This document shows, piece by piece, positions 1 to 64,000 of a stretch of DNA of 64,000 nt. Numbering within the stretch: position 1 is the stretch's first letter; the number at the start of each line of letters is the position of its first letter. The stretch covers positions 1-64,000 of the forward strand of contig NZ_BBJB01000066.1 of assembly GCF_016584665.1 (NCBI RefSeq), given 5' to 3'. The notes beneath the pieces were generated by a model. It ran no database searches. It saw only the letters and a program-made list of their open reading frames with translations, and had not been told where the DNA came from. Both the position numbers and the translations under genes were made by a program. The DNA is from Pseudanabaena sp. lw0831. GTDB taxonomy: Bacteria > Cyanobacteriota > Cyanobacteriia > Pseudanabaenales > Pseudanabaenaceae.

Positions 1-1082
1 CTAGATTGAGCTGCATCAGTACGTTCTTGGACTTGTTTCTCTAGGGAACCATTCAGACTTTGGAGATTTTGATAGATTTCAGCTTGTTGAATTGCGATCG
101 CTAATTGCACCGATAATTGCTGAAGCAACTTAATTTCATGTTCTTCCCAATCACGAGTCGCAGAACATTGGTGAACAATGAGTAATCCCCATAAAGTTTG
201 ATTGTTCTGGAGATTATTTGACTGATTATTTGATTGATTATTAGAAGCTGAACTATTACTTAGAGTTTCAGCTAATAGAATTGGTAAAACCACATTTGCC
301 TGAACCTGAAAGCCATCCAACATCTGTATATGGCATTCCGAAAACCCAGCGCTATGTACATCAGAATTGGCAAAGATCTGACCATCAAGATAGGCGTTTA
401 CCTGATCTTCTGAAGGATGTACACAGAGATCGTTAGCCCCAAAGGCTAAACAAGCAGGAAAAGGTGGAACTACTGTCTCAGCAATAATTCTGCGGCTCAT
501 ATCCTCATCAAACTTATAAATAAGCGTGCGATCGGTTTGAAGAAATTTACTGATTTCTTGAACCACGGTCTGACAGATATCTTCTAGATTAATAAACTGA
601 CGAATATTAAGAGCCGTTTGAGAAACTAGCTCTTCCCGTCTGCGAGACTGCTCCAGTTGACGAGTTAGGCTAAAGTATTCAAGTAGACTACGGATACTCT
701 GCTGTAATGAATATTTGGTAATATCGTTTTTAATCAAATAGTCATACGCCCCCAAACGCATTGTGCTGGCAGCATTTCTTGCATCTTCGCTTCCAGTAAA
801 CATGATTACTGGAAGTTTGAGATCTAACACCTGCTCACTTGCCTTACCCCGAATATGGTCTCGAATAGCCTCGACGAAGACTATCCCATTACCATCAGGC
901 AAAGCGATGTCAACCAATACTAAATCAGGGTTTTGCGATCGCCATAACTCTAATCCTTGCTTAAGAGTTTCAGCCTCTAAAATACGATAGCTATTATCGA
1001 GATCACACTCAATATAGTGACGACATAGTAAGCGATCGCTTTCATCATCATCCACTATCAAAATAGTTTTCGCATTAAACAT
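1..1082 (-). CDS. Response regulator receiver + GAF sensor protein (3' part outside window)
   Basis: The gene starts at an ATG at 1082-1080 and is still open at base 1, so the C-terminus is missing. Residues 1-125 form a CheY-like receiver: the acidic cluster is ILIVDDDE (D11-D13), the predicted phospho-acceptor is D58 in VLVDIALP, and the switch Thr/Ser region is PVIMFTGSED. A linker then leads to a GAF domain (roughly residues 180-330, with TDRTLIYKFDED) of the type found in cyanobacterial phytochrome-related kinases. The last visible residues (EKQVQERTDAAQ) resemble a coiled coil that often precedes a kinase or PAS module. A histidine kinase output is therefore likely but not visible. An Asn-rich stretch (SNNQSNNQSNN) interrupts the GAF domain as a low-complexity insertion. 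Confidence 0.85.
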   Translation of the reverse strand, partial: MFNAKTILIVDDDESDRLLCRHYIECDLDNSYRILEAETLKQGLELWRSQNPDLVLVDIALPDGNGIVFVEAIRDHIRGKASEQVLDLKLPVIMFTGSEDARNAASTMRLGAYDYLIKNDITKYSLQQSIRSLLEYFSLTRQLEQSRRREELVSQTALNIRQFINLEDICQTVVQEISKFLQTDRTLIYKFDEDMSRRIIAETVVPPFPACLAFGANDLCVHPSEDQVNAYLDGQIFANSDVHSAGFSECHIQMLDGFQVQANVVLPILLAETLSNSSASNNQSNNQSNNLQNNQTLWGLLIVHQCSATRDWEEHEIKLLQQLSVQLAIAIQQAEIYQNLQSLNGSLEKQVQERTDAAQS

Positions 1083-1142
1083 GGCTTAAAAACTCATCTT
1101 CACAAGATTTTACCATGAAAATTACCAAATTTTTAAGAAGAA

Positions 1143-1652
1143 TTAACGTGGTTTCACCGTATAGTCATCAAGGATTTCTCTTCCACGCCGAGTCAGTGTT
1201 TCAGATCCTTCTAGCATGAGCAAATATTGTCCGCGCTCCAAACAACTACGACAGGAAATCGACAGGCTACTTTTAAAAAACCAGCCATACAAAGTACCAA
1301 TTACACCACCAATAACGATCCCAATCAGTCCCGCTGTTGAGGCGATCGTCAATAAGGCTTGATGCCATTCAAGATTTGGCAATTTGATATTGAAGATTAG
1401 ATACAAGATCACGCCCATTACGGTGCTAATTACGCCTACCCAAAACATGCCGCGTTTGGCGTAGCGCCATGCGGTGTAAGTGGGATTAAATAAGCCCACA
1501 CTATCTGGGCTGCTATAACCTTTGCCAACCAGAGCAAGATGCTCTGGAGAGATGCCATGACATTGAAGCAAGCGATATGCTTCAAAAGCTGAAGATTCGT
1601 CAGGTAAGACAGCAATCATCAGTCGAGAATGTTTTGAGCGTGTGTGAGTCAC
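1143..1652 (-). CDS. Membrane protein with general-stress (YflT/17M-like) N-terminus
   Basis: The protein has 169 residues. The N-terminal part (LMIAVLPDESSAFEAYRLLQCHGIS) resembles the alpha/beta fold of the YflT or general-stress 17M family, which tracks a small regulatory domain seen in many bacterial stress proteins. Two strongly hydrophobic segments follow (around residues 70-90 and 103-125, the second Gly-rich), so it probably sits in the cytoplasmic membrane. A Cys pair (SCRSC) lies just after the second helix. It stands alone, convergent with nothing, and 340 bp separate it from the Hsp70-like gene. The function is not known; the family link is from pattern recognition only. Confidence 0.6.
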   Translation of the reverse strand: MTHTRSKHSRLMIAVLPDESSAFEAYRLLQCHGISPEHLALVGKGYSSPDSVGLFNPTYTAWRYAKRGMFWVGVISTVMGVILYLIFNIKLPNLEWHQALLTIASTAGLIGIVIGGVIGTLYGWFFKSSLSISCRSCLERGQYLLMLEGSETLTRRGREILDDYTVKPR

Positions 1653-1843
1653 AAGTGATGCCTGCTATCAACTGAATGTTTGAGTCATAACGGAGAAATA
1701 TGCCTTTCTAGATTCTACAAAATTTCAGACGCTTAAAGTCATTTCTTAAAGTTAAATACAAACTCCAAAGAAAAAACCTCGCTTGATGACGCTTTTTATA
1801 TGAAACCATTTGAGAATTGCTTTCTGCGGCTAAAAGCCCTAAG

Positions 1844-1918
1844 AGATCCCCCTCAATCCCACTTAAAAAGGGGGAAGAATTTAATCCCCTCTTTTTTAAG
1901 GCGGATTGAGGGGGATCT
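1844..1918. repeat. 75-bp MITE-like repeat with AGATCCCC termini
   Basis: This is an inverted repeat bounded by AGATCCCCCTCAATCC on the left and its complement GGATTGAGGGGGATCT on the right, with a short AT-rich centre. Palindromes of this kind (AGATCCCC ends) are common non-coding repeats in cyanobacterial genomes. A second, unrelated-centre element with the same terminal hexamer lies at 10962-11026. It fills the otherwise gene-free stretch 1653-1946, where nothing else was recognised. Confidence 0.7.
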
Positions 1919-1946
1919 AGACAATTTTTAAATAGTTTCTAATGGC

Positions 1947-1997
1947 AAAACCCAAAAGGAGTTGCGGCGCTTTGCACCGCAACTCCTTTTGGGTTTT
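1947..1997. terminator. Long hairpin overlapping the stop of the Hsp70-like gene
   Basis: A 51-bp inverted repeat: arm AAAACCCAAAAGGAGTTGCG, tip GGCGC-ttt-GCaCC, and the complementary arm. The TAA stop of the minus-strand Hsp70-like gene (1998-1996) is the first base triplet of the hairpin. There is no long U-tract beyond the TTTT that belongs to the arm. It is a member of the window-wide AAAACCC hairpin family. Confidence 0.75.
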
Positions 1998-3603
1998 ATT
2001 CTAGTTTAGCGATCGCTTGTTGGTCGATCAGTACTCGATCCGTCAGCAAATCTCGCACAGTCGCCATCAAAACCCGCCGATCGTCGATTTCAAAATCAAC
2101 TGCAATGCGATCGTTCCCTAACTGTCCTGAAGGATTTAGTCGGGCAATACAAACTTGATCGACATCTGATTTTTTACTACTTGCCGCTAGCGATCGAAAA
2201 TCTGATTGTTTCAGCAATTGGCTGCTAGTCATGCGTCCAAAATTGTCATAGGTAACCTCAGCCTGTGAAATATCTGCAACCTCACCGATATCTAGCCAAA
2301 TTTCAGTTTGTCCTGCGATCGCTGCTTGCAAAATTAATGGCTCAGTGCGTTGACAAGGATATTTTGTGCCTTTCTCAAACAATGTAAAGAAAGAATATTG
2401 ATGCAGATAAGGCTCCCAAAGACGAATCGCATAGCTATGCCGCAAATGATCGACGATCGAGATCGCCTGACCTAGAACTAAAGCCCCATGAGCAACTGCT
2501 TCAAAGGGTTTGCCAAACTTGACTTTAGATTTGCCGAAATAAGACACGATCAATTGCTGAATTGCCACAATCTGACAACTGCCACCCACTAATAGAATTT
2601 GCTCGATCGCCGCTTTACTAATGCCCCGATTTAGTCCAATTGTCAGAACTTCATCAATAGCTTCCCGCAACTGCTCAAGCATCTGATTTTGTTCGAGAAT
2701 TTCGGTTAGTGCATTTTGATTAAGTCGTAATTCGTGAGAAATCATGTTCTCATCCAGCCAAATTTCCTTGACTTCCTGAACTACTGACAATTTGATTTTG
2801 ATTTGTTCCGCTATTTCTAAAATACTTAGCCAACTAGTTTCGCCAACCTGCGATCGCGTCATTTCTAATTGCCGCAAAAAATACGCAGCAATCCATCGGT
2901 CAATGTCAATCCCACCAATATAAGCATCAGATTTGGCGATCGCTTCAGCTTTAGTAACTTGTTTATGAGTGGTGGCGCTAGCGATCGGCGCAGTCCGCAC
3001 TAAACTCAAATCTAACGTACCACCACCAAAATCAATCACTAATACCAGAGCGTTTGGCCGAGTAATCGCATAGCCCAGAGCCGCCGCAGTAGATTCATCG
3101 ATAATTTGGAAGTTAGGAACTTTTAGTCGTTCGGCAAAGTTAATAAACCAGTTGAGATATGCCTCAAATGCGCCAACGGGAACTGTAAAGATTAATTGCG
3201 TTGGGTGGATATCTTCCAATATTAGTCGCTGCCATAGTTCTGTTAAGAACACTTCCGCGATCGCTTCGGCATCATAAAACTTGCCATCAATCTCACACGC
3301 AGGCGATCGAAAACTAGCGACAATATCCCGCTTAAATCCTTGGAACAATCGCTTTGATTGACTTTCTAATAAATATTGCGATCGCGCTTGCTCTCCAAAT
3401 AGAAATCCACCAAAACCTGTCTCAGCACCAAGCACATAGACTAAACTCGGCACTAGCCAAGCCGTTCTCTCATCCGTCCCAAAACCGTGAGAGATATTAT
3501 CAAAGCGCAAAGTTGTTGGTATTGCCATATCGAGATCGCTGTCTGTTGCGAGAATTGCGATCGCAGTATTACTTGTTCCAAAATCAATCGCAACAACAGT
3601 CAT
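1996..3603 (-). CDS. Hsp70-family protein (orphan DnaK-like)
   Basis: This 535-residue member of the Hsp70/actin ATPase superfamily has the phosphate-1 motif VAIDFGTSNTAIAI at the N-terminus, phosphate-2 VLVIDFGGGTLDLSLV near residue 185, and the adenosine motif ILLVGGSCQIVAIQ near residue 340. It is about 100 residues shorter than DnaK and its C-terminal third does not resemble a normal substrate-binding domain. This places it with the cyanobacterial Hsp70-like proteins of unknown client. No grpE or dnaJ is adjacent. The start ATG at 3603 lies in a divergent intergenic region holding two large hairpins. Confidence 0.85.
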   Translation of the reverse strand: MTVVAIDFGTSNTAIAILATDSDLDMAIPTTLRFDNISHGFGTDERTAWLVPSLVYVLGAETGFGGFLFGEQARSQYLLESQSKRLFQGFKRDIVASFRSPACEIDGKFYDAEAIAEVFLTELWQRLILEDIHPTQLIFTVPVGAFEAYLNWFINFAERLKVPNFQIIDESTAAALGYAITRPNALVLVIDFGGGTLDLSLVRTAPIASATTHKQVTKAEAIAKSDAYIGGIDIDRWIAAYFLRQLEMTRSQVGETSWLSILEIAEQIKIKLSVVQEVKEIWLDENMISHELRLNQNALTEILEQNQMLEQLREAIDEVLTIGLNRGISKAAIEQILLVGGSCQIVAIQQLIVSYFGKSKVKFGKPFEAVAHGALVLGQAISIVDHLRHSYAIRLWEPYLHQYSFFTLFEKGTKYPCQRTEPLILQAAIAGQTEIWLDIGEVADISQAEVTYDNFGRMTSSQLLKQSDFRSLAASSKKSDVDQVCIARLNPSGQLGNDRIAVDFEIDDRRVLMATVRDLLTDRVLIDQQAIAKLE

Positions 3604-3618
3604 GTTTAAGCATTTCCC

Positions 3619-3669
3619 AGTGAATAATTAGTGATGCGCGGCTCCGCTGCACATCACTAATTATTCACT
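3619..3669. repeat. Perfect-arm hairpin in a divergent promoter region
   Basis: Arms of 18 bp (AGTGAATAATTAGTGATG and its complement) flank a GC-rich tip. It lies between the divergently transcribed Hsp70-like gene and the secreted-protein gene, upstream of both. A terminator role is therefore not obvious here. Confidence 0.75.
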
Positions 3670-3697
3670 TTATACCATCGAAAGGATAGACAGTAAA

Positions 3698-3748
3698 ACC
3701 CAAGAATTAGTAGTGCGGCGCTCCGCGCCGCACTACTAATTCTTGGGT
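3698..3748. repeat. ACCCAAG hairpin in the same divergent region
   Basis: This is a 51-bp near-perfect palindrome: ACCCAAGAATTAGTAGTGCG arm, then GGCGctccGCGCC at the tip. It belongs to the AAAACCC hairpin family and again sits upstream of two divergent genes rather than at a gene end. Confidence 0.8.
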
Positions 3749-3825
3749 GAGAAAGGAGTAGATTGAGTTAAAGTATAGATAGACGGCTCTATGTTGTGTT
3801 CTGAAATATCAAGGAGCATAAACCC

Positions 3826-4275
3826 ATGAAAGTAATCATGACAGCGATCGCTACGCTTGGGGCGATGACTACATTTGCAGGCTCGGCACTTGCAGATGTC
3901 TCTATTAGCATCAGATTTGGATCGAGTCCCTCAACCAACACCTATCGCACCTACGATTCCTATCGTTCTCATACCCGCCAGCCCATTTACCACAATCCTT
4001 ATCATCGCAACTACGAGCACCAACACAATAGTAACTCTAGAGTGATTGTTCGCGAAATAGTCCCAAGCCATAATTATGGCAACTCACGGAACTATCCATC
4101 TGCGCATAGAGTTACCTATCCTGCTGCAAATCAGTCAGTCTACAATCCATATAACGTCAACCTTGGAGGATATAGCAGCTATCCAACGAGCAATCCATCG
4201 ATGATCTATAACCCCCATAACGTTAACCTTGGCGATCGCTATATTGTCGAGCGACGAATCATTCGCATTCGCTAA
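3826..4275 (+). CDS. Small secreted protein, Tyr/Asn/Ser-rich, unknown function
   Basis: A good ribosome site (AAGGAG) precedes the ATG. Residues 1-23 form a Sec signal peptide with predicted cleavage at ALA-DVS. The mature part is rich in Tyr, Asn, His and Ser. It contains a duplicated element, YNPYNVNLG near residue 106 and YNPHNVNLG near residue 127, and it ends in a basic tail (VERRIIRIR). No enzymatic motif is recognisable. It is monocistronic, followed at once by a strong terminator. It might be a surface or matrix protein, but that is inference from composition alone. Confidence 0.65.
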   Translation: MKVIMTAIATLGAMTTFAGSALADVSISIRFGSSPSTNTYRTYDSYRSHTRQPIYHNPYHRNYEHQHNSNSRVIVREIVPSHNYGNSRNYPSAHRVTYPAANQSVYNPYNVNLGGYSSYPTSNPSMIYNPHNVNLGDRYIVERRIIRIR

Positions 4276-4309
4276 AAAAAAGAGCCTGCAAATGCAGGAT
4301 CTTTTTTTT
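4274..4309 (+). terminator. Intrinsic terminator
   Basis: The stem AAAAAAAGAgCCTGC pairs with GCAGGaTCTTTTTTT and ends in eight T. It directly follows the stop codon of the secreted-protein gene and faces the convergent cyclophilin gene, so it can act in both directions. Confidence 0.85.
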
Positions 4310-4317
4310 GTGATTTT

Positions 4318-5088
4318 TTAAGCAGGTTGCTTAAGATTTTCTTCGCCTTTAGTGATAATTATTGATTCAATGCGATCGCCGCCCTGAATTTTTTCGACTA
4401 ACTCCATACCTTCGGTCACATAGCCAAATACAGCATAGGAACCATCAAGAAAGTAAATATCATCAAGAGCTAGATAAAACTGGCAAGATGCAGAATTAGG
4501 AGACTGCGATCGCGCCATAGCGATCGCGCCCTTGTTATGACGTAATTTTGGCTTTTGAGTAGGAGCTAAAATTTCGCCATAGACAGGTTGCTTTGCACCA
4601 TCAGGCAAAATTTCCAGAGGAATATAACGGGGCTGTGAAGTTACGGGATCTGTGAAATTACCCGTACCATTGCCAAGGGGATCGCCACCTTGGGCGACAA
4701 ATGGAGTTGGGTCTTTAACCACTCGATGAAAAGTTAAGCCGTTATATAATCCACGCTTGACTAAATCGGCAAAATTCCCTGCGGTAACTGGTGCATTAGC
4801 ACCATCAAGCTCGATCTTAACGATTCCAGATTTTAGTTTTAATTCCACCGTTGCTGAGCCTTTAAGCTGCACATATTTAGCAAGCGCCGCATCTAGTGAG
4901 TTCTCAGGACTTTCACTAGGCTTAGGCGATGCTGGGATCGTAGCGATCGCTGTAGGCTTGCTGCTAGTTGTAGGTGAAGCACTTGCTGAAGCAGTCGGCG
5001 AAGCGCTGGCGGAGACACTACCGCCATTTGTGCAACTTGTGAGTAAAACACTCACTGCTAAAAAACAACTAAGAATCCAACGCAACAT
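4318..5088 (-). CDS. Cyclophilin-type peptidyl-prolyl isomerase, lipoprotein
   Basis: The protein has 256 residues. A lipoprotein signal (VLLTSC, lipidated Cys near residue 19) is followed by a low-complexity Ser/Ala/Thr/Pro linker. The C-terminal 180 residues are a cyclophilin domain with the family markers FHRVV, QGGDPLG, MARSQSPNSASCQFYLAL and FGYVTEGM. The catalytic Arg is the one in FHRV. It should fold proteins on the periplasmic or thylakoid-lumen side of the membrane as a tethered PPIase. The linker length is typical of cyanobacterial lipoproteins. It is separated from ycf4 by a short hairpin. Confidence 0.9.
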   Translation of the reverse strand: MLRWILSCFLAVSVLLTSCTNGGSVSASASPTASASASPTTSSKPTAIATIPASPKPSESPENSLDAALAKYVQLKGSATVELKLKSGIVKIELDGANAPVTAGNFADLVKRGLYNGLTFHRVVKDPTPFVAQGGDPLGNGTGNFTDPVTSQPRYIPLEILPDGAKQPVYGEILAPTQKPKLRHNKGAIAMARSQSPNSASCQFYLALDDIYFLDGSYAVFGYVTEGMELVEKIQGGDRIESIIITKGEENLKQPA

Positions 5089-5123
5089 GTTTAACCCTTG
5101 ATAACTTGTAAATATGAGATGGT

Positions 5124-5150
5124 GATAGTAGGCGCTCCGCGCCTACTATC
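5124..5150. terminator. Short hairpin after ycf4
   Basis: GATAGTAGGCGC-tcc-GCGCCTACTATC is a perfect 12-bp stem without a U-tract. It lies immediately downstream of the ycf4 stop and upstream of the cyclophilin start. It is either a weak terminator or a member of the dispersed hairpin family. Confidence 0.6.
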
Positions 5151-5152
5151 AT

Positions 5153-5710
5153 TTATAGCCCTTCCAATGGCACTGCTAAAAACTTAGCAATTTCCGCCGC
5201 CTGATCTTCGAGAGCGGTCAAAGCGATCGGTTGACCAACTTCTGATAGAGGTAGATCGCCTTTGCCCTTAACTCGTAAATACAAAGCTCTCTTAGGATTT
5301 AGTCCATTGCGAATTTCGACACGAACCGCCTGTACATCAGTCATCTTGTAAGAAAGCTCAATGTTTTTGCTCTTACTGCGTCCTTGTCGAAAAAGTGTCA
5401 CCTTGCCACTGTTGCGATCGAACTCGTTGTAGCCACTACCATAATCGATCGCCATCACATATAGCAGGTATAGCTCTAGCAATGTGCCAGCTACTCCATA
5501 AAAGGAAAGTGCCAAACCTTGAGGCACAAATTCCAACTGTAGGGGATCGGAAAACGGTAGCAAATTAATCTTTAAGAAACTCGATATTCCTGCTAGCAAA
5601 AAGCCCGACGCACCTATGGCAACAATAACCGCAAAGCAATAGTTACTAAAGCGCCGTGACCCGACAATGTCATATCGCAGAACATTGGATTGAGATTTTG
5701 TAGTTACCAT
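5153..5710 (-). CDS. ycf4: Photosystem I assembly protein Ycf4
   Basis: The family signature is clear: YDIVGSRRFSNY near the start, GASGFLLAGISSFLKINLLP (first transmembrane helix), FVPQGLALSFYGVAGTLLELY (second helix), GSGYNEFD and VRVEIRNGLNPKRALYLRVK. Ycf4 is a thylakoid membrane factor that scaffolds PSI assembly. The usual length is about 185 residues, which matches a start at the ATG at 5710 (185 aa). The frame stays open to an ATG at 5791, which would add 27 mostly hydrophobic residues. The first codons of that extension lie inside a MITE terminal repeat (5777-5795), so the short start is preferred. Neither start has a clear Shine-Dalgarno. Confidence 0.9.
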   Translation of the reverse strand: MVTTKSQSNVLRYDIVGSRRFSNYCFAVIVAIGASGFLLAGISSFLKINLLPFSDPLQLEFVPQGLALSFYGVAGTLLELYLLYVMAIDYGSGYNEFDRNSGKVTLFRQGRSKSKNIELSYKMTDVQAVRVEIRNGLNPKRALYLRVKGKGDLPLSEVGQPIALTALEDQAAEIAKFLAVPLEGL

Positions 5711-5776
5711 CGGTTGAAACAATATTAAAAAAATTACTATGCCAAGGAACAGTATATAGCGGCTTGCAGTCTCTAG

Positions 5777-5883
5777 TAAGTATCTCGACATAATTCAAAA
5801 CCCAAATCCAAAGATCTGTACCGCCCGCTAAGCAGGCGGTACAGATCTTGTAATTTTATGTTTAATTGTGTCGAGATGCTCAA
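5777..5883. mobile_element. MITE with internal ACCGCC hairpin, abutting ycf4
   Basis: The terminal inverted repeats are TAAGTATCTCGACATAATT (5777-5795) and its imperfect complement ending near 5880. Between them are AAAACCC and a central hairpin AGATCTGTACCGCC / GGCGGTACAGATCT (5812-5848). Related elements lie at 33934-34037, 38074-38178 and 54829-54950. Confidence 0.75.
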
Positions 5884-6030
5884 TATGTAAACTAAAGGTC
5901 AATCGCGATCGCAGTCAGTTGTGTCCAAAAGATTTGCTAAGAAATGATGCGTAGAGTATCTTGATTAGACAAGTGACTCAAGACTAATTTCCAACCGTTA
6001 CTTACCGACAATTACCTCGCCAAATTAATC

Positions 6031-6597
6031 GTGAAAAAATCACTCAACTATTCCTTAAAGCAAAGCCTACTCGCAGCGATCGCCGTTAGTTGCGTTGCGG
6101 TTATGTCAGCTTGCCAGCAACCACCAGCACCAACAGAAACTGCGGCAACCACTAAACCAACAGCCGCAGCAACGGCAAGTCCTACAACTACCGCATCAGC
6201 ATCTCCCACCACAAAGACTCCTGAGTCTGCACCAGACAAAAGCCCCGCAACCCCTGCTAGTCTTGACAAGGTCGCAGGTGAATATACAGTCGTTTTAGAC
6301 CCTAAAGTTTTAGCTGATGCTGAAAAAGAGGGTGTTAAATCCGTTACAGGTAAATGGACAATTAAACCTGAAGGTACTTTTGAAGCTACCCTCAAAGCAG
6401 TCTCTACTAAAGATGAAGTCCAAGAAATCAAGACTGCTGGCAAAATTTCAATCAAAGATGGCAAGGTTGTTTCTCAAGTCGAATCCGTTAATGGAGAAAA
6501 ACCACCCCAAGCTCCTCCCGAACAGCCTTACACCTTGTCCGCAGATGGCAAGGAATTGCAAGCTGATGGTCAGCCTGTAAAATTGGTCAAACAATAA
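6031..6597 (+). CDS. Hypothetical lipoprotein
   Basis: The gene starts with GTG. The N-terminus is a lipoprotein signal (SLLAAIAVSCVAVMSAC, lipobox MSAC with Cys near residue 28). It is followed by a roughly 45-residue low-complexity Ala/Thr/Pro/Ser spacer and a C-terminal beta-rich domain (VAGEYTVVLDPKVLADAEKEG, TGKWTIKPEGTFEATLKAV). The layout suggests an outer-membrane or plasma-membrane anchored protein with a small lipocalin- or META-like beta domain. That is inference; no family is recognised. The gene is followed by its own terminator and then a second hairpin. Confidence 0.65.
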   Translation: MKKSLNYSLKQSLLAAIAVSCVAVMSACQQPPAPTETAATTKPTAAATASPTTTASASPTTKTPESAPDKSPATPASLDKVAGEYTVVLDPKVLADAEKEGVKSVTGKWTIKPEGTFEATLKAVSTKDEVQEIKTAGKISIKDGKVVSQVESVNGEKPPQAPPEQPYTLSADGKELQADGQPVKLVKQ

Positions 6598-6607
6598 TCT
6601 TTTTAGG

Positions 6608-6643
6608 CAAGCAAGATCGGAGTGCGATTTTGCTTGTTCTTTT
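6608..6643 (+). terminator. Intrinsic terminator of the lipoprotein gene
   Basis: The stem CAAGCAA...TTGCTTG is followed by TTCTTTT, 11 bases after the stop codon of the lipoprotein gene. Confidence 0.6.
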
Positions 6644-6662
6644 AAGACTGTGGACAAAATCA

Positions 6663-6713
6663 AAACCAAAAAGAGAGTTGCGGCGCTTCGCGCCGCAACT
6701 CTCTTTTTGGTTT
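6663..6713. repeat. AAACCAAAAAG hairpin
   Basis: This is a 51-bp near-perfect palindrome with arm AAACCAAAAAGAGAGTTGCG and tip GGCGcttcGCGCC. It lies between two co-directional genes, 30 bp before the next start codon. The same arm recurs, with matching changes on both sides, at 23441-23493 and 45891-45945, and as a broken copy near 20160-20195. Confidence 0.8.
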
Positions 6714-6742
6714 AGCAAATACCGAAGCAAACTCGCCACAAA

Positions 6743-7528
6743 ATGTATAACAGTTTCTACTCATCTCACGATCGCATTTATAACTTTGAAGAACTAGCTT
6801 TCCCCACTGAAGGCGTGGAATTTGAACTAAACGATAGCCCCGCTAAGCGTCCATATATTGCCTTCAATATGGTATCTAGTGTCGATGGGAAAGCGACAAC
6901 CTATCAGGGAAAACTTACAGGCTTAGGCTCGCGTCCCGATCGCCTATTAATGCAAAGACTGCGATCGCAATTTGATGCTGTTTTAGCTGGAGGCACGACG
7001 CTACGCCAAGATGCCTTTATCCCTACCGTACCTCCTGAACTAATAGAGGAACGCCAAAAAAACTTTTCACAGCCTCAACCCGTCGGCATCGTGATTAGTA
7101 ATTCGGGTAATCTACCTAGCGAACATCGTTTTTGGAACGCTGGAAAAGATTTACGAATTGCTTTGCTAGGACAAGATACTTCCGTTGAACCTTGGCTCGA
7201 TGAGAAAGCGCAAATTTTTCGATTTCCCACCAAAGATCACCAAATTGACCTAAAGCAAGTATTGTCAATGCTTTTTGAGCAACTTGGCATTCAGCGTCTT
7301 TTAGTGGAAGGTGGCCCCGCCCTAAATTATTCGCTAATCTCTCAAGGTTTAGCTGATGAGTTGTTTTTGACGTTATCTCCTCATATAGTTGGCGGAGCTG
7401 ACAATATGACCGTTGTTGGCGGTTCAGGTTATGGGCTTGGTGGTACTGATTTGCCCAATCTCAAGTTGCGATCGCTATATCACCATGAATCAGAGTTGTT
7501 TTTGCGCTATCAATTTACGACGATATAA
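6743..7528 (+). CDS. RibD C-terminal domain reductase (pyrimidine/dihydrofolate reductase fold)
   Basis: The 261-residue protein consists of one RibD_C/DHFR-like domain. Markers are AFNMVSSVDGKATTYQGK near residue 41, GSRPDRLLMQRLRSQFDAVL with AGGTTLRQD, LLVEGGPALNYSLISQGLAD near residue 190 and LSPHIVGG. These motifs bind NADPH and the phosphoribosylamino-uracil type substrate of riboflavin synthesis. No deaminase domain is fused to it. It could be the separate reductase of the riboflavin pathway or a related NADPH reductase; the sequence alone does not decide. It converges on the MoaB-like gene across a shared hairpin. Confidence 0.8.
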   Translation: MYNSFYSSHDRIYNFEELAFPTEGVEFELNDSPAKRPYIAFNMVSSVDGKATTYQGKLTGLGSRPDRLLMQRLRSQFDAVLAGGTTLRQDAFIPTVPPELIEERQKNFSQPQPVGIVISNSGNLPSEHRFWNAGKDLRIALLGQDTSVEPWLDEKAQIFRFPTKDHQIDLKQVLSMLFEQLGIQRLLVEGGPALNYSLISQGLADELFLTLSPHIVGGADNMTVVGGSGYGLGGTDLPNLKLRSLYHHESELFLRYQFTTI

Positions 7529-7535
7529 AACCGAT

Positions 7536-7592
7536 AAAACCCAGTTTGGTTGAAAGTTCGCCGACGGCGAACTTTCAACCAAACTGGGTTTT
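7536..7592. terminator. Bidirectional hairpin between convergent genes
   Basis: This is a perfect 27-bp stem (AAAACCCAGTTTGGTTGAAA...) with a 3-base loop at the GCCgacGGC tip. It lies between the plus-strand reductase stop (7528) and the minus-strand MoaB-like stop. The latter TAA (7593-7591) is part of the hairpin edge. Confidence 0.85.
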
Positions 7593-8106
7593 AATGCAAA
7601 CCTTTAAGTTGGCGCACAAGATGAATAATTTCTGGCAAAATTAGCTGCTCGATCGCTAGTTTCACAGCATTACTCGACCCAGGGAGCGAAAAAACTAACT
7701 TCCCTTGATAGATTCCTGCCTCCGATCGCGAGGCGATCGCTCTAGAGCCAACCTCTTGCCAACTTAGATAACGAAACATTTCGCCAAATCCTGGGAGTGT
7801 CTTTTCCAGCAAAGCAGCGATCGCATCATAGGTCGTATCTCGTGGCGCAATCCCCGTCCCACCATTGAGAATAATCGCATCAAGATCGGCGATCGCGGCT
7901 AACTTATACATTTGCTCGCGGATCTCGTCGGGTTCGTCTTTGACTAGGGTGTAGTATTCCAGCAGATGTCCTGCATTCGTCATCGATTGTTTGATAAAGT
8001 TACCGCTTTTGTCGGTTTCTGGTGTGCGGGTATCGCTGACGGTAATTACTGCAAAATGGACTTGATAGGACGGTGGATCGGGACAAGGATTTTGAGAAGG
8101 CTTCAT
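7591..8106 (-). CDS. MoaB/MogA-family molybdenum cofactor protein
   Basis: The 171-residue single-domain MoCF protein has the signature HFAVITVSDTRTPETDKSG at the N-terminus, the molybdopterin-binding loop NGGTGIAPRDTTYDAI near residue 85, and SRSEAGIYQGKLVFSLPGSS near the C-terminus. Family members adenylylate molybdopterin before molybdenum insertion (MogA) or are close relatives without that activity (MoaB). The sequence does not separate the two. No other moa/moe gene is in the window. The product is cytosolic. Confidence 0.88.
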   Translation of the reverse strand: MKPSQNPCPDPPSYQVHFAVITVSDTRTPETDKSGNFIKQSMTNAGHLLEYYTLVKDEPDEIREQMYKLAAIADLDAIILNGGTGIAPRDTTYDAIAALLEKTLPGFGEMFRYLSWQEVGSRAIASRSEAGIYQGKLVFSLPGSSNAVKLAIEQLILPEIIHLVRQLKGLH

Positions 8107-8204
8107 AGTTTTTAGTTAAGTATAACCTTGTAATGTTTTAGCATTTGCGCCACTATCTCCAAACTCATTACCAAAAATTTAGAACAAGGCTAACCCATGC
8201 TAAT

Positions 8205-8220
8205 ATATCAAATGTGATAT
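8205..8220. promoter_or_regulatory. Possible operator of the Gp49/XRE module
   Basis: ATATCAAATGTGATAT is a 16-bp inverted repeat (ATATCA/TGATAT) located 8 bp before the toxin start codon. That is where the antitoxin of such modules usually binds to repress the operon. It is inferred from position and symmetry only. Confidence 0.4.
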
Positions 8221-8228
8221 AAAGCGAT

Positions 8229-8561
8229 ATGGGAAATCAAAGTAAACCTTTAGTTTGGCTGCATGGAGAAGTTAAAACTCCGCCTTTCAGCCAAGAAATA
8301 CGGGTAGAAACAGGTGTTCTACTTAGGCAATTGCAGCAAGGAGTTTCTCTTGGATTACCTCATTCTCGTCCTATGCCAAGTATCGGAGAAGGTTGTCATG
8401 AGTTACGCATTCGAGATGCTGATAAAAACTGGAGAATCATTTATCGAATTGATGATGATGCAATTGTAATTGTGGAGGTTTTTAACAAATCAACGAGAAC
8501 GACTCCTAAGAATGTGATTGAAGTTTGCAAGAAACGCTTTTGTAAATACGATGCTGACTAA
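8229..8561 (+). CDS. Gp49/HigB-like toxin of a type II toxin-antitoxin pair
   Basis: The 110-residue protein carries the RelE-fold Gp49 (DUF891) pattern: a long middle helix with LLRQLQQGVSLGLPHSRPM, then GCHELRIRDADKNWRIIYRI with the catalytic-type Arg residues and a final beta strand IVIVEVFNKSTRTTP. These toxins are ribosome-dependent mRNA interferases. It is the first gene of a toxin-then-antitoxin order and is followed by an XRE antitoxin, as in HigBA-like modules. An AT-rich upstream region carries ATATCAAATGTGATAT, a short imperfect inverted repeat at about 8205-8220 that could be the autorepressor operator. Confidence 0.85.
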   Translation: MGNQSKPLVWLHGEVKTPPFSQEIRVETGVLLRQLQQGVSLGLPHSRPMPSIGEGCHELRIRDADKNWRIIYRIDDDAIVIVEVFNKSTRTTPKNVIEVCKKRFCKYDAD

Positions 8562-8574
8562 TAGGATTAATGCG

Positions 8575-8889
8575 ATGGATTTAGATAAAAGAGCGCGTTT
8601 GGAGTCTAAGGGATGGAAAGTTGGTACGGTTTCAGATTTTTTGGAGTTAACGCCTGAAGAATCTGTTTTGGTAGAGATTAAGTTGGCTCTTAGTCAAAGC
8701 TTGAAGGAGCGTCGGCAAAAGCTGATGACTCAAAGTGAACTTGCGTCTAAGATGAGTTCTAGTCAGCCTCGAATTGCTAAAGCTGAAAATGGTGATGCTT
8801 CTGTTTCTATTGAGTTATTGATTAGGGCAATGTTGGCGACTGGCGCGACTCCTCAAGATATTGGACAGGTTATTGCTGGAGTAGGGTAG
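8575..8889 (+). CDS. XRE-family antitoxin (copy 1)
   Basis: The chosen ATG at 8575 is preceded by AGGA at a good distance. Longer in-frame starts (TTG 8518, ATG 8551) would overlap the toxin. The 104-residue product has an N-terminal linker (LESKGWKVGTVSDFLELTPEE) and a C-terminal helix-turn-helix (MTQSELASKMSSSQPRIAKAE) typical of HigA-like antitoxins that neutralise the toxin and repress the operon. A nearly identical second copy without a toxin is at 11099-11413. The C-terminal 80 residues of the two differ by only one or two positions, so the duplication is recent. Confidence 0.85.
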   Translation: MDLDKRARLESKGWKVGTVSDFLELTPEESVLVEIKLALSQSLKERRQKLMTQSELASKMSSSQPRIAKAENGDASVSIELLIRAMLATGATPQDIGQVIAGVG

Positions 8890-8893
8890 GCGA

Positions 8894-8989
8894 GATCGCG
8901 AATATGAGCAGTTATTTCTGCAAGTTCTGCAAGGTGTGGCGGCGAATTGGGATTAGCAGAGGTTGATAAAACTTTTGGGCGATCGCTAG
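8894..8989 (+). pseudogene. Fragment of a cyanobacterial protein (EYEQLFLQVLQG family)
   Basis: Starting five bases after the antitoxin stop, one frame reads DREYEQLFLQVLQGVAANWD, then a TAG, then QRLIKLLGDR and a TAG. It has no start of its own. The same piece recurs in a differently damaged form at 10794-10935, where it follows a normal-looking N-terminus (MSWFKGLFGG). The pattern resembles the N-terminal segment of a family of large cyanobacterial TPR/scaffold proteins; that assignment is from memory and uncertain. Confidence 0.5.
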
Positions 8990-9045
8990 ATGTATACTCT
9001 AGAAAAATTTATAAGCTATGCTTAAAAGGCAAGGAGGGCAAATGT

Positions 9046-9309
9046 ATGACAATCAAAGAGCAATTAATTCGCGAAATTGAGCAAGCGCCTGAAGCCTCGC
9101 TGATTAAATTTATGCAGATTTGGCAGTTTGCTAAACAGTCAGGTTTTACAGCAATTAGTTCTGAGGATTGGGAACAACATCAGGAAACTTTGTTTGTTTT
9201 ACATAATGATGATCTTATGAAACAGATATCTCGTTCTATGGCAACCCATGAGCAACGGCAAGGTTATCAGCCTAGTAAGGAAGAGATGGATGAGATACTT
9301 AGTTTTTGA
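9046..9309 (+). CDS. Antitoxin of a YoeB-type pair
   Basis: The ATG at 9046 has a strong ribosome site (AAGGAGGG, 9030-9037). The upstream part of the open frame (from 8947) belongs to the fragment before it. The 87-residue product (MTIKEQLIREIEQAPEASLIKFMQIWQF...) lacks the classical Phd motif. It resembles the small cyanobacterial antitoxins whose N-terminus begins with a helix MTIKEQL and that precede Txe/YoeB toxins. The 3' end overlaps the toxin by 20 bases in another frame, indicating translational coupling. The partner gene makes the role likely. Confidence 0.75.
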   Translation: MTIKEQLIREIEQAPEASLIKFMQIWQFAKQSGFTAISSEDWEQHQETLFVLHNDDLMKQISRSMATHEQRQGYQPSKEEMDEILSF

Positions 9310-9553
9310 GGGTAATACATGGGAGGCTTATGAGGATCTCAGACAGAAAGATAAGAACCTTCACAAGAATCTTTGTAAAATCATCAAAGAGTTACTGCGG
9401 GATGATCCTGCTAAGGGTATAGGTAAACCAGAGCCGTTAAAGCATAAGCTTTCGGGCTTATGGTCGAGAAGGCTTTCTCAGAAAGATCGACTCATCTACA
9501 AATTCGATGATCAATACGTCTATATATTTGCGATCGGTGGTCATTACGATTAA
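9290..9553 (+). CDS. Txe/YoeB-family mRNA interferase toxin
   Basis: The start was set at ATG 9290, giving MRYLVFEGNTWEAYEDLRQK, the normal YoeB N-terminus. The 87 residues match the family length (about 85). Key features are the central KIIKELLRDDPAKGIGKPE and LKHKLSGLWSRRLSQKDRLIYK, and the C-terminal FAIGGHYD with the conserved His-Tyr needed for RNA cleavage. Both look intact, so the toxin is probably functional and kept in check by the overlapping upstream antitoxin. Confidence 0.92.
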   Translation: MRYLVFEGNTWEAYEDLRQKDKNLHKNLCKIIKELLRDDPAKGIGKPEPLKHKLSGLWSRRLSQKDRLIYKFDDQYVYIFAIGGHYD

Positions 9554-9558
9554 AGGAA

Positions 9559-9717
9559 TTCCAGTCTGGCATTCCGCGATCGCTTGAGGAGGTTGCGGCA
9601 AGTCGAGATATGTCGATAGATGCGCTGCTAAAATTTTATATTGGGAATGGGTTGCGCGAAGATAAGGCTAAGCTATTTAGCGATCGCAAATCTCTCCACG
9701 AAAAAGGCGATCGCTAA
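9559..9717 (+). pseudogene. 5'-truncated antitoxin-like fragment
   Basis: A frame with no start at its left end reads FQSGIPRSLEEVAASRDMS, then IDALLKFYIGNGLREDKAKLF up to a TAA. The piece IDALLKFYIGNGLREDKAK resembles the C-terminal part of small cyanobacterial antitoxin-like proteins (Y(I/V)GxGLRxD). The 5' end is lost right behind the YoeB stop, so it is read as a remnant of a deleted module. Confidence 0.45.
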
Positions 9718-9807
9718 GAAATAAATCCTAAAGAATCACAACATTCATGATTTCATATTTTCGTTGTAAGATCTAAATTATGAGAGATCTAACATTGAGG
9801 TAACGAA

Positions 9808-10035
9808 ATGGAAAATCAATTAATTGTAAGAGATCCTGAAATTCTCTCTGGAATACCTGTATTTAAGGAAACTAGAGTTCTTGTAAAGAACTTAGTTGAT
9901 TATCTTGAAGTAGGAGACTCTCTGGAAGAATTTTTAGATGACTTTCCCACTGTGCAGAAAGAAAAAGTGGTGGAGTTTTTAAATCTATCAATCAAATGTT
10001 ATTTGTCACATGATTATGAAAGTGCTGCTAGATGA
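9808..10035 (+). CDS. DUF433 antitoxin-like protein
   Basis: The 75-residue product shows the DUF433 pattern: DPEILSGIPVFKETRVLVKNLVDYLEVGDSLEEFLDDFP, a small winged-helix fold common in cyanobacterial addiction modules, usually followed by a DUF5615 PIN-like toxin. A ribosome site GAGGTAACGAAATG precedes it. Its C-terminus overlaps the start of the expected toxin gene, but that toxin is cut short after 20 codons. The antitoxin may thus be an orphan. Confidence 0.8.
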   Translation: MENQLIVRDPEILSGIPVFKETRVLVKNLVDYLEVGDSLEEFLDDFPTVQKEKVVEFLNLSIKCYLSHDYESAAR

Positions 10036-10078
10036 GTGCGTGCACAAAAAACAAAAGGGTTATTATAGGTATCTCTAA
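10016..10078 (+). pseudogene. Truncated DUF5615 (PIN-like) toxin
   Basis: Overlapping the DUF433 gene by 20 bases in another frame, an ATG opens MKVLLDECVHKKQKGYYRYL and then meets TAA. The beginning KVLLDECV is the hallmark of DUF5615 proteins (first catalytic Asp in LLDE), normally about 110-120 residues long. Everything after residue 20 has been lost and the following hicB gene begins 15 bases later. Confidence 0.7.
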
Positions 10079-10093
10079 TTACGTCAATTAATC

Positions 10094-10312
10094 ATGAAAC
10101 ACATCAAAATTGTGGTAGAAAAGCATCCAGAGGGTTATGTGGCTTATCCTTTAGGGATTCAAGGGGTTGTAGTTGGTGAGGGAGATTCCTATGAAGAGGC
10201 TCTCAATGATGTGAGATCGGCGATCTTGTTTCATGTGGAAACCTTTGGGCGATCGGTTTTAGAGTCTGAGTCTTCAGTGCTTGAGGCTTTTGTCGCTGAG
10301 GCGAGTGTGTAA
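10094..10312 (+). CDS. hicB: HicB-type antitoxin
   Basis: The 72-residue protein (MKHIKIVVEKHPEGYVAYPL) has the HicB partial RNase H-like fold: short beta strands, then GVVVGEGDSYEEALNDVRSAI. There is no C-terminal DNA-binding domain, which is usual for the short HicB class. Its stop codon overlaps the next start by one base (TAATG). Gene order is antitoxin-toxin, opposite to classic hicAB but common in cyanobacteria. Confidence 0.85.
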   Translation: MKHIKIVVEKHPEGYVAYPLGIQGVVVGEGDSYEEALNDVRSAILFHVETFGRSVLESESSVLEAFVAEASV

Positions 10313-10551
10313 TGGCTAAGTTTCCTGTTGATGCGCCTAAATCAAAGGTAATTAAGGTGCTTGAGAGTTTTGGATTTTCGATAGTACGGGAGAAGGAGCA
10401 TATCTCTATGGTCAGACAAAATACTGATGGAACAACGACTCCTTTAACTATGCCAAACCATAAGCTGATCAAGGGTTCTACTCTCAGAAGCATCTGTACT
10501 CAATCGGGAATATCGCGGGATGATTTTATTAGTGCTTATGAGAAGGTATAA
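10312..10551 (+). CDS. hicA: HicA-type mRNA interferase toxin
   Basis: The 79 residues show the HicA double-stranded-RNA-binding-like fold: VIKVLESFGFSIVREKEHISM, where the catalytic His is in the REKEH(I) position, then PNHKLIKGSTLRSICTQSGIS. The family usually reads G-S-H at the catalytic loop; here it is K-E-H, and the His is kept. One-base overlap with hicB couples translation. It probably cleaves mRNA when free of HicB. Confidence 0.88.
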   Translation: MAKFPVDAPKSKVIKVLESFGFSIVREKEHISMVRQNTDGTTTPLTMPNHKLIKGSTLRSICTQSGISRDDFISAYEKV

Positions 10552-10744
10552 ACATTTGCGCCCCGATCGCAAATCTCTCCACAAAAAATCTCGATCTGCA
10601 AATGCTGAACCCTCTTTGCCTTTATCGATAAATTATTCCTGCGGTTTGGGATTTTGCATTAATGTGTGAGGCTTTGGGCTAAGCATTCCCAATTTGATGG
10701 CATCTAAAAATTCATAAACATTTGTGGGAATGCTTAGCCCCTAC
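10551..10744. repeat. MITE-like repeat, copy 1 of a ~180-bp family
   Basis: The right end is GGGAATGCTTAGCCCCTAC. The body contains GCAAATCTCTCCACAAAAAATC and GCAAATGCTGAACCCTCTT, shared with copies at 30395-30575 and 62683-62865. The left GTAGGGG end is lost here. It accounts for most of the gene-free stretch 10552-10790. Confidence 0.6.
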
Positions 10745-10793
10745 GGAAAAAATTGCTAAAATTTTAGGAGCTTATAGCGAGGCTGGGTGCGTG

Positions 10794-10935
10794 ATGAGTT
10801 GGTTTAAGGGTTTGTTTGGTGGTAAGTCGGACGGATCGCTGTCTCTTGTACCGTTAAGAGATCGCGAATATGAGCAGTTTTTTGAAAGTTCTGTAAGATG
10901 TAACGACGAATTGGGATGAGCAGAGGTTGTTAAAA
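10794..10935 (+). pseudogene. N-terminal fragment of a cyanobacterial protein, frameshifted
   Basis: ATG at 10794 gives MSWFKGLFGGKSDGSLSLVP, followed by LRDREYEQFF. After a two-base loss relative to the fragment at 8894-8989 the sense continues in another frame as VL-stop-DVTTNWDEQRLLK. The paired damage proves a common ancestor with the first fragment, with NWDEQRLL here against NWD-TAG-QRLI there. No downstream portion of the gene is present; a MITE follows at once. Confidence 0.55.
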
Positions 10936-10961
10936 TAAGAAAACTTAAAAAGCACAGGTTA

Positions 10962-11026
10962 AGATCCCCGACTTTTTTTGTGAATTTGCAAATAACCTTT
11001 GCTTGCTTAGAAAAAGTCGGGGATCT
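10962..11026. repeat. 65-bp MITE with AGATCCCCGACTTTTT ends
   Basis: The terminal inverted repeats AGATCCCCGACTTTTT / AAAAAGTCGGGGATCT (16 bp, perfect) enclose about 33 bp. It shares only the AGATCCCC tip with the element at 1844-1918. Confidence 0.8.
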
Positions 11027-11098
11027 GTTCATTTGCAGACTTCTTTTGATGCCTTACTTGCCACATTTTTGTCCCAATTGATTAACAGGATTAATGCG

Positions 11099-11413
11099 AT
11101 GGATTTGGATAAAAGAACTCGTTTGGAGTCTAGGGGCTGGAAAGTTGGTAAGGTTGCAGATTTTTTGGAGTTAACGTCTGAAGAGTCTATTTTGGTAGAG
11201 ATTAAGTTGGCTCTTAGTCAAAGCTTGAAGGAGCGTCGGCAAAAGCTGATGACTCAAAGTGAACTTGCGTCTAAGATGAGTTCTAGTCAGCCTCGAATTG
11301 CTAAAGCTGAAAATGGTGATGCTTCTGTTTCTATTGAGTTATTGATTAGGGCAATGTTGGCAACTGGTGCGACTCCTCAAGATATTGGACAGGTTATTGC
11401 TAGTGTGGGGTAG
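11099..11413 (+). CDS. XRE-family antitoxin (copy 2, no toxin)
   Basis: A near-identical duplicate of the antitoxin at 8575-8889, including the leader CAGGATTAATGCG with its AGGA ribosome site. The helix-turn-helix segment (LMTQSELASKMSSSQPRIA) is unchanged. Differences cluster in the first 35 residues (for example KGWKVGTVSDFLELTPEESV against RGWKVGKVADFLELTSEESI). No Gp49-type gene precedes it; the 160 bp upstream hold the MITE at 10962-11026 instead. It may act as an orphan antitoxin that cross-neutralises the first toxin. Confidence 0.8.
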   Translation: MDLDKRTRLESRGWKVGKVADFLELTSEESILVEIKLALSQSLKERRQKLMTQSELASKMSSSQPRIAKAENGDASVSIELLIRAMLATGATPQDIGQVIASVG

Positions 11414-11461
11414 ACTAATGGAAAAGGAGAAAGGCAAAAGGAAAAATTTGTTTTTTATCTT

Positions 11462-11623
11462 ATTAATTATGACTTACGCAAAATCTAAATTGCCCTCATC
11501 CCCCAAACCCTTCTCCCTTTCTGGGAGAAGGGGAGTAAGAGATTTTTCTTGTTCCCCTCTCCCTTTTTGGGAGAGGGGCTAGGGGTGATGGTCTTAGCAA
11601 CTTCTGCGTAAGTCCTAATTAAT
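11462..11623. mobile_element. 162-bp MITE with ATTAATTATGACTTACGCA termini
   Basis: Termini ATTAATTATGACTTACGCA and TGCGTAAGTCCTAATTAAT are inverted with one mismatch over 19 bp. The interior carries two G/C-rich palindromes, CTTCTCCCTTTCTGGGAGAAG and CCCCTCTCCCTTTTTGGGAG. The second motif recurs next to larE/valS at 46776-46798. It has no coding capacity, as expected for a non-autonomous element mobilised by a transposase outside the window. Confidence 0.75.
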
Positions 11624-11688
11624 TGAAGTTGTAAAGACCCTAAGTTTGTTTGTATCCCAATTTTTTCTTTTTACTTGATTATTTCACT

Positions 11689-13980
11689 TTATAGGTCTTG
11701 ATGCGAGAAAAGAAGTAGATAATCCGCACACGATGACCAATTCTCTATCTCCTCATTCCTATAAAGAAAACCTCCTCCTACAGGGAGGTGTCCCCTTACA
11801 CTCATCACAGTTTCATTATATGCCTCAGCCTCAGGATAGATCATCTCTTCATCTCCGCTATACCATGCAGTCCGAGCACAGAATTTATCCCAAGTCTCAT
11901 CACTAGGATCACTAAAATCCAGCTTGCCACCACACTCGGCATAAATATCCTTCTGGACGCTAAAGCCATAGAGTCCGTTGCTATAATTCACTCATAGGCG
12001 ATCTAGGATTAATAAATCTTCGCAACAGAAAGTTTTAATATCATCCTCTCTCAACCATCTTTCTTCCTCACGATCCGTTATCTTAAGCATCAATTGCCAT
12101 GTTTCTTGATCTGCTTCATACCATTGTTTGTTTTTGAGATAGTTCTCAAGATTTTGATATAGCAAATGTCTAACATCAACCATTAGAGCCTTGAGCCGAT
12201 TTTCCCAAGTCGGATCGACTTTTTCGGGGCTGCGATATTCACGCAAACAGCCATAGGCTAATTTTGCTGCATCCACTCCCCTTTGACAAACCTGCGCCAG
12301 CATTTCCGTAAAACGCTTAGGCGGTAATTGGGCAGTGTAAAACAAAATAGTTTCGCGCCAAGAAGATTTATCCCAATTTTGTAAAACTATCTCATAAGCA
12401 GCCTCGCCCTGTTGCTCTAAATACGAAGCGGCAAAGTATCCTAAAAAGCTAAGATGCGGAAACTCATATTCACCTAGATCACGCTGTACTAATAATTCAC
12501 TGACAGTTTCAATCCTTCTCAAAAAGTCTCTAGGTAAAACTTCTTCTTGAGCAAATACAGGCTGTTTTTCTAAGAAGCTTAAAAGATTGCTTTGCTTAAT
12601 GGATATGCAATTGCTTTTTAACAAACCTAGAGCGATTAATTGAAGAATGCTTTGGCTCTTGTCAGTGGGTAATAACATCTTAATCCCCCTAGCTCTAGGG
12701 CGATCTTCTAACTGTAGCTTACAAATATTCTTATAAAGTTCTACTTTGCGGCGTGGTAATTGTATCCCAACATCAAAACGATGAAAGGTAGTCAGCATAT
12801 TGAGTAACAGTGGATTTTTGGATAGTTCCTGCAATTCAGGACGGTTAGGATCTTGTAATTGCTTGATCAGATCTTGAGTCTTACGTTCCGCCGATTCTTT
12901 AGCTTGTCGTTGAGCATGGTGATCATGAAAGCACCTCTCTTGACAGAGATACCAGCGCGTTACAAAATCAGCTTGCTGTTCTGGGCTAAAATCTTGAATC
13001 GTCAGAGGCGTAGCAGGACGAGTCGCCACATAATCCTCATAGCCTGAGGGGCGCGAGGTCAAGATAAAGATTGATTGATCATATTCTTGCATCTGCTCAC
13101 TAATCCAATGGCTAACCCTGTGACGATCTGCTTCTGGCAACTCATCAAATCCATCCAACATGACTAGGGCTTTACCGTGACGGAGGAGATTAGTTACCCA
13201 TCTTGGCGGTGGCTTTAAGAGTTGATTCTTTTTCGATATTTTTGGCAAATGGAAGTCAGTGATTAACTCAGATAAATTAGGGATAGAAGCTTGGCTAAGA
13301 ATTCCTTGATCTTGTTTTCAATCGCGTAGAAACATCAAGAAAGGAATTAATTTTGGGGCTTTAAATTTCCCATGCTTACCTTTGCCGTAAATGAGCGCAA
13401 TATGTTTGAGCAGAGTGGTTTTGCCAAATCCTCCTCTCTTGAGAATAACCATTTGCCGAAATCTTGATTCTTTGTGCGATCTCCGAATTAAATCCCATAT
13501 CCTGAGATTAGTTGCACTTAGCTCGCCACTAAGCTCTAAAGGTACAAATACCTCTTCGAGCATTGGTGTTGCAGTTTTATCAGGGTTGTAGCCTTCGGTA
13601 GTGTAGGGTGTATAAGGTTTAGCTTGTTGTTGGAGATATTTCGTGTCAAACCCTGCAAACTGCCACTCAATTGCTTCTTTGAGACTTTTGTTGAGATTGT
13701 CCAATCCTTCAACAAGTGACACTGCATCATCTATCGCCCGTTTGCTATAAATTTTGACTAACTTCTCAATAAAATTCTTACTATAGGCAGCCCATACTCC
13801 CGAAACCGCAGTCACAGGAAATAGTGCTATGGCTATTGCCCATTCTTGTTTAAGTAAAAATGCTCCGAAAGCATAACTCGTTCCACCCAAAGGCGACCAT
13901 CGCGCAATTGCAGCAAGCGATCGCTGTACAAATCTTTTTTCAGAACTAGGATCAGATTGCTTGTTTTGTTCTTGAGTCAT
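11689..13980 (-). pseudogene. NACHT-GUN4 NTPase gene with two in-frame TGA codons
   Basis: One frame of 764 codons runs from ATG 13980 to TAA 11691-11689, interrupted only by TGA at 13320-13318 (codon 221) and TGA at 11994-11992 (codon 663). Domains in order: an N-terminal region with two hydrophobic segments (residues 25-65), the NTPase with P-loop KRGGFGKTTLLK (residue ~182; the first canonical Gly is Lys) and Walker B ALVMLDGFDELPEAD, helical repeats, and a C-terminal GUN4 domain split by the second TGA (WYEADQETWQL upstream, VNYSNGLYGFSVQ downstream). GUN4 domains read D-x-L-W-x-x-Y-S at this point, so this TGA replaces a conserved Trp. NACHT proteins are STAND-type signalling or anti-phage ATPases; GUN4 binds tetrapyrroles. 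It is either a decayed gene or one read through. Confidence 0.8.
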
Positions 13981-14072
13981 GGTGTTTGGGGCGATCGCAT
14001 TTCACGCATTATAAACCGATAAAATAAATTGATATGATGAAAAATGCGATCGCTAGCTATAAGGAGTAACAA

Positions 14073-14315
14073 ATGAAACCCAACACCTTAAATCATGCAA
14101 TTACCATCAACACTGAAATTCAGCATGGTAAACCAGTAATCCAAGGAACAAGAATCCCCGTAGCAATTATCATTGGTTCTCTCGCAGGAGGCATGACCTA
14201 TGAAGAAGTTATTCAAGAATATGCAGTTACCCAACAACAAATCCTTGCATCATTAACTTATTTTGCAGAGCTTCTAAACTACGAAACAATCTATCCAATG
14301 GAGCAAGCCTTTTGA
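14073..14315 (+). CDS. DUF433 antitoxin-like protein
   Basis: The 80-residue protein matches the DUF433 consensus closely: ITINTEIQHGKPVIQGTRIP, then VAIIIGSLAGGMTYEEVIQEY and a final helix with ILASLTYFAELL. AAGGAG lies before the ATG. No recognisable DUF5615 toxin follows; the 190 bases downstream encode nothing convincing. Like the DUF433 gene at 9808, it is apparently left without its toxin. Confidence 0.85.
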   Translation: MKPNTLNHAITINTEIQHGKPVIQGTRIPVAIIIGSLAGGMTYEEVIQEYAVTQQQILASLTYFAELLNYETIYPMEQAF

Positions 14316-14504
14316 AATTACCAAACTTTTTTATGTCATATTGCTTGGGTCGATCGCATTACTTATCAAAAATTTGCGATCGCGAAAACTTTACCCTAGA
14401 CATAGATCTAGACCATCCCAACGCCATTGCAGCTCAGGAGGAACAATTTCTACATCTAGTGTCTGCTATGATGCATAGTGGAAATTTAAACACTAGATTT
14501 GTTT

Positions 14505-15098
14505 ATGGTGGCTCAAATTAAGACGGCTCAGATTAAGACGAATCCAACAAAAAACAACCACAATCAGACTACAACTAACGCAACAGCTCTCACCTCGCCT
14601 AAAAGCGCATCTATCGTGACCCCAATTAAAGGCAATGTGCAGGTGTTTATCGCGCCCCATCGCAATCTCTACGCTGATATCATCGCGCAAGGCTTGCGGG
14701 TAGCGGGTCAAGGCACACAGGTATTACTAGTACAACCATTTCAAACAGGGATTAATCAAGGCTTGAAAAATCCTCGGCGGCTGGTCGAAAACTTGGAATG
14801 GCTCCGTTGTGAAGCTCAGCGTGACTTGTCACAAGATGATATTGAACTGACCGATGCCGAGAAATTGGCGGTACTGGAGCTATGGGACTATGCCAAAGTT
14901 GCGATTAAGTTAGAACATGCAAGTTTAGTTATTTTAGATGAAGCGAATTTGCTTGTGGCGCGATCGCTAATCACAGAGGAAGAATTGCTAGAGGTGCTAG
15001 AAACGCGATCGCCCAAGGTCAATATCATCTTGACAGGTGCATCAATGCCTTCTCGCATTGCTGACTACGCTGAACAAGTCACCCACCGACGTAGTTAG
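14505..15098 (+). CDS. BtuR/CobO-like protein lacking the P-loop
   Basis: After a Gln/Thr/Asn-rich N-terminal tail (about 45 residues) the protein follows the corrinoid adenosyltransferase fold: NVQVFIAPHRNLYADIIAQG, GTQVLLVQPFQTG, LTDAEKLAVLELWDYAKVAI, then the Walker-B-like LVILDEANLLVARSLI and INIILTG-type ending (VNIILTGASMPSRIADYAEQ). The ATP-binding loop GTGKGK(T/S), present twice in the gene at 51339-52472, is replaced by APHRNLYA. It is therefore probably not an active ATP:corrinoid adenosyltransferase, but could be a partner or regulator. ATG 14505 is preferred over TTG 14499. Confidence 0.75.
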   Translation: MVAQIKTAQIKTNPTKNNHNQTTTNATALTSPKSASIVTPIKGNVQVFIAPHRNLYADIIAQGLRVAGQGTQVLLVQPFQTGINQGLKNPRRLVENLEWLRCEAQRDLSQDDIELTDAEKLAVLELWDYAKVAIKLEHASLVILDEANLLVARSLITEEELLEVLETRSPKVNIILTGASMPSRIADYAEQVTHRRS

Positions 15099-15103
15099 AC
15101 TAC

Positions 15104-15152
15104 AAAAAAACTTTAAAAAGTGCTGCTTCGCAGCACTTTTTAAAGTTTTTTT
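15104..15152. terminator. Bidirectional hairpin between BtuR-like and ycf20
   Basis: AAAAAAACTTTAAAAAGTGC...GCACTTTTTAAAGTTTTTTT is a perfect stem with cttcg loop. It lies between convergent genes and offers a T-rich tail in both directions. Confidence 0.85.
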
Positions 15153-15153
15153 G

Positions 15154-15175
15154 TTAAGAAAGCGAGCTTTCTTAA
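15154..15175. repeat. Second short palindrome abutting ycf20 stop
   Basis: TTAAGAAAGC-ga-GCTTTCTTAA, directly after the previous hairpin and touching the ycf20 stop codon (TGA, 15178-15176). Confidence 0.65.
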
Positions 15176-15529
15176 TCATGACCCAAGCTTGAAGGCTTCT
15201 AGAAATAGTCCATATACCAAGCCTAACTTAATAGAATTCAATATTTCAGTAGTCAGTAATCTTGGGGCTAAGCTTCCATCTACAGAAGTTACTCTTTTAG
15301 CACCATAAACATAGCGATTAGTAAGCTCCACAATCAAAACCACAACTGCCGCTGTCACAACATCTTGCTCAGATTTCGCCCCAGACACAGTGGAAATCAC
15401 CGATGCTAAAAAGAATCCTAGCAATAGACTAATCAATATAAAAGATGTGCGCCGCCAAGGGTTTCGTGACCATTGCGATATTCTACCAACGCTAACACTG
15501 ATAATTGTACTAAGACGAGTATTTTGCAT
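15176..15529 (-). CDS. ycf20: Ycf20-like protein (DUF565)
   Basis: The 117-residue membrane protein has two hydrophobic segments (ILISLLLGFFLASVISTVSG and the Val/Ile-rich helix around VTAAVVVLIVELTNRYVYG) and a third near the C-terminus (SIKLGLVYGLFLEAFKLG). The ELTNRYVYG region and KLG(L/M)xYGLFLEAFKLGS ending are the Ycf20 hallmarks. In plants and algae, members affect non-photochemical quenching; the cyanobacterial role is unsettled. It lies divergent from nothing and downstream in direction from clpB, after a hairpin. Confidence 0.88.
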   Translation of the reverse strand: MQNTRLSTIISVSVGRISQWSRNPWRRTSFILISLLLGFFLASVISTVSGAKSEQDVVTAAVVVLIVELTNRYVYGAKRVTSVDGSLAPRLLTTEILNSIKLGLVYGLFLEAFKLGS

Positions 15530-15557
15530 AAAAATTTCTCAACTTCGTTATATGGTA

Positions 15558-15588
15558 AGGATAGGCGGCGCGAAGCGCCGCCTATCCT
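15558..15588. terminator. Hairpin after clpB
   Basis: AGGATAGGCGGCGC-gaa-GCGCCGCCTATCCT, a perfect 14-bp stem with a 3-base loop, five bases beyond the clpB stop and before the ycf20 start. No U-tract. Confidence 0.75.
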
Positions 15589-15593
15589 AGATA

Positions 15594-18266
15594 CTAACTA
15601 AAAACTAGTTTGTCATCCTCAACCGTGATCGAAATCTGATGCCCTTCCGCAAAAGTTCCTTCTAGAATTTTATTGGCGATCGGATTTTCGATTTCCCTTT
15701 GAATGGCTCGTTTTAAAGGACGCGCACCATAGGAAGGATCATAACCAACCGCAGCAATATAGTCTTTCGCTTCTTCGCTTAGTTTTAAAGAAATCTTGCG
15801 ATCGCTAAGTCGATTCTCAATACGTTTAATTTGCAACGCGGCAATCGAGCGAATCTCATTGCGCCGTAAAGCATGGAAGATCACTGTCTCATCAATGCGA
15901 TTGAGAAATTCAGGGCGAAAGTGATTGCGAAGAACGTCAAGAACTTTATCGCGCATTTCATCATAGCGAGAGTCGCCATCAAGATCGCTGGATAAATCCT
16001 TTGATACTTCGAGAATGCGATCGCTACCGATATTACTGGTCATGATGATTACCGTGTTTTTGCAATCTACCAAGCGCCCTTGACTATCGGTAATCCTCCC
16101 ATCATCAAGAACTTGTAAGAGAATATTAAATACATCAGGATGCGCCTTCTCGACCTCATCAAATAACACCACCGAATAAGGATGGCGACGCACGGCTTCT
16201 GAGAATTGTCCGCCTTCCTCATAGCCGACATATCCAGGAGGTGCACCGATTAAGCGCGAAACCGAATGCTTCTCCATATATTCCGACATATCGATCCGCA
16301 CCATCGAGGCATCGGAATCAAATAGAAATTCGGCAAGTGTGCGAGCCAGCTCAGTTTTGCCCACGCCCGTGGGGCCCAAAAATAGGAATGAACCAATCGG
16401 ACGATTGGGATCGTTCATCCCCGCACGGGCACGACGAATTGCGGAAGCCACCGAAATTACTGCTTCTTCTTGACCAATAACGCGATCGTGGAGGTGTTTT
16501 TCTAGAGTCAGTAATTTCTGCCGTTCTGACAGTAATAATTTGTTAAGAGGAATTCCAGTCCACCGCGCTACAATTTCGGCAATATCATCTTCAGTAACTT
16601 GCTCACGAGACAGAGATCCTTCAGAACCTGCAAGGCTAATTTCTAACTCAGCCTCATCAAGATTTTTCTCTAACTCAGTTAATTTTCCATATTTGAGTTC
16701 GGCGGCTTTGTTCAGATTGAACTCGCGCTCCATCTGATCGATTTGCTGCTTGGTTTGATCGATTTGTTCTTTTAGTGAACGTAAATTCGTCACTGCATCT
16801 TTCTCAAGTTGCCAACGATCATTGAGACTGGTAAAGCGATCGCTTAATTCATTCATCTCATTGTCAAGGCGTTCTAGTCGATCCTGTACGGCTTTACTGC
16901 TCTTGTTCTTATAGATCACTTTGCCATCTGCTTCCACTCGTTCGACAGCGGTGGCATCTTTTTCTTTTTGCAAAGAGAATCTTTCCATTTCAAGCTGTCT
17001 GATCCGACGATCAATTTCATCTAGCTCTAGTGGTCGGGAATCCATTTCCATTTTTAATTTGGCTGCTGATTCATCCACAAGATCGATCGCTTTATCTGGC
17101 AAAAAGCGATCGGTAATATAGCGATTAGAGAGAGTTGCCGCTGCTACTAGTGCTGAATCAGAAATAGTTACGCCATGGTGTAATTCGTAGCGCTCTTTTA
17201 AACCACGCAAAATCGAAATTGTATCTTCGACTGTCGGCTGCTCGATTAAAACTTGCTGAAAACGACGCTCTAGAGCTGCATCTTTCTCTATGTATTGACG
17301 ATATTCATCTAAGGTCGTTGCGCCAATACAGCGTAATTCACCCCGTGCTAACATCGGCTTGAGAATATTTCCTGCATCCATTGCGCCTTGCTGTGTGGCT
17401 CCTGCACCCACCACGGTATGCAATTCATCAATGAATAGCACTATTTTGCCATCGGAATTGAGAACTTCTTTTAGAACTGCTTTCAGGCGATCTTCAAATT
17501 CCCCCCGATATTTTGCTCCTGCAATCAGCGACCCCATGTCCATACTAATAATCGTGCGGTCTTTGAGAGATTCTGGTACGTCGCCACGAATAATACGCTG
17601 GGCAAGTCCCTCTGCGATCGCCGTTTTACCAACCCCTGGTTCACCAATCAACACAGGATTATTTTTAGTCCGCCGCGATAATACTTGTACCACCCGCCGA
17701 ATCTCATCGTCACGACCAATCACAGGATCGAGTTTGCCTTGCTTCGCCTGTTCTGTAAGATCGCGACCATATTTTTCCAAAGCCGCATACTTTGCTTCAG
17801 GATTTTGATCGGTGATGGTCTGGCTACCCCGTAGTGATTTGATTGTTTCTTCTAACTTTTTGCGATCGATGCTTAAATCCCGATATAGCCGCTTACCGAT
17901 GCGATCGTCATCGGTTAAGCCGAGGAGCATATGCTCAACTGCCATAAAGTCATCACCAAAGCTCTTGCGACTCTCCTCAGCACGATCGAGCCATACCTCC
18001 AAGCTGCGCCCCAAATACAACTGCTCTGGACTCGCTACACGAGCCTGTCGTCGCAAAAATTCTTCAACCTGTCGCCGCGCCCGCGCCATCGGTACGGACA
18101 TCGCCGCAAATACATTTGTGGTTAAGCCATCTTCTTGCTCCAAGAGCGCCATCAGCAAATGCTCGACTTCAAGTTGTTGATGCTGCGATCGCCTTGCGAC
18201 CTCTTGCGACTTGACGATCGCTTCCCATGCTTTTTCGGTAAATTTTTTCGGATCGGTTGGTTGCAT
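15594..18266 (-). CDS. clpB: ATP-dependent chaperone ClpB
   Basis: This 890-residue Hsp100 disaggregase starts with the canonical ClpB opening [20 protein letters not shown]. The Clp N domain (residues 1-150) is followed by AAA-1 with P-loop [13 protein letters not shown] and Walker [15 protein letters not shown]. Next come the ClpB-specific coiled-coil middle domain (about 400-540) and AAA-2 with [11 protein letters not shown] and [14 protein letters not shown]. The C-terminus has the expected [20 protein letters not shown]. It cooperates with DnaK to rescue aggregates after heat stress. A second internal start, used for a short form in many bacteria, was not assigned. No CIRCE element was seen upstream. 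Confidence 0.97.
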
Positions 18267-18470
18267 TGGCTTTGGTTACAGCAGGCTTAGGTGTGATTTC
18301 TAACGATAGTTAAAATAAGTTTACAATATAGTTTCTTGTCTATAGCAATCCTAAAAGGTTTGTGAGAGTATGCGACTAAAGGGCGCACTCTCTTAGACTA
18401 GCTTTATACAAACTTAGATCGCGATCGCTGTTACCATCGTTGATAATTTCTGGAAAGGAGAAAGCATTCG

Positions 18471-19433
18471 ATGTCTGTAGTCAATCAGCAAGAAGTTTTG
18501 GCAAGCTTTAAGGTTTTGGTAAGCATGGCAAAAGCCGACGGTAAACTGCTTGAAGAAGAGTTTGCTAGTCTTGCCGATACTTTTGAAGAAATCCATCTAC
18601 CCGAAGGCGTTACCGTTGATCGCCTATTGAATGAAGAAGATGAGCCAATCGATACATTACTGACCCAAATCACCAGCGAGATCGCGCAGGAGATGGTTTA
18701 TCAGTCTGCCTATGCGATGGCAAATATCGATGGTGAGTGCAGTTCAGAAGAAAAAGAGCTTTTAGATAAAATTGGTGCAACTTTTACGAGTTCTAAGCTT
18801 TGGGGCAAACAAGAATGGCTGGAGACACTAGAGCGCCGCTCCACCAAATCCTCTATCTCCGAGCAGGTACGTCAAATCGATGATCCTGACAAACGGGCTG
18901 CTGAGGTTGAAAGTGCAACTACTGATGCCTGTTTTTTGAATGCAGTTTTGGGCGCTTTCCCCATTCCTGGGATCGCGATCGCCTTCGATATGTTGATCTA
19001 CTGGAATCAACTCGATCTCGCTCAAGCGATCGGTCAAAGCTGGGGCTACGATCGCGCCAACGAAAATCTTCGTAAAGCCCTATTCGGTAGTTTAGGAATC
19101 ACGGGTACAAGGATTGCAGTTAGTAATCTCGCTAAACTTGTTCCTGTTTTTGGCATGGTAGTTGGTGCAACTACCGCTTATGCAAGTACATGGGCGCTTG
19201 GCAAAGTTGCCAACGATTACTATGCATCGGGCGGAGAAATGGATACCTTTAGCCTTCGTCAAGCTTTTAAACAAGCCAAGAAAGAGGGTGAAGCTGTTTA
19301 CAAAACCAAAGCTGATGAAATTGCAGCGAAAAAACAAGCGATCGAGCCTCAAGTTCAATTGCTAAATGAGGAGCTGAAAGCAGGAAGTATTACTCCTGAA
19401 GAATATCAAGTGAAGCTCAAAGAGCTTCTCTAA
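18471..19433 (+). CDS. TerB-like / DUF697-like protein with SHOCT-type tail
   Basis: The 320-residue protein begins with a TerB-like helical domain (ASFKVLVSMAKADGKLLEEE and AYAMANIDGECSSEEKELLD, two acidic metal-binding-type motifs). The middle part has Gly/Ala-rich membrane-associated helices (VLGAFPIPGIAIAFDML and LVPVFGMVVGATTAYASTWA) as in DUF697 proteins. It ends with LNEELKAGSITPEEYQVKLKELL, the SHOCT pattern. It may sense ions or stress at the membrane. AAGGAG is 11 bases before the ATG. It stands alone and converges on the CopD-like gene across a shared hairpin. Confidence 0.7.
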   Translation: MSVVNQQEVLASFKVLVSMAKADGKLLEEEFASLADTFEEIHLPEGVTVDRLLNEEDEPIDTLLTQITSEIAQEMVYQSAYAMANIDGECSSEEKELLDKIGATFTSSKLWGKQEWLETLERRSTKSSISEQVRQIDDPDKRAAEVESATTDACFLNAVLGAFPIPGIAIAFDMLIYWNQLDLAQAIGQSWGYDRANENLRKALFGSLGITGTRIAVSNLAKLVPVFGMVVGATTAYASTWALGKVANDYYASGGEMDTFSLRQAFKQAKKEGEAVYKTKADEIAAKKQAIEPQVQLLNEELKAGSITPEEYQVKLKELL

Positions 19434-19468
19434 AAGAAAAAGGGGCGCAATGCGCCCCTTTTTCTTTT
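19432..19468. terminator. Hairpin carrying both stop codons of convergent genes
   Basis: AAAAGAAAAAGGGGCGC and GCGCCCCTTTTTCTTTT form the stem. With the flanking T and A the palindrome reads TAAAAG at both ends, so TAA stops both the plus-strand gene (19431-19433) and the minus-strand gene (19469-19467). Confidence 0.9.
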
Positions 19469-19913
19469 AGAAGAAACCACCGAGGCGAATTCCTGCGCCT
19501 AAAATCACAAATAAAACGGCTAGGGTCGTCACTCCGATAATGTGATAAGCCAAGGAATTTAAAGTTTCTTTCGTGAGATTGGGAATAATAAAAAAGCGAG
19601 CATGAATCGCCAAGGCAATCGTTCCTAATAGCAGTAAAAGTTTGATTCCGATATAAGTTGATAGATAGGAATCAAAATCTAGGAAGTGATGGAAATAAGG
19701 GAAATAAATCCACGTTAGCCCCAAGCCTGTAATTACTTGCACCAATAGGGAAGTCAGTCCAAAATTTTCAAAATGTTCTTCAAATTGATGAATCAAATCA
19801 GGATCTCGATTTTGCAAAGCCTTGGGTAATACTGTCACTGCCAGCACTAGATGACCGCCCACCCATACAGTTGCACCCAAAGTATGTAGAACAACCAGAA
19901 TTTTGAATAACAT
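19467..19913 (-). CDS. CopD-like integral membrane protein
   Basis: The 148 residues are predicted to form four transmembrane helices. The pattern LHTLGATVWVGGHLVLAVTVLP, with His residues in helix 1 (H10 and H21), and IHARFFIIPN in helix 3 resembles the CopD/DUF2214-type family of copper-resistance or heme-containing membrane proteins. The conserved His could bind heme or copper. No CopC is adjacent. Function is inferred from the fold only. Confidence 0.6.
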   Translation of the reverse strand: MLFKILVVLHTLGATVWVGGHLVLAVTVLPKALQNRDPDLIHQFEEHFENFGLTSLLVQVITGLGLTWIYFPYFHHFLDFDSYLSTYIGIKLLLLLGTIALAIHARFFIIPNLTKETLNSLAYHIIGVTTLAVLFVILGAGIRLGGFF

Positions 19914-20014
19914 TTAATGACTTCTCCTTTGGCAATGAAAATTTTACTTACAGCAATTTGCTTTCAAACCCGCCACAAATAAGAATATAAGTATATGCAC
20001 ATAATTAATTACAC

Positions 20015-20067
20015 ACCCAAACCCGTAAAGTTACGCCCCTGAGGGGCGTAACTTTACGGGTTTGGGT
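20015..20067. repeat. ACCCAAACCCG hairpin
   Basis: ACCCAAACCCGTAAAGTTAC then GCCCC-tga-GGGGC and the full complement, 25-bp arms. It lies in the 319-bp gene-free stretch 19914-20232, upstream of the CopD-like gene and downstream of ispE. The rest of the stretch includes a degenerate AAAACCAAAAAGAGAGTTGC half-hairpin near 20160. Confidence 0.8.
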
Positions 20068-20232
20068 AATTTATTTTGCACAAGGACTTAAAACCCATTG
20101 CAGGGCTTAGCCCTGCGACCCTTCTTGTGGCAGGTTTGCTCGAACACTACTGTAAGACACAAAACCAAAAAGAGAGTTGCGGAGCAAATCACCGTAACTT
20201 ACAAGAGATGCTAGCGATCGCAGGCATGAAGC

Positions 20233-21141
20233 TTAAGCATCAAAAATAGAACGAACTAAGCTCTTAACTACCCAAACATCGATTTCATCGGTTCTTACAG
20301 CTTCAGCAATTTGCTGAGCGCGATCTAGATCGGGCGCGATCGCAAATACTGTTGATCCTGAACCTGACATCATTGCGCCAAGACATTCTTGATCGAGCAA
20401 TTTATTTTTGAGATCAGCAATCGCAGGATACTCAGGCAATACTACTCGTTCAAGATCGTTATAAAGTAATCGCCCGATCTTATTTGGCGCAGAATCACCA
20501 CCAGAGGCGATCGCCGCGACGATTTGACTAGATAGATTTTGGTTTTTAACTTGACTAGTGGCAAGCAAACCTTGTTTTCGGAAAGTTTGATAGGCCCATG
20601 CAGTAGCGATCTCAATCTGACGTGGCTTACAAATTACTAATACTAAATCTGTGAGATCGGGCAAAGGTGAAAGCACTTCGCCGCGACCTGTGGCTAGGGC
20701 AGTGCCGCCAAACACACAGAAAGGAATATCGGAGCCTAACTGCGCTGCAAAATCACAAAGTTGTGACTGGGTGAGTCCCAAATCCCAAAGGCGATCAATC
20801 CCCACAAAAACTGCGGCAGCATTGGCTGAGCCACCAGCCAAACCAGCCCCCATCGGAATTTGCTTGTCGATCACAATTTCCATTCCCCCAATCTCTGGAT
20901 AGATGTCTTGCATCAAGGCCGCAGCTTTGTAAGCTAGATTTGTGCGATCGCAAGGCACTTCAGGATTAGTACAGAGGACTTGAATCTCATCTGCACCAAT
21001 TTTACGAATATCCACGCGATCGCATAGATCGATACTCTGCAAGATCATCACCAAATCGTGGTAACCATCAACACGGCTCCCCGTAATCTCTAGATAGAGA
21101 TTGATTTTTGCCGCTGCTTTGAGAGAAATACGCGAGGTCAT
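20233..21141 (-). CDS. ispE: 4-diphosphocytidyl-2-C-methylerythritol kinase
   Basis: The 302-residue GHMP kinase of the MEP isoprenoid pathway phosphorylates CDP-methylerythritol with ATP. Motifs: substrate-binding KAAAKINLYLEITGSRVDGYH at the N-terminus (K10 general base position), the ATP loop PMGAGLAGGSANAAAVFVG near residue 95 and the C-terminal GAMMSGSGSTVFAI. Its start overlaps the pipX stop by four bases (ATGA), so the two genes are translated from one message. Confidence 0.96.
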   Translation of the reverse strand: MTSRISLKAAAKINLYLEITGSRVDGYHDLVMILQSIDLCDRVDIRKIGADEIQVLCTNPEVPCDRTNLAYKAAALMQDIYPEIGGMEIVIDKQIPMGAGLAGGSANAAAVFVGIDRLWDLGLTQSQLCDFAAQLGSDIPFCVFGGTALATGRGEVLSPLPDLTDLVLVICKPRQIEIATAWAYQTFRKQGLLATSQVKNQNLSSQIVAAIASGGDSAPNKIGRLLYNDLERVVLPEYPAIADLKNKLLDQECLGAMMSGSGSTVFAIAPDLDRAQQIAEAVRTDEIDVWVVKSLVRSIFDA

Positions 21142-21407
21142 TGAGAAAAAGTTCGCTTGTATATATGCTGTAAGTTTTTTTGATCGATATCAGTCCCACC
21201 GCGCCGCAGCGATCGCATTTGGTTTTCGACCATGAGCTTGGCATCTGCTCGCGAGACAGGCTCAAACTGAACACCGTCAGGACTAGTTGTAATTAGGAAA
21301 AATAACCTTTGTGCGTAGAGTGTGGTAAACAAACTACGAAACTCATCTACTCTACATAAGCGAGATAGCAAGCCAAAAGTGGGATGATTTAGATAATGTT
21401 CGGACAT
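21138..21407 (-). CDS. pipX: PII-interacting transcriptional coactivator PipX
   Basis: The start ATG at 21407 yields 89 residues, the normal PipX length; an upstream ATG at 21479 would add 24 unrelated residues. The sequence MSEHYLNHPTFGLLSRLC and TLYAQRLFFLIT (Tudor-like domain), the EPVSRADAKLMVENQMRSLRR segment and the ending HIYKRTFSQ match PipX. PipX is the coactivator of NtcA that swaps between NtcA and PII depending on 2-oxoglutarate. Overlap with ispE by four bases couples nitrogen signalling and an isoprenoid enzyme in one transcript. Confidence 0.93.
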   Translation of the reverse strand: MSEHYLNHPTFGLLSRLCRVDEFRSLFTTLYAQRLFFLITTSPDGVQFEPVSRADAKLMVENQMRSLRRGGTDIDQKNLQHIYKRTFSQ

Positions 21408-21654
21408 TTGGCGGGCTAGAAAATTTAGTAAGTTGGATGAACTAGGAAAAGTGAATTTTTTCTGTATCGTAAACAACATGAGTTTAACGAAACTATCGGG
21501 ATCAGGTATTTATAAAGAAGCTTAAAAATCCCTAGAAATTAGACAATACAACCTATTCGATAATATTACGATTATTATTTTGATATGTTTAGTGCGATTA
21601 ATCAGGAAATGTTATCAAACCTTAACGACTTTTCCCCTAGCATTCGATCAAATT

Positions 21655-22062
21655 ATGACTAAATTTTTTAATTTTCGTGTTCTGGCAAGGCTAGTTTTAG
21701 TTATTGTCCTGATCTCCAGCCTTTTTTTAGCCCCAAAACTAACGATCGCTGCTGAACGTCGTCCTGTTATCCCCGCCAATGGGCAGCCGATTCTCAGTGG
21801 CAATATGCATGGATCTGACTGGATGGCTGCTTCCAATGATTCTAAGCAAGCCTATTGCCAAGAAGCTTTTGTTGCCTTTCGTGGCTCTGCGGCTCAAAGC
21901 TATATCATTAGCCACAATATTCAAAGTCTTAGTCCAGAAGGACTATGCGATCGCATGGATCAGTACTACAGCCTCGAAGATTATGCCGATGATCGGCTCG
22001 GATCTGCGGCTGCGATCGCCCCAATTTTGTTCGCCGATACGCCCCTTGGCACTAAATACTAA
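21655..22062 (+). CDS. Hypothetical exported protein
   Basis: The ATG at 21655 (MTKFFNFRVLARLVLV) gives a proper signal peptide with a hydrophobic core and cleavage near TIAA-ERR. The upstream frame from 21580 is longer but lacks a ribosome site. The mature 110 residues (PANGQPILSGNMHGSDWMAA, YCQEAFVAFRG, GLCDRMDQYYSLEDYADDRL) contain two Cys that could form a disulfide. No catalytic family is recognised. It is monocistronic and upstream of the desA operon in the same direction. Confidence 0.6.
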   Translation: MTKFFNFRVLARLVLVIVLISSLFLAPKLTIAAERRPVIPANGQPILSGNMHGSDWMAASNDSKQAYCQEAFVAFRGSAAQSYIISHNIQSLSPEGLCDRMDQYYSLEDYADDRLGSAAAIAPILFADTPLGTKY

Positions 22063-22200
22063 AATCAATCCGTATAATTACTCATTAGATATATTTATGG
22101 TACACAAAAATACACATGACATAAGATAGAATTTGAGTCATAAAATATTTTTGTTATTTTGTGGTGTGATCGCGACGTTTTCAAACGTTTTAAAGGAAGT

Positions 22201-22383
22201 ATGAGCAAACAAACTGAAGCCCCAACGAAAAAGATTTCTACATTGAATGTATCCGCTAAAAAGTTATACTCCGAAGAAGTTCAAGCCGAACTTGCGGAAT
22301 TGCAATCAGATATCGATGTTCTTTTCCAGCAATTACAAAGCTTGAGTAGTCAACGCCTGACCACAGTAGGGAGTGCTCAGTAG
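22201..22383 (+). CDS. Small protein translationally coupled to desA
   Basis: The ATG at 22201 follows a ribosome site AAAGGAAGT. The 60-residue product starts with a Lys/Thr-rich tail and then a helical heptad-like stretch ([20 protein letters not shown], then QSLSSQRLT). Its TAG overlaps the GTG start of desA by one base. A longer GTG start at 22159 adds residues without supporting signal. The tight coupling suggests a role with the desaturase or as a leader cistron; function unknown. Confidence 0.65.
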
Positions 22384-23417
22384 TGGTTGCCATACAAAAC
22401 TCCTCACACACTCTTACCCCTGAGACGACCCTCCGCGACATCATTAAAACTATCCCTTCTGAATACTTTGAGAAAAAACCTCTCAGAGCTTGGTTGAGCG
22501 TTTTATTTTCATTAACAACCGCCGCGCTTGGTTATGCCAGCATTGCCTTCTCGCCTTGGTACTTGCTGCCTTTCGCTTGGATTTTTACAGGTACTGCCCT
22601 GACAGGTTGGTTCGTAATTGGGCATGACTGTGGACATCGTTCTTTCTCCAACAAAATTTGGGTTAACGATCTTGTCGGACATATCGCTTTCTTGCCATTG
22701 ATTTTTCCTTTTCATGGTTGGCGCTTTAAGCATGATTACCATCATTTGCATACCAATAAGATGGGTGAAGACAATGCTTGGTATCCATTTACCGTCGAAG
22801 AATATGAGGAAGGAAAAGGGCTTATTTCCAATGTTTATCGATTGATTCGCACCCGTTTTTGGTGGATTGGCTCGATCGTTCATTGGGGAAACTTACACTT
22901 TAACGCTAGCCTCTATCCTGAGCGCCAGCAGTCTCAAGTCAAGTTTTCTTATCGATTGGTGATTGCATTCGCCGCGATCGCATTTCCAACTTTGATTATC
23001 ACAACAGGCTTCTTTGGCTTTGTCAGCTTTTTTGTAATGCCTTGGTTGGTATATCATTTTTGGATGAGCACCTTCACTATTGTTCACCACACGATGCCAG
23101 ATATCCAATTCAAAGATAAGGATAAATGGCACGCAGCGACCGACCAGCTAACAGGAACCGTCCATTGCGACTATCCAGTTTGGGTGGAGTGGCTATGTCA
23201 CGATATCAATGTCCATGTTCCTCATCACGTTTCGACTGGGATTCCCTCGTATAATTTGCGCTTAGCACATAAGTCTCTCGATGAAAATTGGGGTCAATAT
23301 ATGTATAAGACTAAGTTTTCTTGGGCTTTGATGAAGGATATTGGCGATCGCTGTCATATCTACGATGTAGATAAATGCTATAAAAGTTTCGATGAAGTTG
23401 ATGCTAAATCAGTTTAG
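22383..23417 (+). CDS. desA: Acyl-lipid delta-12 desaturase
   Basis: The 344-residue membrane di-iron desaturase shows all three histidine boxes: HDCGH (residues 81-85), HDYHHLHTN (117-125) and HVPHH (about residue 277), and an N-terminal motif [20 protein letters not shown] typical of DesA. It introduces the delta-12 double bond into membrane lipid acyl chains using ferredoxin, a key step in cold acclimation. The start codon is GTG, overlapping the preceding small gene. Hydrophobic segments between the boxes match the four-helix topology. Confidence 0.95.
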
Positions 23418-23440
23418 CTAAAGCTCTAGCCAAGGGCAAA

Positions 23441-23493
23441 AAAAACAAAAAGAGAGTTGTGGCGCGAAACGCCTCAACTCTCTTTTTGTTTTT
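23441..23493. terminator. Hairpin after desA
   Basis: AAAAACAAAAAGAGAGTTG arm and its complement, tip GGCGcgaaaCGCC with one internal T-T mismatch. It lies 24 bases after the desA stop. The arm shares AAAAAGAGAGTTG with the hairpin at 6663-6713. Confidence 0.8.
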
Positions 23494-23550
23494 ATGTCTT
23501 AACTAGAGTGACTAAAGCTATAGCAATGATTGAATTATTTAGGACAAATC

Positions 23551-23605
23551 AAAACCCAAAAGAGTAATGGCGGCGCAAAGCGCCGCCATTACTCTTTTGG
23601 GTTTT
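23551..23605. repeat. AAAACCCAAAAG hairpin
   Basis: Perfect 55-bp element: AAAACCCAAAAGAGTAATGG arm and GGCGGCGcaaaGCGCCGCC tip. It lies 58 bp after the desA terminator hairpin, in the 325-bp gene-free stretch before the next gene. Confidence 0.85.
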
Positions 23606-23640
23606 AAATCATCAAAATGCAGTTGCCATTTTGATGATTT
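23606..23640. repeat. Palindrome adjoining the previous hairpin
   Basis: AAATCATCAAAATG-cagttgc-CATTTTGATGATTT follows directly on the AAAACCC hairpin with no spacer, so two unrelated perfect hairpins sit back to back. Confidence 0.75.
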
Positions 23641-23742
23641 GGCTCAAATGTGAATCCCCAAATTTTAGATAGCAAAATGCTCTAGATGTATCGCTTTGCG
23701 CTATAACCTGTGATTAATACTTTCACTCTGGAGATGCAAAAT

Positions 23743-24144
23743 ATGCGTACCATACGAAAATTGCCGATCCTATCGCTTGCTCTAGTTTTGGTTGGTTACA
23801 TTGTCTATGGATGGTTGCTTTCGATTCACAAGGCGGATTGGCGAATATGGATTCCCGCTGGGGCGATCGCCTTTGGCGTGGACTGGTTATTCTCCGTAGG
23901 ATGGGCGATCGCGGCGATAATATTTGTGTTTTACCAAAAGTCGCAGTTTGTCTTATCACTGGGGATTAGTGTAGTTTGGGTGCTAATGATGTATGTTGCA
24001 AGAAATGAACTTCGCGCTTTCATGAACAATCGTGGCTGGAATTTCTTTGTTCTTGCTTTAATCGCTGGGGCTGGACTGGGGCTAGGCTGGTTTACCGATA
24101 CATTGCCCACAATTCGTACTTTCGGCGAATCATTAGTTAAGTAA
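23743..24144 (+). CDS. Hypothetical membrane protein
   Basis: The ATG at 23743 is preceded by TGGAG at a suitable distance; in-frame GTG 23710 and ATG 23734 are alternatives. The 133-residue product has four predicted transmembrane helices (LALVLVGYIVYGWLL, the Trp-rich WLFSVGWAIAAIIFV, LSLGISVVWVLMMYVA and FFVLALIAGAGLGLGWF). No charged catalytic residues stand out. The stop codon overlaps the next hairpin by one base. Confidence 0.55.
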   Translation: MRTIRKLPILSLALVLVGYIVYGWLLSIHKADWRIWIPAGAIAFGVDWLFSVGWAIAAIIFVFYQKSQFVLSLGISVVWVLMMYVARNELRAFMNNRGWNFFVLALIAGAGLGLGWFTDTLPTIRTFGESLVK

Positions 24145-24182
24145 GATCCAAAATGAGGCGCGAAGCGCCTCATTTTGGATCT
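24144..24182. terminator. Hairpin after the membrane-protein gene
   Basis: AGATCCAAAATGAGGCGC-gaa-GCGCCTCATTTTGGATCT, perfect 18-bp stem; its first base is the last base of the TAA stop. Confidence 0.8.
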
Positions 24183-24218
24183 CAAAGCGATGTGCCGAGG
24201 TACTTGTTAAATCTACTT

Positions 24219-24232
24219 GTTACTAGCGCTAC
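24219..24232 (+). promoter_or_regulatory. Possible NtcA-type site upstream of the ntcB-like gene
   Basis: GTT-ACTAGCGC-TAC is one base away from the NtcA consensus GTA-N8-TAC and lies 65 bp before the ATG of an NtcB-like regulator, genes often controlled by NtcA. The -10 element expected about 22 bases downstream is not convincing, so this is a weak call. Confidence 0.3.
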
Positions 24233-24296
24233 TTTTCCAAAATCCTAGAAGTTGCTTAATGATGGCAGACATAAGTAGAGCTATCGTTAATTTTTC

Positions 24297-25220
24297 ATGC
24301 GTTTGGAACAGTTACAAGCATTTTTGGCAGTTGCAGAAACAGGAAACTTTCAGCAAGCAGCTCAGAGATGCGGAGTTAGCCAGTCAACCATTAGCCGACA
24401 GGTGCAGTCTTTAGAAGCAGCTGTTGGCATCTCGCTGTTTCATCGTCAGGGGAACGCTAAGCTAACTTTAGGCGGCGATCGCCTGCTACCACATGCTAAG
24501 AAAATTTGTCAAATTTGGTCATCTGCCGAACAAGAGCTACTCGATTTGCAAGCAGGGAAACAAACAGAGTTATGTGTGGCGGGGATTCCTTCAGCCTGTG
24601 CTTATCAGTTACCGCCAATATTGCAAAAGTTTTCTAAGGCTTATCCCAATGTCCAGCTCCGAGTGACAACCTTGGGAAGCGATCGCGCTCTTAAAGTTCT
24701 TAAAGATGGCTTGATTGATATCGCGATCGTCATGAATAATCCATTTTTAACCGCAAGTTCCGAAATGGTAGTTGAGCAACTCTATGAAGAAAAAATCCAG
24801 CTTTTGCTGACTGTTAATCATCCACTTTGTCGAAAAGAATCCCTAACATGGAAAGACTTACATAATGTTCCCCAAGCCGTATTTAAAGATGGCTATGGAT
24901 TACAGCGTCTTGTCCAAGACCAGTTCAATCGCCAAGGGCTTCGTTTAAATGCATCTCTTGAGCTTAATTCCCTTGAAGCTTTTCGCGGTGTAGTTAAGCA
25001 AGGTAGTTTGATCGCCTTACTTCCAGAAACCTTTTTAGTGGAATTAGCTCACGATCCAGACCTAGTTGTGCGATCGATAAATGAACCCTGCCTAACTCGC
25101 GAAATTGTCCTAGTCACCACTAGCGATCGCATTCAAATTCCACCGATTCAATATTTTTGTAAGCTGGCTACTCAGATGATTCAGCAGGAAATTCCTGTCG
25201 TTTTAAAAAGCGCACTATAA
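24297..25220 (+). CDS. ntcB: LysR-family regulator, NtcB-like
   Basis: The 307-residue protein has an N-terminal helix-turn-helix (MRLEQLQAFLAVAETGNFQQ, GVSQSTISRQVQSLEAAVG) and a two-lobed effector domain from residue 90 (CVAGIPSACAYQLPPILQKF, GSDRALKVLKDGLIDIAIVM). The N-terminus and the SDRALKVLKDGLIDIAIVMNN segment agree with cyanobacterial NtcB, the activator of nitrate-assimilation genes. That naming rests on remembered sequence similarity. No nir/nrt genes are adjacent. A weak NtcA-like site lies upstream. Confidence 0.75.
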   Translation: MRLEQLQAFLAVAETGNFQQAAQRCGVSQSTISRQVQSLEAAVGISLFHRQGNAKLTLGGDRLLPHAKKICQIWSSAEQELLDLQAGKQTELCVAGIPSACAYQLPPILQKFSKAYPNVQLRVTTLGSDRALKVLKDGLIDIAIVMNNPFLTASSEMVVEQLYEEKIQLLLTVNHPLCRKESLTWKDLHNVPQAVFKDGYGLQRLVQDQFNRQGLRLNASLELNSLEAFRGVVKQGSLIALLPETFLVELAHDPDLVVRSINEPCLTREIVLVTTSDRIQIPPIQYFCKLATQMIQQEIPVVLKSAL

Positions 25221-25254
25221 GCCTAGAAAGTAGAGAGTATCTGCTTTCTAGGCT
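25220..25254 (+). terminator. Hairpin after the ntcB-like gene
   Basis: AGCCTAGAAAG...CTTTCTAGGCT with a 13-base loop, starting at the last base of the stop codon, followed by ATAATT. Confidence 0.65.
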
Positions 25255-25302
25255 ATAATTCAACATCTAACCGACTTTTGCATTAAATTCACCCGTAGAG
25301 TA

Positions 25303-26331
25303 ATGAGTAAAGAATTTCGCGAATTTTTGCGTAAAGTTGGGAGCGGTACACATACCAGCAAAAGCTTGACGCGCCAAGAGGCTGAAGCTGCCACGATCAT
25401 GATGTTGCAAGGAGTTGCGACTCCTGCTCAGATTGGCGCATTTATGATCGCTCATCGGATTAAACGTCCGACCAGCGAAGAATTAGCAGGGATGCTCGAT
25501 GCGTATAAGCTTCTGGGCGCAAAGGTTTCACCGATGGCATCTGACAAACAGGTTTTAGTACTTGGATCGCCCTACGATGGCAGATCGAAGACTGCGCCAG
25601 TTAGTCCTGTGATGGCGATTGTCTTGGCGGCGGCTGATGTTCCTGTATTGATGCATGGCGGCGATCGGATGCCCACCAAAGAAGGCTTACCTTTTATGGA
25701 AATTTGGCGAGCTTTGGGCTTAAATTGGCAAGATCTCACCATTGAGCAAGTCCAACACAACCTAGAAACTCAAAATTTGGGGTTTGTCTACCTACCCAAA
25801 CATTTTCCCCTTGCCCAAGGGTTAGTCGCATATCGTGAGCAAATCGGTAAACGTCCGCCCTTTGCCACCCTTGAGCTAATGTGGTCGCCCTATCAAGGTA
25901 AACAATTTATCGTGTCAGGTTTTGTGCATCCGCCTACCGAAACCAATATCCGTGAAGCCTTTGCCCAGCACGGTATTGCCGAATTTGCTACGGTTAAGGG
26001 TTGGGAGGGTAGTGTTGACTTGCCGCGATCGCGTACAGGGATTATCGGCATTAATCACGGCGATCAATTTGAGCGCATAACTCTATCAGCAAGGAATTAT
26101 GAATTTAGCTCCGAAGATCCTGCGATCGCAGATGCATCAGAAATGGCTGCCAAAATCATTTCTGCGCTCAAAGCGGAACCTTCCGAATATCTCAACTCAG
26201 TATTATGGAACTGTGGATTCTATCTCTGGCTCTACGGAATGCATGACGAAATTGCCGATGCGATCGTCCATGCTCAAGAACTTATCAACAGTGGTAAAGC
26301 GTTACGGAAGTTAGAAGATTTACGAGCTTAA
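25303..26331 (+). CDS. Anthranilate phosphoribosyltransferase-like protein (TrpD2/YbiB type)
   Basis: This 342-residue protein has the nucleoside-phosphorylase-II fold: a small helical domain (RQEAEAATIMMLQGVATPAQ, AFMIAHRIKRPTSEELAGML) and a larger alpha/beta domain with GSPYDGRSKTAPVSPVMAIV and LMHGGDRMPTKEGLPFMEIW. TrpD proper has GTGGDG at the first phosphate loop; here it is GSPYDG, so it belongs to the TrpD2/YbiB relatives, some of which bind nucleic acid instead of making phosphoribosyl anthranilate. No other trp gene is near. It lies 82 bp after the ntcB-like gene in the same direction. Confidence 0.8.
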   Translation: MSKEFREFLRKVGSGTHTSKSLTRQEAEAATIMMLQGVATPAQIGAFMIAHRIKRPTSEELAGMLDAYKLLGAKVSPMASDKQVLVLGSPYDGRSKTAPVSPVMAIVLAAADVPVLMHGGDRMPTKEGLPFMEIWRALGLNWQDLTIEQVQHNLETQNLGFVYLPKHFPLAQGLVAYREQIGKRPPFATLELMWSPYQGKQFIVSGFVHPPTETNIREAFAQHGIAEFATVKGWEGSVDLPRSRTGIIGINHGDQFERITLSARNYEFSSEDPAIADASEMAAKIISALKAEPSEYLNSVLWNCGFYLWLYGMHDEIADAIVHAQELINSGKALRKLEDLRA

Positions 26332-26461
26332 CCTCTCAAAATCAAAATAGTCATTGCGATCGCAGATTATCAGAACTATGTTTATTGTAGCAATCTAATG
26401 AAGTGCGATCGCCTTGTCATCTCATGGTTAAGCTCATAGGCGATCTTAATAGCACTTATGA

Positions 26462-26623
26462 CTATTCTTTACCTAGGTTGAATAGCTGACGAAGAAATGC
26501 ACCTAACCCAGCGAGGACAATCACCGATGCTAAGGCGTAGCTGATTGGGGTTAGTAGGCTAACCATTGGTGTTGATTGATGTGAGAGGTTTGTGGGTTGG
26601 CTAGTGACTTGTTGCGTTTCCAT
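26462..26623 (-). CDS. Small single-helix membrane protein
   Basis: From the ATG at 26623 (METQQVTSQPTNLSHQSTPM) the 53-residue product has one transmembrane helix (LTPISYALASVIVLAGLGAF) and a short basic tail (LRQLFNLGKE). A longer frame from 26683 adds 20 residues. There is no clear ribosome site. It could be a photosystem-associated or other small membrane subunit, but no family is recognised. Confidence 0.35.
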   Translation of the reverse strand: METQQVTSQPTNLSHQSTPMVSLLTPISYALASVIVLAGLGAFLRQLFNLGKE

Positions 26624-26730
26624 GTGTTTGTTTGGTATTTGGTACATATTTAGATTGACATTAACCATCAGAAAGCAAGTCACAGTATGATGTTCTGTTA
26701 ATGTAAGCGTTATGTAATAGTTACAAATAC

Positions 26731-26798
26731 ATGGCTAAACCAACACTTTGCGCTTCGGAAATTGGTAAGAGTAAGGCAAAGAATGCTTTTAATTTATC
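26731..26798 (+). pseudogene. Truncated N-terminus (MAKPTL-CAS-E-G type) cut by the IS element
   Basis: ATG opens MAKPTLCASEIGKSKAKNAF, then NLS, before the IS1-family left end is reached (the frame ends after 5 further codons inside the IS). The beginning resembles the short helical leader x-KAS-x-x-G-x-x-x-AK-x-AF of cyanobacterial NACHT or NB-ARC proteins. That likeness is weak and from memory. Confidence 0.3.
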
Positions 26799-27576
26799 GG
26801 CGTTGCACAAATGAAAGATGAATCAAGAAAATGAAGGAATCGATTTGTACTTAAGATAGTGAATTAACAGACGAATTGAATACCTCAACATTTCTTCCGA
26901 TTTTGAATAGCATAAAGTTTTTCTGTGCAATCTGGCTAAATAATGTCTCAGTCTAGTATTTTCACCCTCAACTCTAGTCATATAGGTTTTGCTGATAATT
27001 TGATCCTCCGAGTTGATAAACATTTTGTAGACACAGTAGCCATCAGTAACCCAGAAATAGCATTGCCACACCTTAATCAATGTTCACAAGTTTTCAAAGG
27101 TTTGGCTACTCCTATCTCCTAATACCCAAGCCAATATGCCTTGACTAAAATGATTCACCGCAGTCCATAGCCAAATCAAGTTTTTTTTGACCCAACAAAA
27201 GTCTGGAGTTCATCTAATTCACCAACTTCAGGAATAGTTTCAATGGGGGGATGTTCTGGTAATTGCTTTGCTGCCTCCTTAACCCAGTTGATGACTGAGT
27301 TGTGACTAACATCGGTACATCTCTCAATTTGTCTAAATCCCATGCCGTTGCAGTACATTTTTAGGCATATTCTTTTGACATCTTGCGAATATCCAATCAC
27401 TGAGTAGTTATCAATGAACTGACGACCGCAATCAGCACAAATATGATTTTGTTTGTCTCCTCGTTTCCCATTTTTACGAATATGTGTTGAACCACACTTT
27501 GGACATTTCATTGTTTTTCATTGCTTAAACTCGTTATCTTTATATTTACTCATTCATCCTTCATTTGTGCAATGCC
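26799..27576 (-). mobile_element. IS1-family insertion sequence
   Basis: The 778-bp element is bounded by imperfect inverted repeats GGCGTTGCACAAATGAAAGA (left) and GGCATTGCACAAATGAAGGA (right, complementary strand). Size and gene content match IS1. No clean 8-9 bp target duplication is visible (flanks aatttatc and gctttttt). Confidence 0.88.
26823..27511 (-). pseudogene. IS1-family transposase (InsA/InsB, frameshift product) with an in-frame TGA
   Basis: InsA (27511-27176) has the zinc-finger CPKCGSTHIRKNGKRG...CADCGRQF and helix-turn-helix of IS1. At a run of eight A (27188-27181) a -1 slip leads into InsB, giving KKNLIWLWTAVNHFSQGILA, then WVLGDRSSQTFENL. There a TGA (27086-27084) stands where IS1 proteins normally carry an aromatic residue or Trp. 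The frame continues as TLIKVWQCYFWVTDGYCVYK, then MTRVEGENTRLRHYLARLHR (DDE core with the catalytic Glu in EGEN), to residue SIPSFS. Apart from the TGA it is complete. Confidence 0.8.
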
Positions 27577-27711
27577 GCTTTTTTTATGTACTGGCAGAAT
27601 TTGAAAACGGTTGCCTTGCCAATCAAGTTCGATGGGATTTCCTGTGGTGGCGATTTCTTCTAGGAGGTTTATGAAGTTGGTGGTGAGTTTGTCTACTGGT
27701 ATGGTTTTCAT
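27577..27711 (-). pseudogene. Phd/YefM-like antitoxin truncated by the IS element
   Basis: ATG at 27711 starts MKTIPVDKLTTNFINLLEEI, then ATTGNPIELDWQGNRFQILP and VHKKS. This is the Phd-like N-terminal domain that binds DNA and toxin. After codon 45 the frame enters the IS end and stops at 27552-27550 with an alien tail (GIAQMKDE). No toxin gene is recognised on the far side of the IS. Confidence 0.65.
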
Positions 27712-27716
27712 ATATT

Positions 27717-27853
27717 CAATTACGAATTAGGAATTACGAATTACGAGTGGGAGGTAGGTCCTAGGGATTTGGGGTATGGCTTAGGAGTTATAATATTTTA
27801 CCAATTTACGATTTTGCAATTCGTAATTGATAATTCGTAATTCGTAATTAATT
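27717..27853. repeat. TTCGTAATT short-repeat clusters flanking hsdMS
   Basis: Two clusters of the 9-mer AATTACGAA/TTCGTAATT occur at 27717-27747 and 27818-27853, just before the HsdMS start codon. Single or double copies recur at 30587-30604, 31942-31963 and 31972-32012, so they punctuate the accessory block. Confidence 0.7.
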
Positions 27854-27857
27854 AAAA

Positions 27858-30365
27858 ATGTTAGACACTGAAACTAAGCGCCGTATTGATACTGCTCGTG
27901 ATATTTTGGTGGGGAAGGTTCCTGATCCGAAGTCGCAGGTGGAACAGATTACGATCGCACTCATCTATAAGTTTATGGATGATATGGATGCGGAGGTGGA
28001 GGAGTTGGGGGGCGATCGCACTTTTTTTGCGGATTCATTTGCGAAGTTTGGTTGGGGGCGGTTGATGAGTCCGTCGGTCGGTGGGCATGAGTTGCTGAGC
28101 CTTTACAGTGAGGGGATTAGCACGATGCCGCAGAATGCGGGGATTCCTGCGTTGTTTCGAGATATTTTTAAGAATGCGTATCTGCCTTATCGCGATCCTG
28201 AGACGCTGAAGAGTTTTTTGAAGGTGATTGATGGGTTTACCTACGATCATTCGGAACGGTTGGGGGATGCGTTTGAGTATTTGCTGTCGGTGTTGGGTTC
28301 GCAGGGGGATGCGGGGCAGTTCCGCACGCCGCGCCATATTATCGATTTTATGGTGGAGATTTTGCGTCCGCAAAAGGGTGAGGTGATTCTCGATCCTGCC
28401 TGTGGTACGGCGGGTTTTTTGATTTCGGCGTATAAGCATATTTTGCGGACTAATCAGGATGCTCAGGGGAATAGTACGCTTACGCCCGATGAGAAGGGGC
28501 TGATGGCGACTAATTTTAAGGGGTATGATATTTCGCCCGATATGGTGCGGTTGTCGTTGGTAAATCTCTATTTGCATGGGTTTAAGAGTCCGCAAATTGT
28601 GGAATACGATACTTTGACTTCTGAGGATAGATGGAATGAGTTTGCTGATGTAATCCTTGCGAATCCGCCGTTTATGTCGCCGAAGGGTGGGATTAAGCCC
28701 CATAAGCGGTTTTCGATTAAGGCAAAGCGGAGTGAGGTTCTGTTTGTGGACTATATGGCGGAACATCTTTCGCCAAGGGGTAGGGCGGGGATTATTGTGC
28801 CTGAGGGGATTATTTTCCAGAGTCAGACTGCTTATAAGGATTTGCGTAAGATGTTGGTTGAGAATTCTCTGGTGGCGGTGATTTCGCTTCCTGCTGGGGT
28901 TTTTAATCCTTATTCTGGAGTGAAGACTTCGATTTTAATTCTGGATAAGTCTTTGGCGAAGAAGACGGATAAGATTGCGTTTTTTAAGGTAGAAAATGAT
29001 GGTTTTGGTCTAGGCGCTCAAAGGCGAGAGGTTTCTGGGGGGCAGCTTTCACAGGTTCAAGTCGAGTTAGTGGAATATTTGCAAGCTGTTCGCAAGCAAG
29101 TTTCGACTGACGATCTTGAGTTTTCGCTTGGGTTGATTGTGCCGAAAGAGAAAATTGCGGCTAATGGTGATTATAATTTGAGTGGGGAAAGGTATCGAGA
29201 GACAAGCTTTGTTAGTAGTCATTTTCCAATGGTTGAGCTAGGTGATGTTTCCGAAGTAACATCTAGCAAAAGAATACTTGCAGAAGAATATGTTCCATCT
29301 GGTATTCCATTTTATCGAACTAAAGAGATAGTTGAGTTAAGCAAAGGTCACGAAATTACACTCGAACTGTTTATTTCTGAAGAAAGATTTCAGTCGATTA
29401 AATCTCGCTTTGGATCACCCGCAAAAGGTGACTTGTTGATCTCAGCAGTTGGTACAATTGGGATCTCTTGGATTGTTTCGGATGATCGGGAGTTTTATTT
29501 TAAAGATGGAAATCTTATTTGGGTAAGAAATTTAGAAAATATTGATCCTCAATTTCTTAAATATTGTCTTGACTCTATTTTTACTAATGGAATTGAGCAT
29601 ATTGTATTTGGCGCTGCATACAAAGCATTAACAATTGAGAAATTAAAGCAATTTAAAATTCCTTTACCCCCGATCGCAATACAAAAAGAAATAGTCACCG
29701 AAATCGAGGGCTACCAAAAAGTCATCAACGGCGCTCGTGCAGTCATTGATAATTATCGACCTCATATAGCGATCGATCCTGATTGGGAAATGATGGAAAT
29801 TGGCGAAATCTGCAACAAGATTCAATATGGTTTATCTGAGCCACTTAATACAGTAGGTCTAGGTTTTAAGACATTTCGCATGAATGAACTTGTTGAAGGA
29901 AGATGTATTGATCGAGGTGACATGAAATGTTCTGAAATATCTGATGCTGAGTTTGAAAAATATAGGCTTAATATTGGTGACATTCTTTTTAACCGCACAA
30001 ACAGTTTTGAACACGTTGGGCGCACTGGCGTTTTTGACTTGCAAGGTGATTATTGTTTTGCCTCATATCTAATTCGCTTGATAATCGATCAGGAAAAAGC
30101 TGATCCATTTTTTGTTAATGCCTTTATGAACTCTAAGAGTTTTCAGCAAGGTATAAAACAGTTTGCAAGTCGTGCGATTGGACAATCAAATATTAATGCA
30201 AAGTCCCTTGCAAGTTATTCAATCCCAGTTCCACCGATTGAAATCCAAAAAGCGATAGTAGCTGAAATCCAAGCCGAGCAAGCCCTTGTTAATGCGAACC
30301 GAGAACTAATCGAGAGATTTGAGAAAAAGATACAAACTGTTTTGAATAGAATTTGGGGCAATTAG
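27858..30365 (+). CDS. Fused type I methyltransferase-specificity protein (HsdM-HsdS)
   Basis: The 835-residue protein begins with the HsdM helical N-domain and a SAM-dependent N6-adenine methyltransferase. Motif I is DPACGTAGFLISAYKHI (about residue 174), motif IV ILANPPFMSPKGG (about residue 273), with the type I marker GQFRTPRHIIDFMVEIL. From about residue 455 it is an HsdS with two target-recognition domains, each followed by a conserved helix (IPLPPIAIQKEIVTEI and IPVPPIEIQKAIVAEI). Fusion of M and S is unusual; normally they are separate subunits. No HsdR is present here. Coding in the M half is G-rich in third positions while the S half is AT-rich. The protein should methylate a bipartite site; without R it may be an orphan methylase. 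Confidence 0.9.
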   Translation: MLDTETKRRIDTARDILVGKVPDPKSQVEQITIALIYKFMDDMDAEVEELGGDRTFFADSFAKFGWGRLMSPSVGGHELLSLYSEGISTMPQNAGIPALFRDIFKNAYLPYRDPETLKSFLKVIDGFTYDHSERLGDAFEYLLSVLGSQGDAGQFRTPRHIIDFMVEILRPQKGEVILDPACGTAGFLISAYKHILRTNQDAQGNSTLTPDEKGLMATNFKGYDISPDMVRLSLVNLYLHGFKSPQIVEYDTLTSEDRWNEFADVILANPPFMSPKGGIKPHKRFSIKAKRSEVLFVDYMAEHLSPRGRAGIIVPEGIIFQSQTAYKDLRKMLVENSLVAVISLPAGVFNPYSGVKTSILILDKSLAKKTDKIAFFKVENDGFGLGAQRREVSGGQLSQVQVELVEYLQAVRKQVSTDDLEFSLGLIVPKEKIAANGDYNLSGERYRETSFVSSHFPMVELGDVSEVTSSKRILAEEYVPSGIPFYRTKEIVELSKGHEITLELFISEERFQSIKSRFGSPAKGDLLISAVGTIGISWIVSDDREFYFKDGNLIWVRNLENIDPQFLKYCLDSIFTNGIEHIVFGAAYKALTIEKLKQFKIPLPPIAIQKEIVTEIEGYQKVINGARAVIDNYRPHIAIDPDWEMMEIGEICNKIQYGLSEPLNTVGLGFKTFRMNELVEGRCIDRGDMKCSEISDAEFEKYRLNIGDILFNRTNSFEHVGRTGVFDLQGDYCFASYLIRLIIDQEKADPFFVNAFMNSKSFQQGIKQFASRAIGQSNINAKSLASYSIPVPPIEIQKAIVAEIQAEQALVNANRELIERFEKKIQTVLNRIWGN

Positions 30366-30394
30366 GGATTATCAACACAAAAAATGTAAAAAAT

Positions 30395-30575
30395 GTAGGG
30401 GTTGAGCATTTGCGCCAATATTTTTATTCTCCGATACAATCTCCAAACGCAAATGCTGAACCCTCTTCGCTTTTATTGATAAATTGTCCCTGCGTTGTGA
30501 GGTTTTGGGCAAAGCATTCCCGAATTAAAACAGTTTAGAAATTGATAGATTGTGGCGGGAATGCTATGCCCCTAC
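30395..30575. repeat. MITE-like repeat, copy 2 (best preserved)
   Basis: It is bounded by GTAGGGGTTGAGCATTTGCG on the left and the inverted CGGGAATGCTATGCCCCTAC on the right (181 bp). Interior blocks GCAAATGCTGAACCCTCTT and TGATAAATTGTCCCTGCG are shared with copies at 10551-10744 and 62683-62865. It fills the 277-bp gap behind hsdMS; nothing else was recognised there except a TTCGTAATT repeat. Confidence 0.75.
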
Positions 30576-30642
30576 ACATTGATTTGATGATTCGTAATTG
30601 ATAAATTTGCTATAATATACTTAAACATTCAGCCCAAAAGCC

Positions 30643-30903
30643 ATGTCACCTAATAATCAGAGCCAACTGATAGAAGTAATCAATCAGCTTGATGATCAGC
30701 AAATACCCCTTGTATTGCAATTTATATCATCTCTTCAGAAAAATATTCCTACTGCCCCAGCCTCAACTAAAACAGTATTAGAGCGTATGGGTGGTTATCC
30801 TAAACACTTTTTAGAAGGATCAGGAGATTTATCAGAGAGAAGCGTCCGCAAAAAAATAATTGCCGAAAAGATTAGAGCAAAACATCAAGCAAGACATGAA
30901 TAA
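30643..30903 (+). CDS. Antitoxin preceding a PIN-domain toxin
   Basis: The 86-residue protein (MSPNNQSQLIEVINQLDDQQ, IPLVLQFISSLQKN) has a helical N-terminus of the kind seen in small cyanobacterial antitoxins and a basic C-terminus (VRKKIIAEKIRAKHQARH). It lacks a recognisable DNA-binding ribbon. It overlaps the PIN gene by eight bases, which together with size and order supports its role as the antitoxin. Confidence 0.65.
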   Translation: MSPNNQSQLIEVINQLDDQQIPLVLQFISSLQKNIPTAPASTKTVLERMGGYPKHFLEGSGDLSERSVRKKIIAEKIRAKHQARHE

Positions 30904-31318
30904 ATATCGCCTAATCTTAATTGACACTGGAATAATCGTTGCTTTTTACGATCGCAAAGACAAACACCACCAACAAGCGATTAAATTTTTCAGTACCTGC
31001 ACCAGCCAACCCATTACCACAGTCGCCTGTGTTACAGAGGTTTTATGGCTACTCGCACCAAATATCAAAGTTCAAAACGAGTTTCTATCTGTTTTATTCA
31101 AGCAAGCCATTCTATGTGAACACTTGCAGCCATCAGACTATCAAAGAATCCAAGAACTTAACACCACCTATCAAGATCTACCCGCAGACTTTACCGATTT
31201 GTCACTAATTGCGATCTCTGAAAGACTAAACATTGCAGCGATCGTCACATTAGACAGTGACTTTGATGTTTATCGCCGTTATCGTAAACAACCATTTGAA
31301 AGAATATTTTTACCATAG
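30896..31318 (+). CDS. PIN-domain (VapC-like) toxin
   Basis: The start was placed at ATG 30896 (MNKYRLILIDTGIIVAFYDR); an upstream start at 30860 would overlap the antitoxin further. The four acidic PIN residues are visible: D10 in LIDTGI, E46 in CVTEVLWLL, D99 in ADFTDLSLIAI and D117/D119 in VTLDSDF. These bind Mg2+ for RNA cleavage. Length 140 is usual. The toxin looks intact. Confidence 0.85.
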   Translation: MNKYRLILIDTGIIVAFYDRKDKHHQQAIKFFSTCTSQPITTVACVTEVLWLLAPNIKVQNEFLSVLFKQAILCEHLQPSDYQRIQELNTTYQDLPADFTDLSLIAISERLNIAAIVTLDSDFDVYRRYRKQPFERIFLP

Positions 31319-31352
31319 TCTAGAATAAAAACAAGATAAGAGAATTAAAACT

Positions 31353-31610
31353 ATGCCGATCGCGCAAATTGAAACCCTTATTCGTTATGTCACTGATGCA
31401 GAAGGCAAACCAACCGATGTGCTTGTCCCTCTAGAACTTTGGCAACAGCTAATCCATTCCTTAAATACCGATAGCACTAGCGGACTAGCTTTGATTGACG
31501 AACAAGAACCCAAAGAACAAATATTAGCCGACTTACAAGAATCCGTCAGACTCGCCGCCGCAGGACAAACATTCCCAGTATCACAACTATGGGAAGATGC
31601 AACAGCATAA
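31353..31610 (+). CDS. Antitoxin of a RelE-type pair
   Basis: The 85-residue acidic protein (LIRYVTDAEGKPTDVLVPLE, then LWQQLIHSL) shows the beta-hairpin plus helix pattern V-T-D-x-x-G-K-x-x-x-V-L-V-P-L-E-x-W common in cyanobacterial RelB/Phd-like antitoxins. The C-terminal tail (QEPKEQILADLQESVRLAA) would wrap the toxin. It lies 35 bp after the PIN toxin and five bases before the RelE-type start. Confidence 0.7.
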   Translation: MPIAQIETLIRYVTDAEGKPTDVLVPLELWQQLIHSLNTDSTSGLALIDEQEPKEQILADLQESVRLAAAGQTFPVSQLWEDATA

Positions 31611-31614
31611 ACCT

Positions 31615-31941
31615 ATGATCGAAGTTCGCTTTACTTTACCCTTCATCCGCCGACTAAAATCACTAACCAAACGTTATCGAAAAATCCAATCTGACATACA
31701 GCCAATAATCGAACAGCTACAAAATGGGAACCTTATCGGCGACCAAATCTCTGGTCTAGACTTCCCCATTTTTAAAGTTCGAGCCAAAAACAGTGATATT
31801 CCCACTGGCAAAAGCGGCGGTTATCGCGTTATCTATCAAGTGGTTTCACCTGAATTAATCTTACTTCTACTCATCTATGCAAAATCAGATCAAACAGACG
31901 TGAGCCTAGACGAAATTAAAGACGCTATTGGTAAGGCTTAG
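31615..31941 (+). CDS. RelE/HigB-family toxin
   Basis: The start ATG 31615 (MIEVRFTLPFIRRLKSLTKR) follows an earlier in-frame ATG at 31597. The 108-residue product has a RelE-fold helical start, LQNGNLIGDQISGLDFPIFKV and GGYRVIYQV with the conserved Arg, then ILLLLIYAKSDQTDVSLDEI at the C-terminus. These are the marks of ribosome-dependent mRNA interferases. The upstream antitoxin completes the pair. Confidence 0.85.
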   Translation: MIEVRFTLPFIRRLKSLTKRYRKIQSDIQPIIEQLQNGNLIGDQISGLDFPIFKVRAKNSDIPTGKSGGYRVIYQVVSPELILLLLIYAKSDQTDVSLDEIKDAIGKA

Positions 31942-32012
31942 TTGATAATTACGAATTACGAATTGAGATTTTTAATTCGTAATTGATAATTCTCCCCTCA
32001 TTCGTAATTGAT
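31942..32012. repeat. TTCGTAATT repeats after the toxin block
   Basis: Direct and inverted copies of AATTACGAA (31944-31963 and 31972-32012) lie between the RelE-type toxin and radC. They mark the right border of the accessory block as similar ones mark its left border at 27717-27853. Confidence 0.6.
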
Positions 32013-32075
32013 ATTTTTACTAACAATCACGATAAAATACAGAAAATATTCTTGCAATACTCGGTGCGATTTTAA

Positions 32076-32810
32076 ATGACTTATTCCCTGCGAATTGTGG
32101 ATATGGCTGAGAGCGATCGCCCTCGTGAAAGGTTACTCAGTCAGGGAGTTCGCAGTTTATCCAATGCAGAATTAATCGCAATCTTGTTAGGCACAGGGCA
32201 AGGAGCAGGCAAACTCTCCGCCGTCGGATTAGGACAGCTAATCTTGCAAACCATAGGCAAAGACCGCACTAGTGACCCAGTGGCAGCTTTGCAAAACGTA
32301 TCGCCACAGGAACTCATGCAAATAGAAGGAGTGGGGCCAGCTAAAGCAACCGCAATCTTAGCTGCGATCGAGCTAGGCAAGAGAGCACTCTATGCCAAGC
32401 CTCCAGACTTAACCGAAGTAACCGACCCATCAGTGGCGGCAGCCGCCCTCAGTCAAGACCTAATGTGGCAACCCCAAGAACGCCTCGCAGTGGTGATGCT
32501 CGACAACAAAAATCGGATTATCGCCCAGCGCATTATTACCATCGGCACAGCGACAGAAACCCTCGCTCATCCCCGTGATATTTTCCGAGAGGTTCTCAAA
32601 AGCGGTGCAGTGCGTCTAATTGTGGCGCACAATCATCCATCTGGAAATACATCTCCAAGTCCCGAAGACATCACGCTTACACGCCAATTACTTGAAGCAG
32701 CAAGAATGCTGAGCATTCCTCTTTTAGATCATTTGATTTTAGGAAATGGAACCTTTTCCAGTATTCGCGAAACTTCAACATTATGGAAAGAAGTTCCCCA
32801 ATCAGAATAA
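32076..32810 (+). CDS. radC: RadC-family JAB domain protein
   Basis: The 244-residue protein combines a helix-hairpin-helix N-terminus ([19 protein letters not shown] and [20 protein letters not shown]) with a C-terminal JAB/MPN metalloprotease-like domain. The zinc-binding motif is complete: [17 protein letters not shown] (H-x-H-x7-S/D pattern) with an upstream Glu in the [12 protein letters not shown] region. RadC was once linked to DNA repair; its real role is uncertain. It lies immediately outside the second accessory block. Confidence 0.93.
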
Positions 32811-32840
32811 AAAAAGGAGCGCAAAGCGCTCCTTTTTTTA
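32808..32840. terminator. Hairpin at the radC stop
   Basis: TAAAAAAAGGAGCGC-aaa-GCGCTCCTTTTTTTA is a perfect palindrome that begins with the radC stop codon TAA. A T7 tract gives a classic rho-independent terminator. Confidence 0.9.
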
Positions 32841-32855
32841 TAGCGAAGGACTACA

Positions 32856-33314
32856 CTAGCGAGGAGTTCCTTGACGCATTGTGCCGCGATTTGATTGGCG
32901 TTGTTGTTTCATTTGCTCAAGTTGTTGTTGCTGAGCAGGAGTCAAGACATTCTTCATTTGCGCCTTGGTATCTTCTGCGATCGCCTTCATCTGTTGCTTT
33001 TGAGCATCAGTCAGATTCAGAGACTTGCGTACCCCCTTGCGATCGCCAGATTGACGTGCTTGTTCCATGATTGCGCGTTGCTCAGCAGTCAATACGCTTT
33101 GGTGACGAGCTTTTGCACTTTCGTGAATTGCCTTCATTTGTGTCTTTTGAGCTTCAGTCAAGTTCAACTGTTTGAGAGCATCTTGACGCTTCTGCATGTT
33201 TTCAGCGCGATTTGGATTGTTATTCTGTGCAGAGACAAGATTTGGAATTGTAACTGCTCCAACGGCTACGGTTACACAAGCGATCGCTAACAATTTTTTG
33301 ATATTACGAAACAT
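32856..33314 (-). CDS. Periplasmic LTxxQ-repeat (Spy/CpxP-like) protein
   Basis: The ATG at 33314 has a ribosome site (AAGGGGAAAATCAA before it) and opens a Sec signal peptide (KLLAIACVTVAVGAVTIPNL, cleavage near VSA-QNN). The mature part is strongly helical and carries four LTxxQ motifs (LTEAQKTQMKAI, LTAEQRAIMEQA, LTDAQKQQMKAI, LTPAQQQQLEQM). These motifs mark periplasmic chaperone or stress-sensor proteins of the Spy/CpxP group. Internal duplication of the 35-residue unit is clear. The tail is Gln/Arg-rich. A longer reading frame from 33389 is unlikely. Confidence 0.8.
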   Translation of the reverse strand: MFRNIKKLLAIACVTVAVGAVTIPNLVSAQNNNPNRAENMQKRQDALKQLNLTEAQKTQMKAIHESAKARHQSVLTAEQRAIMEQARQSGDRKGVRKSLNLTDAQKQQMKAIAEDTKAQMKNVLTPAQQQQLEQMKQQRQSNRGTMRQGTPR

Positions 33315-33420
33315 TTGATTTTCCCCTTTGTGAGAAGGCTTAATTATCTGTACGAGGGTTTTGACAAGCGCCACGATCAAAAGGTTCAAAACCCCAAATA
33401 ATTTTTTTTAATTAGCCTCA

Positions 33421-33445
33421 GTAGGGTGGGCAATGCCCACCTTAC
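33421..33445. repeat. GTAGGGTGGGC palindrome
   Basis: GTAGGGTGGGC-aat-GCCCACCTTAC (one mismatch). It follows the gene at 33480 and precedes the LTxxQ gene, with a second palindrome right beside it. Confidence 0.6.
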
Positions 33446-33449
33446 TTGC

Positions 33450-33474
33450 TAGATTTGGGCGCAGCCCAAATCTA
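33450..33474. terminator. TAGATTTGGGC palindrome after the coiled-coil gene
   Basis: TAGATTTGGGC-gca-GCCCAAATCTA is perfect and is followed on the minus strand by the LTxxQ gene; in that orientation it ends the coiled-coil gene. Confidence 0.65.
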
Positions 33475-33479
33475 ATTTT

Positions 33480-33902
33480 TTAGCTGGCACAGCTTCTCAA
33501 AATCACACCGATAATGATGCCGATCCCGACAAAACGGACGATTTGCCAGAAAGGTTCACGAAAACTACTCCAAGAAAGTAGACGACTTTCAAGATCGGCT
33601 TCGATTTGTTCAAGTTGCTCGCCTACTTCTTCTAATTGTTTGAGTAATTCTTCTTTATGGAGGCTTGATCGCTCATTGCGAGAATTAGGCTTACGGCGAA
33701 TTTTTTGATTTTTGTTCTTGTCAGAGCGATCGCTAGAAACATCTTGAAGTTGCTCTCTAATTTGTTCTTTTTGCGTTTGCAGTTCATTCTGCTTGAGCGA
33801 ATCACGCTGAACTTGAAGGAAACGCTGTTCGATTTCTTCTAATAGCCCTTTAGTTTCTTGGAGTTGAGCTTCTATATCGCTCCAATCAGAAATTTCTGTC
33901 AC
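33480..33902 (-). CDS. Coiled-coil protein with C-terminal membrane anchor
   Basis: 140 residues. The first 110 are heptad-rich (QLQETKGLLEEIEQRFLQVQ; KEELLKQLEEVGEQLEQIEA) interrupted by a basic linker (KNKNQKIRRKPNSRNERSS). The last 20 form a hydrophobic helix (IVRFVGIGIIIGVILRSCAS), consistent with tail anchoring. No enzyme motif. A structural or tethering role is possible but is inference. Confidence 0.6.
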   Translation of the reverse strand: MTEISDWSDIEAQLQETKGLLEEIEQRFLQVQRDSLKQNELQTQKEQIREQLQDVSSDRSDKNKNQKIRRKPNSRNERSSLHKEELLKQLEEVGEQLEQIEADLESRLLSWSSFREPFWQIVRFVGIGIIIGVILRSCAS

Positions 33903-33933
33903 AGCATCAATCTAAATAAGTGGAATTTGATGA

Positions 33934-34037
33934 CGAGTAGCTAAGCAATTAAATATAAAACCAAAAAACTGTACCGCCCGCCACGCAGGCGGTACAGTTT
34001 TTGGATTTGGTTTTTTAATTATGCCAAGGTACTTATA
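33934..34037. mobile_element. MITE with ACCGCC hairpin
   Basis: The termini are AGTAGCTAAGCAATTAAA on the left and TTTAATTATGCCAAGGTACT on the right (imperfect inverse). The core is CTGTACCGCC / GGCGGTACAG inside AAAACC. It is the second copy of the family seen at 5777-5883 and lies in the 200-bp gap between the kinase gene and the coiled-coil gene. Confidence 0.75.
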
Positions 34038-34066
34038 AATGAATTTTACCGTGATTGTAGCGATCG

Positions 34067-34123
34067 CCCATATGTCTATAAAAAATACGTTGAGAAGCAA
34101 CGTATTTTTTATAGACATATGGG
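34067..34123. terminator. CCCATATG hairpin at the kinase stop
   Basis: CCCATATGTCTATAAAAAAT, then ACGTT-gagaagc-AACGT and the complement. The kinase stop codon (TAA, 34111-34109) lies inside the right arm, so the last three codons of the gene are part of the stem. Confidence 0.75.
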
Positions 34124-35677
34124 TTTGGTGCGATTAGCCGCGACCCAACCTGCGATCGGGGCAGAAATTTGGAGCCAGCCTTGATTCTCGCTCTGCACAG
34201 TAATTTGTGTGCCATTGTCCAGCTTACCAACGATCGCAAAATCTACCCCCGCACCCTGACGGACATTAATCGGCGGATTGGGATCAGAAATTAAGCGTTT
34301 GGTATAGTCACAAGAATTAGGCTTTTGAGAAATACGAGTTTGAAAATCCCGAATGTATTCTAGATTTCGCTGTTCTGTCGGGGTTAGCAGCCCCTCAGGA
34401 AACTTGTCAGGCTCATAGATTGCTTTATACCAAGGTTGCATATTGAAATATGACTGCAATTCAGGATCTTTAAAACGGCGACCATAACGGGCAAACACTT
34501 CATTACGCATGACATCTAGCTCAATAGCACTTTTGTTAGCTACATCGCTATCAGAGATCGCACGTTCTGATAAGAATAAATATTTGGCACTGGATGGTCG
34601 GAACCACATGACAATACCCATAACCGCGATCGCCGATACGATCCCCACCGCGATCATCACCAAACGATTTTTATGACTAAATTGCAGATGATCCATTGCC
34701 GAGATTTTTGAGGAAACCGTTGTGGCAACATCATCATTTGGATTAAAAGCTGAGACTAACCCTTGAAAATTAGTCTGCACCGTCGTAGATAAAAGTGAGG
34801 GCGCGATCGGCGATGCTAACTTTCGTAAATCTGTCAGTACGGCTTCGGCAGACTGATAGCGATCGCGAAAGTCATATTTGACTAACTTATCGATGATCAT
34901 CGCCAATTCATCGCTGACATTAGCGCGATATTTTAAAGCTGCATGATCAGGAGATTTGCGCCAAGCTAATTCGCCTGTTTCGAGATTTTCAGATAATAAG
35001 TTTGGGGCAACTCCAGTCAACCCTTGCACTGCGATCGCCCCAACAGCATAAAGATCGCTACAGGGTCTAGGCTTGCCGATCGCTTGCTCATTGGGCATAT
35101 AACCATCTGTACCGATGGCAACCGTAGATCCAATATTGGAAGCAACCGCCGTTCCCACTTGCTTCACAGCCCCAAAATCGATCAGTACTAATTTGCCATC
35201 AGTGCGCCGACGCATCAGGTTAGCGGGTTTAATATCCCGATGGATAGCGCCCTGTTGATGTACAAAAACGAGGGTTTCTAGTACATCGATCAAAAATGCG
35301 ATCGCTTGAGCTTCATTCATCCGCCCTACTGGATAGCCATCAGCAGATCGCTCAATAGAGATGACTTCTTTAGTAAGCTCATAGCCATCGATCAGCTCTT
35401 GCACCAAATAAAACTGATGATCTTCTTCAAAATGAGCTAACAAACGAGGAATGCGATCGTGACTACCAAGTTTATGTAAAACCCTTGCCTCAGTCTCAAA
35501 TAAACGACTAGCAATTTCCAATACAAAAGTATCGCTAGAAGTAGGCTGGAGTCTCTTGACCACACATTTATGGTGGTCTGGCAACTGCAAGTCTTCAGCT
35601 ACAAAAGTCTGTCCAAAGCCCCCGCTTCCGAGGTTTTGGATGACTCTATATCTCCCACTAATCACTTTGCCAATCAT
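34109..35677 (-). CDS. Ser/Thr protein kinase with YARHG and SH3-like domains
   Basis: The ATG at 35677 (MIGKVISGRYRVIQNLGSGG) is the usual cyanobacterial kinase start. The kinase domain (residues 1-265) has GSGGFGQTFVAED, the Lys in VVKRLQP, HRDIKPANLM and DFGAV, so it should be active. A transmembrane helix near residue 335-355 (LVMIAVGIVSAIAVMGIVMW) is followed by a periplasmic YARHG domain (MRNEVFARYGRRFKDPELQ) and an SH3-like segment (VRQGAGVDFAIVGKLDNGTQ). It probably phosphorylates unidentified proteins in response to envelope conditions. It lies beside the GAF/HPt-like gene in the same direction. Confidence 0.92.
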   Translation of the reverse strand: MIGKVISGRYRVIQNLGSGGFGQTFVAEDLQLPDHHKCVVKRLQPTSSDTFVLEIASRLFETEARVLHKLGSHDRIPRLLAHFEEDHQFYLVQELIDGYELTKEVISIERSADGYPVGRMNEAQAIAFLIDVLETLVFVHQQGAIHRDIKPANLMRRRTDGKLVLIDFGAVKQVGTAVASNIGSTVAIGTDGYMPNEQAIGKPRPCSDLYAVGAIAVQGLTGVAPNLLSENLETGELAWRKSPDHAALKYRANVSDELAMIIDKLVKYDFRDRYQSAEAVLTDLRKLASPIAPSLLSTTVQTNFQGLVSAFNPNDDVATTVSSKISAMDHLQFSHKNRLVMIAVGIVSAIAVMGIVMWFRPSSAKYLFLSERAISDSDVANKSAIELDVMRNEVFARYGRRFKDPELQSYFNMQPWYKAIYEPDKFPEGLLTPTEQRNLEYIRDFQTRISQKPNSCDYTKRLISDPNPPINVRQGAGVDFAIVGKLDNGTQITVQSENQGWLQISAPIAGWVAANRTKPICL

Positions 35678-35694
35678 GTGCAGGTAGACCAATT

Positions 35695-35727
35695 AAAGTA
35701 GAGGAGCGCAACGCACTCATCTACTTT
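35695..35727. terminator. Hairpin overlapping the stop of the GAF gene
   Basis: AAAGTAGAgGAGcGC...GCaCTCaTCTACTTT, imperfect stem. The stop TAA of the minus-strand GAF gene (35728-35726) overlaps its right end. Confidence 0.6.
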
Positions 35728-37732
35728 ATAACGCATAGCGCGATCGCGATATGCGTAATGCATCAGTTGCTCTCTGCGCCTCGATCGCTACCTGCGATAA
35801 GCAAGCATAAATTAACACGACATAATTCGCCCTTATCGCCAATTCAAGTTGACGACATTGATATGAAAGTGTCAATGCGCCGATATAGTCGCTGCTTGAG
35901 CGTAATGTATTTAAGGCTTGTAATAGTTTTGCACGATCATCAACAGCCAGCGCCCTATCGATGGCTTGGACTAGCTGAGGTGTCTCTTCTAAATACGAGT
36001 CAATCACATTTAACAAAAATTCAGTTGCTTTAAGATCGTTACCCGCAATCTCCAAAATCGTTTCCATGAACTGCGGTTCGATTGCAGGCTCTTCATCTTC
36101 TTCATTATTGTTATGCGCAAAATCTATAGTTGTATCGAAACCAGTCTGAGACTCATCCATCGACTCAACTTCAGACTCATTGCTTTCTGGATCTATGGCT
36201 TCTTGTCGATCAAGTTCTGGAGCAACTATTTCTGTCTCCATTGATTGTGTCTCGGACAGATAAGCAACCTCGCTAGAGTCTGGCTCCAACTCTTCAAATG
36301 CACAAGACTCTGATTCTTCTATCTCGGCTAATTCTGGAGCGATCATCTCTTGCTCAGGTTCTTGTGATTCTATATCTTCATCCTCAGATGATTCTAATTC
36401 GCTTTTTTTAGATGCAGAACTTTCAGCCTCAGACGATTCTAATATCATTGTCTCTGGAAGAATCACCTCCGTCTCAGCTACAGAAGTCTCTACTGGTTTA
36501 TCTTGGTCTGATTCGTCTGGTGTAGATGCAATGTCTGAAATCACTTTAAGATTATCAGGCATAATCACATAGGATATGTCATCTCGCGTGAAATTTATCG
36601 CTGGCTCAGCTGATCTAACTTCCTCATCTGACTCCACATCTTCATCTAAGATTGGAGATATAGAATCTGGAACTAAAAAGAGTGGAGGCAATCCATTCTG
36701 AGAGATGGAGTCATCTTTAAAGTTAGTAATTTCGTCGGTATTACTAACTATTGTTTCTAATTCACTCTCTTCTGTATCTGTATCTTTCTCGTTCTGACTG
36801 ACCTCTAAATCATCAGGCTCTAAATCTCTGTTTAAAACATTATTTTCCTGCTCTTCAACTACATTTTGATTGATTGCCGTGATGATTTGCTCATCAATAG
36901 TAGACTCAGTGAGCTTCTCAGTATTTTGTGTGATCTCAGATTCAACAGATGACTTAGCCGCTTTCTCGGCGAGTTCTGCAACTGTTTTTTGTAAATTATC
37001 TAATTCACTCTGTAAAGTTTGCAAATCATCAGTTAAATCTTGAGATTGTTGGCGTAAATTAGTTAAGGAAATGGCAATGCCGATCTGTGCTGCAATCAAC
37101 GATAGAGAGGTGCGATCGCTCTCTGCCCAACTGTGATATACACTCCCATGAAAAGCAACTAGAGTTCCCCAAACATCTTGTCCTGCATAGATCTTATTTG
37201 CGGCATAGGATGAAATGCCAATCTGTTCGAGTAGCGTCATGATATGGGATGACAGGCTAGAAGTCCGAATACTGTCAATGGTCTGAGCAGAATATTCTGG
37301 ATCGGTAGACTCGATCATGTGCCGAGCCAGTGAAAGCTGTCTTTCGGGCATATCAGCAAGAGATGTCACCCCTGAGGCGATCGCATCGGTAGCAAACTCA
37401 CCCCGTCCATCAGGATGGCAGCGAAAAATTGCGACGCGATCCACTTGTAGTAATTTCTGGGCTACTTGCACAGCTATTTGTAAAACTAGCTCTAAAGATG
37501 GCGATCTCTGAATTGCCTCAGCAAGCTGGGCAAGTGCTTTTTCCCTAGCAATAATATTGCTAAAAATATCCGTCTGTGTGTCTGATGACTGTGCTGTTAT
37601 CAGCTTTTCATATCGCTCTTCCCAACTAATTTGGTGGACGCGCTCCTGCTGCACCAAAATAGCTTTGAGGTGTTCATAGGCAGCGCGATCGCGGCATAGG
37701 TAGCGGACTTGATCTAAGAGGGTAGAATCCAT
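35726..37732 (-). CDS. GAF protein with long acidic linker and HPt-like domain lacking His
   Basis: 668 residues. A GAF domain (about 65-230: AQKLLQVDRVAIFRCHPDGR) leads into a coiled coil and an acidic, Glu/Ser-rich linker of some 300 residues (SSEAESSASKKSELESSEDE is typical). The last 120 residues have the HPt four-helix pattern: ETILEIAGNDLKATEFLLNV, LLQALNTLRSSSDYIGALTL. In HPt domains this reads A-H-T-L-K-S-S-S; here the phospho-acceptor His is Asn (residue about 608). The domain should bind but not transfer phosphate. Confidence 0.75.
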   Translation of the reverse strand: MDSTLLDQVRYLCRDRAAYEHLKAILVQQERVHQISWEERYEKLITAQSSDTQTDIFSNIIAREKALAQLAEAIQRSPSLELVLQIAVQVAQKLLQVDRVAIFRCHPDGRGEFATDAIASGVTSLADMPERQLSLARHMIESTDPEYSAQTIDSIRTSSLSSHIMTLLEQIGISSYAANKIYAGQDVWGTLVAFHGSVYHSWAESDRTSLSLIAAQIGIAISLTNLRQQSQDLTDDLQTLQSELDNLQKTVAELAEKAAKSSVESEITQNTEKLTESTIDEQIITAINQNVVEEQENNVLNRDLEPDDLEVSQNEKDTDTEESELETIVSNTDEITNFKDDSISQNGLPPLFLVPDSISPILDEDVESDEEVRSAEPAINFTRDDISYVIMPDNLKVISDIASTPDESDQDKPVETSVAETEVILPETMILESSEAESSASKKSELESSEDEDIESQEPEQEMIAPELAEIEESESCAFEELEPDSSEVAYLSETQSMETEIVAPELDRQEAIDPESNESEVESMDESQTGFDTTIDFAHNNNEEDEEPAIEPQFMETILEIAGNDLKATEFLLNVIDSYLEETPQLVQAIDRALAVDDRAKLLQALNTLRSSSDYIGALTLSYQCRQLELAIRANYVVLIYACLSQVAIEAQRATDALRISRSRYAL

Positions 37733-37864
37733 GGGTAAGAACGACTATCCCCGAATATTTTCTAGCTTTGCTTAGATAGGGGTTTACTCTATCTAGACCA
37801 TGGATTTTAGCGGACTTGTTTTGGCGATCGCATGAGACACAAAGCGTAACTTTAGGCGCAACTT

Positions 37865-37913
37865 TTGTTTTTACCATGAGAGTTCGCGATGCGAACCCTC
37901 ATGGTAAAAACAA
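37865..37913. repeat. TTGTTTTTACCATGAG hairpin
   Basis: TTGTTTTTACCATGAG-a-GTTCGC / GCGAAC-c-CTCATGGTAAAAACAA, one bulge pair. One of three hairpins in the 495-bp gene-free stretch 37733-38227 between divergent genes. Confidence 0.7.
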
Positions 37914-37986
37914 GTTAAGATCGTTATTGAACTATAAATAATTTGGAAAAGCCTTGTTTTGTAGTTGTCGCCAAGCGTTTGGACAT

Positions 37987-38043
37987 AAAACCCAAAAGAC
38001 GAGTGGCGGCGCTTCACGCCGCCACTCGTCTTTTTCGGGTTTT
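37987..38043. repeat. AAAACCC hairpin
   Basis: AAAACCCAAAAGACGAGTGG, then CGGCGcttcaCGCCG and the complement (one mismatch near the outer end). It lies between divergently oriented genes, so terminator function is doubtful. Confidence 0.75.
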
Positions 38044-38073
38044 GTTTTGCCCTAACTCAGATGGTGAAAGCTA

Positions 38074-38178
38074 TAAGTAGCTAGGCACAATTAAATATAA
38101 AACCCCAAAATCTGTACCGCCCGCGCAGCGGGCGGTACAGATTTTGGGTCTGTTTTTTTAATTATGCCGAGGTAATTA
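38074..38178. mobile_element. MITE with ACCGCC hairpin
   Basis: Left terminus TAAGTAGCTAGGCACAATTA, right TTTAATTATGCCGAGGTAAT (about 80% inverse). The core CTGTACCGCCCGC-GCAGC-GGGCGGTACAG is flanked by AAAACCCC/GGGTxxGTTTT. Third copy of the family. Confidence 0.8.
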
Positions 38179-38227
38179 CAAGCCCTTTCCAAATTATTTA
38201 TAGATAAACCAAAGTAAATTAAAAAAT

Positions 38228-38878
38228 ATGGCACGCTATACCCTTGCCCAGAGTCCTGAAGTTGTCTTGACCGTTGCCGGCAAAGATTCGCCAAAAGCAC
38301 GAGAAAAGGCGATGGCAGAGCTAATGGAACTAATGGACTCAGGCAAACTCGATACCGATCTTGCCGATGGCTTTAGTCCCGATCAATTTATAGAAGTGAG
38401 AGAACTTTCCATGTCTGAAGATCGTGAAGATCCAATTACCCAAGCCGTGCAAGTCTTAAACAACCTCGCAACGTTAAAAATCAAAGTCCAAGAGTTACGC
38501 TCTGACGCGATGCAGGTGCGATCGCAAATCGATATTTTGTTTACCGACGAGATTGTATCGGAGGAGCAAATTAACAGTATTAAGGAAGGTTTTAAAACTC
38601 TCAAAAGTTTTGCCCAACTTAATATGAAATTTCTCGATGCGCGATCGCAAGCTGAAAATGCGCGTCAAGTCCTTGATGAAGCTCTCAAATCTCCCAATTC
38701 AGAAGTTAAAACTCCTGTGGAAAGTGTAACTAGTAATGAGGTCGAGACTGTTGAAGTTACTAATGTTGTTTCAGAACCAGTTGAAGTTGTAACTAGTACT
38801 GATGGGGAAGAGCCTGTAATCACTATTGAGGATGCTATCGTGGAAGTCCCTGTGAGTAAGTCTACCAAAAAGAAATAA
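38228..38878 (+). CDS. Conserved hypothetical protein
   Basis: 216 residues. The N-terminus (MARYTLAQSPEVVLTVAGKD) and the central helices (ITQAVQVLNNLATLKIKVQE, LRSDAMQVRSQIDILFTDEI) have no named domain but look like a cytosolic helical protein. The last 60 residues are a Val/Glu/Thr-rich low-complexity tail ending in KSTKKK. It lies alone and is followed by a strong hairpin. Function unknown. Confidence 0.6.
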   Translation: MARYTLAQSPEVVLTVAGKDSPKAREKAMAELMELMDSGKLDTDLADGFSPDQFIEVRELSMSEDREDPITQAVQVLNNLATLKIKVQELRSDAMQVRSQIDILFTDEIVSEEQINSIKEGFKTLKSFAQLNMKFLDARSQAENARQVLDEALKSPNSEVKTPVESVTSNEVETVEVTNVVSEPVEVVTSTDGEEPVITIEDAIVEVPVSKSTKKK

Positions 38879-38915
38879 CGCAAAAAGGCAACGCTTAGCG
38901 TTGCCTTTTTGCGTT
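38877..38915. terminator. Hairpin after the hypothetical gene
   Basis: AACGCAAAAAGGCAACGC-tta-GCGTTGCCTTTTTGCGTT, perfect 18-bp stem. Its first two bases are the end of the TAA stop. Confidence 0.85.
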
Positions 38916-38961
38916 TTCGGTGAAGTTAAAATTAAATCTATAACCACTACTTCTGAAAATT

Positions 38962-39564
38962 ATGGTTGCTTTACCCGATCGCTTGTTAATGACCTACGAA
39001 GAATATCTCGCTTGGGAATCGACCCAAGAAATGCGCCATGAGTTTTGTAATGGTGAAGTTATAGCGATGGCTGGCGGCACTCGTGACCACAATCGAGTTT
39101 CCCTTAACTTTTCTAAAATTTTAGACAACACTCTCGCCGATCGCCCCTGTGAAGTCTACATCGCTGATGTCAAAGTCCAGACTCAGCCAAAACGCAAATA
39201 CTTTTATCCTGATGTCGTAGTTACTTGTGATGAACGCGATCGCAATGATGCTCTAGTGGTTGCGTATCCTTGTTTGCTGATCGAAGTTCTTTCCCCATCG
39301 ACCGAAGCCTATGAATCTCTTTCAGAGACGCTACGCGAACGCGGATTCAAGTTTTCGCAATACCGCAAGTTTGAGACTTTGAAAGAATATGTATTAGTCC
39401 AAGTTGATCAGCCAATTGTGGAAGTATTTCAACGAAATGATCAGGGGCAATGGGTATTTTTTGAATATGGTTTTAGCGATCGCCTATTCCTCAAATCCGT
39501 AAATGTCGAAATAACTATTAGCGATCTGTATCGACAAATTCAATTTGAGCAAAAAAACGAATAA
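38962..39564 (+). CDS. Uma2-family (DUF820) putative restriction endonuclease
   Basis: The 200-residue protein follows the Uma2 pattern: MTYEEYLAWESTQEMRHEFC, NGEVIAMAGGT, then DVKVQTQPKRKYFYPDVVVT and PCLLIEVLSPSTEAYE. The PD-(D/E)xK nuclease core is the Asp of FYPDVVV and E-x-L of LLIEVLS. Uma2 genes are plentiful in cyanobacteria; the biological role is unknown. It converges on lptF over a shared hairpin. Confidence 0.85.
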   Translation: MVALPDRLLMTYEEYLAWESTQEMRHEFCNGEVIAMAGGTRDHNRVSLNFSKILDNTLADRPCEVYIADVKVQTQPKRKYFYPDVVVTCDERDRNDALVVAYPCLLIEVLSPSTEAYESLSETLRERGFKFSQYRKFETLKEYVLVQVDQPIVEVFQRNDQGQWVFFEYGFSDRLFLKSVNVEITISDLYRQIQFEQKNE

Positions 39565-39590
39565 AGGTGGCGCTATGCGCCACCTTTATT
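39560..39590. terminator. Bidirectional hairpin between Uma2 and lptF
   Basis: AATAAAGGTGGCGC-tat-GCGCCACCTTTATT, perfect. The Uma2 stop codon TAA (39562-39564) lies in its left arm. Confidence 0.8.
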
Positions 39591-39591
39591 T

Positions 39592-40779
39592 TTATGTAAC
39601 TCGGGTGAGGATAATCACTCCAGCCGTAACACCAATTAAATTAGGCAACCATGCGGCAGCGAATGGGGAAAGAAATTCAACTTGTCCGAGAGCGCCACAA
39701 ATAAATAACAGCAAATAATAACCAAAAATAATTAACACACTCAATCCAAAACCGATCGCTGCACCAGTACGCTGAGGACGCATTCCTAAAGATGCTCCAA
39801 CGAGCGCAAAGACTACACAAATAAATGGGAGGGCATATTTTTGTTCAAGCCTTACTTCTAGCTTGCGGATTTCTTTGGTATTGCCAGACTGCTTGAGCAA
39901 GTCAATATTGCGACGAATATCGCCGATATTCATTTCTTCAGCACTGCGTTGCTCTTGAGCGACATCAAGGGGAGCGCGAGGCAATTGCAGATTTTGATCG
40001 TCAAAGCGGAGAATGCTCCGGTAATTGCCATCTGGCCCCACCAGATAGGTCGTACCTTGGCTAAACCTCCAGACATTTTGCTCAGGAATCCAGACAGCAG
40101 ACTCGGCAGCAAGAATTTGCTGAAGCTGTCCTTGAGAAAAGTCCAAAACCGTTAAGCCACGCATCTGTTTGCCATCAAAGCTCCGCGCATAGAAACTCCG
40201 AACTAAGCCTTGTTTGGTGGTGCCATCTTCTTGGGGTACTTCACCGTATTGCTGATAAAAAATATCTTGGCTTTTAAACTGCACATTTTCTTGATTTAGC
40301 GCCGCTCGCAATGTACTGCGCGATTGCCAGTTTGCCGCAGGAACGATCGCTTCATTAAATACATAGGTCATGCCCGTGACAAATAGACTCAACACTAGCG
40401 CAGGTGCAACTAAACGGTAAGCACTTACCCCACAACTCCGTAAAGCCGTTGTTTCTCCATCGCCAGACATGCGGCTGTAGGATAGCAATGTCGCTAGCAA
40501 CATTGACATCGGGAATGAATACACCATGAAGCCTGGAATCTGGTAGCCAAAAATCTGAAACGCTGTTAAAACGCTTAATCCCGCATCAGTAATCAGGCGA
40601 ATCAATTCAAATAGGGAGCCAATCGCTAAAATTACAGAGGAAAATGCACCTACCCCAAACAAAAATGGGGTCAACATTTGCGTGAATAAATAGCGATCCA
40701 TGATCGACAATCTTGGTAGCCATCCTAGCGACACGTTTGTAACTTTTTTCCTTGGGTGAGTCGTTTGTAAGGTTGCCAT
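39592..40779 (-). CDS. LptF/LptG-family lipopolysaccharide export permease
   Basis: 395 residues. Six transmembrane helices in two groups of three flank a large periplasmic beta-jellyroll (residues about 125-275), the YjgP/YjgQ arrangement. Characteristic: MDRYLFTQMLTPFLFGVGAF at the N-terminus, PGFMVYSFPMSMLLATLLSY near residue 80 and PQRTGAAIGFGLSVLIIFGY near the C-terminus. It forms the transmembrane part of the LPS ABC exporter with LptB. Only one such permease is here, so a homodimer or a distant partner is needed. It follows lptB after a hairpin. Confidence 0.88.
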   Translation of the reverse strand: MATLQTTHPRKKVTNVSLGWLPRLSIMDRYLFTQMLTPFLFGVGAFSSVILAIGSLFELIRLITDAGLSVLTAFQIFGYQIPGFMVYSFPMSMLLATLLSYSRMSGDGETTALRSCGVSAYRLVAPALVLSLFVTGMTYVFNEAIVPAANWQSRSTLRAALNQENVQFKSQDIFYQQYGEVPQEDGTTKQGLVRSFYARSFDGKQMRGLTVLDFSQGQLQQILAAESAVWIPEQNVWRFSQGTTYLVGPDGNYRSILRFDDQNLQLPRAPLDVAQEQRSAEEMNIGDIRRNIDLLKQSGNTKEIRKLEVRLEQKYALPFICVVFALVGASLGMRPQRTGAAIGFGLSVLIIFGYYLLLFICGALGQVEFLSPFAAAWLPNLIGVTAGVIILTRVT

Positions 40780-40818
40780 TTCCTTTATCGAGATTACAGG
40801 TTTTTGGAGTATTCATCA

Positions 40819-40877
40819 AAACCAATTTTTTAGGATCTGCTTTGCCTAAGGTAGGGCAAATCCTAAAATTAGTTTTG
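40819..40877. repeat. Imperfect AAAACCAATTTT hairpin
   Basis: AAAACcAATTTTtTAGGATcTGC pairs imperfectly with GCAAATCCTAAAATTaGTTTT. It lies between lptB and lptF, six bases before the lptB stop. Confidence 0.55.
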
Positions 40878-40882
40878 GCGGG

Positions 40883-41611
40883 TCAAAAATGAAACTTTTC
40901 GCCGAGATAATATTTACGGACATCAGGATCGTCAGCTAATTCTCTGCTAGAACCATCAGCAAAAACTTCACCTTCACGCATGATATAAGCGCGATCGGTG
41001 ATGTTTAAGGTTTCGCGGACATTATGGTCGGTGATTAACACACCCATATTGCGATCGCGTAAGTTTTTGATGATGGTCTGAATTTCGCCAACAGCGATCG
41101 GATCGATACCCGCAAATGGTTCATCTAGCAAGATAAACTTGGGGCCTTCTAGCCCAACCGCCAGTGCTCTGGCGATTTCAGTACGGCGACGCTCTCCCCC
41201 CGACACTTGGATTCCCATCGTATCAGCAATCTTAGTCAGGCGAAACTCCTCTAACAAAGTGCGGAGTCGATGAATCTGTAATTGCTTTGGGACATTGGTT
41301 TGTTGCATCACCAATAACAGATTATCGCGCACCGATAACTGTCGAAAAATGGTGGCTTCTTGGGCAAGATATGCCATACCCATACGCGCTCGTTTATGAA
41401 TTGGCAAGCTGGTAATGTCTTGTTTATCGAGCCAGACGCTACCGCTATCAGGCTGAATCAGTCCTGTTGCCATATAAAACGAAGTGGTCTTGCCAGCGCC
41501 ATTCGGTCCCAGCAGTCCAACAATTTCCCCCTGCTTAACCGTGAGGCTCACTTGTTGAACGACTTGCCTGCCACTGTAGTTTTTACTAACGTTGTCGAGG
41601 GAGATTTGCAT
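40883..41611 (-). CDS. lptB: LPS export ABC transporter ATP-binding protein LptB
   Basis: The 242-residue ABC ATPase has Walker A GPNGAGKTTSFYMATGL, signature SGGERRRTEIARAL, Walker B FILLDEPFAGIDPIAVGE and the switch His in LITDHNVRETL. The pattern GGERRR and DEPFAGIDPIAV is specific to LptB. It powers LPS extraction from the inner membrane with the LptF/G-type permease encoded next to it. Confidence 0.95.
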   Translation of the reverse strand: MQISLDNVSKNYSGRQVVQQVSLTVKQGEIVGLLGPNGAGKTTSFYMATGLIQPDSGSVWLDKQDITSLPIHKRARMGMAYLAQEATIFRQLSVRDNLLLVMQQTNVPKQLQIHRLRTLLEEFRLTKIADTMGIQVSGGERRRTEIARALAVGLEGPKFILLDEPFAGIDPIAVGEIQTIIKNLRDRNMGVLITDHNVRETLNITDRAYIMREGEVFADGSSRELADDPDVRKYYLGEKFHF

Positions 41612-41694
41612 TACTCAATTTGGTTTGGAAATTTGGAAATGTAACACTGAACTTAGTCATGGCAAAGCATTTTTTGTAGCTTTATACATCAACA

Positions 41695-42327
41695 TTACTT
41701 ACCATCAGGAAGAATTTCTTGTGGTTTTGGTTGTAACTTTTCAGGAGGAATGATTGATGTAGGGGGACTAACCTGCTGCTTTTTAAAGGCAGGCTTGATT
41801 TGGGTTACAGGCGTTGCCGAAGTTGCAGGATTACTGACAGCATCGCGATCTGGGACTACATAAATTGTTTCGACCTGTTGGTTATTAGGCGGGGCTGCAA
41901 TAAATTTCCCTTCAGTGACGAGATAGGTGATGGTTTGAGCTTTGATGCTATTGACACCTTCTTGAATGACAACCACATTGCCAGTTAAAACTACACGCTG
42001 CTCCTTAGAAAAATACTGTGCTTGCTCAGCTACCGCATCAATCTGTCGGGCGGGATAACTCATTTTTACGTTGCCAGTTGCCGTAACTACACCTGTGATC
42101 GAATTTGCTTCTTGGACATCGGCACGGATCGTTAGAGCTGTGTTCGATTGAGCTTGGATGGATGGTAGTGAGCTAGAGGCGATCGCCAAAATCGGAATTG
42201 CAATTAAAAACAGTCTGATAATTGGTGATTGGTAATTGGTAATTGTTGAAGGGTGATGATTTTTTCCTTTTTCCTTTTTCCCTTGTCCTTGCAACAGCGA
42301 TCGGTAAATCATGCTTAATGGCTTCAT
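41695..42327 (-). CDS. lptA: LptA/OstA-like periplasmic LPS transport protein
   Basis: The 210 residues include an unusually long N-terminus: MKPLSMIYRSLLQGQGKKEK, then a repeat-derived stretch (GKNHHPSTITNYQSPII), followed by a signal-anchor helix (RLFLIAIPILAIASSSLPSI). The mature part shows the OstA beta-jellyroll pattern (LTIRADVQEANSITGVVTAT, NVKMSYPARQIDAVAEQAQY, RVVLTGNVVVIQEGVNSIKA). It should bridge LPS across the periplasm. The start overlaps the panC/cmk stop by four bases. Confidence 0.85.
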   Translation of the reverse strand: MKPLSMIYRSLLQGQGKKEKGKNHHPSTITNYQSPIIRLFLIAIPILAIASSSLPSIQAQSNTALTIRADVQEANSITGVVTATGNVKMSYPARQIDAVAEQAQYFSKEQRVVLTGNVVVIQEGVNSIKAQTITYLVTEGKFIAAPPNNQQVETIYVVPDRDAVSNPATSATPVTQIKPAFKKQQVSPPTSIIPPEKLQPKPQEILPDGK

Positions 42328-43901
42328 CGGTTTTGTACCTTTTGTTCATACAAATTTACAATGGCTGCGACCACTTCTTCTATAGTTAGACCATCTGTAT
42401 CAACTAAAGTTGCATCTTCAGCCTGAATCAGAGGCGCATGGTCGCGGGTGGAGTCTTTGCGATCGCGTTCTTGGATTTCTTGCTCGAGGGTGGCGAGATC
42501 GGGGGCAACTTGACCTTGGGCGATCAGATCGGCTTGACGGCGTTTGGCCCGCTCTTCCGCCGAGGCAGTCAAAAAGATTTTTACCTCTGCATCAGGAAAG
42601 ACATGGGTTCCAATGTCTCGTCCTTCCATGACGACACCGCCTGTTTGCCCAATCAGTTGTTGTTGCTTGACCAAAATTTCCCGCACAGCAGCTTGAGCAG
42701 CAATCGATGACACATTTGCCGTTACTTCAGGTGTACGAATCTCAGTGGTGATATCTTCGCCATTGAGCAAGACTTGCATCGGCTTACCTGAGATCGGATT
42801 AGCAAACAGTTGGATTTTTGATTCGGCAGCGATCGCTTGCACTTTGTCTTGATCTCTTAAATCAATGCCTTCTCGTAACACCGCAAGCGTAACACTACGA
42901 TACATTGCGCCAGTATCTAAGAACAATAAGCCTAATTTGTTAGCAACCTGTTTGGTAACCGTAGATTTGCCCGCACCTGCGGGACCATCGATCGCAATGA
43001 TCGGATTTCTGGGAGTGATAGTGTGACTTAGCAAAATATTATCGATCAAGCGTATATTTCCAATTCGAGCCGCGATCGCCAGCATCAACTCAGCTTCAGA
43101 CGTAATTTGATTGCATGGTTGCAGGGTCTTGGCATCGACTAACTCAATATACTCTAGATTAATTTCAGGTAGCTTCGCTAAATAATTTCGAGCAGCTTCG
43201 ATAATTTGCGCTGGGTTCCAAAGCTCGTAACAAAGAAAAAATTGCTGTTGGGACTGCAGTAAGCTTTGATAAATATGTTGGGCAAAAATGCGATCTTTGC
43301 TTGACAAGTAGCGATTACGAGAACTGTAGGCTAAGCCACTAGGTTCACGCACCGTCTGACAACCAATAATTTCTACAGGCAAGTTTAAATCAATCACCAA
43401 TTGCCGAATAATCGCTAGTTGTTGACCATCTTTACTGCCGAAGTAGGCACGATTAGGTTGCACAGCATTTAAGAGCTTGGTCACGATTGTGACTACCCCC
43501 TGAAAATGACCAACACGCGATCGCCCACACAAGATATTTGTCATTTCTGGTGGTGGGATCACTTGCGTTAACTTGTCTATATTATTTACGCCCATCTCCA
43601 AAGCATCTGGCGCAAAAACCGCATCAACACCTGCGTTCTCGCAAATATGAAGATCATTCTCGAATGTACGTGGATATTGATCAAAATCTTCACCTGCACC
43701 AAATTGCAAAGGATTGACGAAAATACTTACAACCACACAAGCATTTTCAGTCCTTGCCCGATCAATCAAGCTCAAATGCCCAATGTGCAAAGCCCCCATT
43801 GTTGGCACAAGCCCGACAGACACTTGACCTAAGGGCTGTTTTTCTTTTTGGGTGTTTAAGTAATTACGCAGAGAAGCGATCGTAGTAAATAGCTGTGTCA
43901 A
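42324..43901 (-). CDS. panC/cmk: Bifunctional pantothenate synthetase / cytidylate kinase
   Basis: This 525-residue fusion is typical of cyanobacteria. The N-terminal half (1-285) is PanC: LVPTMGALHIGHLSLIDRAR with the HIGH motif, ATP site KDGQQLAIIRQLVIDLNLPV and SSRNRYL. The C-terminal half (from about 303) is CMP kinase: IAIDGPAGAGKSTVTKQVAN (P-loop), FLDTGAMYRSVTLAVLREGI, EGRDIGTHVFPDAEVKIFLT. It makes pantothenate for CoA and phosphorylates CMP for nucleotide and lipid synthesis. A four-base overlap with lptA places it at the head of the LPS-export operon. Confidence 0.96.
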   Translation of the reverse strand: MTQLFTTIASLRNYLNTQKEKQPLGQVSVGLVPTMGALHIGHLSLIDRARTENACVVVSIFVNPLQFGAGEDFDQYPRTFENDLHICENAGVDAVFAPDALEMGVNNIDKLTQVIPPPEMTNILCGRSRVGHFQGVVTIVTKLLNAVQPNRAYFGSKDGQQLAIIRQLVIDLNLPVEIIGCQTVREPSGLAYSSRNRYLSSKDRIFAQHIYQSLLQSQQQFFLCYELWNPAQIIEAARNYLAKLPEINLEYIELVDAKTLQPCNQITSEAELMLAIAARIGNIRLIDNILLSHTITPRNPIIAIDGPAGAGKSTVTKQVANKLGLLFLDTGAMYRSVTLAVLREGIDLRDQDKVQAIAAESKIQLFANPISGKPMQVLLNGEDITTEIRTPEVTANVSSIAAQAAVREILVKQQQLIGQTGGVVMEGRDIGTHVFPDAEVKIFLTASAEERAKRRQADLIAQGQVAPDLATLEQEIQERDRKDSTRDHAPLIQAEDATLVDTDGLTIEEVVAAIVNLYEQKVQNR

Positions 43902-43990
43902 GCAATCAACCTCAACGAAATCACTATAAAAAGCAGCAATTTTAATTATGAAACCAATTTCGAGTTTTTGAGCGATACATGACGATAAAA

Positions 43991-44044
43991 AAAATTAGTT
44001 TTTAAGAAAGTCAGCCTAGGCTGACTTTCTTAAAAACTAATTTT
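43991..44044. repeat. 54-bp perfect loop-less palindrome
   Basis: AAAATTAGTTTTTAAGAAAG, then TCAGCCTAGGCTGA at the centre and the exact complement outward, with no spacer at all. Perfect palindromes this long are normally unstable in bacteria. It lies between divergent-promoter regions of panC/cmk and behind rlpA. Confidence 0.85.
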
Positions 44045-44050
44045 GAGCAT

Positions 44051-44091
44051 AAAAAAATGTGTAGAGCGCAAGGCACTCTACATATTTTTTT
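44051..44091. terminator. Hairpin at the rlpA stop
   Basis: AAAAAAATgTGTAGAGcGC...CTCTACAtATTTTTTT. The TAA stop of rlpA (44092-44090) overlaps its right end. Confidence 0.8.
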
Positions 44092-45199
44092 ATTTGGAAA
44101 GTACTTCGATTCTAACTGGAGCAACTCCAGAAGAAATTAAACCAATTACATTAGCTGCCGCTGTAGAAATATCGATTACTCGACCATGGGCATAGGGTCC
44201 ACGATCATTGATGCGTACTACCACTGACTGATTGTTATCCATATTTACAACCCGCACTAAAGTACCAAATGGCAAACTTGGATGGGCAGCAGTTAACTCG
44301 CTAGCATTAAAGATTTCACCACTAGCACTGTAATTCCCATCAAAGCCTGGCCCATACCATGAAGCCATCCCAGACATTACGCCCACAATGCGACTATTTA
44401 AAGCTGGACGAGAGGACGAGCTAGCAGTAAATTTGGTCTTTGGTGCATTGACAACTTCCAAGACAGGATCAGCACCACCTAGCAGACGGCGCAGGAGGTT
44501 TGCTGACTCCAAAACGTCTTGGGTTTGATTTTGCAAAGATTCTGGGAAAACTGCTTGCTGATCAAATTTCAACATGGCGCGATCGCCTAATTTGATCACA
44601 TAGTTACCATTTTTCCAAGCAGGAATAATTTTGTTTGCATCGATGCCATCACGATTAAGTTGATTAATCAAGGCAGCAGCGGCGGTGGCACGTTCGATGG
44701 GATTTGATGACGTTAGCAGGTTCTCTGAGCTATCATCTGCTGATTTTGCTGGGTTATCTGCTGCTGAGTTGCTAGGCTCTAAGTTAGTAGTGTTTGATGG
44801 TAACTTTACTGATTCGGAGTTCTTTTTAGTTTCGCCTTTAGGTTCACTTTTAGTTTTCGATGAGTCGGAGGCAGTATTTTCTGAGACTGGTTTTGCAGAT
44901 TCTTCGGACTCAATATAAGTAACTACGGGAATGCCACGGACATAGACTGTAGCGGCATTTTTGCCATTTAGTTTGTGTGTGTAAATACGAGCGATTGCAT
45001 CGTCTTTAGTTCTAGTCAGGGACTGCGATCTTGTTTCACCAACTTTTAAAGAATTAGATAGAGAAGTAGATGCATTAGCAGCTTTAACTTCTAGTTGAGA
45101 TCCTGATTGAGCCTGTGCGCTATGGCTAGCAAGACTTGAGACGATAGCAAGAGCTACCACTGAGGTAGAGAGAGTGTAGCTCCAGTTCCAATTAAGCAT
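44090..45199 (-). CDS. rlpA: RlpA-family septal ring lytic transglycosylase
   Basis: 369 residues. A signal peptide (VVALAIVSSLASHSAQA-QSG) is followed by a low-complexity Ser/Lys/Glu/Asn-rich linker (about residues 95-165). The C-terminal 90 residues form a double-psi beta-barrel: MASWYGPGFDGNYSASGEIF, LTAAHPSLPFGTLVRVVNMD and VVVRINDRGPYAHGRVIDIS. The catalytic Asp is the one in NDRGP. It should cleave peptidoglycan in the periplasm. The SPOR domain found in other RlpA proteins is missing. Upstream lies an unusually long gene-free region. Confidence 0.9.
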   Translation of the reverse strand: MLNWNWSYTLSTSVVALAIVSSLASHSAQAQSGSQLEVKAANASTSLSNSLKVGETRSQSLTRTKDDAIARIYTHKLNGKNAATVYVRGIPVVTYIESEESAKPVSENTASDSSKTKSEPKGETKKNSESVKLPSNTTNLEPSNSAADNPAKSADDSSENLLTSSNPIERATAAAALINQLNRDGIDANKIIPAWKNGNYVIKLGDRAMLKFDQQAVFPESLQNQTQDVLESANLLRRLLGGADPVLEVVNAPKTKFTASSSSRPALNSRIVGVMSGMASWYGPGFDGNYSASGEIFNASELTAAHPSLPFGTLVRVVNMDNNQSVVVRINDRGPYAHGRVIDISTAAANVIGLISSGVAPVRIEVLSK

Positions 45200-45890
45200 A
45201 GGTAAAACAGAAAATGAAGATAAACGACTGAATATATCGATAGAAGCTTTACGCAGAGGGACTTAAATACACAAAATCACTAACAAGCGATCTTGATAAC
45301 TAGGAACAAAAAATTAATAATTTCGTTCATGTTGTTCAGATTAACATGGTTATTCAAAATGACGATAACTTAGCCGTCAAATCCTTATTGAGAAAGGATT
45401 TGAACTCTTCATTTTTGCTAAAAATCAAAATTTTGCTTCTTTCTCATTAGCATTCTTTATAAAAATGGAACTTTGTGCTAATAATCACAAAAAGAACTCC
45501 ATAAAAGTATGTCTAAAGACATAGGTATTTTTGCCATCAAACAAGATTTGTATGCATAAGGCTTCAATATACAAGAAAATTTCAGTTTCGATCGCAATCC
45601 AACTTGAGTTTTGTTCGTGCGTAAACCTTATGAAGACATGATCTCAGAAACAAAGCGCCAAAAACAGTAATAGATCAATCTTAGGATAGATACAAAAACT
45701 AAATCTATAAAAACTATTTGGAAGCATTTTGAGAAATATGTTCGATTTGAATTGATTTTAGACTTTTGTGTTTAAAAATGTCGTAACTGCCTCAGGATCA
45801 CTAAGAAGTTAAGCAAAACTTTTGAAGGTAAAGCATAAGAATTTCTAATCAATCAACAGAAACTTTTTCAAAAATCTTGAAAAATTTAGG
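45200..45890. other. 690-bp gene-free region upstream of rlpA
   Basis: AT-rich; no reading frame with a plausible start and length exceeds about 16 codons on either strand, and no hairpin, tRNA or MITE was seen. It may hold the rlpA promoter and long 5' leader. Short oligo-A and oligo-T tracts are common. I see nothing else. Confidence 0.4.
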
Positions 45891-45945
45891 CAATAAATCA
45901 AAAAGAGAGTCGAAACTTAGTTTCGACTCTCTTTTTGATTTATTG
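45891..45945. terminator. Hairpin at the larE stop
   Basis: CAATAAATCAAAAAGAGAGT, then CGAAAC-tta-GTTTCG and the exact complement: 55 bp with a 3-base loop. The larE stop codon TAA (45942-45940) is embedded in the right arm. The arm shares CAAAAAGAGAGT with the hairpins at 6663 and 23441. Confidence 0.85.
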
Positions 45946-46761
45946 CACGATCGCATCATTTAGCTTTCCGCTCCGAAATCCTTCTAAATCCAAGGTGATT
46001 AGACTAAATCCATATCCCCGAAAGGATTTAGTCAGATCGGAGATCGCCATAAAGTGCATAAATTCGAGCAGGCGATCGCTAGGCACTTCGATTTTGGCAG
46101 TATCACCCATCGATCGCACACGGATATCTCCTTTCCATCCGCGATCACGCAAATATTGTTCTGCATTACCAACACGACGTAATTTCTCAATGGTTATTTC
46201 CTCACCATAGGGAAACCGTGAGCTTAAACATGGCTGTGAAGGCTTGTCCCACCAAGGCATTTCTAGATATTGCGATAACATGCGTACTTCGATTTTGCTT
46301 ATACCCACTTCGGCTAGAGGCGATCGCACGCCGCGTTCCTTAGCCGCCTGTATCCCCGGACGATAATCTTGCAAATCATCAGCATTTAAGCCATCCACGA
46401 CATAGCCATAGCCCATCGTTTTCGCAAGTGGTTTAAGAGTGTCATGCAGTTCGCTTTTGCAGAAATAGCAACGATTAATCGGATTGGATGTGTAGTTGGG
46501 GTTATTCATCTCCTCGGTTTGGACGATTTGATGCTTAATACCCATAAATTCGGCTTGAACTTGAGCGGCCGCAAGATCGGCGGGTAATAATGACGGTGAT
46601 TTAGCAGTAATCGCTAAAGCGCGATCGCCTAAAACATCAAAGGCAACTTTGGCAACAAGGGTGCTATCAATGCCACCAGAATAGGCAACAATTACTTGCG
46701 ATGATTCGTTAAAAATTTGACGTAAGCGATCGAGCTTGTCGGACAAAGTAGCATTTAACAT
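45940..46761 (-). CDS. larE: LarE-type ATP-dependent sulfur transferase
   Basis: 273 residues of the PP-loop ATPase superfamily: VIVAYSGGIDSTLVAKVAFD holds the SGGxDS pyrophosphate motif. Three cysteines stand out, NRCYFCKSEL (CxxC near residue 87) and SQPCLSSRFPYG (near residue 177). In Lactobacillus LarE only the last-type Cys donates its sulfur; homologs with three Cys bind a [4Fe-4S] cluster. This protein therefore probably works with a cluster. It makes the nickel-pincer cofactor of lactate racemase; larB/larC were not seen in the window. Confidence 0.88.
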   Translation of the reverse strand: MLNATLSDKLDRLRQIFNESSQVIVAYSGGIDSTLVAKVAFDVLGDRALAITAKSPSLLPADLAAAQVQAEFMGIKHQIVQTEEMNNPNYTSNPINRCYFCKSELHDTLKPLAKTMGYGYVVDGLNADDLQDYRPGIQAAKERGVRSPLAEVGISKIEVRMLSQYLEMPWWDKPSQPCLSSRFPYGEEITIEKLRRVGNAEQYLRDRGWKGDIRVRSMGDTAKIEVPSDRLLEFMHFMAISDLTKSFRGYGFSLITLDLEGFRSGKLNDAIVQ

Positions 46762-46775
46762 AAATATGTATTGTT

Positions 46776-46798
46776 CCCCTCTCCCATTGGGAGAGGGG
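46776..46798. repeat. CCCCTCTCCC palindrome
   Basis: CCCCTCTCCC-att-GGGAGAGGGG, followed by CTAGGGGTGAGGG, lies between the valS stop and the larE start. The same motif with its CTAGGGGTGA tail forms part of the MITE at 11462-11623. Confidence 0.65.
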
Positions 46799-46818
46799 CT
46801 AGGGGTGAGGGCTTGACT

Positions 46819-49533
46819 TTATTTTTGCAACTGAGCTAGACGCGCTTGAAGAATCTCTTGTTGTTTCAAGGATTCTTCAAGTTCTGTACGGGCGGTTGCC
46901 ACCACTTCAGGCGGGGCTTTTTTGACATAGCCTTCATTGTTTAGACGACCTTGACTAGACGCGATCGCCCCTTCCAATTTCTTGAGACTGCGCTCTAGCT
47001 TGGCAACCAATTGAGCAATATCGACAACCCCGACTAACGATACGATCGCTTGTACTGTCCCAACGACACCCGCGATCGCCTCTTCAGTGACTGATTCATC
47101 GACTGAAGCCAAAATTGCCAAGTCTTCCACCCTTGCCAAATCGAGAATATAGCTTTGTCCAGCTTCGAGTAAAGTGCGTTCGCGATCGCTGTCGGATTGC
47201 AAAATCACTTTGACTTTCAGACTGGGCTTAATCTCAGCTTCAGCGCGAAGATTGCGAATCGTGCGGATTGTGCCAATGATTAATTTGAACTGTTCTTCTA
47301 GCTCCTCATTAATATGAGTTGTGTCAATTTCGGGATAGGGTTGAATAGCGAGAACTGGGCGATCGCTAGATGGTTCGCTTGTGCCATAGGTGATCAATTG
47401 CCAGATCTCCTCAGTAACATGGGGCATAAATGGATGCAATAAACGCAAAATCCCATCAAGGACAAAGGCAAGGGTTTGCTGCACAGTGGCGCGAGAAATT
47501 GGGTTAGCATCTTCTTGCAAACGAGACTTGACTAGCTCTATATACCAATCACAGAAATCACCCCAGAAGAACTCGTACAGGCTCTTGGTTGCTTCGCCCA
47601 TGCTATAGGCATCAAGTTGTTCCCGCACTTGTAAAACTGTTTGATAGTAACGCGACAAAATCCAGCGATCGGCAAGTTCCAGATTTTCGATTTGAATCGT
47701 GGCGGAGCCACGATTCAAATCGAGATTCATCATCACAAATCGCGAAGCATTCCAAAGCTTATTAGCAAAGTTTCTTGCTGTCTCTACGGTTGTTGATTCA
47801 TCAGTTTTGCGATTGTAATCAAGGCGAATGTCTTGCCCTGCGCCAGTTACTTCTTTAACTAGGGAATAACGCAAAGCATCAGTTCCATATTTATTAATTA
47901 GAACTAACGGATCGATGCCATTATTTTTGGATTTGGACATCTTCTGGTTATTTTCATCGCGCACCAGTCCATGAATATAGACCGTATGAAAAGGCATCTT
48001 GCCCGTGAAATAACCCGCCATCATCGTCATCCGTGCGACCCAGAAGAAGATAATGTCAAAGCCAGTAACTAGCACACTAGTTGGATAGAAAGTCTCAAAG
48101 TCTTGTGTTTGCTCAGGCCAGCCCAAAGTCGAGAATGGCCATAAACCTGCCGAGAACCATGTATCTAGTACATCTGGATCGCGCTCTAAAATTACATCTT
48201 CACCAAACTTTGCTTTAGCTTGCTCGTACGCCTTCGCTTCGGTATGGGCGACAAAAATTGTGCCGTCGGGGGCATACCATGCAGGAATCTGATGTCCCCA
48301 CCATAGTTGGCGAGAAATACACCAATCCTTAAGACGGATCAGCCAATCGCGGTAAACTTTACCCCAGCGATCGGGTACGAAGGTGGGCGAATTTTGTTTG
48401 TCAAATTGTTCCAATGCAAAATCTGATAGTGGCTTGATGTTCACAAACCACTGAATTGAAAGCAATGGCTCGACGGGGACTTTGCCGCGTTCTGAATAGG
48501 GAACAGTGTGGGCATAGTCTTCAATTTTTTCTAATAAGCTCAGTTCATCGAGCTTAGCCACTACATTTTTTCGCGCCACAAAGCGGTCTTGTCCTTGGAA
48601 TTCACCACCATTCTCATTGATCGAGCCATTTTTATTGAGAATATTGATTAGTGGAAGCTGATGACGCTTGCCCATCTCAAAGTCATTCGGGTCATGAGCA
48701 GGCGTAATTTTGACGCAACCACTGCCAAATTTTGGGTCAACATATTGATCGGCAATAATCGGAATTTCACGATTCATAATTGGCAACATAATTGTCTTGC
48801 CAATTAGATGCTTGTAGCGATCGTCGTCAGGATTGACAGCAACGGCAGTATCCCCCAACATTGTTTCGGGACGGGTGGTAGCAACTACTAGATGACCAGA
48901 GCCATCAGCTAAAGGATATCGAAAATGCCAGAGATGACCATTTACTTCTTTGCTATCAACTTCAAGATCGGATACGGCTGATTGGGATTCTGGACACCAG
49001 TTGACTAAATATTCTCCACGATAAATTAAGCCTGCTTCGTAGAGTTTGACAAAGGCTTCAGTTACCGAGTTAGACAACCCTTGATCCATTGTGAAACGTT
49101 CGCGTGTCCAGTCGGCGGACACGCCTAAGCGCCGCAATTGCGAAACAATCGTCCCACCCGATTCGGCTTTCCATTTCCATGCGCGATCGAGAAATTTTTC
49201 ACGCCCGACTTCTTGATTGGTTTTGCCTTCGGCTTTAATTTGTTTATCGAGAATAGCCTGTACGGCGATGCTGGCGTGATCTGTACCTGGCAGCCAGAGG
49301 GTATTAAAGCCACGCATACGGTGATAGCGGATCAAGATATCGATTAATACTTCTTGAAAGGCATGACCCATATGCAAGCTGCCCGTGACATTAGGCGGCG
49401 GAATCATGATGCAGTAGGGTTCTTTATCACTTTCGCTGGCTGCTACAAATACGCCACTTTCCTCCCAATATTTTTGCCACTTGGCTTCAGATTCGAGAGG
49501 ATTATATTGTTTGGGAAGTTCGGTCGTACTCAT
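46819..49533 (-). CDS. valS: Valyl-tRNA synthetase
   Basis: 904 residues, normal length. Class I motifs: [20 protein letters not shown] (HIGH variant HMGH, residue about 48) and [11 protein letters not shown] (KMSKS). The editing domain lies between (about 190-340, [17 protein letters not shown]), and the C-terminus is the ValRS coiled coil ([20 protein letters not shown]). It charges tRNA-Val. It precedes larE in the same direction after a short palindrome. Confidence 0.97.
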
Positions 49534-49999
49534 AGCGGGTTACTGAAAATTTAGACAAAAATCAATGGACAACTTAAATTAAAGCAACTTAATTAAAGTT
49601 TATATACAGCTTATATCTTATAGTGTTTCCCAGACTAGAATTCTCCAAATCTTGTCGTAATCCACCATCAGTTCTCATTTGTGAGATTAAATGGTTTGAG
49701 ATATGTCACAGGCTACTTTCAATAAAATTGCTTTCAAGGCTTTCAATGACTACAGCTCTGAAAATCCAAAAGTCGATTTTGAGGCAAGTCCGCCGACAGC
49801 GAACTTGCCTCAAAATCGACTTTTATAATGAGAATTGCAATAATTAACATTTTGGCTTGAGGTGAAAGCTTAAAGTAGGCTAAGATTTTGCCCAGACCTT
49901 AAATATCAAAAAAATTTGCTAGTAGCTTAACAATTGCGATATTTTTATTGCCCGCAACAGAAGCTAACTAAGTCATATCATTTGCTAGGAGTAACCGCC
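49534..49999. other. Gene-free region between valS and the pentapeptide gene
   Basis: Divergent promoter region of valS and the pentapeptide gene. Besides the hairpin at 49768-49824 nothing was recognised. The frame starting at TTG 49934 is read as upstream sequence, because a ribosome site lies before TTG 50000. Confidence 0.4.
49768..49824. repeat. AAAAGTCGATTTTGAGG hairpin
   Basis: AAAAGTCGATTTTGAGGCAA arm with tip GTcCGCcgacaGCGaAC and the full complement. It lies in a divergent intergenic region, so it is not a simple terminator. Confidence 0.8.
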
Positions 50000-50557
50000 T
50001 TGGAAGTCGCGCAACTGTTGGAACTATACAGACAGGGACAACGGAACTTTTCCAATATAGATCTTAGTAACGCTCAATTACGCAGTGTTGTCTTGATTGG
50101 TATTGATTTGCGCGGATCTACTTTGAACAAAGCCGATTTGAGTAGCGCTAATTTAATTGAGGCAAACTTGACAGGGGCTAACTTGATTGAAACAAATCTT
50201 AGAGGGGCTTTGTTAAGGGGCGCAAACTTTTCTGATGCAGACCTAAGTTGGGCAAATTTAACTTGGTCAAATTCCTCTAATAGTAAATTTATTAGAGCAA
50301 ATCTTAGTGTCACTAATTTCAGTGGCGGCAATTTAATTGAAGCCGACTTTACAGGCGCAATTATGAAGGGTTCTAATATGCGTGGCACAAATTTGCGGGG
50401 CGCAATCTTCAAAAATTTACGAACCTGTGCTGATACAGAGTTCACAGGCGTTCGGAACTTGGACGATCGCACTCGGCTATACCTTTGCACGATCGCCAGT
50501 GGCACGCATCCGTTTACCAAAAATGACAGTCGCCAAACTTTAGGCTGTCCAATCTAA
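50000..50557 (+). CDS. Pentapeptide-repeat protein
   Basis: TTG at 50000 with AGGAG eight bases upstream starts LEVAQLLELYRQGQRNFSNI, the usual helix before the repeats. About 20 pentapeptides A(D/N)LxX follow from residue 20 to 130 (DLRGSTLNKADLSSANLIEA, NLTGANLIETNLRGALLRGA), forming a right-handed beta-helix. The C-terminus (CADTEFTGVRNLDDRTRLYL) resembles other cyanobacterial members. An earlier TTG at 49934 gives a longer product without supporting signal. No target is known; some relatives bind topoisomerase. Confidence 0.82.
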   Translation: MEVAQLLELYRQGQRNFSNIDLSNAQLRSVVLIGIDLRGSTLNKADLSSANLIEANLTGANLIETNLRGALLRGANFSDADLSWANLTWSNSSNSKFIRANLSVTNFSGGNLIEADFTGAIMKGSNMRGTNLRGAIFKNLRTCADTEFTGVRNLDDRTRLYLCTIASGTHPFTKNDSRQTLGCPI

Positions 50558-50617
50558 TTGCATAAGGATCGGCGGCGCTTCGCGCCGACTGTTCCTACCT
50601 TTTTTTTGATGTGGTGG

Positions 50618-51190
50618 TTAGGGTTCCTCGGTAAGTTGGAGTAAATAAGGAAAAGAAGTATTTTCTTCATAGGAGCCAACCCATACTTCGTAGGTTCCTT
50701 CTAGCCAGTCGCCACCAATCTCTGGGTTACGATCGCTAACATCGTCACTACACCAACTGCCACCCGGTCCGCGCACGAGCAAAATAGTATCGCCAGAACT
50801 CTTGACTTGCATTTGCAGAAATCGAAATGGTTTTGTGAGAGTAATTTTGTGATCGGGTTCTGCATCAACAAACCCAATACAGTCGCCTGTTTCCGTAACT
50901 TTGCGTCCTGACTTTTTTTGGGTTTCGACTCCGCCACCACTAATGCCCCGCAGTTGAATCGCTTTCGGTGTAAATCTTGGCGCGATCGCAATGTCTTCAA
51001 ACATTTTCACGAAACTAGCTTTTTTACCTGAATTAATTTCTGGTTTCTCTGGTCGCGAAATCTCGACTGAGGTTGGTGTGCTTGGCGTTGTGCTTGGCTT
51101 GGTCTGCGATCTCACGGGTGTAGCCACAGCTAATATTGCGGTGGTCATAGCTGTAAAGGTAATTAGCGATCGCGCTGCAAATTTTCTCAT
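50618..51190 (-). CDS. Hypothetical secreted protein
   Basis: 190 residues with a signal peptide (LITFTAMTTAILAVATPVRS-QTK). A Pro/Thr-rich spacer precedes a beta-rich domain with a conserved Cys pair (TGDCIGFVDAEPDHKITLTK and GGSWCSDDVSDRNPEIGGDW). The ending EVWVGSYEENTSFPYLLQLT resembles extracellular beta-sandwich domains that form disulfides. No enzyme family recognised. It is transcribed toward the pentapeptide gene, and the convergent gap contains a GGCGGCGCttcGCGCCG hairpin tip near 50571-50587. Confidence 0.6.
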   Translation of the reverse strand: MRKFAARSLITFTAMTTAILAVATPVRSQTKPSTTPSTPTSVEISRPEKPEINSGKKASFVKMFEDIAIAPRFTPKAIQLRGISGGGVETQKKSGRKVTETGDCIGFVDAEPDHKITLTKPFRFLQMQVKSSGDTILLVRGPGGSWCSDDVSDRNPEIGGDWLEGTYEVWVGSYEENTSFPYLLQLTEEP

Positions 51191-51234
51191 GACACAAATG
51201 TATTGGTTCTAAGACGTAGATTTTAGCATTCTGT

Positions 51235-51289
51235 ACCAAAGGATCAAAGGATCAAGGGCGGAGCTTTGTGCCACATTTGATCCTTTGGT
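51235..51289. repeat. ACCAAAGGATCAAA inverted repeat
   Basis: 14-bp arms ACCAAAGGATCAAA / TTTGATCCTTTGGT around a 27-bp irregular centre. AAAGGATCA is also repeated directly in the left arm. It lies between the divergent secreted-protein and BtuR-type genes. Confidence 0.6.
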
Positions 51290-51338
51290 TTTCGATATAA
51301 TCACAATGAATGAGAAATGAACGAGCTTAGATAAAAAC

Positions 51339-52472
51339 ATGGCAGCGATAGGCATCATGACCGCACAGGTGCGTCCCGAACGTGAGATCGGACAAATCCA
51401 TGTTTATGACGGAACAGGCAAAGGCAAATCACAGGCAGCATTGGGCGTAGTACTGAGATCGCTTGGCTTAGGAATGTCTGACACCTCACCCTTCGGCACA
51501 AGAATTTTGTTATTGCGGTTTCTTAAAGGAGCTGAACGCGAATATGCCGAAGATGCCGCGATTTCAGCTTTGCAACAGGGATTTCCCCACTTGATCGATC
51601 ATGTGCGGACTGGTCGCGCCGAATTTTTTGATGCCGAACATGTCACGCCTTTCGATCGCCAAGAAGCCGAACGTGGTTGGGCGATCGCTAAAGGCGCAAT
51701 GGCTTCGGGACTTTATTCGGTAGTGGTTTTAGATGAGATTAATCCCGTACTGGATTTAGGATTAATTCCTGTCGATCGCATTGTCAAAGATTTAAAAAAT
51801 AAGCCACCGCATCTCGAAGTAATCTGCACAGGACGTGGCGCACCGCAATCGCTGATCGATATTGCTGACCTGCACTCAGAAATGCGATTACACGATGATG
51901 CCCATGCTGAGAAATATGGTGTGACGGGGATCGAAATTTATACAGGCGCAGGTAAGGGTAAAAGCACTTCGGCATTAGGGCGATCTCTGAAGGCGATCGG
52001 TACAGGGATCAGCCGCGATTTATCCCACCGAGTTTTAATTATGCAATGGCTCAAAGGCGGTGCTGGTTATACCGAAGATGCGGCGATCGCCGCCCTCAAA
52101 CGCGGCTATCCCCATGTGATCGATCATCAGCGTTGTGGACGAGATGCGATCGTTTGGCGCGGTCAACAACAGGAAATGGACTGCATCGAAGCGCAACGCG
52201 GTTGGGAAATTGCTCAGGCTGCGATCGCATCTGGACTTTATAAGACGATCATTCTTGATGAGTTAAATCCCACTGTTGATCTGGATTTATTACCCGTTGA
52301 GCCAATCTGCCAAGCATTGCTCAAAAAATCTCGCGACACCGAAATAATTATCACAGGTCGATGTTTCAATCAGCCTGCCTATTTCGACCTTGCCTCTGTA
52401 CATTCGGAAATGGTTTGCCACAAGCACTATGCCGAGAAAGGTGTAGATCTTAAACGTGGCGTAGATTTTTAA
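51339..52472 (+). CDS. Tandem BtuR/CobO-type P-loop protein
   Basis: 377 residues contain two copies of the corrinoid adenosyltransferase fold. Copy 1 has P-loop VYDGTGKGKSQAALGVVLRS (residues 22-41) and VVVLDEINPVLDLGLIPV. Copy 2 has IYTGAGKGKSTSALGRSLKA (from about residue 201) and TIILDELNPTVDLDLLPV, and each ends with a VICTGR or IIITGR segment. Both copies keep the ATP loop. BtuR normally has one such domain; the duplication is a cyanobacterial peculiarity. It may adenosylate cobamides or use the fold otherwise. A homolog lacking the P-loop is at 14505-15098. Confidence 0.85.
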   Translation: MAAIGIMTAQVRPEREIGQIHVYDGTGKGKSQAALGVVLRSLGLGMSDTSPFGTRILLLRFLKGAEREYAEDAAISALQQGFPHLIDHVRTGRAEFFDAEHVTPFDRQEAERGWAIAKGAMASGLYSVVVLDEINPVLDLGLIPVDRIVKDLKNKPPHLEVICTGRGAPQSLIDIADLHSEMRLHDDAHAEKYGVTGIEIYTGAGKGKSTSALGRSLKAIGTGISRDLSHRVLIMQWLKGGAGYTEDAAIAALKRGYPHVIDHQRCGRDAIVWRGQQQEMDCIEAQRGWEIAQAAIASGLYKTIILDELNPTVDLDLLPVEPICQALLKKSRDTEIIITGRCFNQPAYFDLASVHSEMVCHKHYAEKGVDLKRGVDF

Positions 52473-52475
52473 ATC

Positions 52476-52528
52476 AAAACCCAAAGGAGAATGGTGGCGC
52501 AAAGCGCCACCATTCTCCTTTGGGTTTT
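52476..52528. terminator. Bidirectional AAAACCC hairpin
   Basis: AAAACCCAAAGGAGAATGGT, then GGCGC-aaa-GCGCC and the exact complement. It separates the convergent BtuR-type and Wzc-like genes. The latter's TAA (52529-52527) lies at its edge. Confidence 0.9.
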
Positions 52529-54734
52529 ATGTAGCATTTTCGATTACTTCCACTTCCGAATCAGATTCTTCTTCTACAGTTTCTGATGGATTGAGATAGT
52601 AACGATCGTAGTATCCATAGTGATACTCGCTATCAGAGGAGCCAATCATATTAATCAACAACCCAGAAACATTAGCCCTAGCTGTCGATAAAATCTCTAA
52701 AGCGCGGGAAATCCCACTTCTTGTCGAGCGATTAATCGCTGCCACCAAAATGAATGTATCTACCTTAGAGGTCAAACACTGAGCGTCAGTAATACCGATT
52801 ACAGGCGGAGTATCAAGCAATACATAGTCATACTCTTGCCGCCATTCCTGTAAGAGGGTTGCCATTTTATTAGACTCTAGCAATAGCATTGGATTGGGAG
52901 GGAGAGAGCCTGAAGTTAAAATATGCAAACGATCATCATCATCTCCTGCCTGAATCAGATCTTGCCAAGGACTAGGTGTAGCTAAAGCTGTAGACAAACC
53001 AACTTTATTGCTCAGTCCAGCCAACTTATGAACGGTTGGCTTTCTCATATCTGCATCTACTAAAAGAACTCTGTATCCTAGGGCCGATAGAATGATGGCA
53101 AGATTATAAGTCAATGTACTCTTGCCTTCAGAAGGGACAGACGAGGTGAAAGCAATTACTTTCATCATGTTGTCCGTACCCAAATATCGCAAATTTAATG
53201 CTAGAGAGCCTAACGCCTCTTTAAAAGCATAGTAGCTACTAGTGGGTAATAGCCCGTGACTATTGATTGCAGACAAAGAGGCTGTTTCTGTCATCGGAAT
53301 TGAAGCAAGTAAAGGAATATCAATTATTTCTCTTACTTCTCCGACCTCACGAATACGCTGATCTAGGCGATTGAGTAGCAGGGCAAATAAGACACCTAGT
53401 ACTAAGCCAGAAATTGCTCCAGTAATCAAACTTCTCTCGATATCTGGAGAAGATGGTCTGATGGGAATAAGAGGTGGCTCCAAAACCTTCCACGATGAAA
53501 TCTCTTGAGCCTCAGAAATCCTTAATTCCTCTAGTTTTTCGCTGAGCTTATTGTAGGTAGAGCTATCAAGAGCAAGTTGTCTTTGAATTTCCACATACCT
53601 TTGTTGAATCTGGGGGATCTTAGAAAAAGCCGTAGATACTTCTGTTTGGGCATTGCGGATGCTTTCTAGCTGAGCTTGACTCACCGCAAGGGTAGTTTGA
53701 GCATCAAATAACTGTGAGGCTAGGTTTTGTTGAATTGCGCTATTGGGTTCATTAGTAATATTTGCTGTATTGCCTCTCACCCCGACTACTGACTGAGCGC
53801 GAGTCTCCAGTAGCCGATAGAGTTCATCACGACGATCTTTAAGGGCGATAACACTAGGGTGATCGCCTCGAAATCGAGTTCGCTCTAAAAAGTAGTTAGT
53901 TTCAACTTCTTGGAATTGCTTAACCAAGGATTGGTAAGGAGCATCTTGTTGCAAAATCGCACCACCGATCGCAGCTTCTGGAGATTTACCAACTTGGCGA
54001 CTAAGAGCTTCATATTGCTGTTGGACTTGGGCAATTTTGATTTGTAAGTCTTGAGCTTGATTTTCTAGAGCCTCGCGCATTTTATAAACAGAGGCAGCAT
54101 AAGTGTCAGGATCAACAATGTTGTAAGTCTTACGAAATTGGGTAACAGCTAGAGCTGACTTATCAAGTTGTTGTTTGACTTGGGGCAGTTTGTCTTGAAT
54201 AAATTTAATCGCAGTACTGGATTTAGTACGGCGATCTTTTAAGCTATATTCGACATAGGTTTGAGCTAATGCACTTAAAACTCCCTGTGCTCGTTTGGGA
54301 TTGCTATCTGTATAAGTAAGACGCAAAACCATCGTGTCTTTTTCGGGACGGATGTCTAATCCGCTCATGATTGTCAATGCATCTAGATCTTTGTACGCAG
54401 ATGACGGGGATTGCTGCATCTTGGAGACAGCAATTTCAATCAAAGGGCGGCTCCTCAGAATTGCGATTTCTGTACCAAGATTAACTGTAGAGCTAGTGGG
54501 CAAGCCGGGGAGTTGGATGTCTGATACTGCGATCGTTGAGTTGACTAAGAGTGAAGCACTTGAGCGGTATTGCGGAGTTCTGGTAAATGTGTAGTAGGTA
54601 TTTCCAGCAAATACGGTGACCGAAACAGCGACGATGACGATCCAGCGTTTGCGGAGTACTCTGAGGAATTTGGCAAGTTTAAATGAATCATCAACATACT
54701 TGCCTACATAGGTAGCTTTAGGATATTCAGTCAT
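52527..54734 (-). CDS. Wzc-like exopolysaccharide tyrosine autokinase
   Basis: 735 residues in the usual fused layout. An N-terminal transmembrane helix (RWIVIVAVSVTVFAGNTYYT) precedes a large periplasmic coiled-coil (about 90-420), a second helix (ITGAISGLVLGVLFALLLNR) and a cytoplasmic BY-kinase. The kinase has Walker A SSVPSEGKSTLTYNLA, Walker A' VLLVDADMRKPTVHKL and Walker B YVLLDTPPV. The C-terminal tyrosine cluster (EYHYGYYDRYYLNP) is the autophosphorylation tail. It controls chain length and export of capsule or slime polysaccharide. No polymerase or glycosyltransferase is adjacent. Confidence 0.93.
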   Translation of the reverse strand: MTEYPKATYVGKYVDDSFKLAKFLRVLRKRWIVIVAVSVTVFAGNTYYTFTRTPQYRSSASLLVNSTIAVSDIQLPGLPTSSTVNLGTEIAILRSRPLIEIAVSKMQQSPSSAYKDLDALTIMSGLDIRPEKDTMVLRLTYTDSNPKRAQGVLSALAQTYVEYSLKDRRTKSSTAIKFIQDKLPQVKQQLDKSALAVTQFRKTYNIVDPDTYAASVYKMREALENQAQDLQIKIAQVQQQYEALSRQVGKSPEAAIGGAILQQDAPYQSLVKQFQEVETNYFLERTRFRGDHPSVIALKDRRDELYRLLETRAQSVVGVRGNTANITNEPNSAIQQNLASQLFDAQTTLAVSQAQLESIRNAQTEVSTAFSKIPQIQQRYVEIQRQLALDSSTYNKLSEKLEELRISEAQEISSWKVLEPPLIPIRPSSPDIERSLITGAISGLVLGVLFALLLNRLDQRIREVGEVREIIDIPLLASIPMTETASLSAINSHGLLPTSSYYAFKEALGSLALNLRYLGTDNMMKVIAFTSSVPSEGKSTLTYNLAIILSALGYRVLLVDADMRKPTVHKLAGLSNKVGLSTALATPSPWQDLIQAGDDDDRLHILTSGSLPPNPMLLLESNKMATLLQEWRQEYDYVLLDTPPVIGITDAQCLTSKVDTFILVAAINRSTRSGISRALEILSTARANVSGLLINMIGSSDSEYHYGYYDRYYLNPSETVEEESDSEVEVIENAT

Positions 54735-54828
54735 CGTTGTTTTTACCTAAGTAGCTTTAATCGTTACGCCCTTAATCGTTAATGTTTATATCAAAATCAA
54801 GATAATATATCAAATTAAAAAATTTGAG

Positions 54829-54950
54829 TAAGTACATCGGCATAATTGGCATAATTAAAAACCCAACCCCAAACCCAAACCTGTTTCGCCCGCGCAGTGG
54901 GCGAAACAGGTTTTAGGGTTTTATATTTAATTATGTCTACCTATAATAAG
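54829..54950. mobile_element. MITE with GTTTCGCCC hairpin
   Basis: Left terminus TAAGTACATCGGCATAATT, right TTTAATTATGTCTACCTATA. The core is CCTGTTTCGCCC-gcgcagt-GGGCGAAACAGG within AAAACCC. The core differs from the other three copies, but the termini match. It occupies the divergent gap before the membrane protein at 54994. Confidence 0.75.
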
Positions 54951-54993
54951 TGATTATTAGACTGTATCAAAAGCCAATAACATCTCAGATCGA

Positions 54994-55518
54994 ATGCCTG
55001 CAACTATTCCGACAATATATTCCACCCTGTTCTTAACAATCCTGTTGTTTTATGGGTTAATTTCTTTTTTGCGTGGTTCAATCCGCGATCGCACAACTGA
55101 CGCACTATTTGCTGTAGACAACCTGACGGACGATCACCTATTGAAGCAAGTTCGCGATCATTTTCAACAAAGAGCTTACAAAGTCGTTGAGATTGATCCA
55201 GAACGTGATGTGGCAAATCTCTCAGGGCAAGTCAAACCAAGTCTTTTTTTGGCAATATTTCTGACAATACTAGCGGCGATCGGCTTAATTTGTCTGGGTG
55301 TGGTGTTAGGCATTTTAATCCCCGATTTAGAAAATCTTTGGTTATGGTTGACAATCTTGTCGCCGATCGCTGGTGTGTTTTATTGGCGAGGTACTCCTCG
55401 TGAGCGTAAAGTTAGTTTGCAACTTCTGCCTGAGACAAGACTTAAGGTTCGCGCTCACAAAGACGAAATCGAAGAATTGCAGCGATCTCTAAAACTAGAA
55501 AAAATAGAAGTGAATTAG
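54994..55518 (+). CDS. Cofactor assembly of complex C subunit B-like protein
   Basis: The 174-residue membrane protein has one N-terminal helix (YSTLFLTILLFYGLISFLRG), a short soluble domain (LLKQVRDHFQQRAYKVVEID), then two further helices (SLFLAIFLTILAAIGLICLG and WLTILSPIAGVFYWRG). The pattern SxFFLxAIFLTxLAAxGLxCLG and SPxAGxFYW is that of CCB-type proteins, which help attach heme c-prime (ci) to cytochrome b6 of the b6f complex. The identification is by memory of the family and moderate. Confidence 0.65.
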   Translation: MPATIPTIYSTLFLTILLFYGLISFLRGSIRDRTTDALFAVDNLTDDHLLKQVRDHFQQRAYKVVEIDPERDVANLSGQVKPSLFLAIFLTILAAIGLICLGVVLGILIPDLENLWLWLTILSPIAGVFYWRGTPRERKVSLQLLPETRLKVRAHKDEIEELQRSLKLEKIEVN

Positions 55519-55545
55519 ATTTTGCCAACGACAAAATCTAATTCA
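55511..55545. terminator. TGAATTAGATTTTG hairpin
   Basis: TGAATTAGATTTTG-ccaacga-CAAAATCTAATTCA, perfect. The TAG stop (55516-55518) lies within the left arm. Confidence 0.75.
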
Positions 55546-55610
55546 TAGCGCTTTGCACTTTATTTTTTATAATAGGTTTAGAGAATTTTGCAAAATTTTA
55601 TTGGTATTTA

Positions 55611-57041
55611 ATGACTACTGTTTTACCAAGTCTGCGCGAAGAGATAATCACAGCGGATTTATTGAAAAATACTACCTCAAGCTTAGATAGTTTGTCCCCT
55701 AATCAACAGCTTTTGCCTTTAACTGCGATCGTTAATTCTAACGATCATCTCGAAATTGGTGGTTGTGATGTGGTGGATTTAGTTCGACAATATGGTTCGC
55801 CACTTTATATTTTGGATGAAGTCAGTCTCAGAACTGCTTGCCAGCAATATCGTGATGCCTTTACTAAGCATTATCAAGGACAATCACAGGTTTTATATGC
55901 CTCTAAAGCTTGGAGCTGCCTAGCTGTATGTGCGATCGTTGGCTCTGAAGGGCTGGGCATCGATGTCGTCTCGGCAGGTGAAATCTTGACTGCACTTCGG
56001 GCAGGTGTTTCGCCAAGTTTGATTTATTTTCATGGCAATAACAAATCTGCCGATGAACTGAGCTATGCCCTAGAGTCTGGCTGCACGATCGTGGTTGATA
56101 ACTGGCATGAGCTACAAACTCTGGATCTCCTTGGCAAAGAACAATCCCTTGCTGTTAGTTTTATTGCACCGCGCATCATGTTGCGTCTGACCCCTGGGAT
56201 CGAATGCCATACCCATGAATATATTCAGACTGGACATATTGATAGTAAATTTGGCTTTGATCCCAATGAAATCGAAGCGGTATTTGCTTTTGTGGCAAAG
56301 TCTAGCCTTAACTGCATTGGTATCCATGCCCATATCGGTTCACAAATTTTTGAACTACAACCCCACCAAGATATTGGCGGTGTGATGGTGCAATGGTTTA
56401 AACTTGCGATTGAAAAATATGGTTTGAAGTTTTCAGAGCTAAATATTGGCGGTGGTCTTGGGATTCGCTATGTGGAATCAGATGATCCACCTAGCATCGA
56501 AGACTGGGTAAAAACTGTTAGTTCTGGTGTAACTGATGCATTTATTGCTTCAGGTTTAGCATTGCCCAAATTACTTTGTGAACCAGGGCGATCTCTAGTT
56601 GGCGCGACCTGTGTGACAGCCTATACAATTGGTGGTAGCAAAACTGTTCCTGATATTCGCACCTACATCACCGTTGACGGTGGCATGTCGGACAATCCGC
56701 GTCCGATCACCTATCAATCGAAATATCGGGCTGTGGTGGCAAATCACATGGGTGAGTCCTTGTCGCAAACTGTGACGATCGCAGGTAAGCATTGCGAATC
56801 AGGTGATATTTTAATAAAGGATATTCAACTACCTGCGACTAATGCTGGCGATATTCTCGTTGTATTTGGAACGGGCGCATACAATTACAGCATGGCATCG
56901 AATTACAATCGTTTGCCAAAGCCTGCGGCAGTCATTGTAGGAACTGGCGAATCCAGTTTAATCATTAAACGAGAAACTCGTGAGGATTTATTGCGTCAAG
57001 ATTGTCTGCCAGAGAGATTATACCAATCTACAAAAGTGTGA
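55611..57041 (+). CDS. lysA: Diaminopimelate decarboxylase
   Basis: The 476-residue fold-type III PLP enzyme converts meso-diaminopimelate to lysine. The PLP lysine is in VLYASKAWSCLAVCA (K near residue 101). HIGSQIFELQP, NIGGGLGIRY, LLCEPGRSLVGATC and the C-terminal GKHCESGDIL, with the conserved Cys, match LysA. An extra N-terminal 40 residues before the barrel are usual in cyanobacteria. It is followed by cdaA and uppS in the same direction after a 124-bp gap with two hairpins. Confidence 0.95.
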   Translation: MTTVLPSLREEIITADLLKNTTSSLDSLSPNQQLLPLTAIVNSNDHLEIGGCDVVDLVRQYGSPLYILDEVSLRTACQQYRDAFTKHYQGQSQVLYASKAWSCLAVCAIVGSEGLGIDVVSAGEILTALRAGVSPSLIYFHGNNKSADELSYALESGCTIVVDNWHELQTLDLLGKEQSLAVSFIAPRIMLRLTPGIECHTHEYIQTGHIDSKFGFDPNEIEAVFAFVAKSSLNCIGIHAHIGSQIFELQPHQDIGGVMVQWFKLAIEKYGLKFSELNIGGGLGIRYVESDDPPSIEDWVKTVSSGVTDAFIASGLALPKLLCEPGRSLVGATCVTAYTIGGSKTVPDIRTYITVDGGMSDNPRPITYQSKYRAVVANHMGESLSQTVTIAGKHCESGDILIKDIQLPATNAGDILVVFGTGAYNYSMASNYNRLPKPAAVIVGTGESSLIIKRETREDLLRQDCLPERLYQSTKV

Positions 57042-57059
57042 CGACACTTTTGTGGATTG
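57023..57059 (+). terminator. Hairpin at the lysA stop
   Basis: CCAATCtACAAAAGTGT-gacg-ACACTTTTGTgGATTG: the stop codon TGA (57039-57041) lies in the loop region, so the last codons of lysA are part of the stem. Confidence 0.65.
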
Positions 57060-57084
57060 AAAACCAAACCCAGTAGGGGTTTTA

Positions 57085-57117
57085 AAAACATAAAACGGCG
57101 TAGCCGTTTTATGTTTT
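57085..57117. repeat. AAAACATAAAACGGC palindrome
   Basis: AAAACATAAAACGGC-gta-GCCGTTTTATGTTTT, perfect 15-bp stem. It lies between lysA and cdaA, 50 bp before the cdaA start. Confidence 0.8.
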
Positions 57118-57165
57118 GGTATTACGGAAGTAGTTGGAGTTGAGTTGTGAATGAGAGGACGATGA

Positions 57166-58053
57166 ATGCAGTGGTTTAATATCAACTCAATTGCATTCAT
57201 GATGAGGGCGATCGATATCCTTGCGGTATTAGGATTGATCTATCTCATGCTGTCTCTCAGCAACGATCGCCGCACGTTATTGATGGTGCGGGGGATCATC
57301 TTTTTACTAATTGCTAGCGTGTTGAGCGATCGCCTTGGTATGCGATTGCTCAATTTTGTTCTCGACAAATTATTAATTGGCGCAGCCGTGGCGATGGCAG
57401 TGATTTTGCAGCCAGAGCTACGGCGATTTCTGGAACGGCTGGGACGAGGAGATCTGCTTTCGTTAATTCAACCGACAACAAATCGGCGGGCAACCGTTGA
57501 GGCTGACTCAGTAATTGAAGAAATTAATGATGCTGTGATTGAACTATCGCAAAACCGTACAGGTGCATTAATGATTATTGAGACGGGTGAACCTATTGAC
57601 GATCGCGATTTTTCGGTGCCAGGGGTGAAACTTAACGCCTTATTATCAAAAGAGCTATTGCATACAATATTTCAAACTTCGACGCTTTTGCATGATGGAG
57701 CCATCCTGATTCGAGAAGATCGGATTCTGGCGGCTGGTGTGATTTTGCCAATTTCTGAACGAGCCGCCTCGCGGGAAATTGGGACTAGACACCGTGCGGC
57801 GATGGGCATTACCGATCGCGTTAGAAATTGCTTTTGTATCGTCGTTTCGGAAGAAACAGGATCGATCGCGATCGCTGAAAATGGCATCTTAGATCGTCCG
57901 ATTTCCAGTAGTCGTCTGCGAGAAATATTAGAAACTAAACTAGGTAATTATCGTCCAACTTCTTTAGGAAGAACAGTACCACGCTTTAATTGGCTCTGGT
58001 CAAACTCAATTCTCAAAAATATGGTAAGTCGAAAATCGTCAGAAAAGAAATGA
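57166..58053 (+). CDS. cdaA: Diadenylate cyclase CdaA
   Basis: 295 residues. Three N-terminal transmembrane helices (up to about residue 90) are followed by the DAC (DisA_N) domain: [40 protein letters not shown] (DGA) and [20 protein letters not shown] (RHR). These two motifs form the active site that makes cyclic di-AMP from two ATP. The stop overlaps the uppS start by four bases (ATGA), coupling c-di-AMP signalling to a cell-wall lipid enzyme. Confidence 0.95.
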
Positions 58054-58793
58054 CTGCTAAGCTATTACAAACTTTGCCACCAGACCTCGATCACCAACGC
58101 TTACCCCAACACGTAGCCGTAATTATGGACGGTAACGGACGTTGGGCAAAGCAAAAGGGTATGCCAAGAATTGCGGGACATCGACAGGGTGTGGATGCTC
58201 TGAAGGATTTATTACGCTGCTGCAAAGATTGGGGAATTGCTGCACTAACGGTCTATGCTTTTTCTACGGAAAATTGGAGCCGCCCCGCGCAAGAAGTGGA
58301 TTTCTTGATGGTTTTATTTGAGCGGATGTTGCGTCGTGAATTGGAAGAAATGTGCCGCGAAGGAGTCCGCATTTCATTTGTAGGCGATCTCGATTCTTTG
58401 TCGAAGTCTTTACGCAATGAGATTGAGCGATCGCAAACAGCGACAGCAAATAATCAGGCGATTCACTTTACGGTGGCTATCAACTATGGCAGTCGGCGCG
58501 AAATTGTGAAGGTATGTCGCCAAATTGCGGAAGCAACGTTGGCTGGTGAAGTTAATCCTGAAAATATTGATGAAAATCTCTTTGAGCAACATCTCTATAC
58601 AGCAGGAAACCATAATCCCGATCTGCTAATTCGCACTAGCGGCGAAATGCGCTTGAGTAATTTTCTGCTCTGGCAAATGGCTTATACAGAGATGTACTTT
58701 ACGAATACGCTTTGGCCAGACTTCAATCGCAACGAATTTCATCGAGCACTGGTTGACTATCAAGAACGCGATCGTCGTTTCGGTAAAGTTTAG
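58050..58793 (+). CDS. uppS: Isoprenyl transferase (undecaprenyl diphosphate synthase)
   Basis: The ATG at 58050 overlaps the cdaA stop; an earlier start at 57990 would run far into cdaA. The 247 residues have the cis-prenyltransferase signature [17 protein letters not shown], with the catalytic Asp in [28 protein letters not shown] and [20 protein letters not shown]. It extends farnesyl diphosphate with IPP to give the lipid carrier of peptidoglycan and other glycans. Confidence 0.96.
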
Positions 58794-58885
58794 CGTTTTT
58801 AATTTTGAAATATGCAAAATCAAAAACACTATAGTGTTAGTAGATGCGTCATTTCGCGCTACATATTCTGAATGAGAGCAAGAAA

Positions 58886-59362
58886 ATGCTGGATATAAAG
58901 TTAAATGATGTTTATTCATCAACTAAACAAGCTAAGGATCAATATGAGCAAGATTTCTACGCATGGACTCAGAACCAAGCGGAGCTACTTAGACGCGGTA
59001 AGTTACAAGGCTTAGATTTAGAAAACCTCGCGGAGGAAATAGCATCCTTGGGTAAACAACAAAAACAAGAGTTGCGAAACCGTTTTGGCGTTTTAATCGG
59101 GCATTTGCTGAAGTGGGAATATCAACCACATCTGCGGGGTAAAAGTTGGAGGATAACCATTGATTTGCAACGTGATGAAATCCTCGAACTTGTTCAGGAA
59201 AATCCTAGCCTCAAGCCATATCTAGAAGAAGCGATCGCTAAATCTTATAAGCAAGCGATCGCTCTAGTCGTCAAAGAGACCCCATTTGATAAAAATGACT
59301 TGCCGTCAGCATGTCTTTATACGTTTGACCAAATTTTTGATCAAGATTTTTATCCCAATTAG
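58886..59362 (+). CDS. DUF29-family protein
   Basis: The ATG at 58886 (MLDIKLNDVYSSTKQAKDQY) gives 158 residues; an earlier in-frame ATG at 58844 is weaker. The pattern YEQDFYAWTQNQAELLRRGK, LDLENLAEEIASLGKQQKQE and LLKWEYQPHLRGKSWRITID belongs to DUF29, a family abundant in cyanobacteria with a helical fold and no known function. It converges on flv3 with a shared hairpin between them. Confidence 0.88.
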   Translation: MLDIKLNDVYSSTKQAKDQYEQDFYAWTQNQAELLRRGKLQGLDLENLAEEIASLGKQQKQELRNRFGVLIGHLLKWEYQPHLRGKSWRITIDLQRDEILELVQENPSLKPYLEEAIAKSYKQAIALVVKETPFDKNDLPSACLYTFDQIFDQDFYPN

Positions 59363-59364
59363 CC

Positions 59365-59395
59365 AAAAAAGAGAGCGTAAAGCGCCCTCTTTTTT
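59365..59395. terminator. Bidirectional hairpin between DUF29 and flv3
   Basis: AAAAAAGAGaGCG-taaa-CGC-type stem with TTTTTT at the right; it can serve either convergent gene. The flv3 stop (59396-59394) overlaps its end. Confidence 0.75.
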
Positions 59396-61142
59396 AGTAA
59401 TGATTACCAATTTTGCGGTGGTGGGCGGCGGTGAGGGATTCAGGCTTAGAAACTCGACCCTCTTCAGCGATCGCATAGATAATCCAGTGATCGCTACATT
59501 CCATCCGACTCATGACTTCACACTCGATAAAGGCAAGGGCATCAGTGAGAATTGGTGCGCCAAAGGAGGATAACTGGGTTTTTACACCTTCAAAGCGATC
59601 AGCCCCTGGAGCAAATCGCTTGAGGAAATGCTGCATCAATTTGGAATAATTGCCATCTTCAAGAACATTTAAAACAAAGCGATCGCCAACTTGCATAAAT
59701 GACTCAATCGCCCGATCCTTTGCCACGGCGACCGTGAAACCAAGAGGCTTGAAACTGGCTTGAGCCACCCAAGATGCTAGCATCGCACTGCGAGCGCCAC
59801 CCTTTGCGGCTGAGATAATATACAAACCACCTGCTAAACGTCCTAAAGCTTTATCAAGATCGGCATCGATCGCTTTTAGTTGTTTGATGTTTTGCTTACG
59901 AGTTAGCATTTGCCCCAAGTCAGTACCTGCTTCATCACAGGTTTGGTAGGTTGCCTCGTTCGGATTTTCGCGAACCCGAATCGCTGGAAACGCGGAGACA
60001 ACGCCCAAATCTTTAAATCTGTTATTTAACAAATCGATAGAGGAATCTTGATCTCCATGCGGTTCATACAGACCAATTACTTGCTTCTCACTAGCTGCGG
60101 CAAGAATTGCGCCGATCGCAGTTTCTACATGACTATTGGATGCTGGTGGTGTGCAAACGACTAAACCAGCTGCATGACCTACGAGTTCTCGCAATTCCTG
60201 TAAATCGATCGCTTTTAAATCTGCCATTTCCACAGCCACACCAGTTTTGGCAATACCACGGGCGATCGCTTGCGATAGGCGATCGCAATAGCCATAGTCC
60301 GACACATAGCAAACCACGACATTAGTTTCGCCTTTTGTTTGTGCTTGACTCCATTGGCGATAGTTTTCCGTCAGTTCTTTGATGTTATAGCGCAGCAAAG
60401 GCCCATGTCCATTGGCGACGATTTCCGCCTGTGGCAAATCATCCATCCGCTTCATCGCCGAAATTACCGATCGCGCATTGGGAGCCATCAAGCATTCGTA
60501 ATAAAAGCGATAGTCGGGCGTAATTCTTTTTAAATCCTCATCGTAAACGGCATCACTGCAATAGTGCATTCCAAAAATATCGCAAGTATACAAAACTGAT
60601 GTGCCAAGGTCATAGGTCATCATTGTGTCAGGCCAATGCAGATTCGGCGCATTCACAAACTGTAAAATGTGACCATTACCCAGATCAACTTGATCGCCAT
60701 TTTTGACAACTTGCTGCTTAAAAGGTCGATTGATTAGCTCACCCAGAAATTGCAATGCTACCTTTGTTGCCACTACAGTGACATTGGGGGCTAACTCCAA
60801 TATTTCCTTTACCAAGCCGCTATGGTCTGGCTCTGTATGGCTAATTACCAGATAATCAATCTGTGCAGGATCGATTAGCCCTTGCAGTGTTTTGAGATAT
60901 AGTTCACGAAACTTGGCATGAGATGTATCGACGAGCGCGAGTTTTTCACCACGAATGATAAAAGAGTTATAGGTTGTGCCGTTTTGTAAGCCAAACTCGA
61001 TATCAAAGCGATCGCGATCCCAATCAAGCGATCGTATTGTGGTCGTGTCAGCCGCAATTTCGGCAACTTGGATAGTGAGTCGGCGTTCAATCGACTTCTC
61101 TGCAACATTTACAATAGAAGGACTCTTAACAGCAGCTACCAC
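59394..61142 (-). CDS. flv3: Flavodiiron protein, Flv3-like
   Basis: 582 residues in three domains. A metallo-beta-lactamase-like domain carries intact di-iron ligands HTEPDH (H102, E104, D106, H107). A flavodoxin domain follows at about 275-415 (VVVCYVSDYGYCDRLSQAIA), then a C-terminal flavin reductase domain (SAAKGGARSAMLASWVAQAS to AHHRKIGNHY). Flv3 partners with Flv1 to reduce O2 to water after photosystem I, protecting cells under fluctuating light. The complete iron ligands exclude Flv1/Flv2-type members, which lack them. The name is from remembered similarity; Flv4 is the main alternative. Confidence 0.85.
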   Translation of the reverse strand: MVAAVKSPSIVNVAEKSIERRLTIQVAEIAADTTTIRSLDWDRDRFDIEFGLQNGTTYNSFIIRGEKLALVDTSHAKFRELYLKTLQGLIDPAQIDYLVISHTEPDHSGLVKEILELAPNVTVVATKVALQFLGELINRPFKQQVVKNGDQVDLGNGHILQFVNAPNLHWPDTMMTYDLGTSVLYTCDIFGMHYCSDAVYDEDLKRITPDYRFYYECLMAPNARSVISAMKRMDDLPQAEIVANGHGPLLRYNIKELTENYRQWSQAQTKGETNVVVCYVSDYGYCDRLSQAIARGIAKTGVAVEMADLKAIDLQELRELVGHAAGLVVCTPPASNSHVETAIGAILAAASEKQVIGLYEPHGDQDSSIDLLNNRFKDLGVVSAFPAIRVRENPNEATYQTCDEAGTDLGQMLTRKQNIKQLKAIDADLDKALGRLAGGLYIISAAKGGARSAMLASWVAQASFKPLGFTVAVAKDRAIESFMQVGDRFVLNVLEDGNYSKLMQHFLKRFAPGADRFEGVKTQLSSFGAPILTDALAFIECEVMSRMECSDHWIIYAIAEEGRVSKPESLTAAHHRKIGNHY

Positions 61143-61314
61143 GATCTTGTCTCCCTATCTGATTTTCAACTATCACCAGTCTAATGCTTACTTTTCGACA
61201 AGTCCAATTGAATGTACTAATTGATACTATAAGTAACTTACCAAAAACCAAAAATTAGGCAGTTGCACGAAGTATCGCCACTTAATTTCTGGGCTATAAC
61301 CCAAATCCCCTACT

Positions 61315-61809
61315 ATGTCAGATCTTTACGTTTCATGGGAAGAATATCACGCCAGCATCGAGAAGTTGGCAGCCCAAATTTATCAATCCCAATGGGAGTT
61401 CGACCAAATTCTCTGTCTTGCTAGGGGTGGCTTACGCATTGGTGATGTGCTTTCTCGGATTTATGACAAACCCCTTGCCATTCTCTCGACTTCTTCCTAT
61501 GGTGGCAAAGATTTTCAGGAGAGGGGCAACTTGACGATCGCAAATAACATCACCATGACTACGGCGACATTGGGTAAAAGGATTTTGCTAGTGGATGATT
61601 TAGTCGATTCGGGTGTGACTCTTGTGCGGATCTTGGAATGGTTACAGCAACATGAAGAATTTGCAATTACAGAAGTGCGATCTGCGGTTTTATGGTTTAA
61701 AGAATGCTCGATCGCTAAGCCCGATTATTATGTAGATTTTTTGTCTGACAATCCTTGGATTCATCAACCTTTTGAGAAATATGAAAAGCTAAATCCTAGC
61801 GAAATATAG
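61315..61809 (+). CDS. Purine phosphoribosyltransferase-like protein
   Basis: 164 residues with the PRT fold: a hydrophobic strand QILCLARGGLRIGDVLSRIY, a flexible-loop region (STSSYGGKDFQERGN) and the PRPP-binding motif KRILLVDDLVDSGVTLVRIL near residue 90. The VDDLVDSG sequence is typical of hypoxanthine/xanthine/guanine salvage enzymes, but the purine specificity cannot be read. It stands alone between flv3 and a Uma2 gene. Confidence 0.85.
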   Translation: MSDLYVSWEEYHASIEKLAAQIYQSQWEFDQILCLARGGLRIGDVLSRIYDKPLAILSTSSYGGKDFQERGNLTIANNITMTTATLGKRILLVDDLVDSGVTLVRILEWLQQHEEFAITEVRSAVLWFKECSIAKPDYYVDFLSDNPWIHQPFEKYEKLNPSEI

Positions 61810-61887
61810 CGATTGAATCTTATTTGGCGATCGGAAACAGGTTATAAAATAGACTAATCACGCGCAGGTTTCTGTGAGGGCAAATCC

Positions 61888-62676
61888 ATGACTCTGCAAC
61901 CTTTGACTTCTGAGGCGATCGCTCCTGAACTTGAACCAGAGAGCGACTATCCCGATAGTGACGGCAATCCTATGTCTGACAATACTGAGCAGTATCGCTG
62001 GATTGTGATGATCAAGGAAAATCTAGAGATAATGTATGCCGACGATCCGAATGTATTTGTGGCGGGAGATTTGGCTTGGTATCCTGTGCGCTACACCCAG
62101 AAACGTACTGCGCCTGATGTGATGGTGGTATTTGGTAGGCCAAAGGGCAGACGTGGTTCTTACAAACAATGGTTAGAGGAAAATATTGCTCCGCAGGTTG
62201 CTTTTGAAATTTTATCTCCTAGCAATAAAGATCGTCGAGGGCTTGATTCTTTAGAGGAAAAGTTTGAGTTTTATGAACGGTATGGCATTCAGGAATATTA
62301 TGCTTACGATCCTGATGATTTGATTTTAGAAGGTTGGCAGCGTCAAGGCGATCGCCTGAGACAGATCCCATCAATGATGAATTGGGTAAGTCCGCTTTTA
62401 GGGATTCGCTTTGATTGGGCGGCAGGTGAGGAATTGGTATTGTCGCGTCCTGATGGTCAGCGTTTTTTGTCGCCAGTGCAGTTAGCGAGAAGATTGCAGC
62501 AGTCTGAGAGCCAGTTGCAGCTAGAAAGTCAACGCGCTGAGCAAGAGTTTATACGTGCTGAGCAGGAAAGCTTAAGGGCTGGACAGGAAAGTTTAAGGGC
62601 TGACCAAGAGAAACTTCGTGCCGATCGCCTTGCCGATCGCTTGCGTGCTATGGGTATCGATCCCGATGGTGAATGA
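61888..62676 (+). CDS. Uma2-family protein with Glu/Arg heptad tail
   Basis: 262 residues. The Uma2 nuclease-like core has RTAPDVMVVFGRPKGRRGSY, VAFEILSPSNKDRRGLDSLE and YGIQEYYAYDPDDLILEGWQ with the PD-(D/E)xK residues. From about residue 210 a coiled coil with a near-exact seven-residue repeat runs on (RAEQEFI, RAEQESL, RAGQESL, RADQEKL, RADRLAD). It ends with the stop at 62676; a MITE follows at once. The role is unknown; such tails may mediate oligomerisation. Confidence 0.85.
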   Translation: MTLQPLTSEAIAPELEPESDYPDSDGNPMSDNTEQYRWIVMIKENLEIMYADDPNVFVAGDLAWYPVRYTQKRTAPDVMVVFGRPKGRRGSYKQWLEENIAPQVAFEILSPSNKDRRGLDSLEEKFEFYERYGIQEYYAYDPDDLILEGWQRQGDRLRQIPSMMNWVSPLLGIRFDWAAGEELVLSRPDGQRFLSPVQLARRLQQSESQLQLESQRAEQEFIRAEQESLRAGQESLRADQEKLRADRLADRLRAMGIDPDGE

Positions 62677-62682
62677 GGAACT

Positions 62683-62865
62683 GTAGGGGCTTTGCATTTG
62701 CGCCACAATATTCGAACTCCTCACAAAAAATCTCGATTTGCAAATGCTTTACCCTCTTCGCTCCCATAGATAAATTGTGGCTGCGTTGTGGGGGGTGGGC
62801 GCAGCATCACTGTTCGGAGCTTGTGGTGATATGCGTGGATGGTGGCGGTAATGCTTCGCCTCTAA
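62683..62865. repeat. MITE-like repeat, copy 3
   Basis: Left end GTAGGGGCTTTGCATTTGCG is well kept; the inner blocks CACAAAAAATCTCGAT and GCAAATGCTTTACCCTCTTCG match copies 1 and 2. The right end (GTAATGCTTCGCCTCTAA) is degenerate, and part of the interior has been replaced. It fills the space before the TPR gene. Confidence 0.6.
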
Positions 62866-62994
62866 GAGATTTTGATATTTTTAGTGAATATTTGGTTATA
62901 TTTTTTTTGTTACGAATACCTATTGTTGGGAATATCGCTTTATGCTGGCTAATAAGCGACTGCAGGTTTTGATGTAAATGTGAGGATGTGGGCG

Positions 62995-64000
62995 ATGAAT
63001 AAGATTGTTGGCGTTGCGATGTTGACATTTTTGTCTTGTGGGCAAGTGCAGATAATGATGAGTGAAAGCGTCCAATCGCAAACAACACAAGATCGTAGGT
63101 CAGAAGCAGATCAATTGATTAATCTGGGAAATCAGCAGTTTAACAAGAGTCAGTATCAAGAAGCCTTACAGTCATATCAATTGGCATTAGATATTTACCG
63201 AGCGATAGAGGATCGGAAAGGTGAGGGAAACTCGCTTAACAATCTGGGCAATACATACGACAGCCTCGGACAATATCAAAAAGCGATTGATTTTTTTCAA
63301 CAATCCTTAATAACCGCAAAGCAAATTGGCGATCTTTATTCGGAAGGACGAGTACTTGGCAACTTAGGGCTTGTTTACGATAGCCTAGGACAGTATCAAA
63401 AAGCAATTGATTATCATCAACAATCCTTAGAAATCTCCAAAAAATTGGGTAATCGTATGGGAGAAAATGCTTCGCTCAACAATCTGGGGCTTGCATACGA
63501 CAGTCTTGGACAGTATCAAAAATCTATCGATTATTATCAGCAATCTTTAGCAATCTCTAAACAAGTTGGAGATTTAAATGGACAAGGAATTTCACTCACA
63601 AACTTGGGAACTGCATACAGAAATCTAAGACAGTACCAAAGAGCCATTGATTTTCATCAGCAATCCTTAGCAATCCTTAAGAATAGCGGCGATCGCAATG
63701 GTGAGGCAATTTCGCTCAATAATTTGGGACTAGCCTACCAAGATTTAGGACAGTATCAAAAAGCGATTGATTTGTTCCAGCAGTCTTTAACAATCAAAAA
63801 GCAAATTGGCGATCGCACTAATGAGGGCAATACTCTCAACAACTTAGGAGATTTATTTTCCCAACTCAATCAACCTGAACTAGCGATTCTCTTCTACAAA
63901 CAATCGATCAATGTTAGAGAATCTATCCGCAAAGACATCCGTGGACTCAACCAAGCAGAACAAAAATCCTATCTTGCCACTGTCGAAAAAACATACCGCA
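62995..64000 (+). CDS. TPR protein with signal peptide (3' part outside window)
   Basis: ATG 62995 follows TGAGGATGTGGGCG. The N-terminus is a short hydrophobic signal (IVGVAMLTFLSCGQ, possibly a lipobox). From about residue 40 seven or more Kinesin-light-chain-type TPR units of 40 residues repeat the pattern LNNLGxAYxxLGQYQKAIDxxQQSLxI with acidic-basic variation. The last visible residues (IRGLNQAEQKSYLATVEKTY) resemble the linker before a CHAT protease domain, which would lie past base 64000. CHAT-TPR proteins are cyanobacterial caspase-like factors, some linked to defence. Confidence 0.8.
   Translation, partial: MNKIVGVAMLTFLSCGQVQIMMSESVQSQTTQDRRSEADQLINLGNQQFNKSQYQEALQSYQLALDIYRAIEDRKGEGNSLNNLGNTYDSLGQYQKAIDFFQQSLITAKQIGDLYSEGRVLGNLGLVYDSLGQYQKAIDYHQQSLEISKKLGNRMGENASLNNLGLAYDSLGQYQKSIDYYQQSLAISKQVGDLNGQGISLTNLGTAYRNLRQYQRAIDFHQQSLAILKNSGDRNGEAISLNNLGLAYQDLGQYQKAIDLFQQSLTIKKQIGDRTNEGNTLNNLGDLFSQLNQPELAILFYKQSINVRESIRKDIRGLNQAEQKSYLATVEKTYR

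Follow-up and report, generated by a model that had tools for sequence, protein, structure and literature searches.

A fused hsdM-hsdS gene of Pseudanabaena sp. lw0831 is very probably part of a complete two-protein Type I restriction-modification system whose hsdR lies across an IS1 contig junction

The window, which is the whole 64,000-nucleotide stretch of DNA analysed here and lies on contig C66 of the host assembly, carries on its forward strand an open reading frame at 27858..30365 that encodes an 835-residue fusion of HsdM and HsdS. The M part, residues 1-450 (27858..29207), has the DPACGTAGFL and NPPF motifs of a gamma-class N6-adenine methyltransferase, both intact and conserved across a 21-member family alignment. 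Pfam matched N6_Mtase to residues 133-450 (E 8e-51), and PADLOC matched MTase_I to residues 2-451 (E 5e-95). The linker between M and S, residues 391-450 (29028..29207), is 38-87% identical even among close relatives.

The S part, on the same strand, contains two target-recognition domains (TRDs). In the 835-residue chain, Pfam found Methylase_S in two stretches (E 4e-28, the best at 458-620), and PADLOC found Specificity_I at 458-627 and 644-812. Based on the Pfam match and on comparison with relatives, TRD1 was assigned to residues 458-620 (29229..29717). It is followed by a central conserved region at residues ~621-641 (29718..29780; 80-100% identity among relatives), by TRD2 at residues 642-810 (29781..30287; PADLOC, 23-28% identity to relatives), and by a distal conserved helix at residues 801-835 (30258..30362; 94-97% identity). 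An AlphaFold model of low overall confidence (pTM 0.40) predicted helices at 606-632 and 794-833. By both structure and sequence, the best relatives of the first half are solved HsdM subunits and those of the second half solved HsdS subunits. The fusion thus combines the HsdM-type N6-adenine methyltransferase of a Type I restriction-modification (R-M) system with its two-TRD HsdS-type specificity part, in which the TRDs vary and the helices are conserved. It is a real, intact gene, as the first-pass annotation had read it: the reading frame and the domain matches all describe a single chain of M and S with two TRDs.

Two toxin-antitoxin (TA)-like pairs follow on the forward strand, also as first annotated: an 86-residue putative antitoxin with a PIN-domain protein (30643..31318), and a RelN-like antitoxin with a RelE/ParE-like toxin (31353..31941). 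The RelN-like antitoxin is syntenic with L009:12564-12821, in the corresponding locus of Pseudanabaena sp. SR411. The intergenic sequence on the 5' side of the fusion, at 27713-27854, consists of AATTACGAATTACG-type repeats. The same type of repeat appears in translated form in the M-S linkers of the fusions of G008 and P. cinerea (L011), where it reads as NYELRITNYEL-like sequence.

We also compared the composition of the two halves of the gene. The shift in third positions that had been noted between them was confirmed: M has a GC3 of 0.52 and S one of 0.27, and G3 is 0.44 versus 0.13. The same step was found in every close relative with which the gene was compared (SR411, P. cinerea L011 and G008), at ~0.50 versus 0.22-0.31, and HsdR has third positions that are G/T-rich and C-poor, as in M. 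Since the step is common to these relatives, it is a family trait and marks no recent event in this strain; a recently acquired foreign S half, as composition had suggested, was therefore rejected. Recombination of the S half was borne out on other grounds. Among close Pseudanabaena relatives, M is 96-98% identical up to residue 390 and the central and distal helices of S are 80-100% identical, while the TRDs are 23-34% identical. The exception is TRD1 of P. cinerea L011, which is 100% identical to that of the window over 111 aligned residues (97.6% at the DNA level); TRD1 of SR411 and G008 is about 33% identical. These alignments indicate that the variation in the S half is TRD cassette exchange, which is normal for Type I specificity genes.

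HsdR was sought on contig C66 with the ResIII family and with the cognate HsdR, and neither search gave a match there. The statement that no restriction gene lies beside the fusion thus holds for this contig, but not for the genome. A search with the HsdR of SR411 revealed an intact gene at C3:785-3355(-), encoding 856 residues, that is 89% identical over its full length to the linked HsdR of SR411. The C3 protein matches ResIII and HSDR_N_2. In an alignment of 18 family members, neither its nuclease residues (D67, E82, K84, Q96 and Y100) nor its Walker A and DEAH helicase motifs vary. The genome therefore holds the third element of a Type I system, an HsdR with a nuclease and an SF2 translocase, which in relatives is linked to the M and S functions. 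Another candidate, C6:71725 (802 residues), was rejected as the partner: it is ~27% identical to the HsdR of the family and has its own HsdM homologue nearby, at C6:68182. Besides the system described here, the host genome has Type I loci from other families, at least two of them, and one more HsdM homologue; the matches are on C14 (M at 348, R at 2787, S at 6793), C6 (M at 68182, R at 71725) and C77 (M at 77685).

To place the fusion among its relatives, a protein query was run against one genome per species. At least 572 relatives were found, and the best-scoring 80 were kept, a choice that is biased towards intact fusions. Nearly all of these 80 are full-length fusions, and they come from many phyla. 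Using the host HsdR as the query, we found an HsdR upstream and on the same strand in 76 of the 80 loci, separated from the fusion by a median of 367 bp; the four others have at most 1251 bp of upstream sequence before the contig edge. The upstream HsdRs of the 76 loci are 58-89% identical to the C3 protein, except for that of L074 (32%). A second substantial HsdM-like match near the fusion occurred at a single locus of the 80. Of the Pseudanabaena matches, the best two have the gene order HsdR, TA genes, M-S fusion. Among 58 related genomes, a high-identity fusion is present in four (the host, G000, with G001, G005 and G008), and an HsdR of 87-100% identity is present in exactly the same four. 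In G001, G005 and G008, 0.8-2 kb separate the two genes.

The first-pass annotation had suggested that the fusion could be an orphan, epigenetic methylase or else what remains of a once complete system, and a genome search for a partner was among the checks that it named. The absence of HsdR from contig C66 speaks for such a reading. Against it stand the intact HsdR of the same family in the genome, which adjoins the other half of the IS1 insertion lying upstream of the fusion (see below), and the linkage of R and the fusion in essentially all relatives. Both findings that the annotation had named as weakening its orphan and mosaic reading were made: a co-occurring HsdR, and a composition step shared by every close relative. 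The gene content refutes an orphan or a remnant, and we now give such a reading a very low probability. The fusion looks orphan because a junction in the contig, located at an IS1 copy, separates it from HsdR.

In some P. cinerea sequences, a decaying fusion stands next to an intact HsdR. The fusion is broken at about residue 562 on G001:C106 (L011:10001-11701) and on C12 (L139); on C12, a small ORF that resembles a four-helix bundle replaces the TRD2 region.

The junction lies upstream of the fusion, at an IS1-family element of 778 bp on the reverse strand (26799..27576). Its two flanks belong to two different insertion sites. On the right, the element is bordered by the 8-bp target duplication GCTTTTTT (27577..27584) and interrupts a VapB-like antitoxin gene on the reverse strand, of which the N-terminal part (MKTIPVDKL...) is at 27577..27711 and the C-terminal part at C3:43-152. 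The first 42 bases of contig C3 are this IS1 end, and the flank there carries the identical 8 bases, GCTTTTTT. Joining these flanks and removing one copy of GCTTTTTT restored, in frame, a 78-residue antitoxin gene. Its homologue in SR411, L009:9618-9854(-), is located between HsdR and the fusion. On the left, the duplication is AATTTATC (26791..26798). It recurs at the end of contig C82 (C82:31231-31248), where it adjoins the right IS1 end. Here IS1 interrupts a NACHT NTPase gene, whose N-terminal 22-23 codons are in the window (26731..26798, forward strand) and whose remainder is on C82; joining the AATTTATC flanks of the window and of C82 restored its reading frame. Judging from these duplications and restored frames, contig C66 links one half of an IS1 insertion in the antitoxin gene (right) to one half of a different IS1 insertion in the NACHT gene (left).

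Two other full IS1 copies are traversed by the assembly, at G000:C112:59429-60218 (L131) and G000:C67:13792-14576 (L132). Neither has matching duplications at its own flanks. Rather, the duplications match crosswise between the two copies (GATAAATG and ATTTTGTT), and the crosswise joins restored two ORFs, one of 296 codons that is Rpn/PD-(D/E)XK-like and one that is TPR. The flanks are thus mismatched in all three of the copies that the assembly traverses (C66, C112 and C67), and further joins in the host assembly appear suspect in light of the C112 and C67 copies.

Comparison with other genomes was used to reconstruct the locus. The histidine-kinase gene of C3 and the radC of the window adjoin in most of the genus. 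The anthranilate-phosphoribosyltransferase-like gene to the left of the window's IS1 lies hundreds of kb away in complete genomes. In G017, a relative that has no such R-M system, the C3 block and the block to the right on C66 abut, with ~207 bp between them, which places the R-M island between a 539-residue gene and radC. By sequence, a single island of ~8.8 kb lay between the 539-residue gene and radC and comprised HsdR, a YefM/YoeB-type TA pair, the antitoxin gene and the hsdM-hsdS fusion; the restored reading frame puts the IS1 insertion in that antitoxin gene. The TA content of the gap between hsdR and the fusion differs among the relatives L009, L011 and L138, the types seen being YefM/YoeB, the antitoxin MKTIPVDK and, in G008, a GNAT-like pair.

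The junction could have arisen in the assembly or in the cell, and hsdR and the fusion are both intact either way. If two chromosomal IS1 copies had recombined, hsdR would have been moved off and both genes would work in trans. The IS1 copies, which are ~99.9% identical, would be good substrates for recombination, the contig runs through a full IS1 copy, and the intactness of both genes is compatible with a real split. However, the swapped duplications at C66, C112 and C67 would require at least two independent exchanges, and contigs C3 and C82 each terminate within IS1, which is what an assembler that mispairs the flanks of a repeat would produce. We consider a real split unlikely, though it keeps an appreciable share of the probability. 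A misjoin at the IS1 repeat is the more likely origin of the junction and the simplest explanation, because every traversed IS1 copy has swapped flanks.

Based on the abovementioned data, we read the gene as the modification-and-specificity component of a complete two-protein Type I R-M system that consists of HsdR and an HsdM-HsdS fusion, and the contig junction as likelier a misjoin than a rearrangement; from the comparisons of genes and flanks, we put the probability of this reading at about 0.93. On this reading it is an ordinary, complete Type I system with fused M and S, and its kind is widespread and probably already catalogued.

The layout M-TRD-TRD also resembles that of Type IIB chains such as AloI or BcgI, in which one chain has M and two TRDs, and PADLOC matched REase_MTase_IIG to residues 451-831. 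A Type IIB/IIG-like enzyme is nonetheless highly unlikely: the chain starts with an HsdM-like N-terminus, its 835 residues contain M and S domains with no nuclease domain fused to M, and its partner is a separate, translocating HsdR.

As a Type I system, the enzyme may work as follows. Each TRD would recognize one half of a bipartite target, and the M part would methylate adenine. HsdR, with its PD-(D/E)xK nuclease and its translocase, would dock on M and cut DNA in which neither strand is methylated. What is unusual here is the stoichiometry. Classical Type I enzymes are R2M2S. Since M is joined to a two-TRD S and the locus has no separate hsdM, the second methylase of an M2S-like core would most likely be provided by a second M-S chain; an M fragment released by proteolysis would be a less likely source. 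At pTM 0.40, the AlphaFold model does not support a placement of M relative to S, and we therefore drew no stoichiometry from it. One conceivable reading is that a natural two-TRD system of R and fused M-S, lacking free HsdM, assembles unlike all characterized Type I enzymes: with two chains per target, the two spare TRDs could hold a second site, and methylase and restriction complexes would bridge two targets. We regard this as doubtful.

The M, S and R domain families are the same as those of classical Type I enzymes such as EcoKI and EcoR124I. The classical M:S ratio is 2:1, whereas that of the fused chain is 1:1 by construction. An engineered EcoKI MS fusion was restriction-proficient in vivo but depended on additional HsdM in vitro, and the study that described it named systems with fused M and S "Type IMS" (PMC3510504); a second engineered fusion, CC398-1 MSfus, was also active (PMC6158711). 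In both of these, as here, HsdM runs in frame into an HsdS with two TRDs, and HsdR is a separate protein. The system has the composition of Type IMS: an HsdM-HsdS fusion, with one TRD or two, and a separate HsdR. The engineered proteins are laboratory fusions, in contrast to the natural and widespread family of the window, whose loci are almost devoid of free hsdM. In the literature searched we found engineered MS fusions only and no natural ones; REBASE, which was outside the search, may well list some. Type ISP enzymes, in which R, M and a single TRD form one chain (PMC3510504), likewise have Type I activities fused into fewer chains. Unlike the single-chain, one-TRD LlaGI, the window's system has a separate R and two TRDs.

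A one-TRD form occurs in E. coli, in a system on an IncF plasmid (NZ_CP116482.1). Its gene order is the same, and its HsdR and M part are 61% and 59% identical to those studied here. The plasmid fusion differs in having 677 residues, with M and one TRD, and in being followed by a TrlF-like ATPase gene. A dimer of its M-single-TRD chain would give the classical core of two M and two TRDs.

The call of an orphan methylase is thus corrected, and the case illustrates that the flank duplications of IS elements can expose contig junctions that are not ancestral. A large natural family displays, in one-TRD and two-TRD forms, the architecture that had been built artificially as "Type IMS", and how a 1:1 chain supplies two methylase domains becomes a directly testable question. 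The E. coli locus (L141, 3406-10954), with its HsdR, M-single-TRD and TrlF-like ATPase genes, is on a conjugative plasmid, and 51 of the 55 matching plasmid records are from E. coli.
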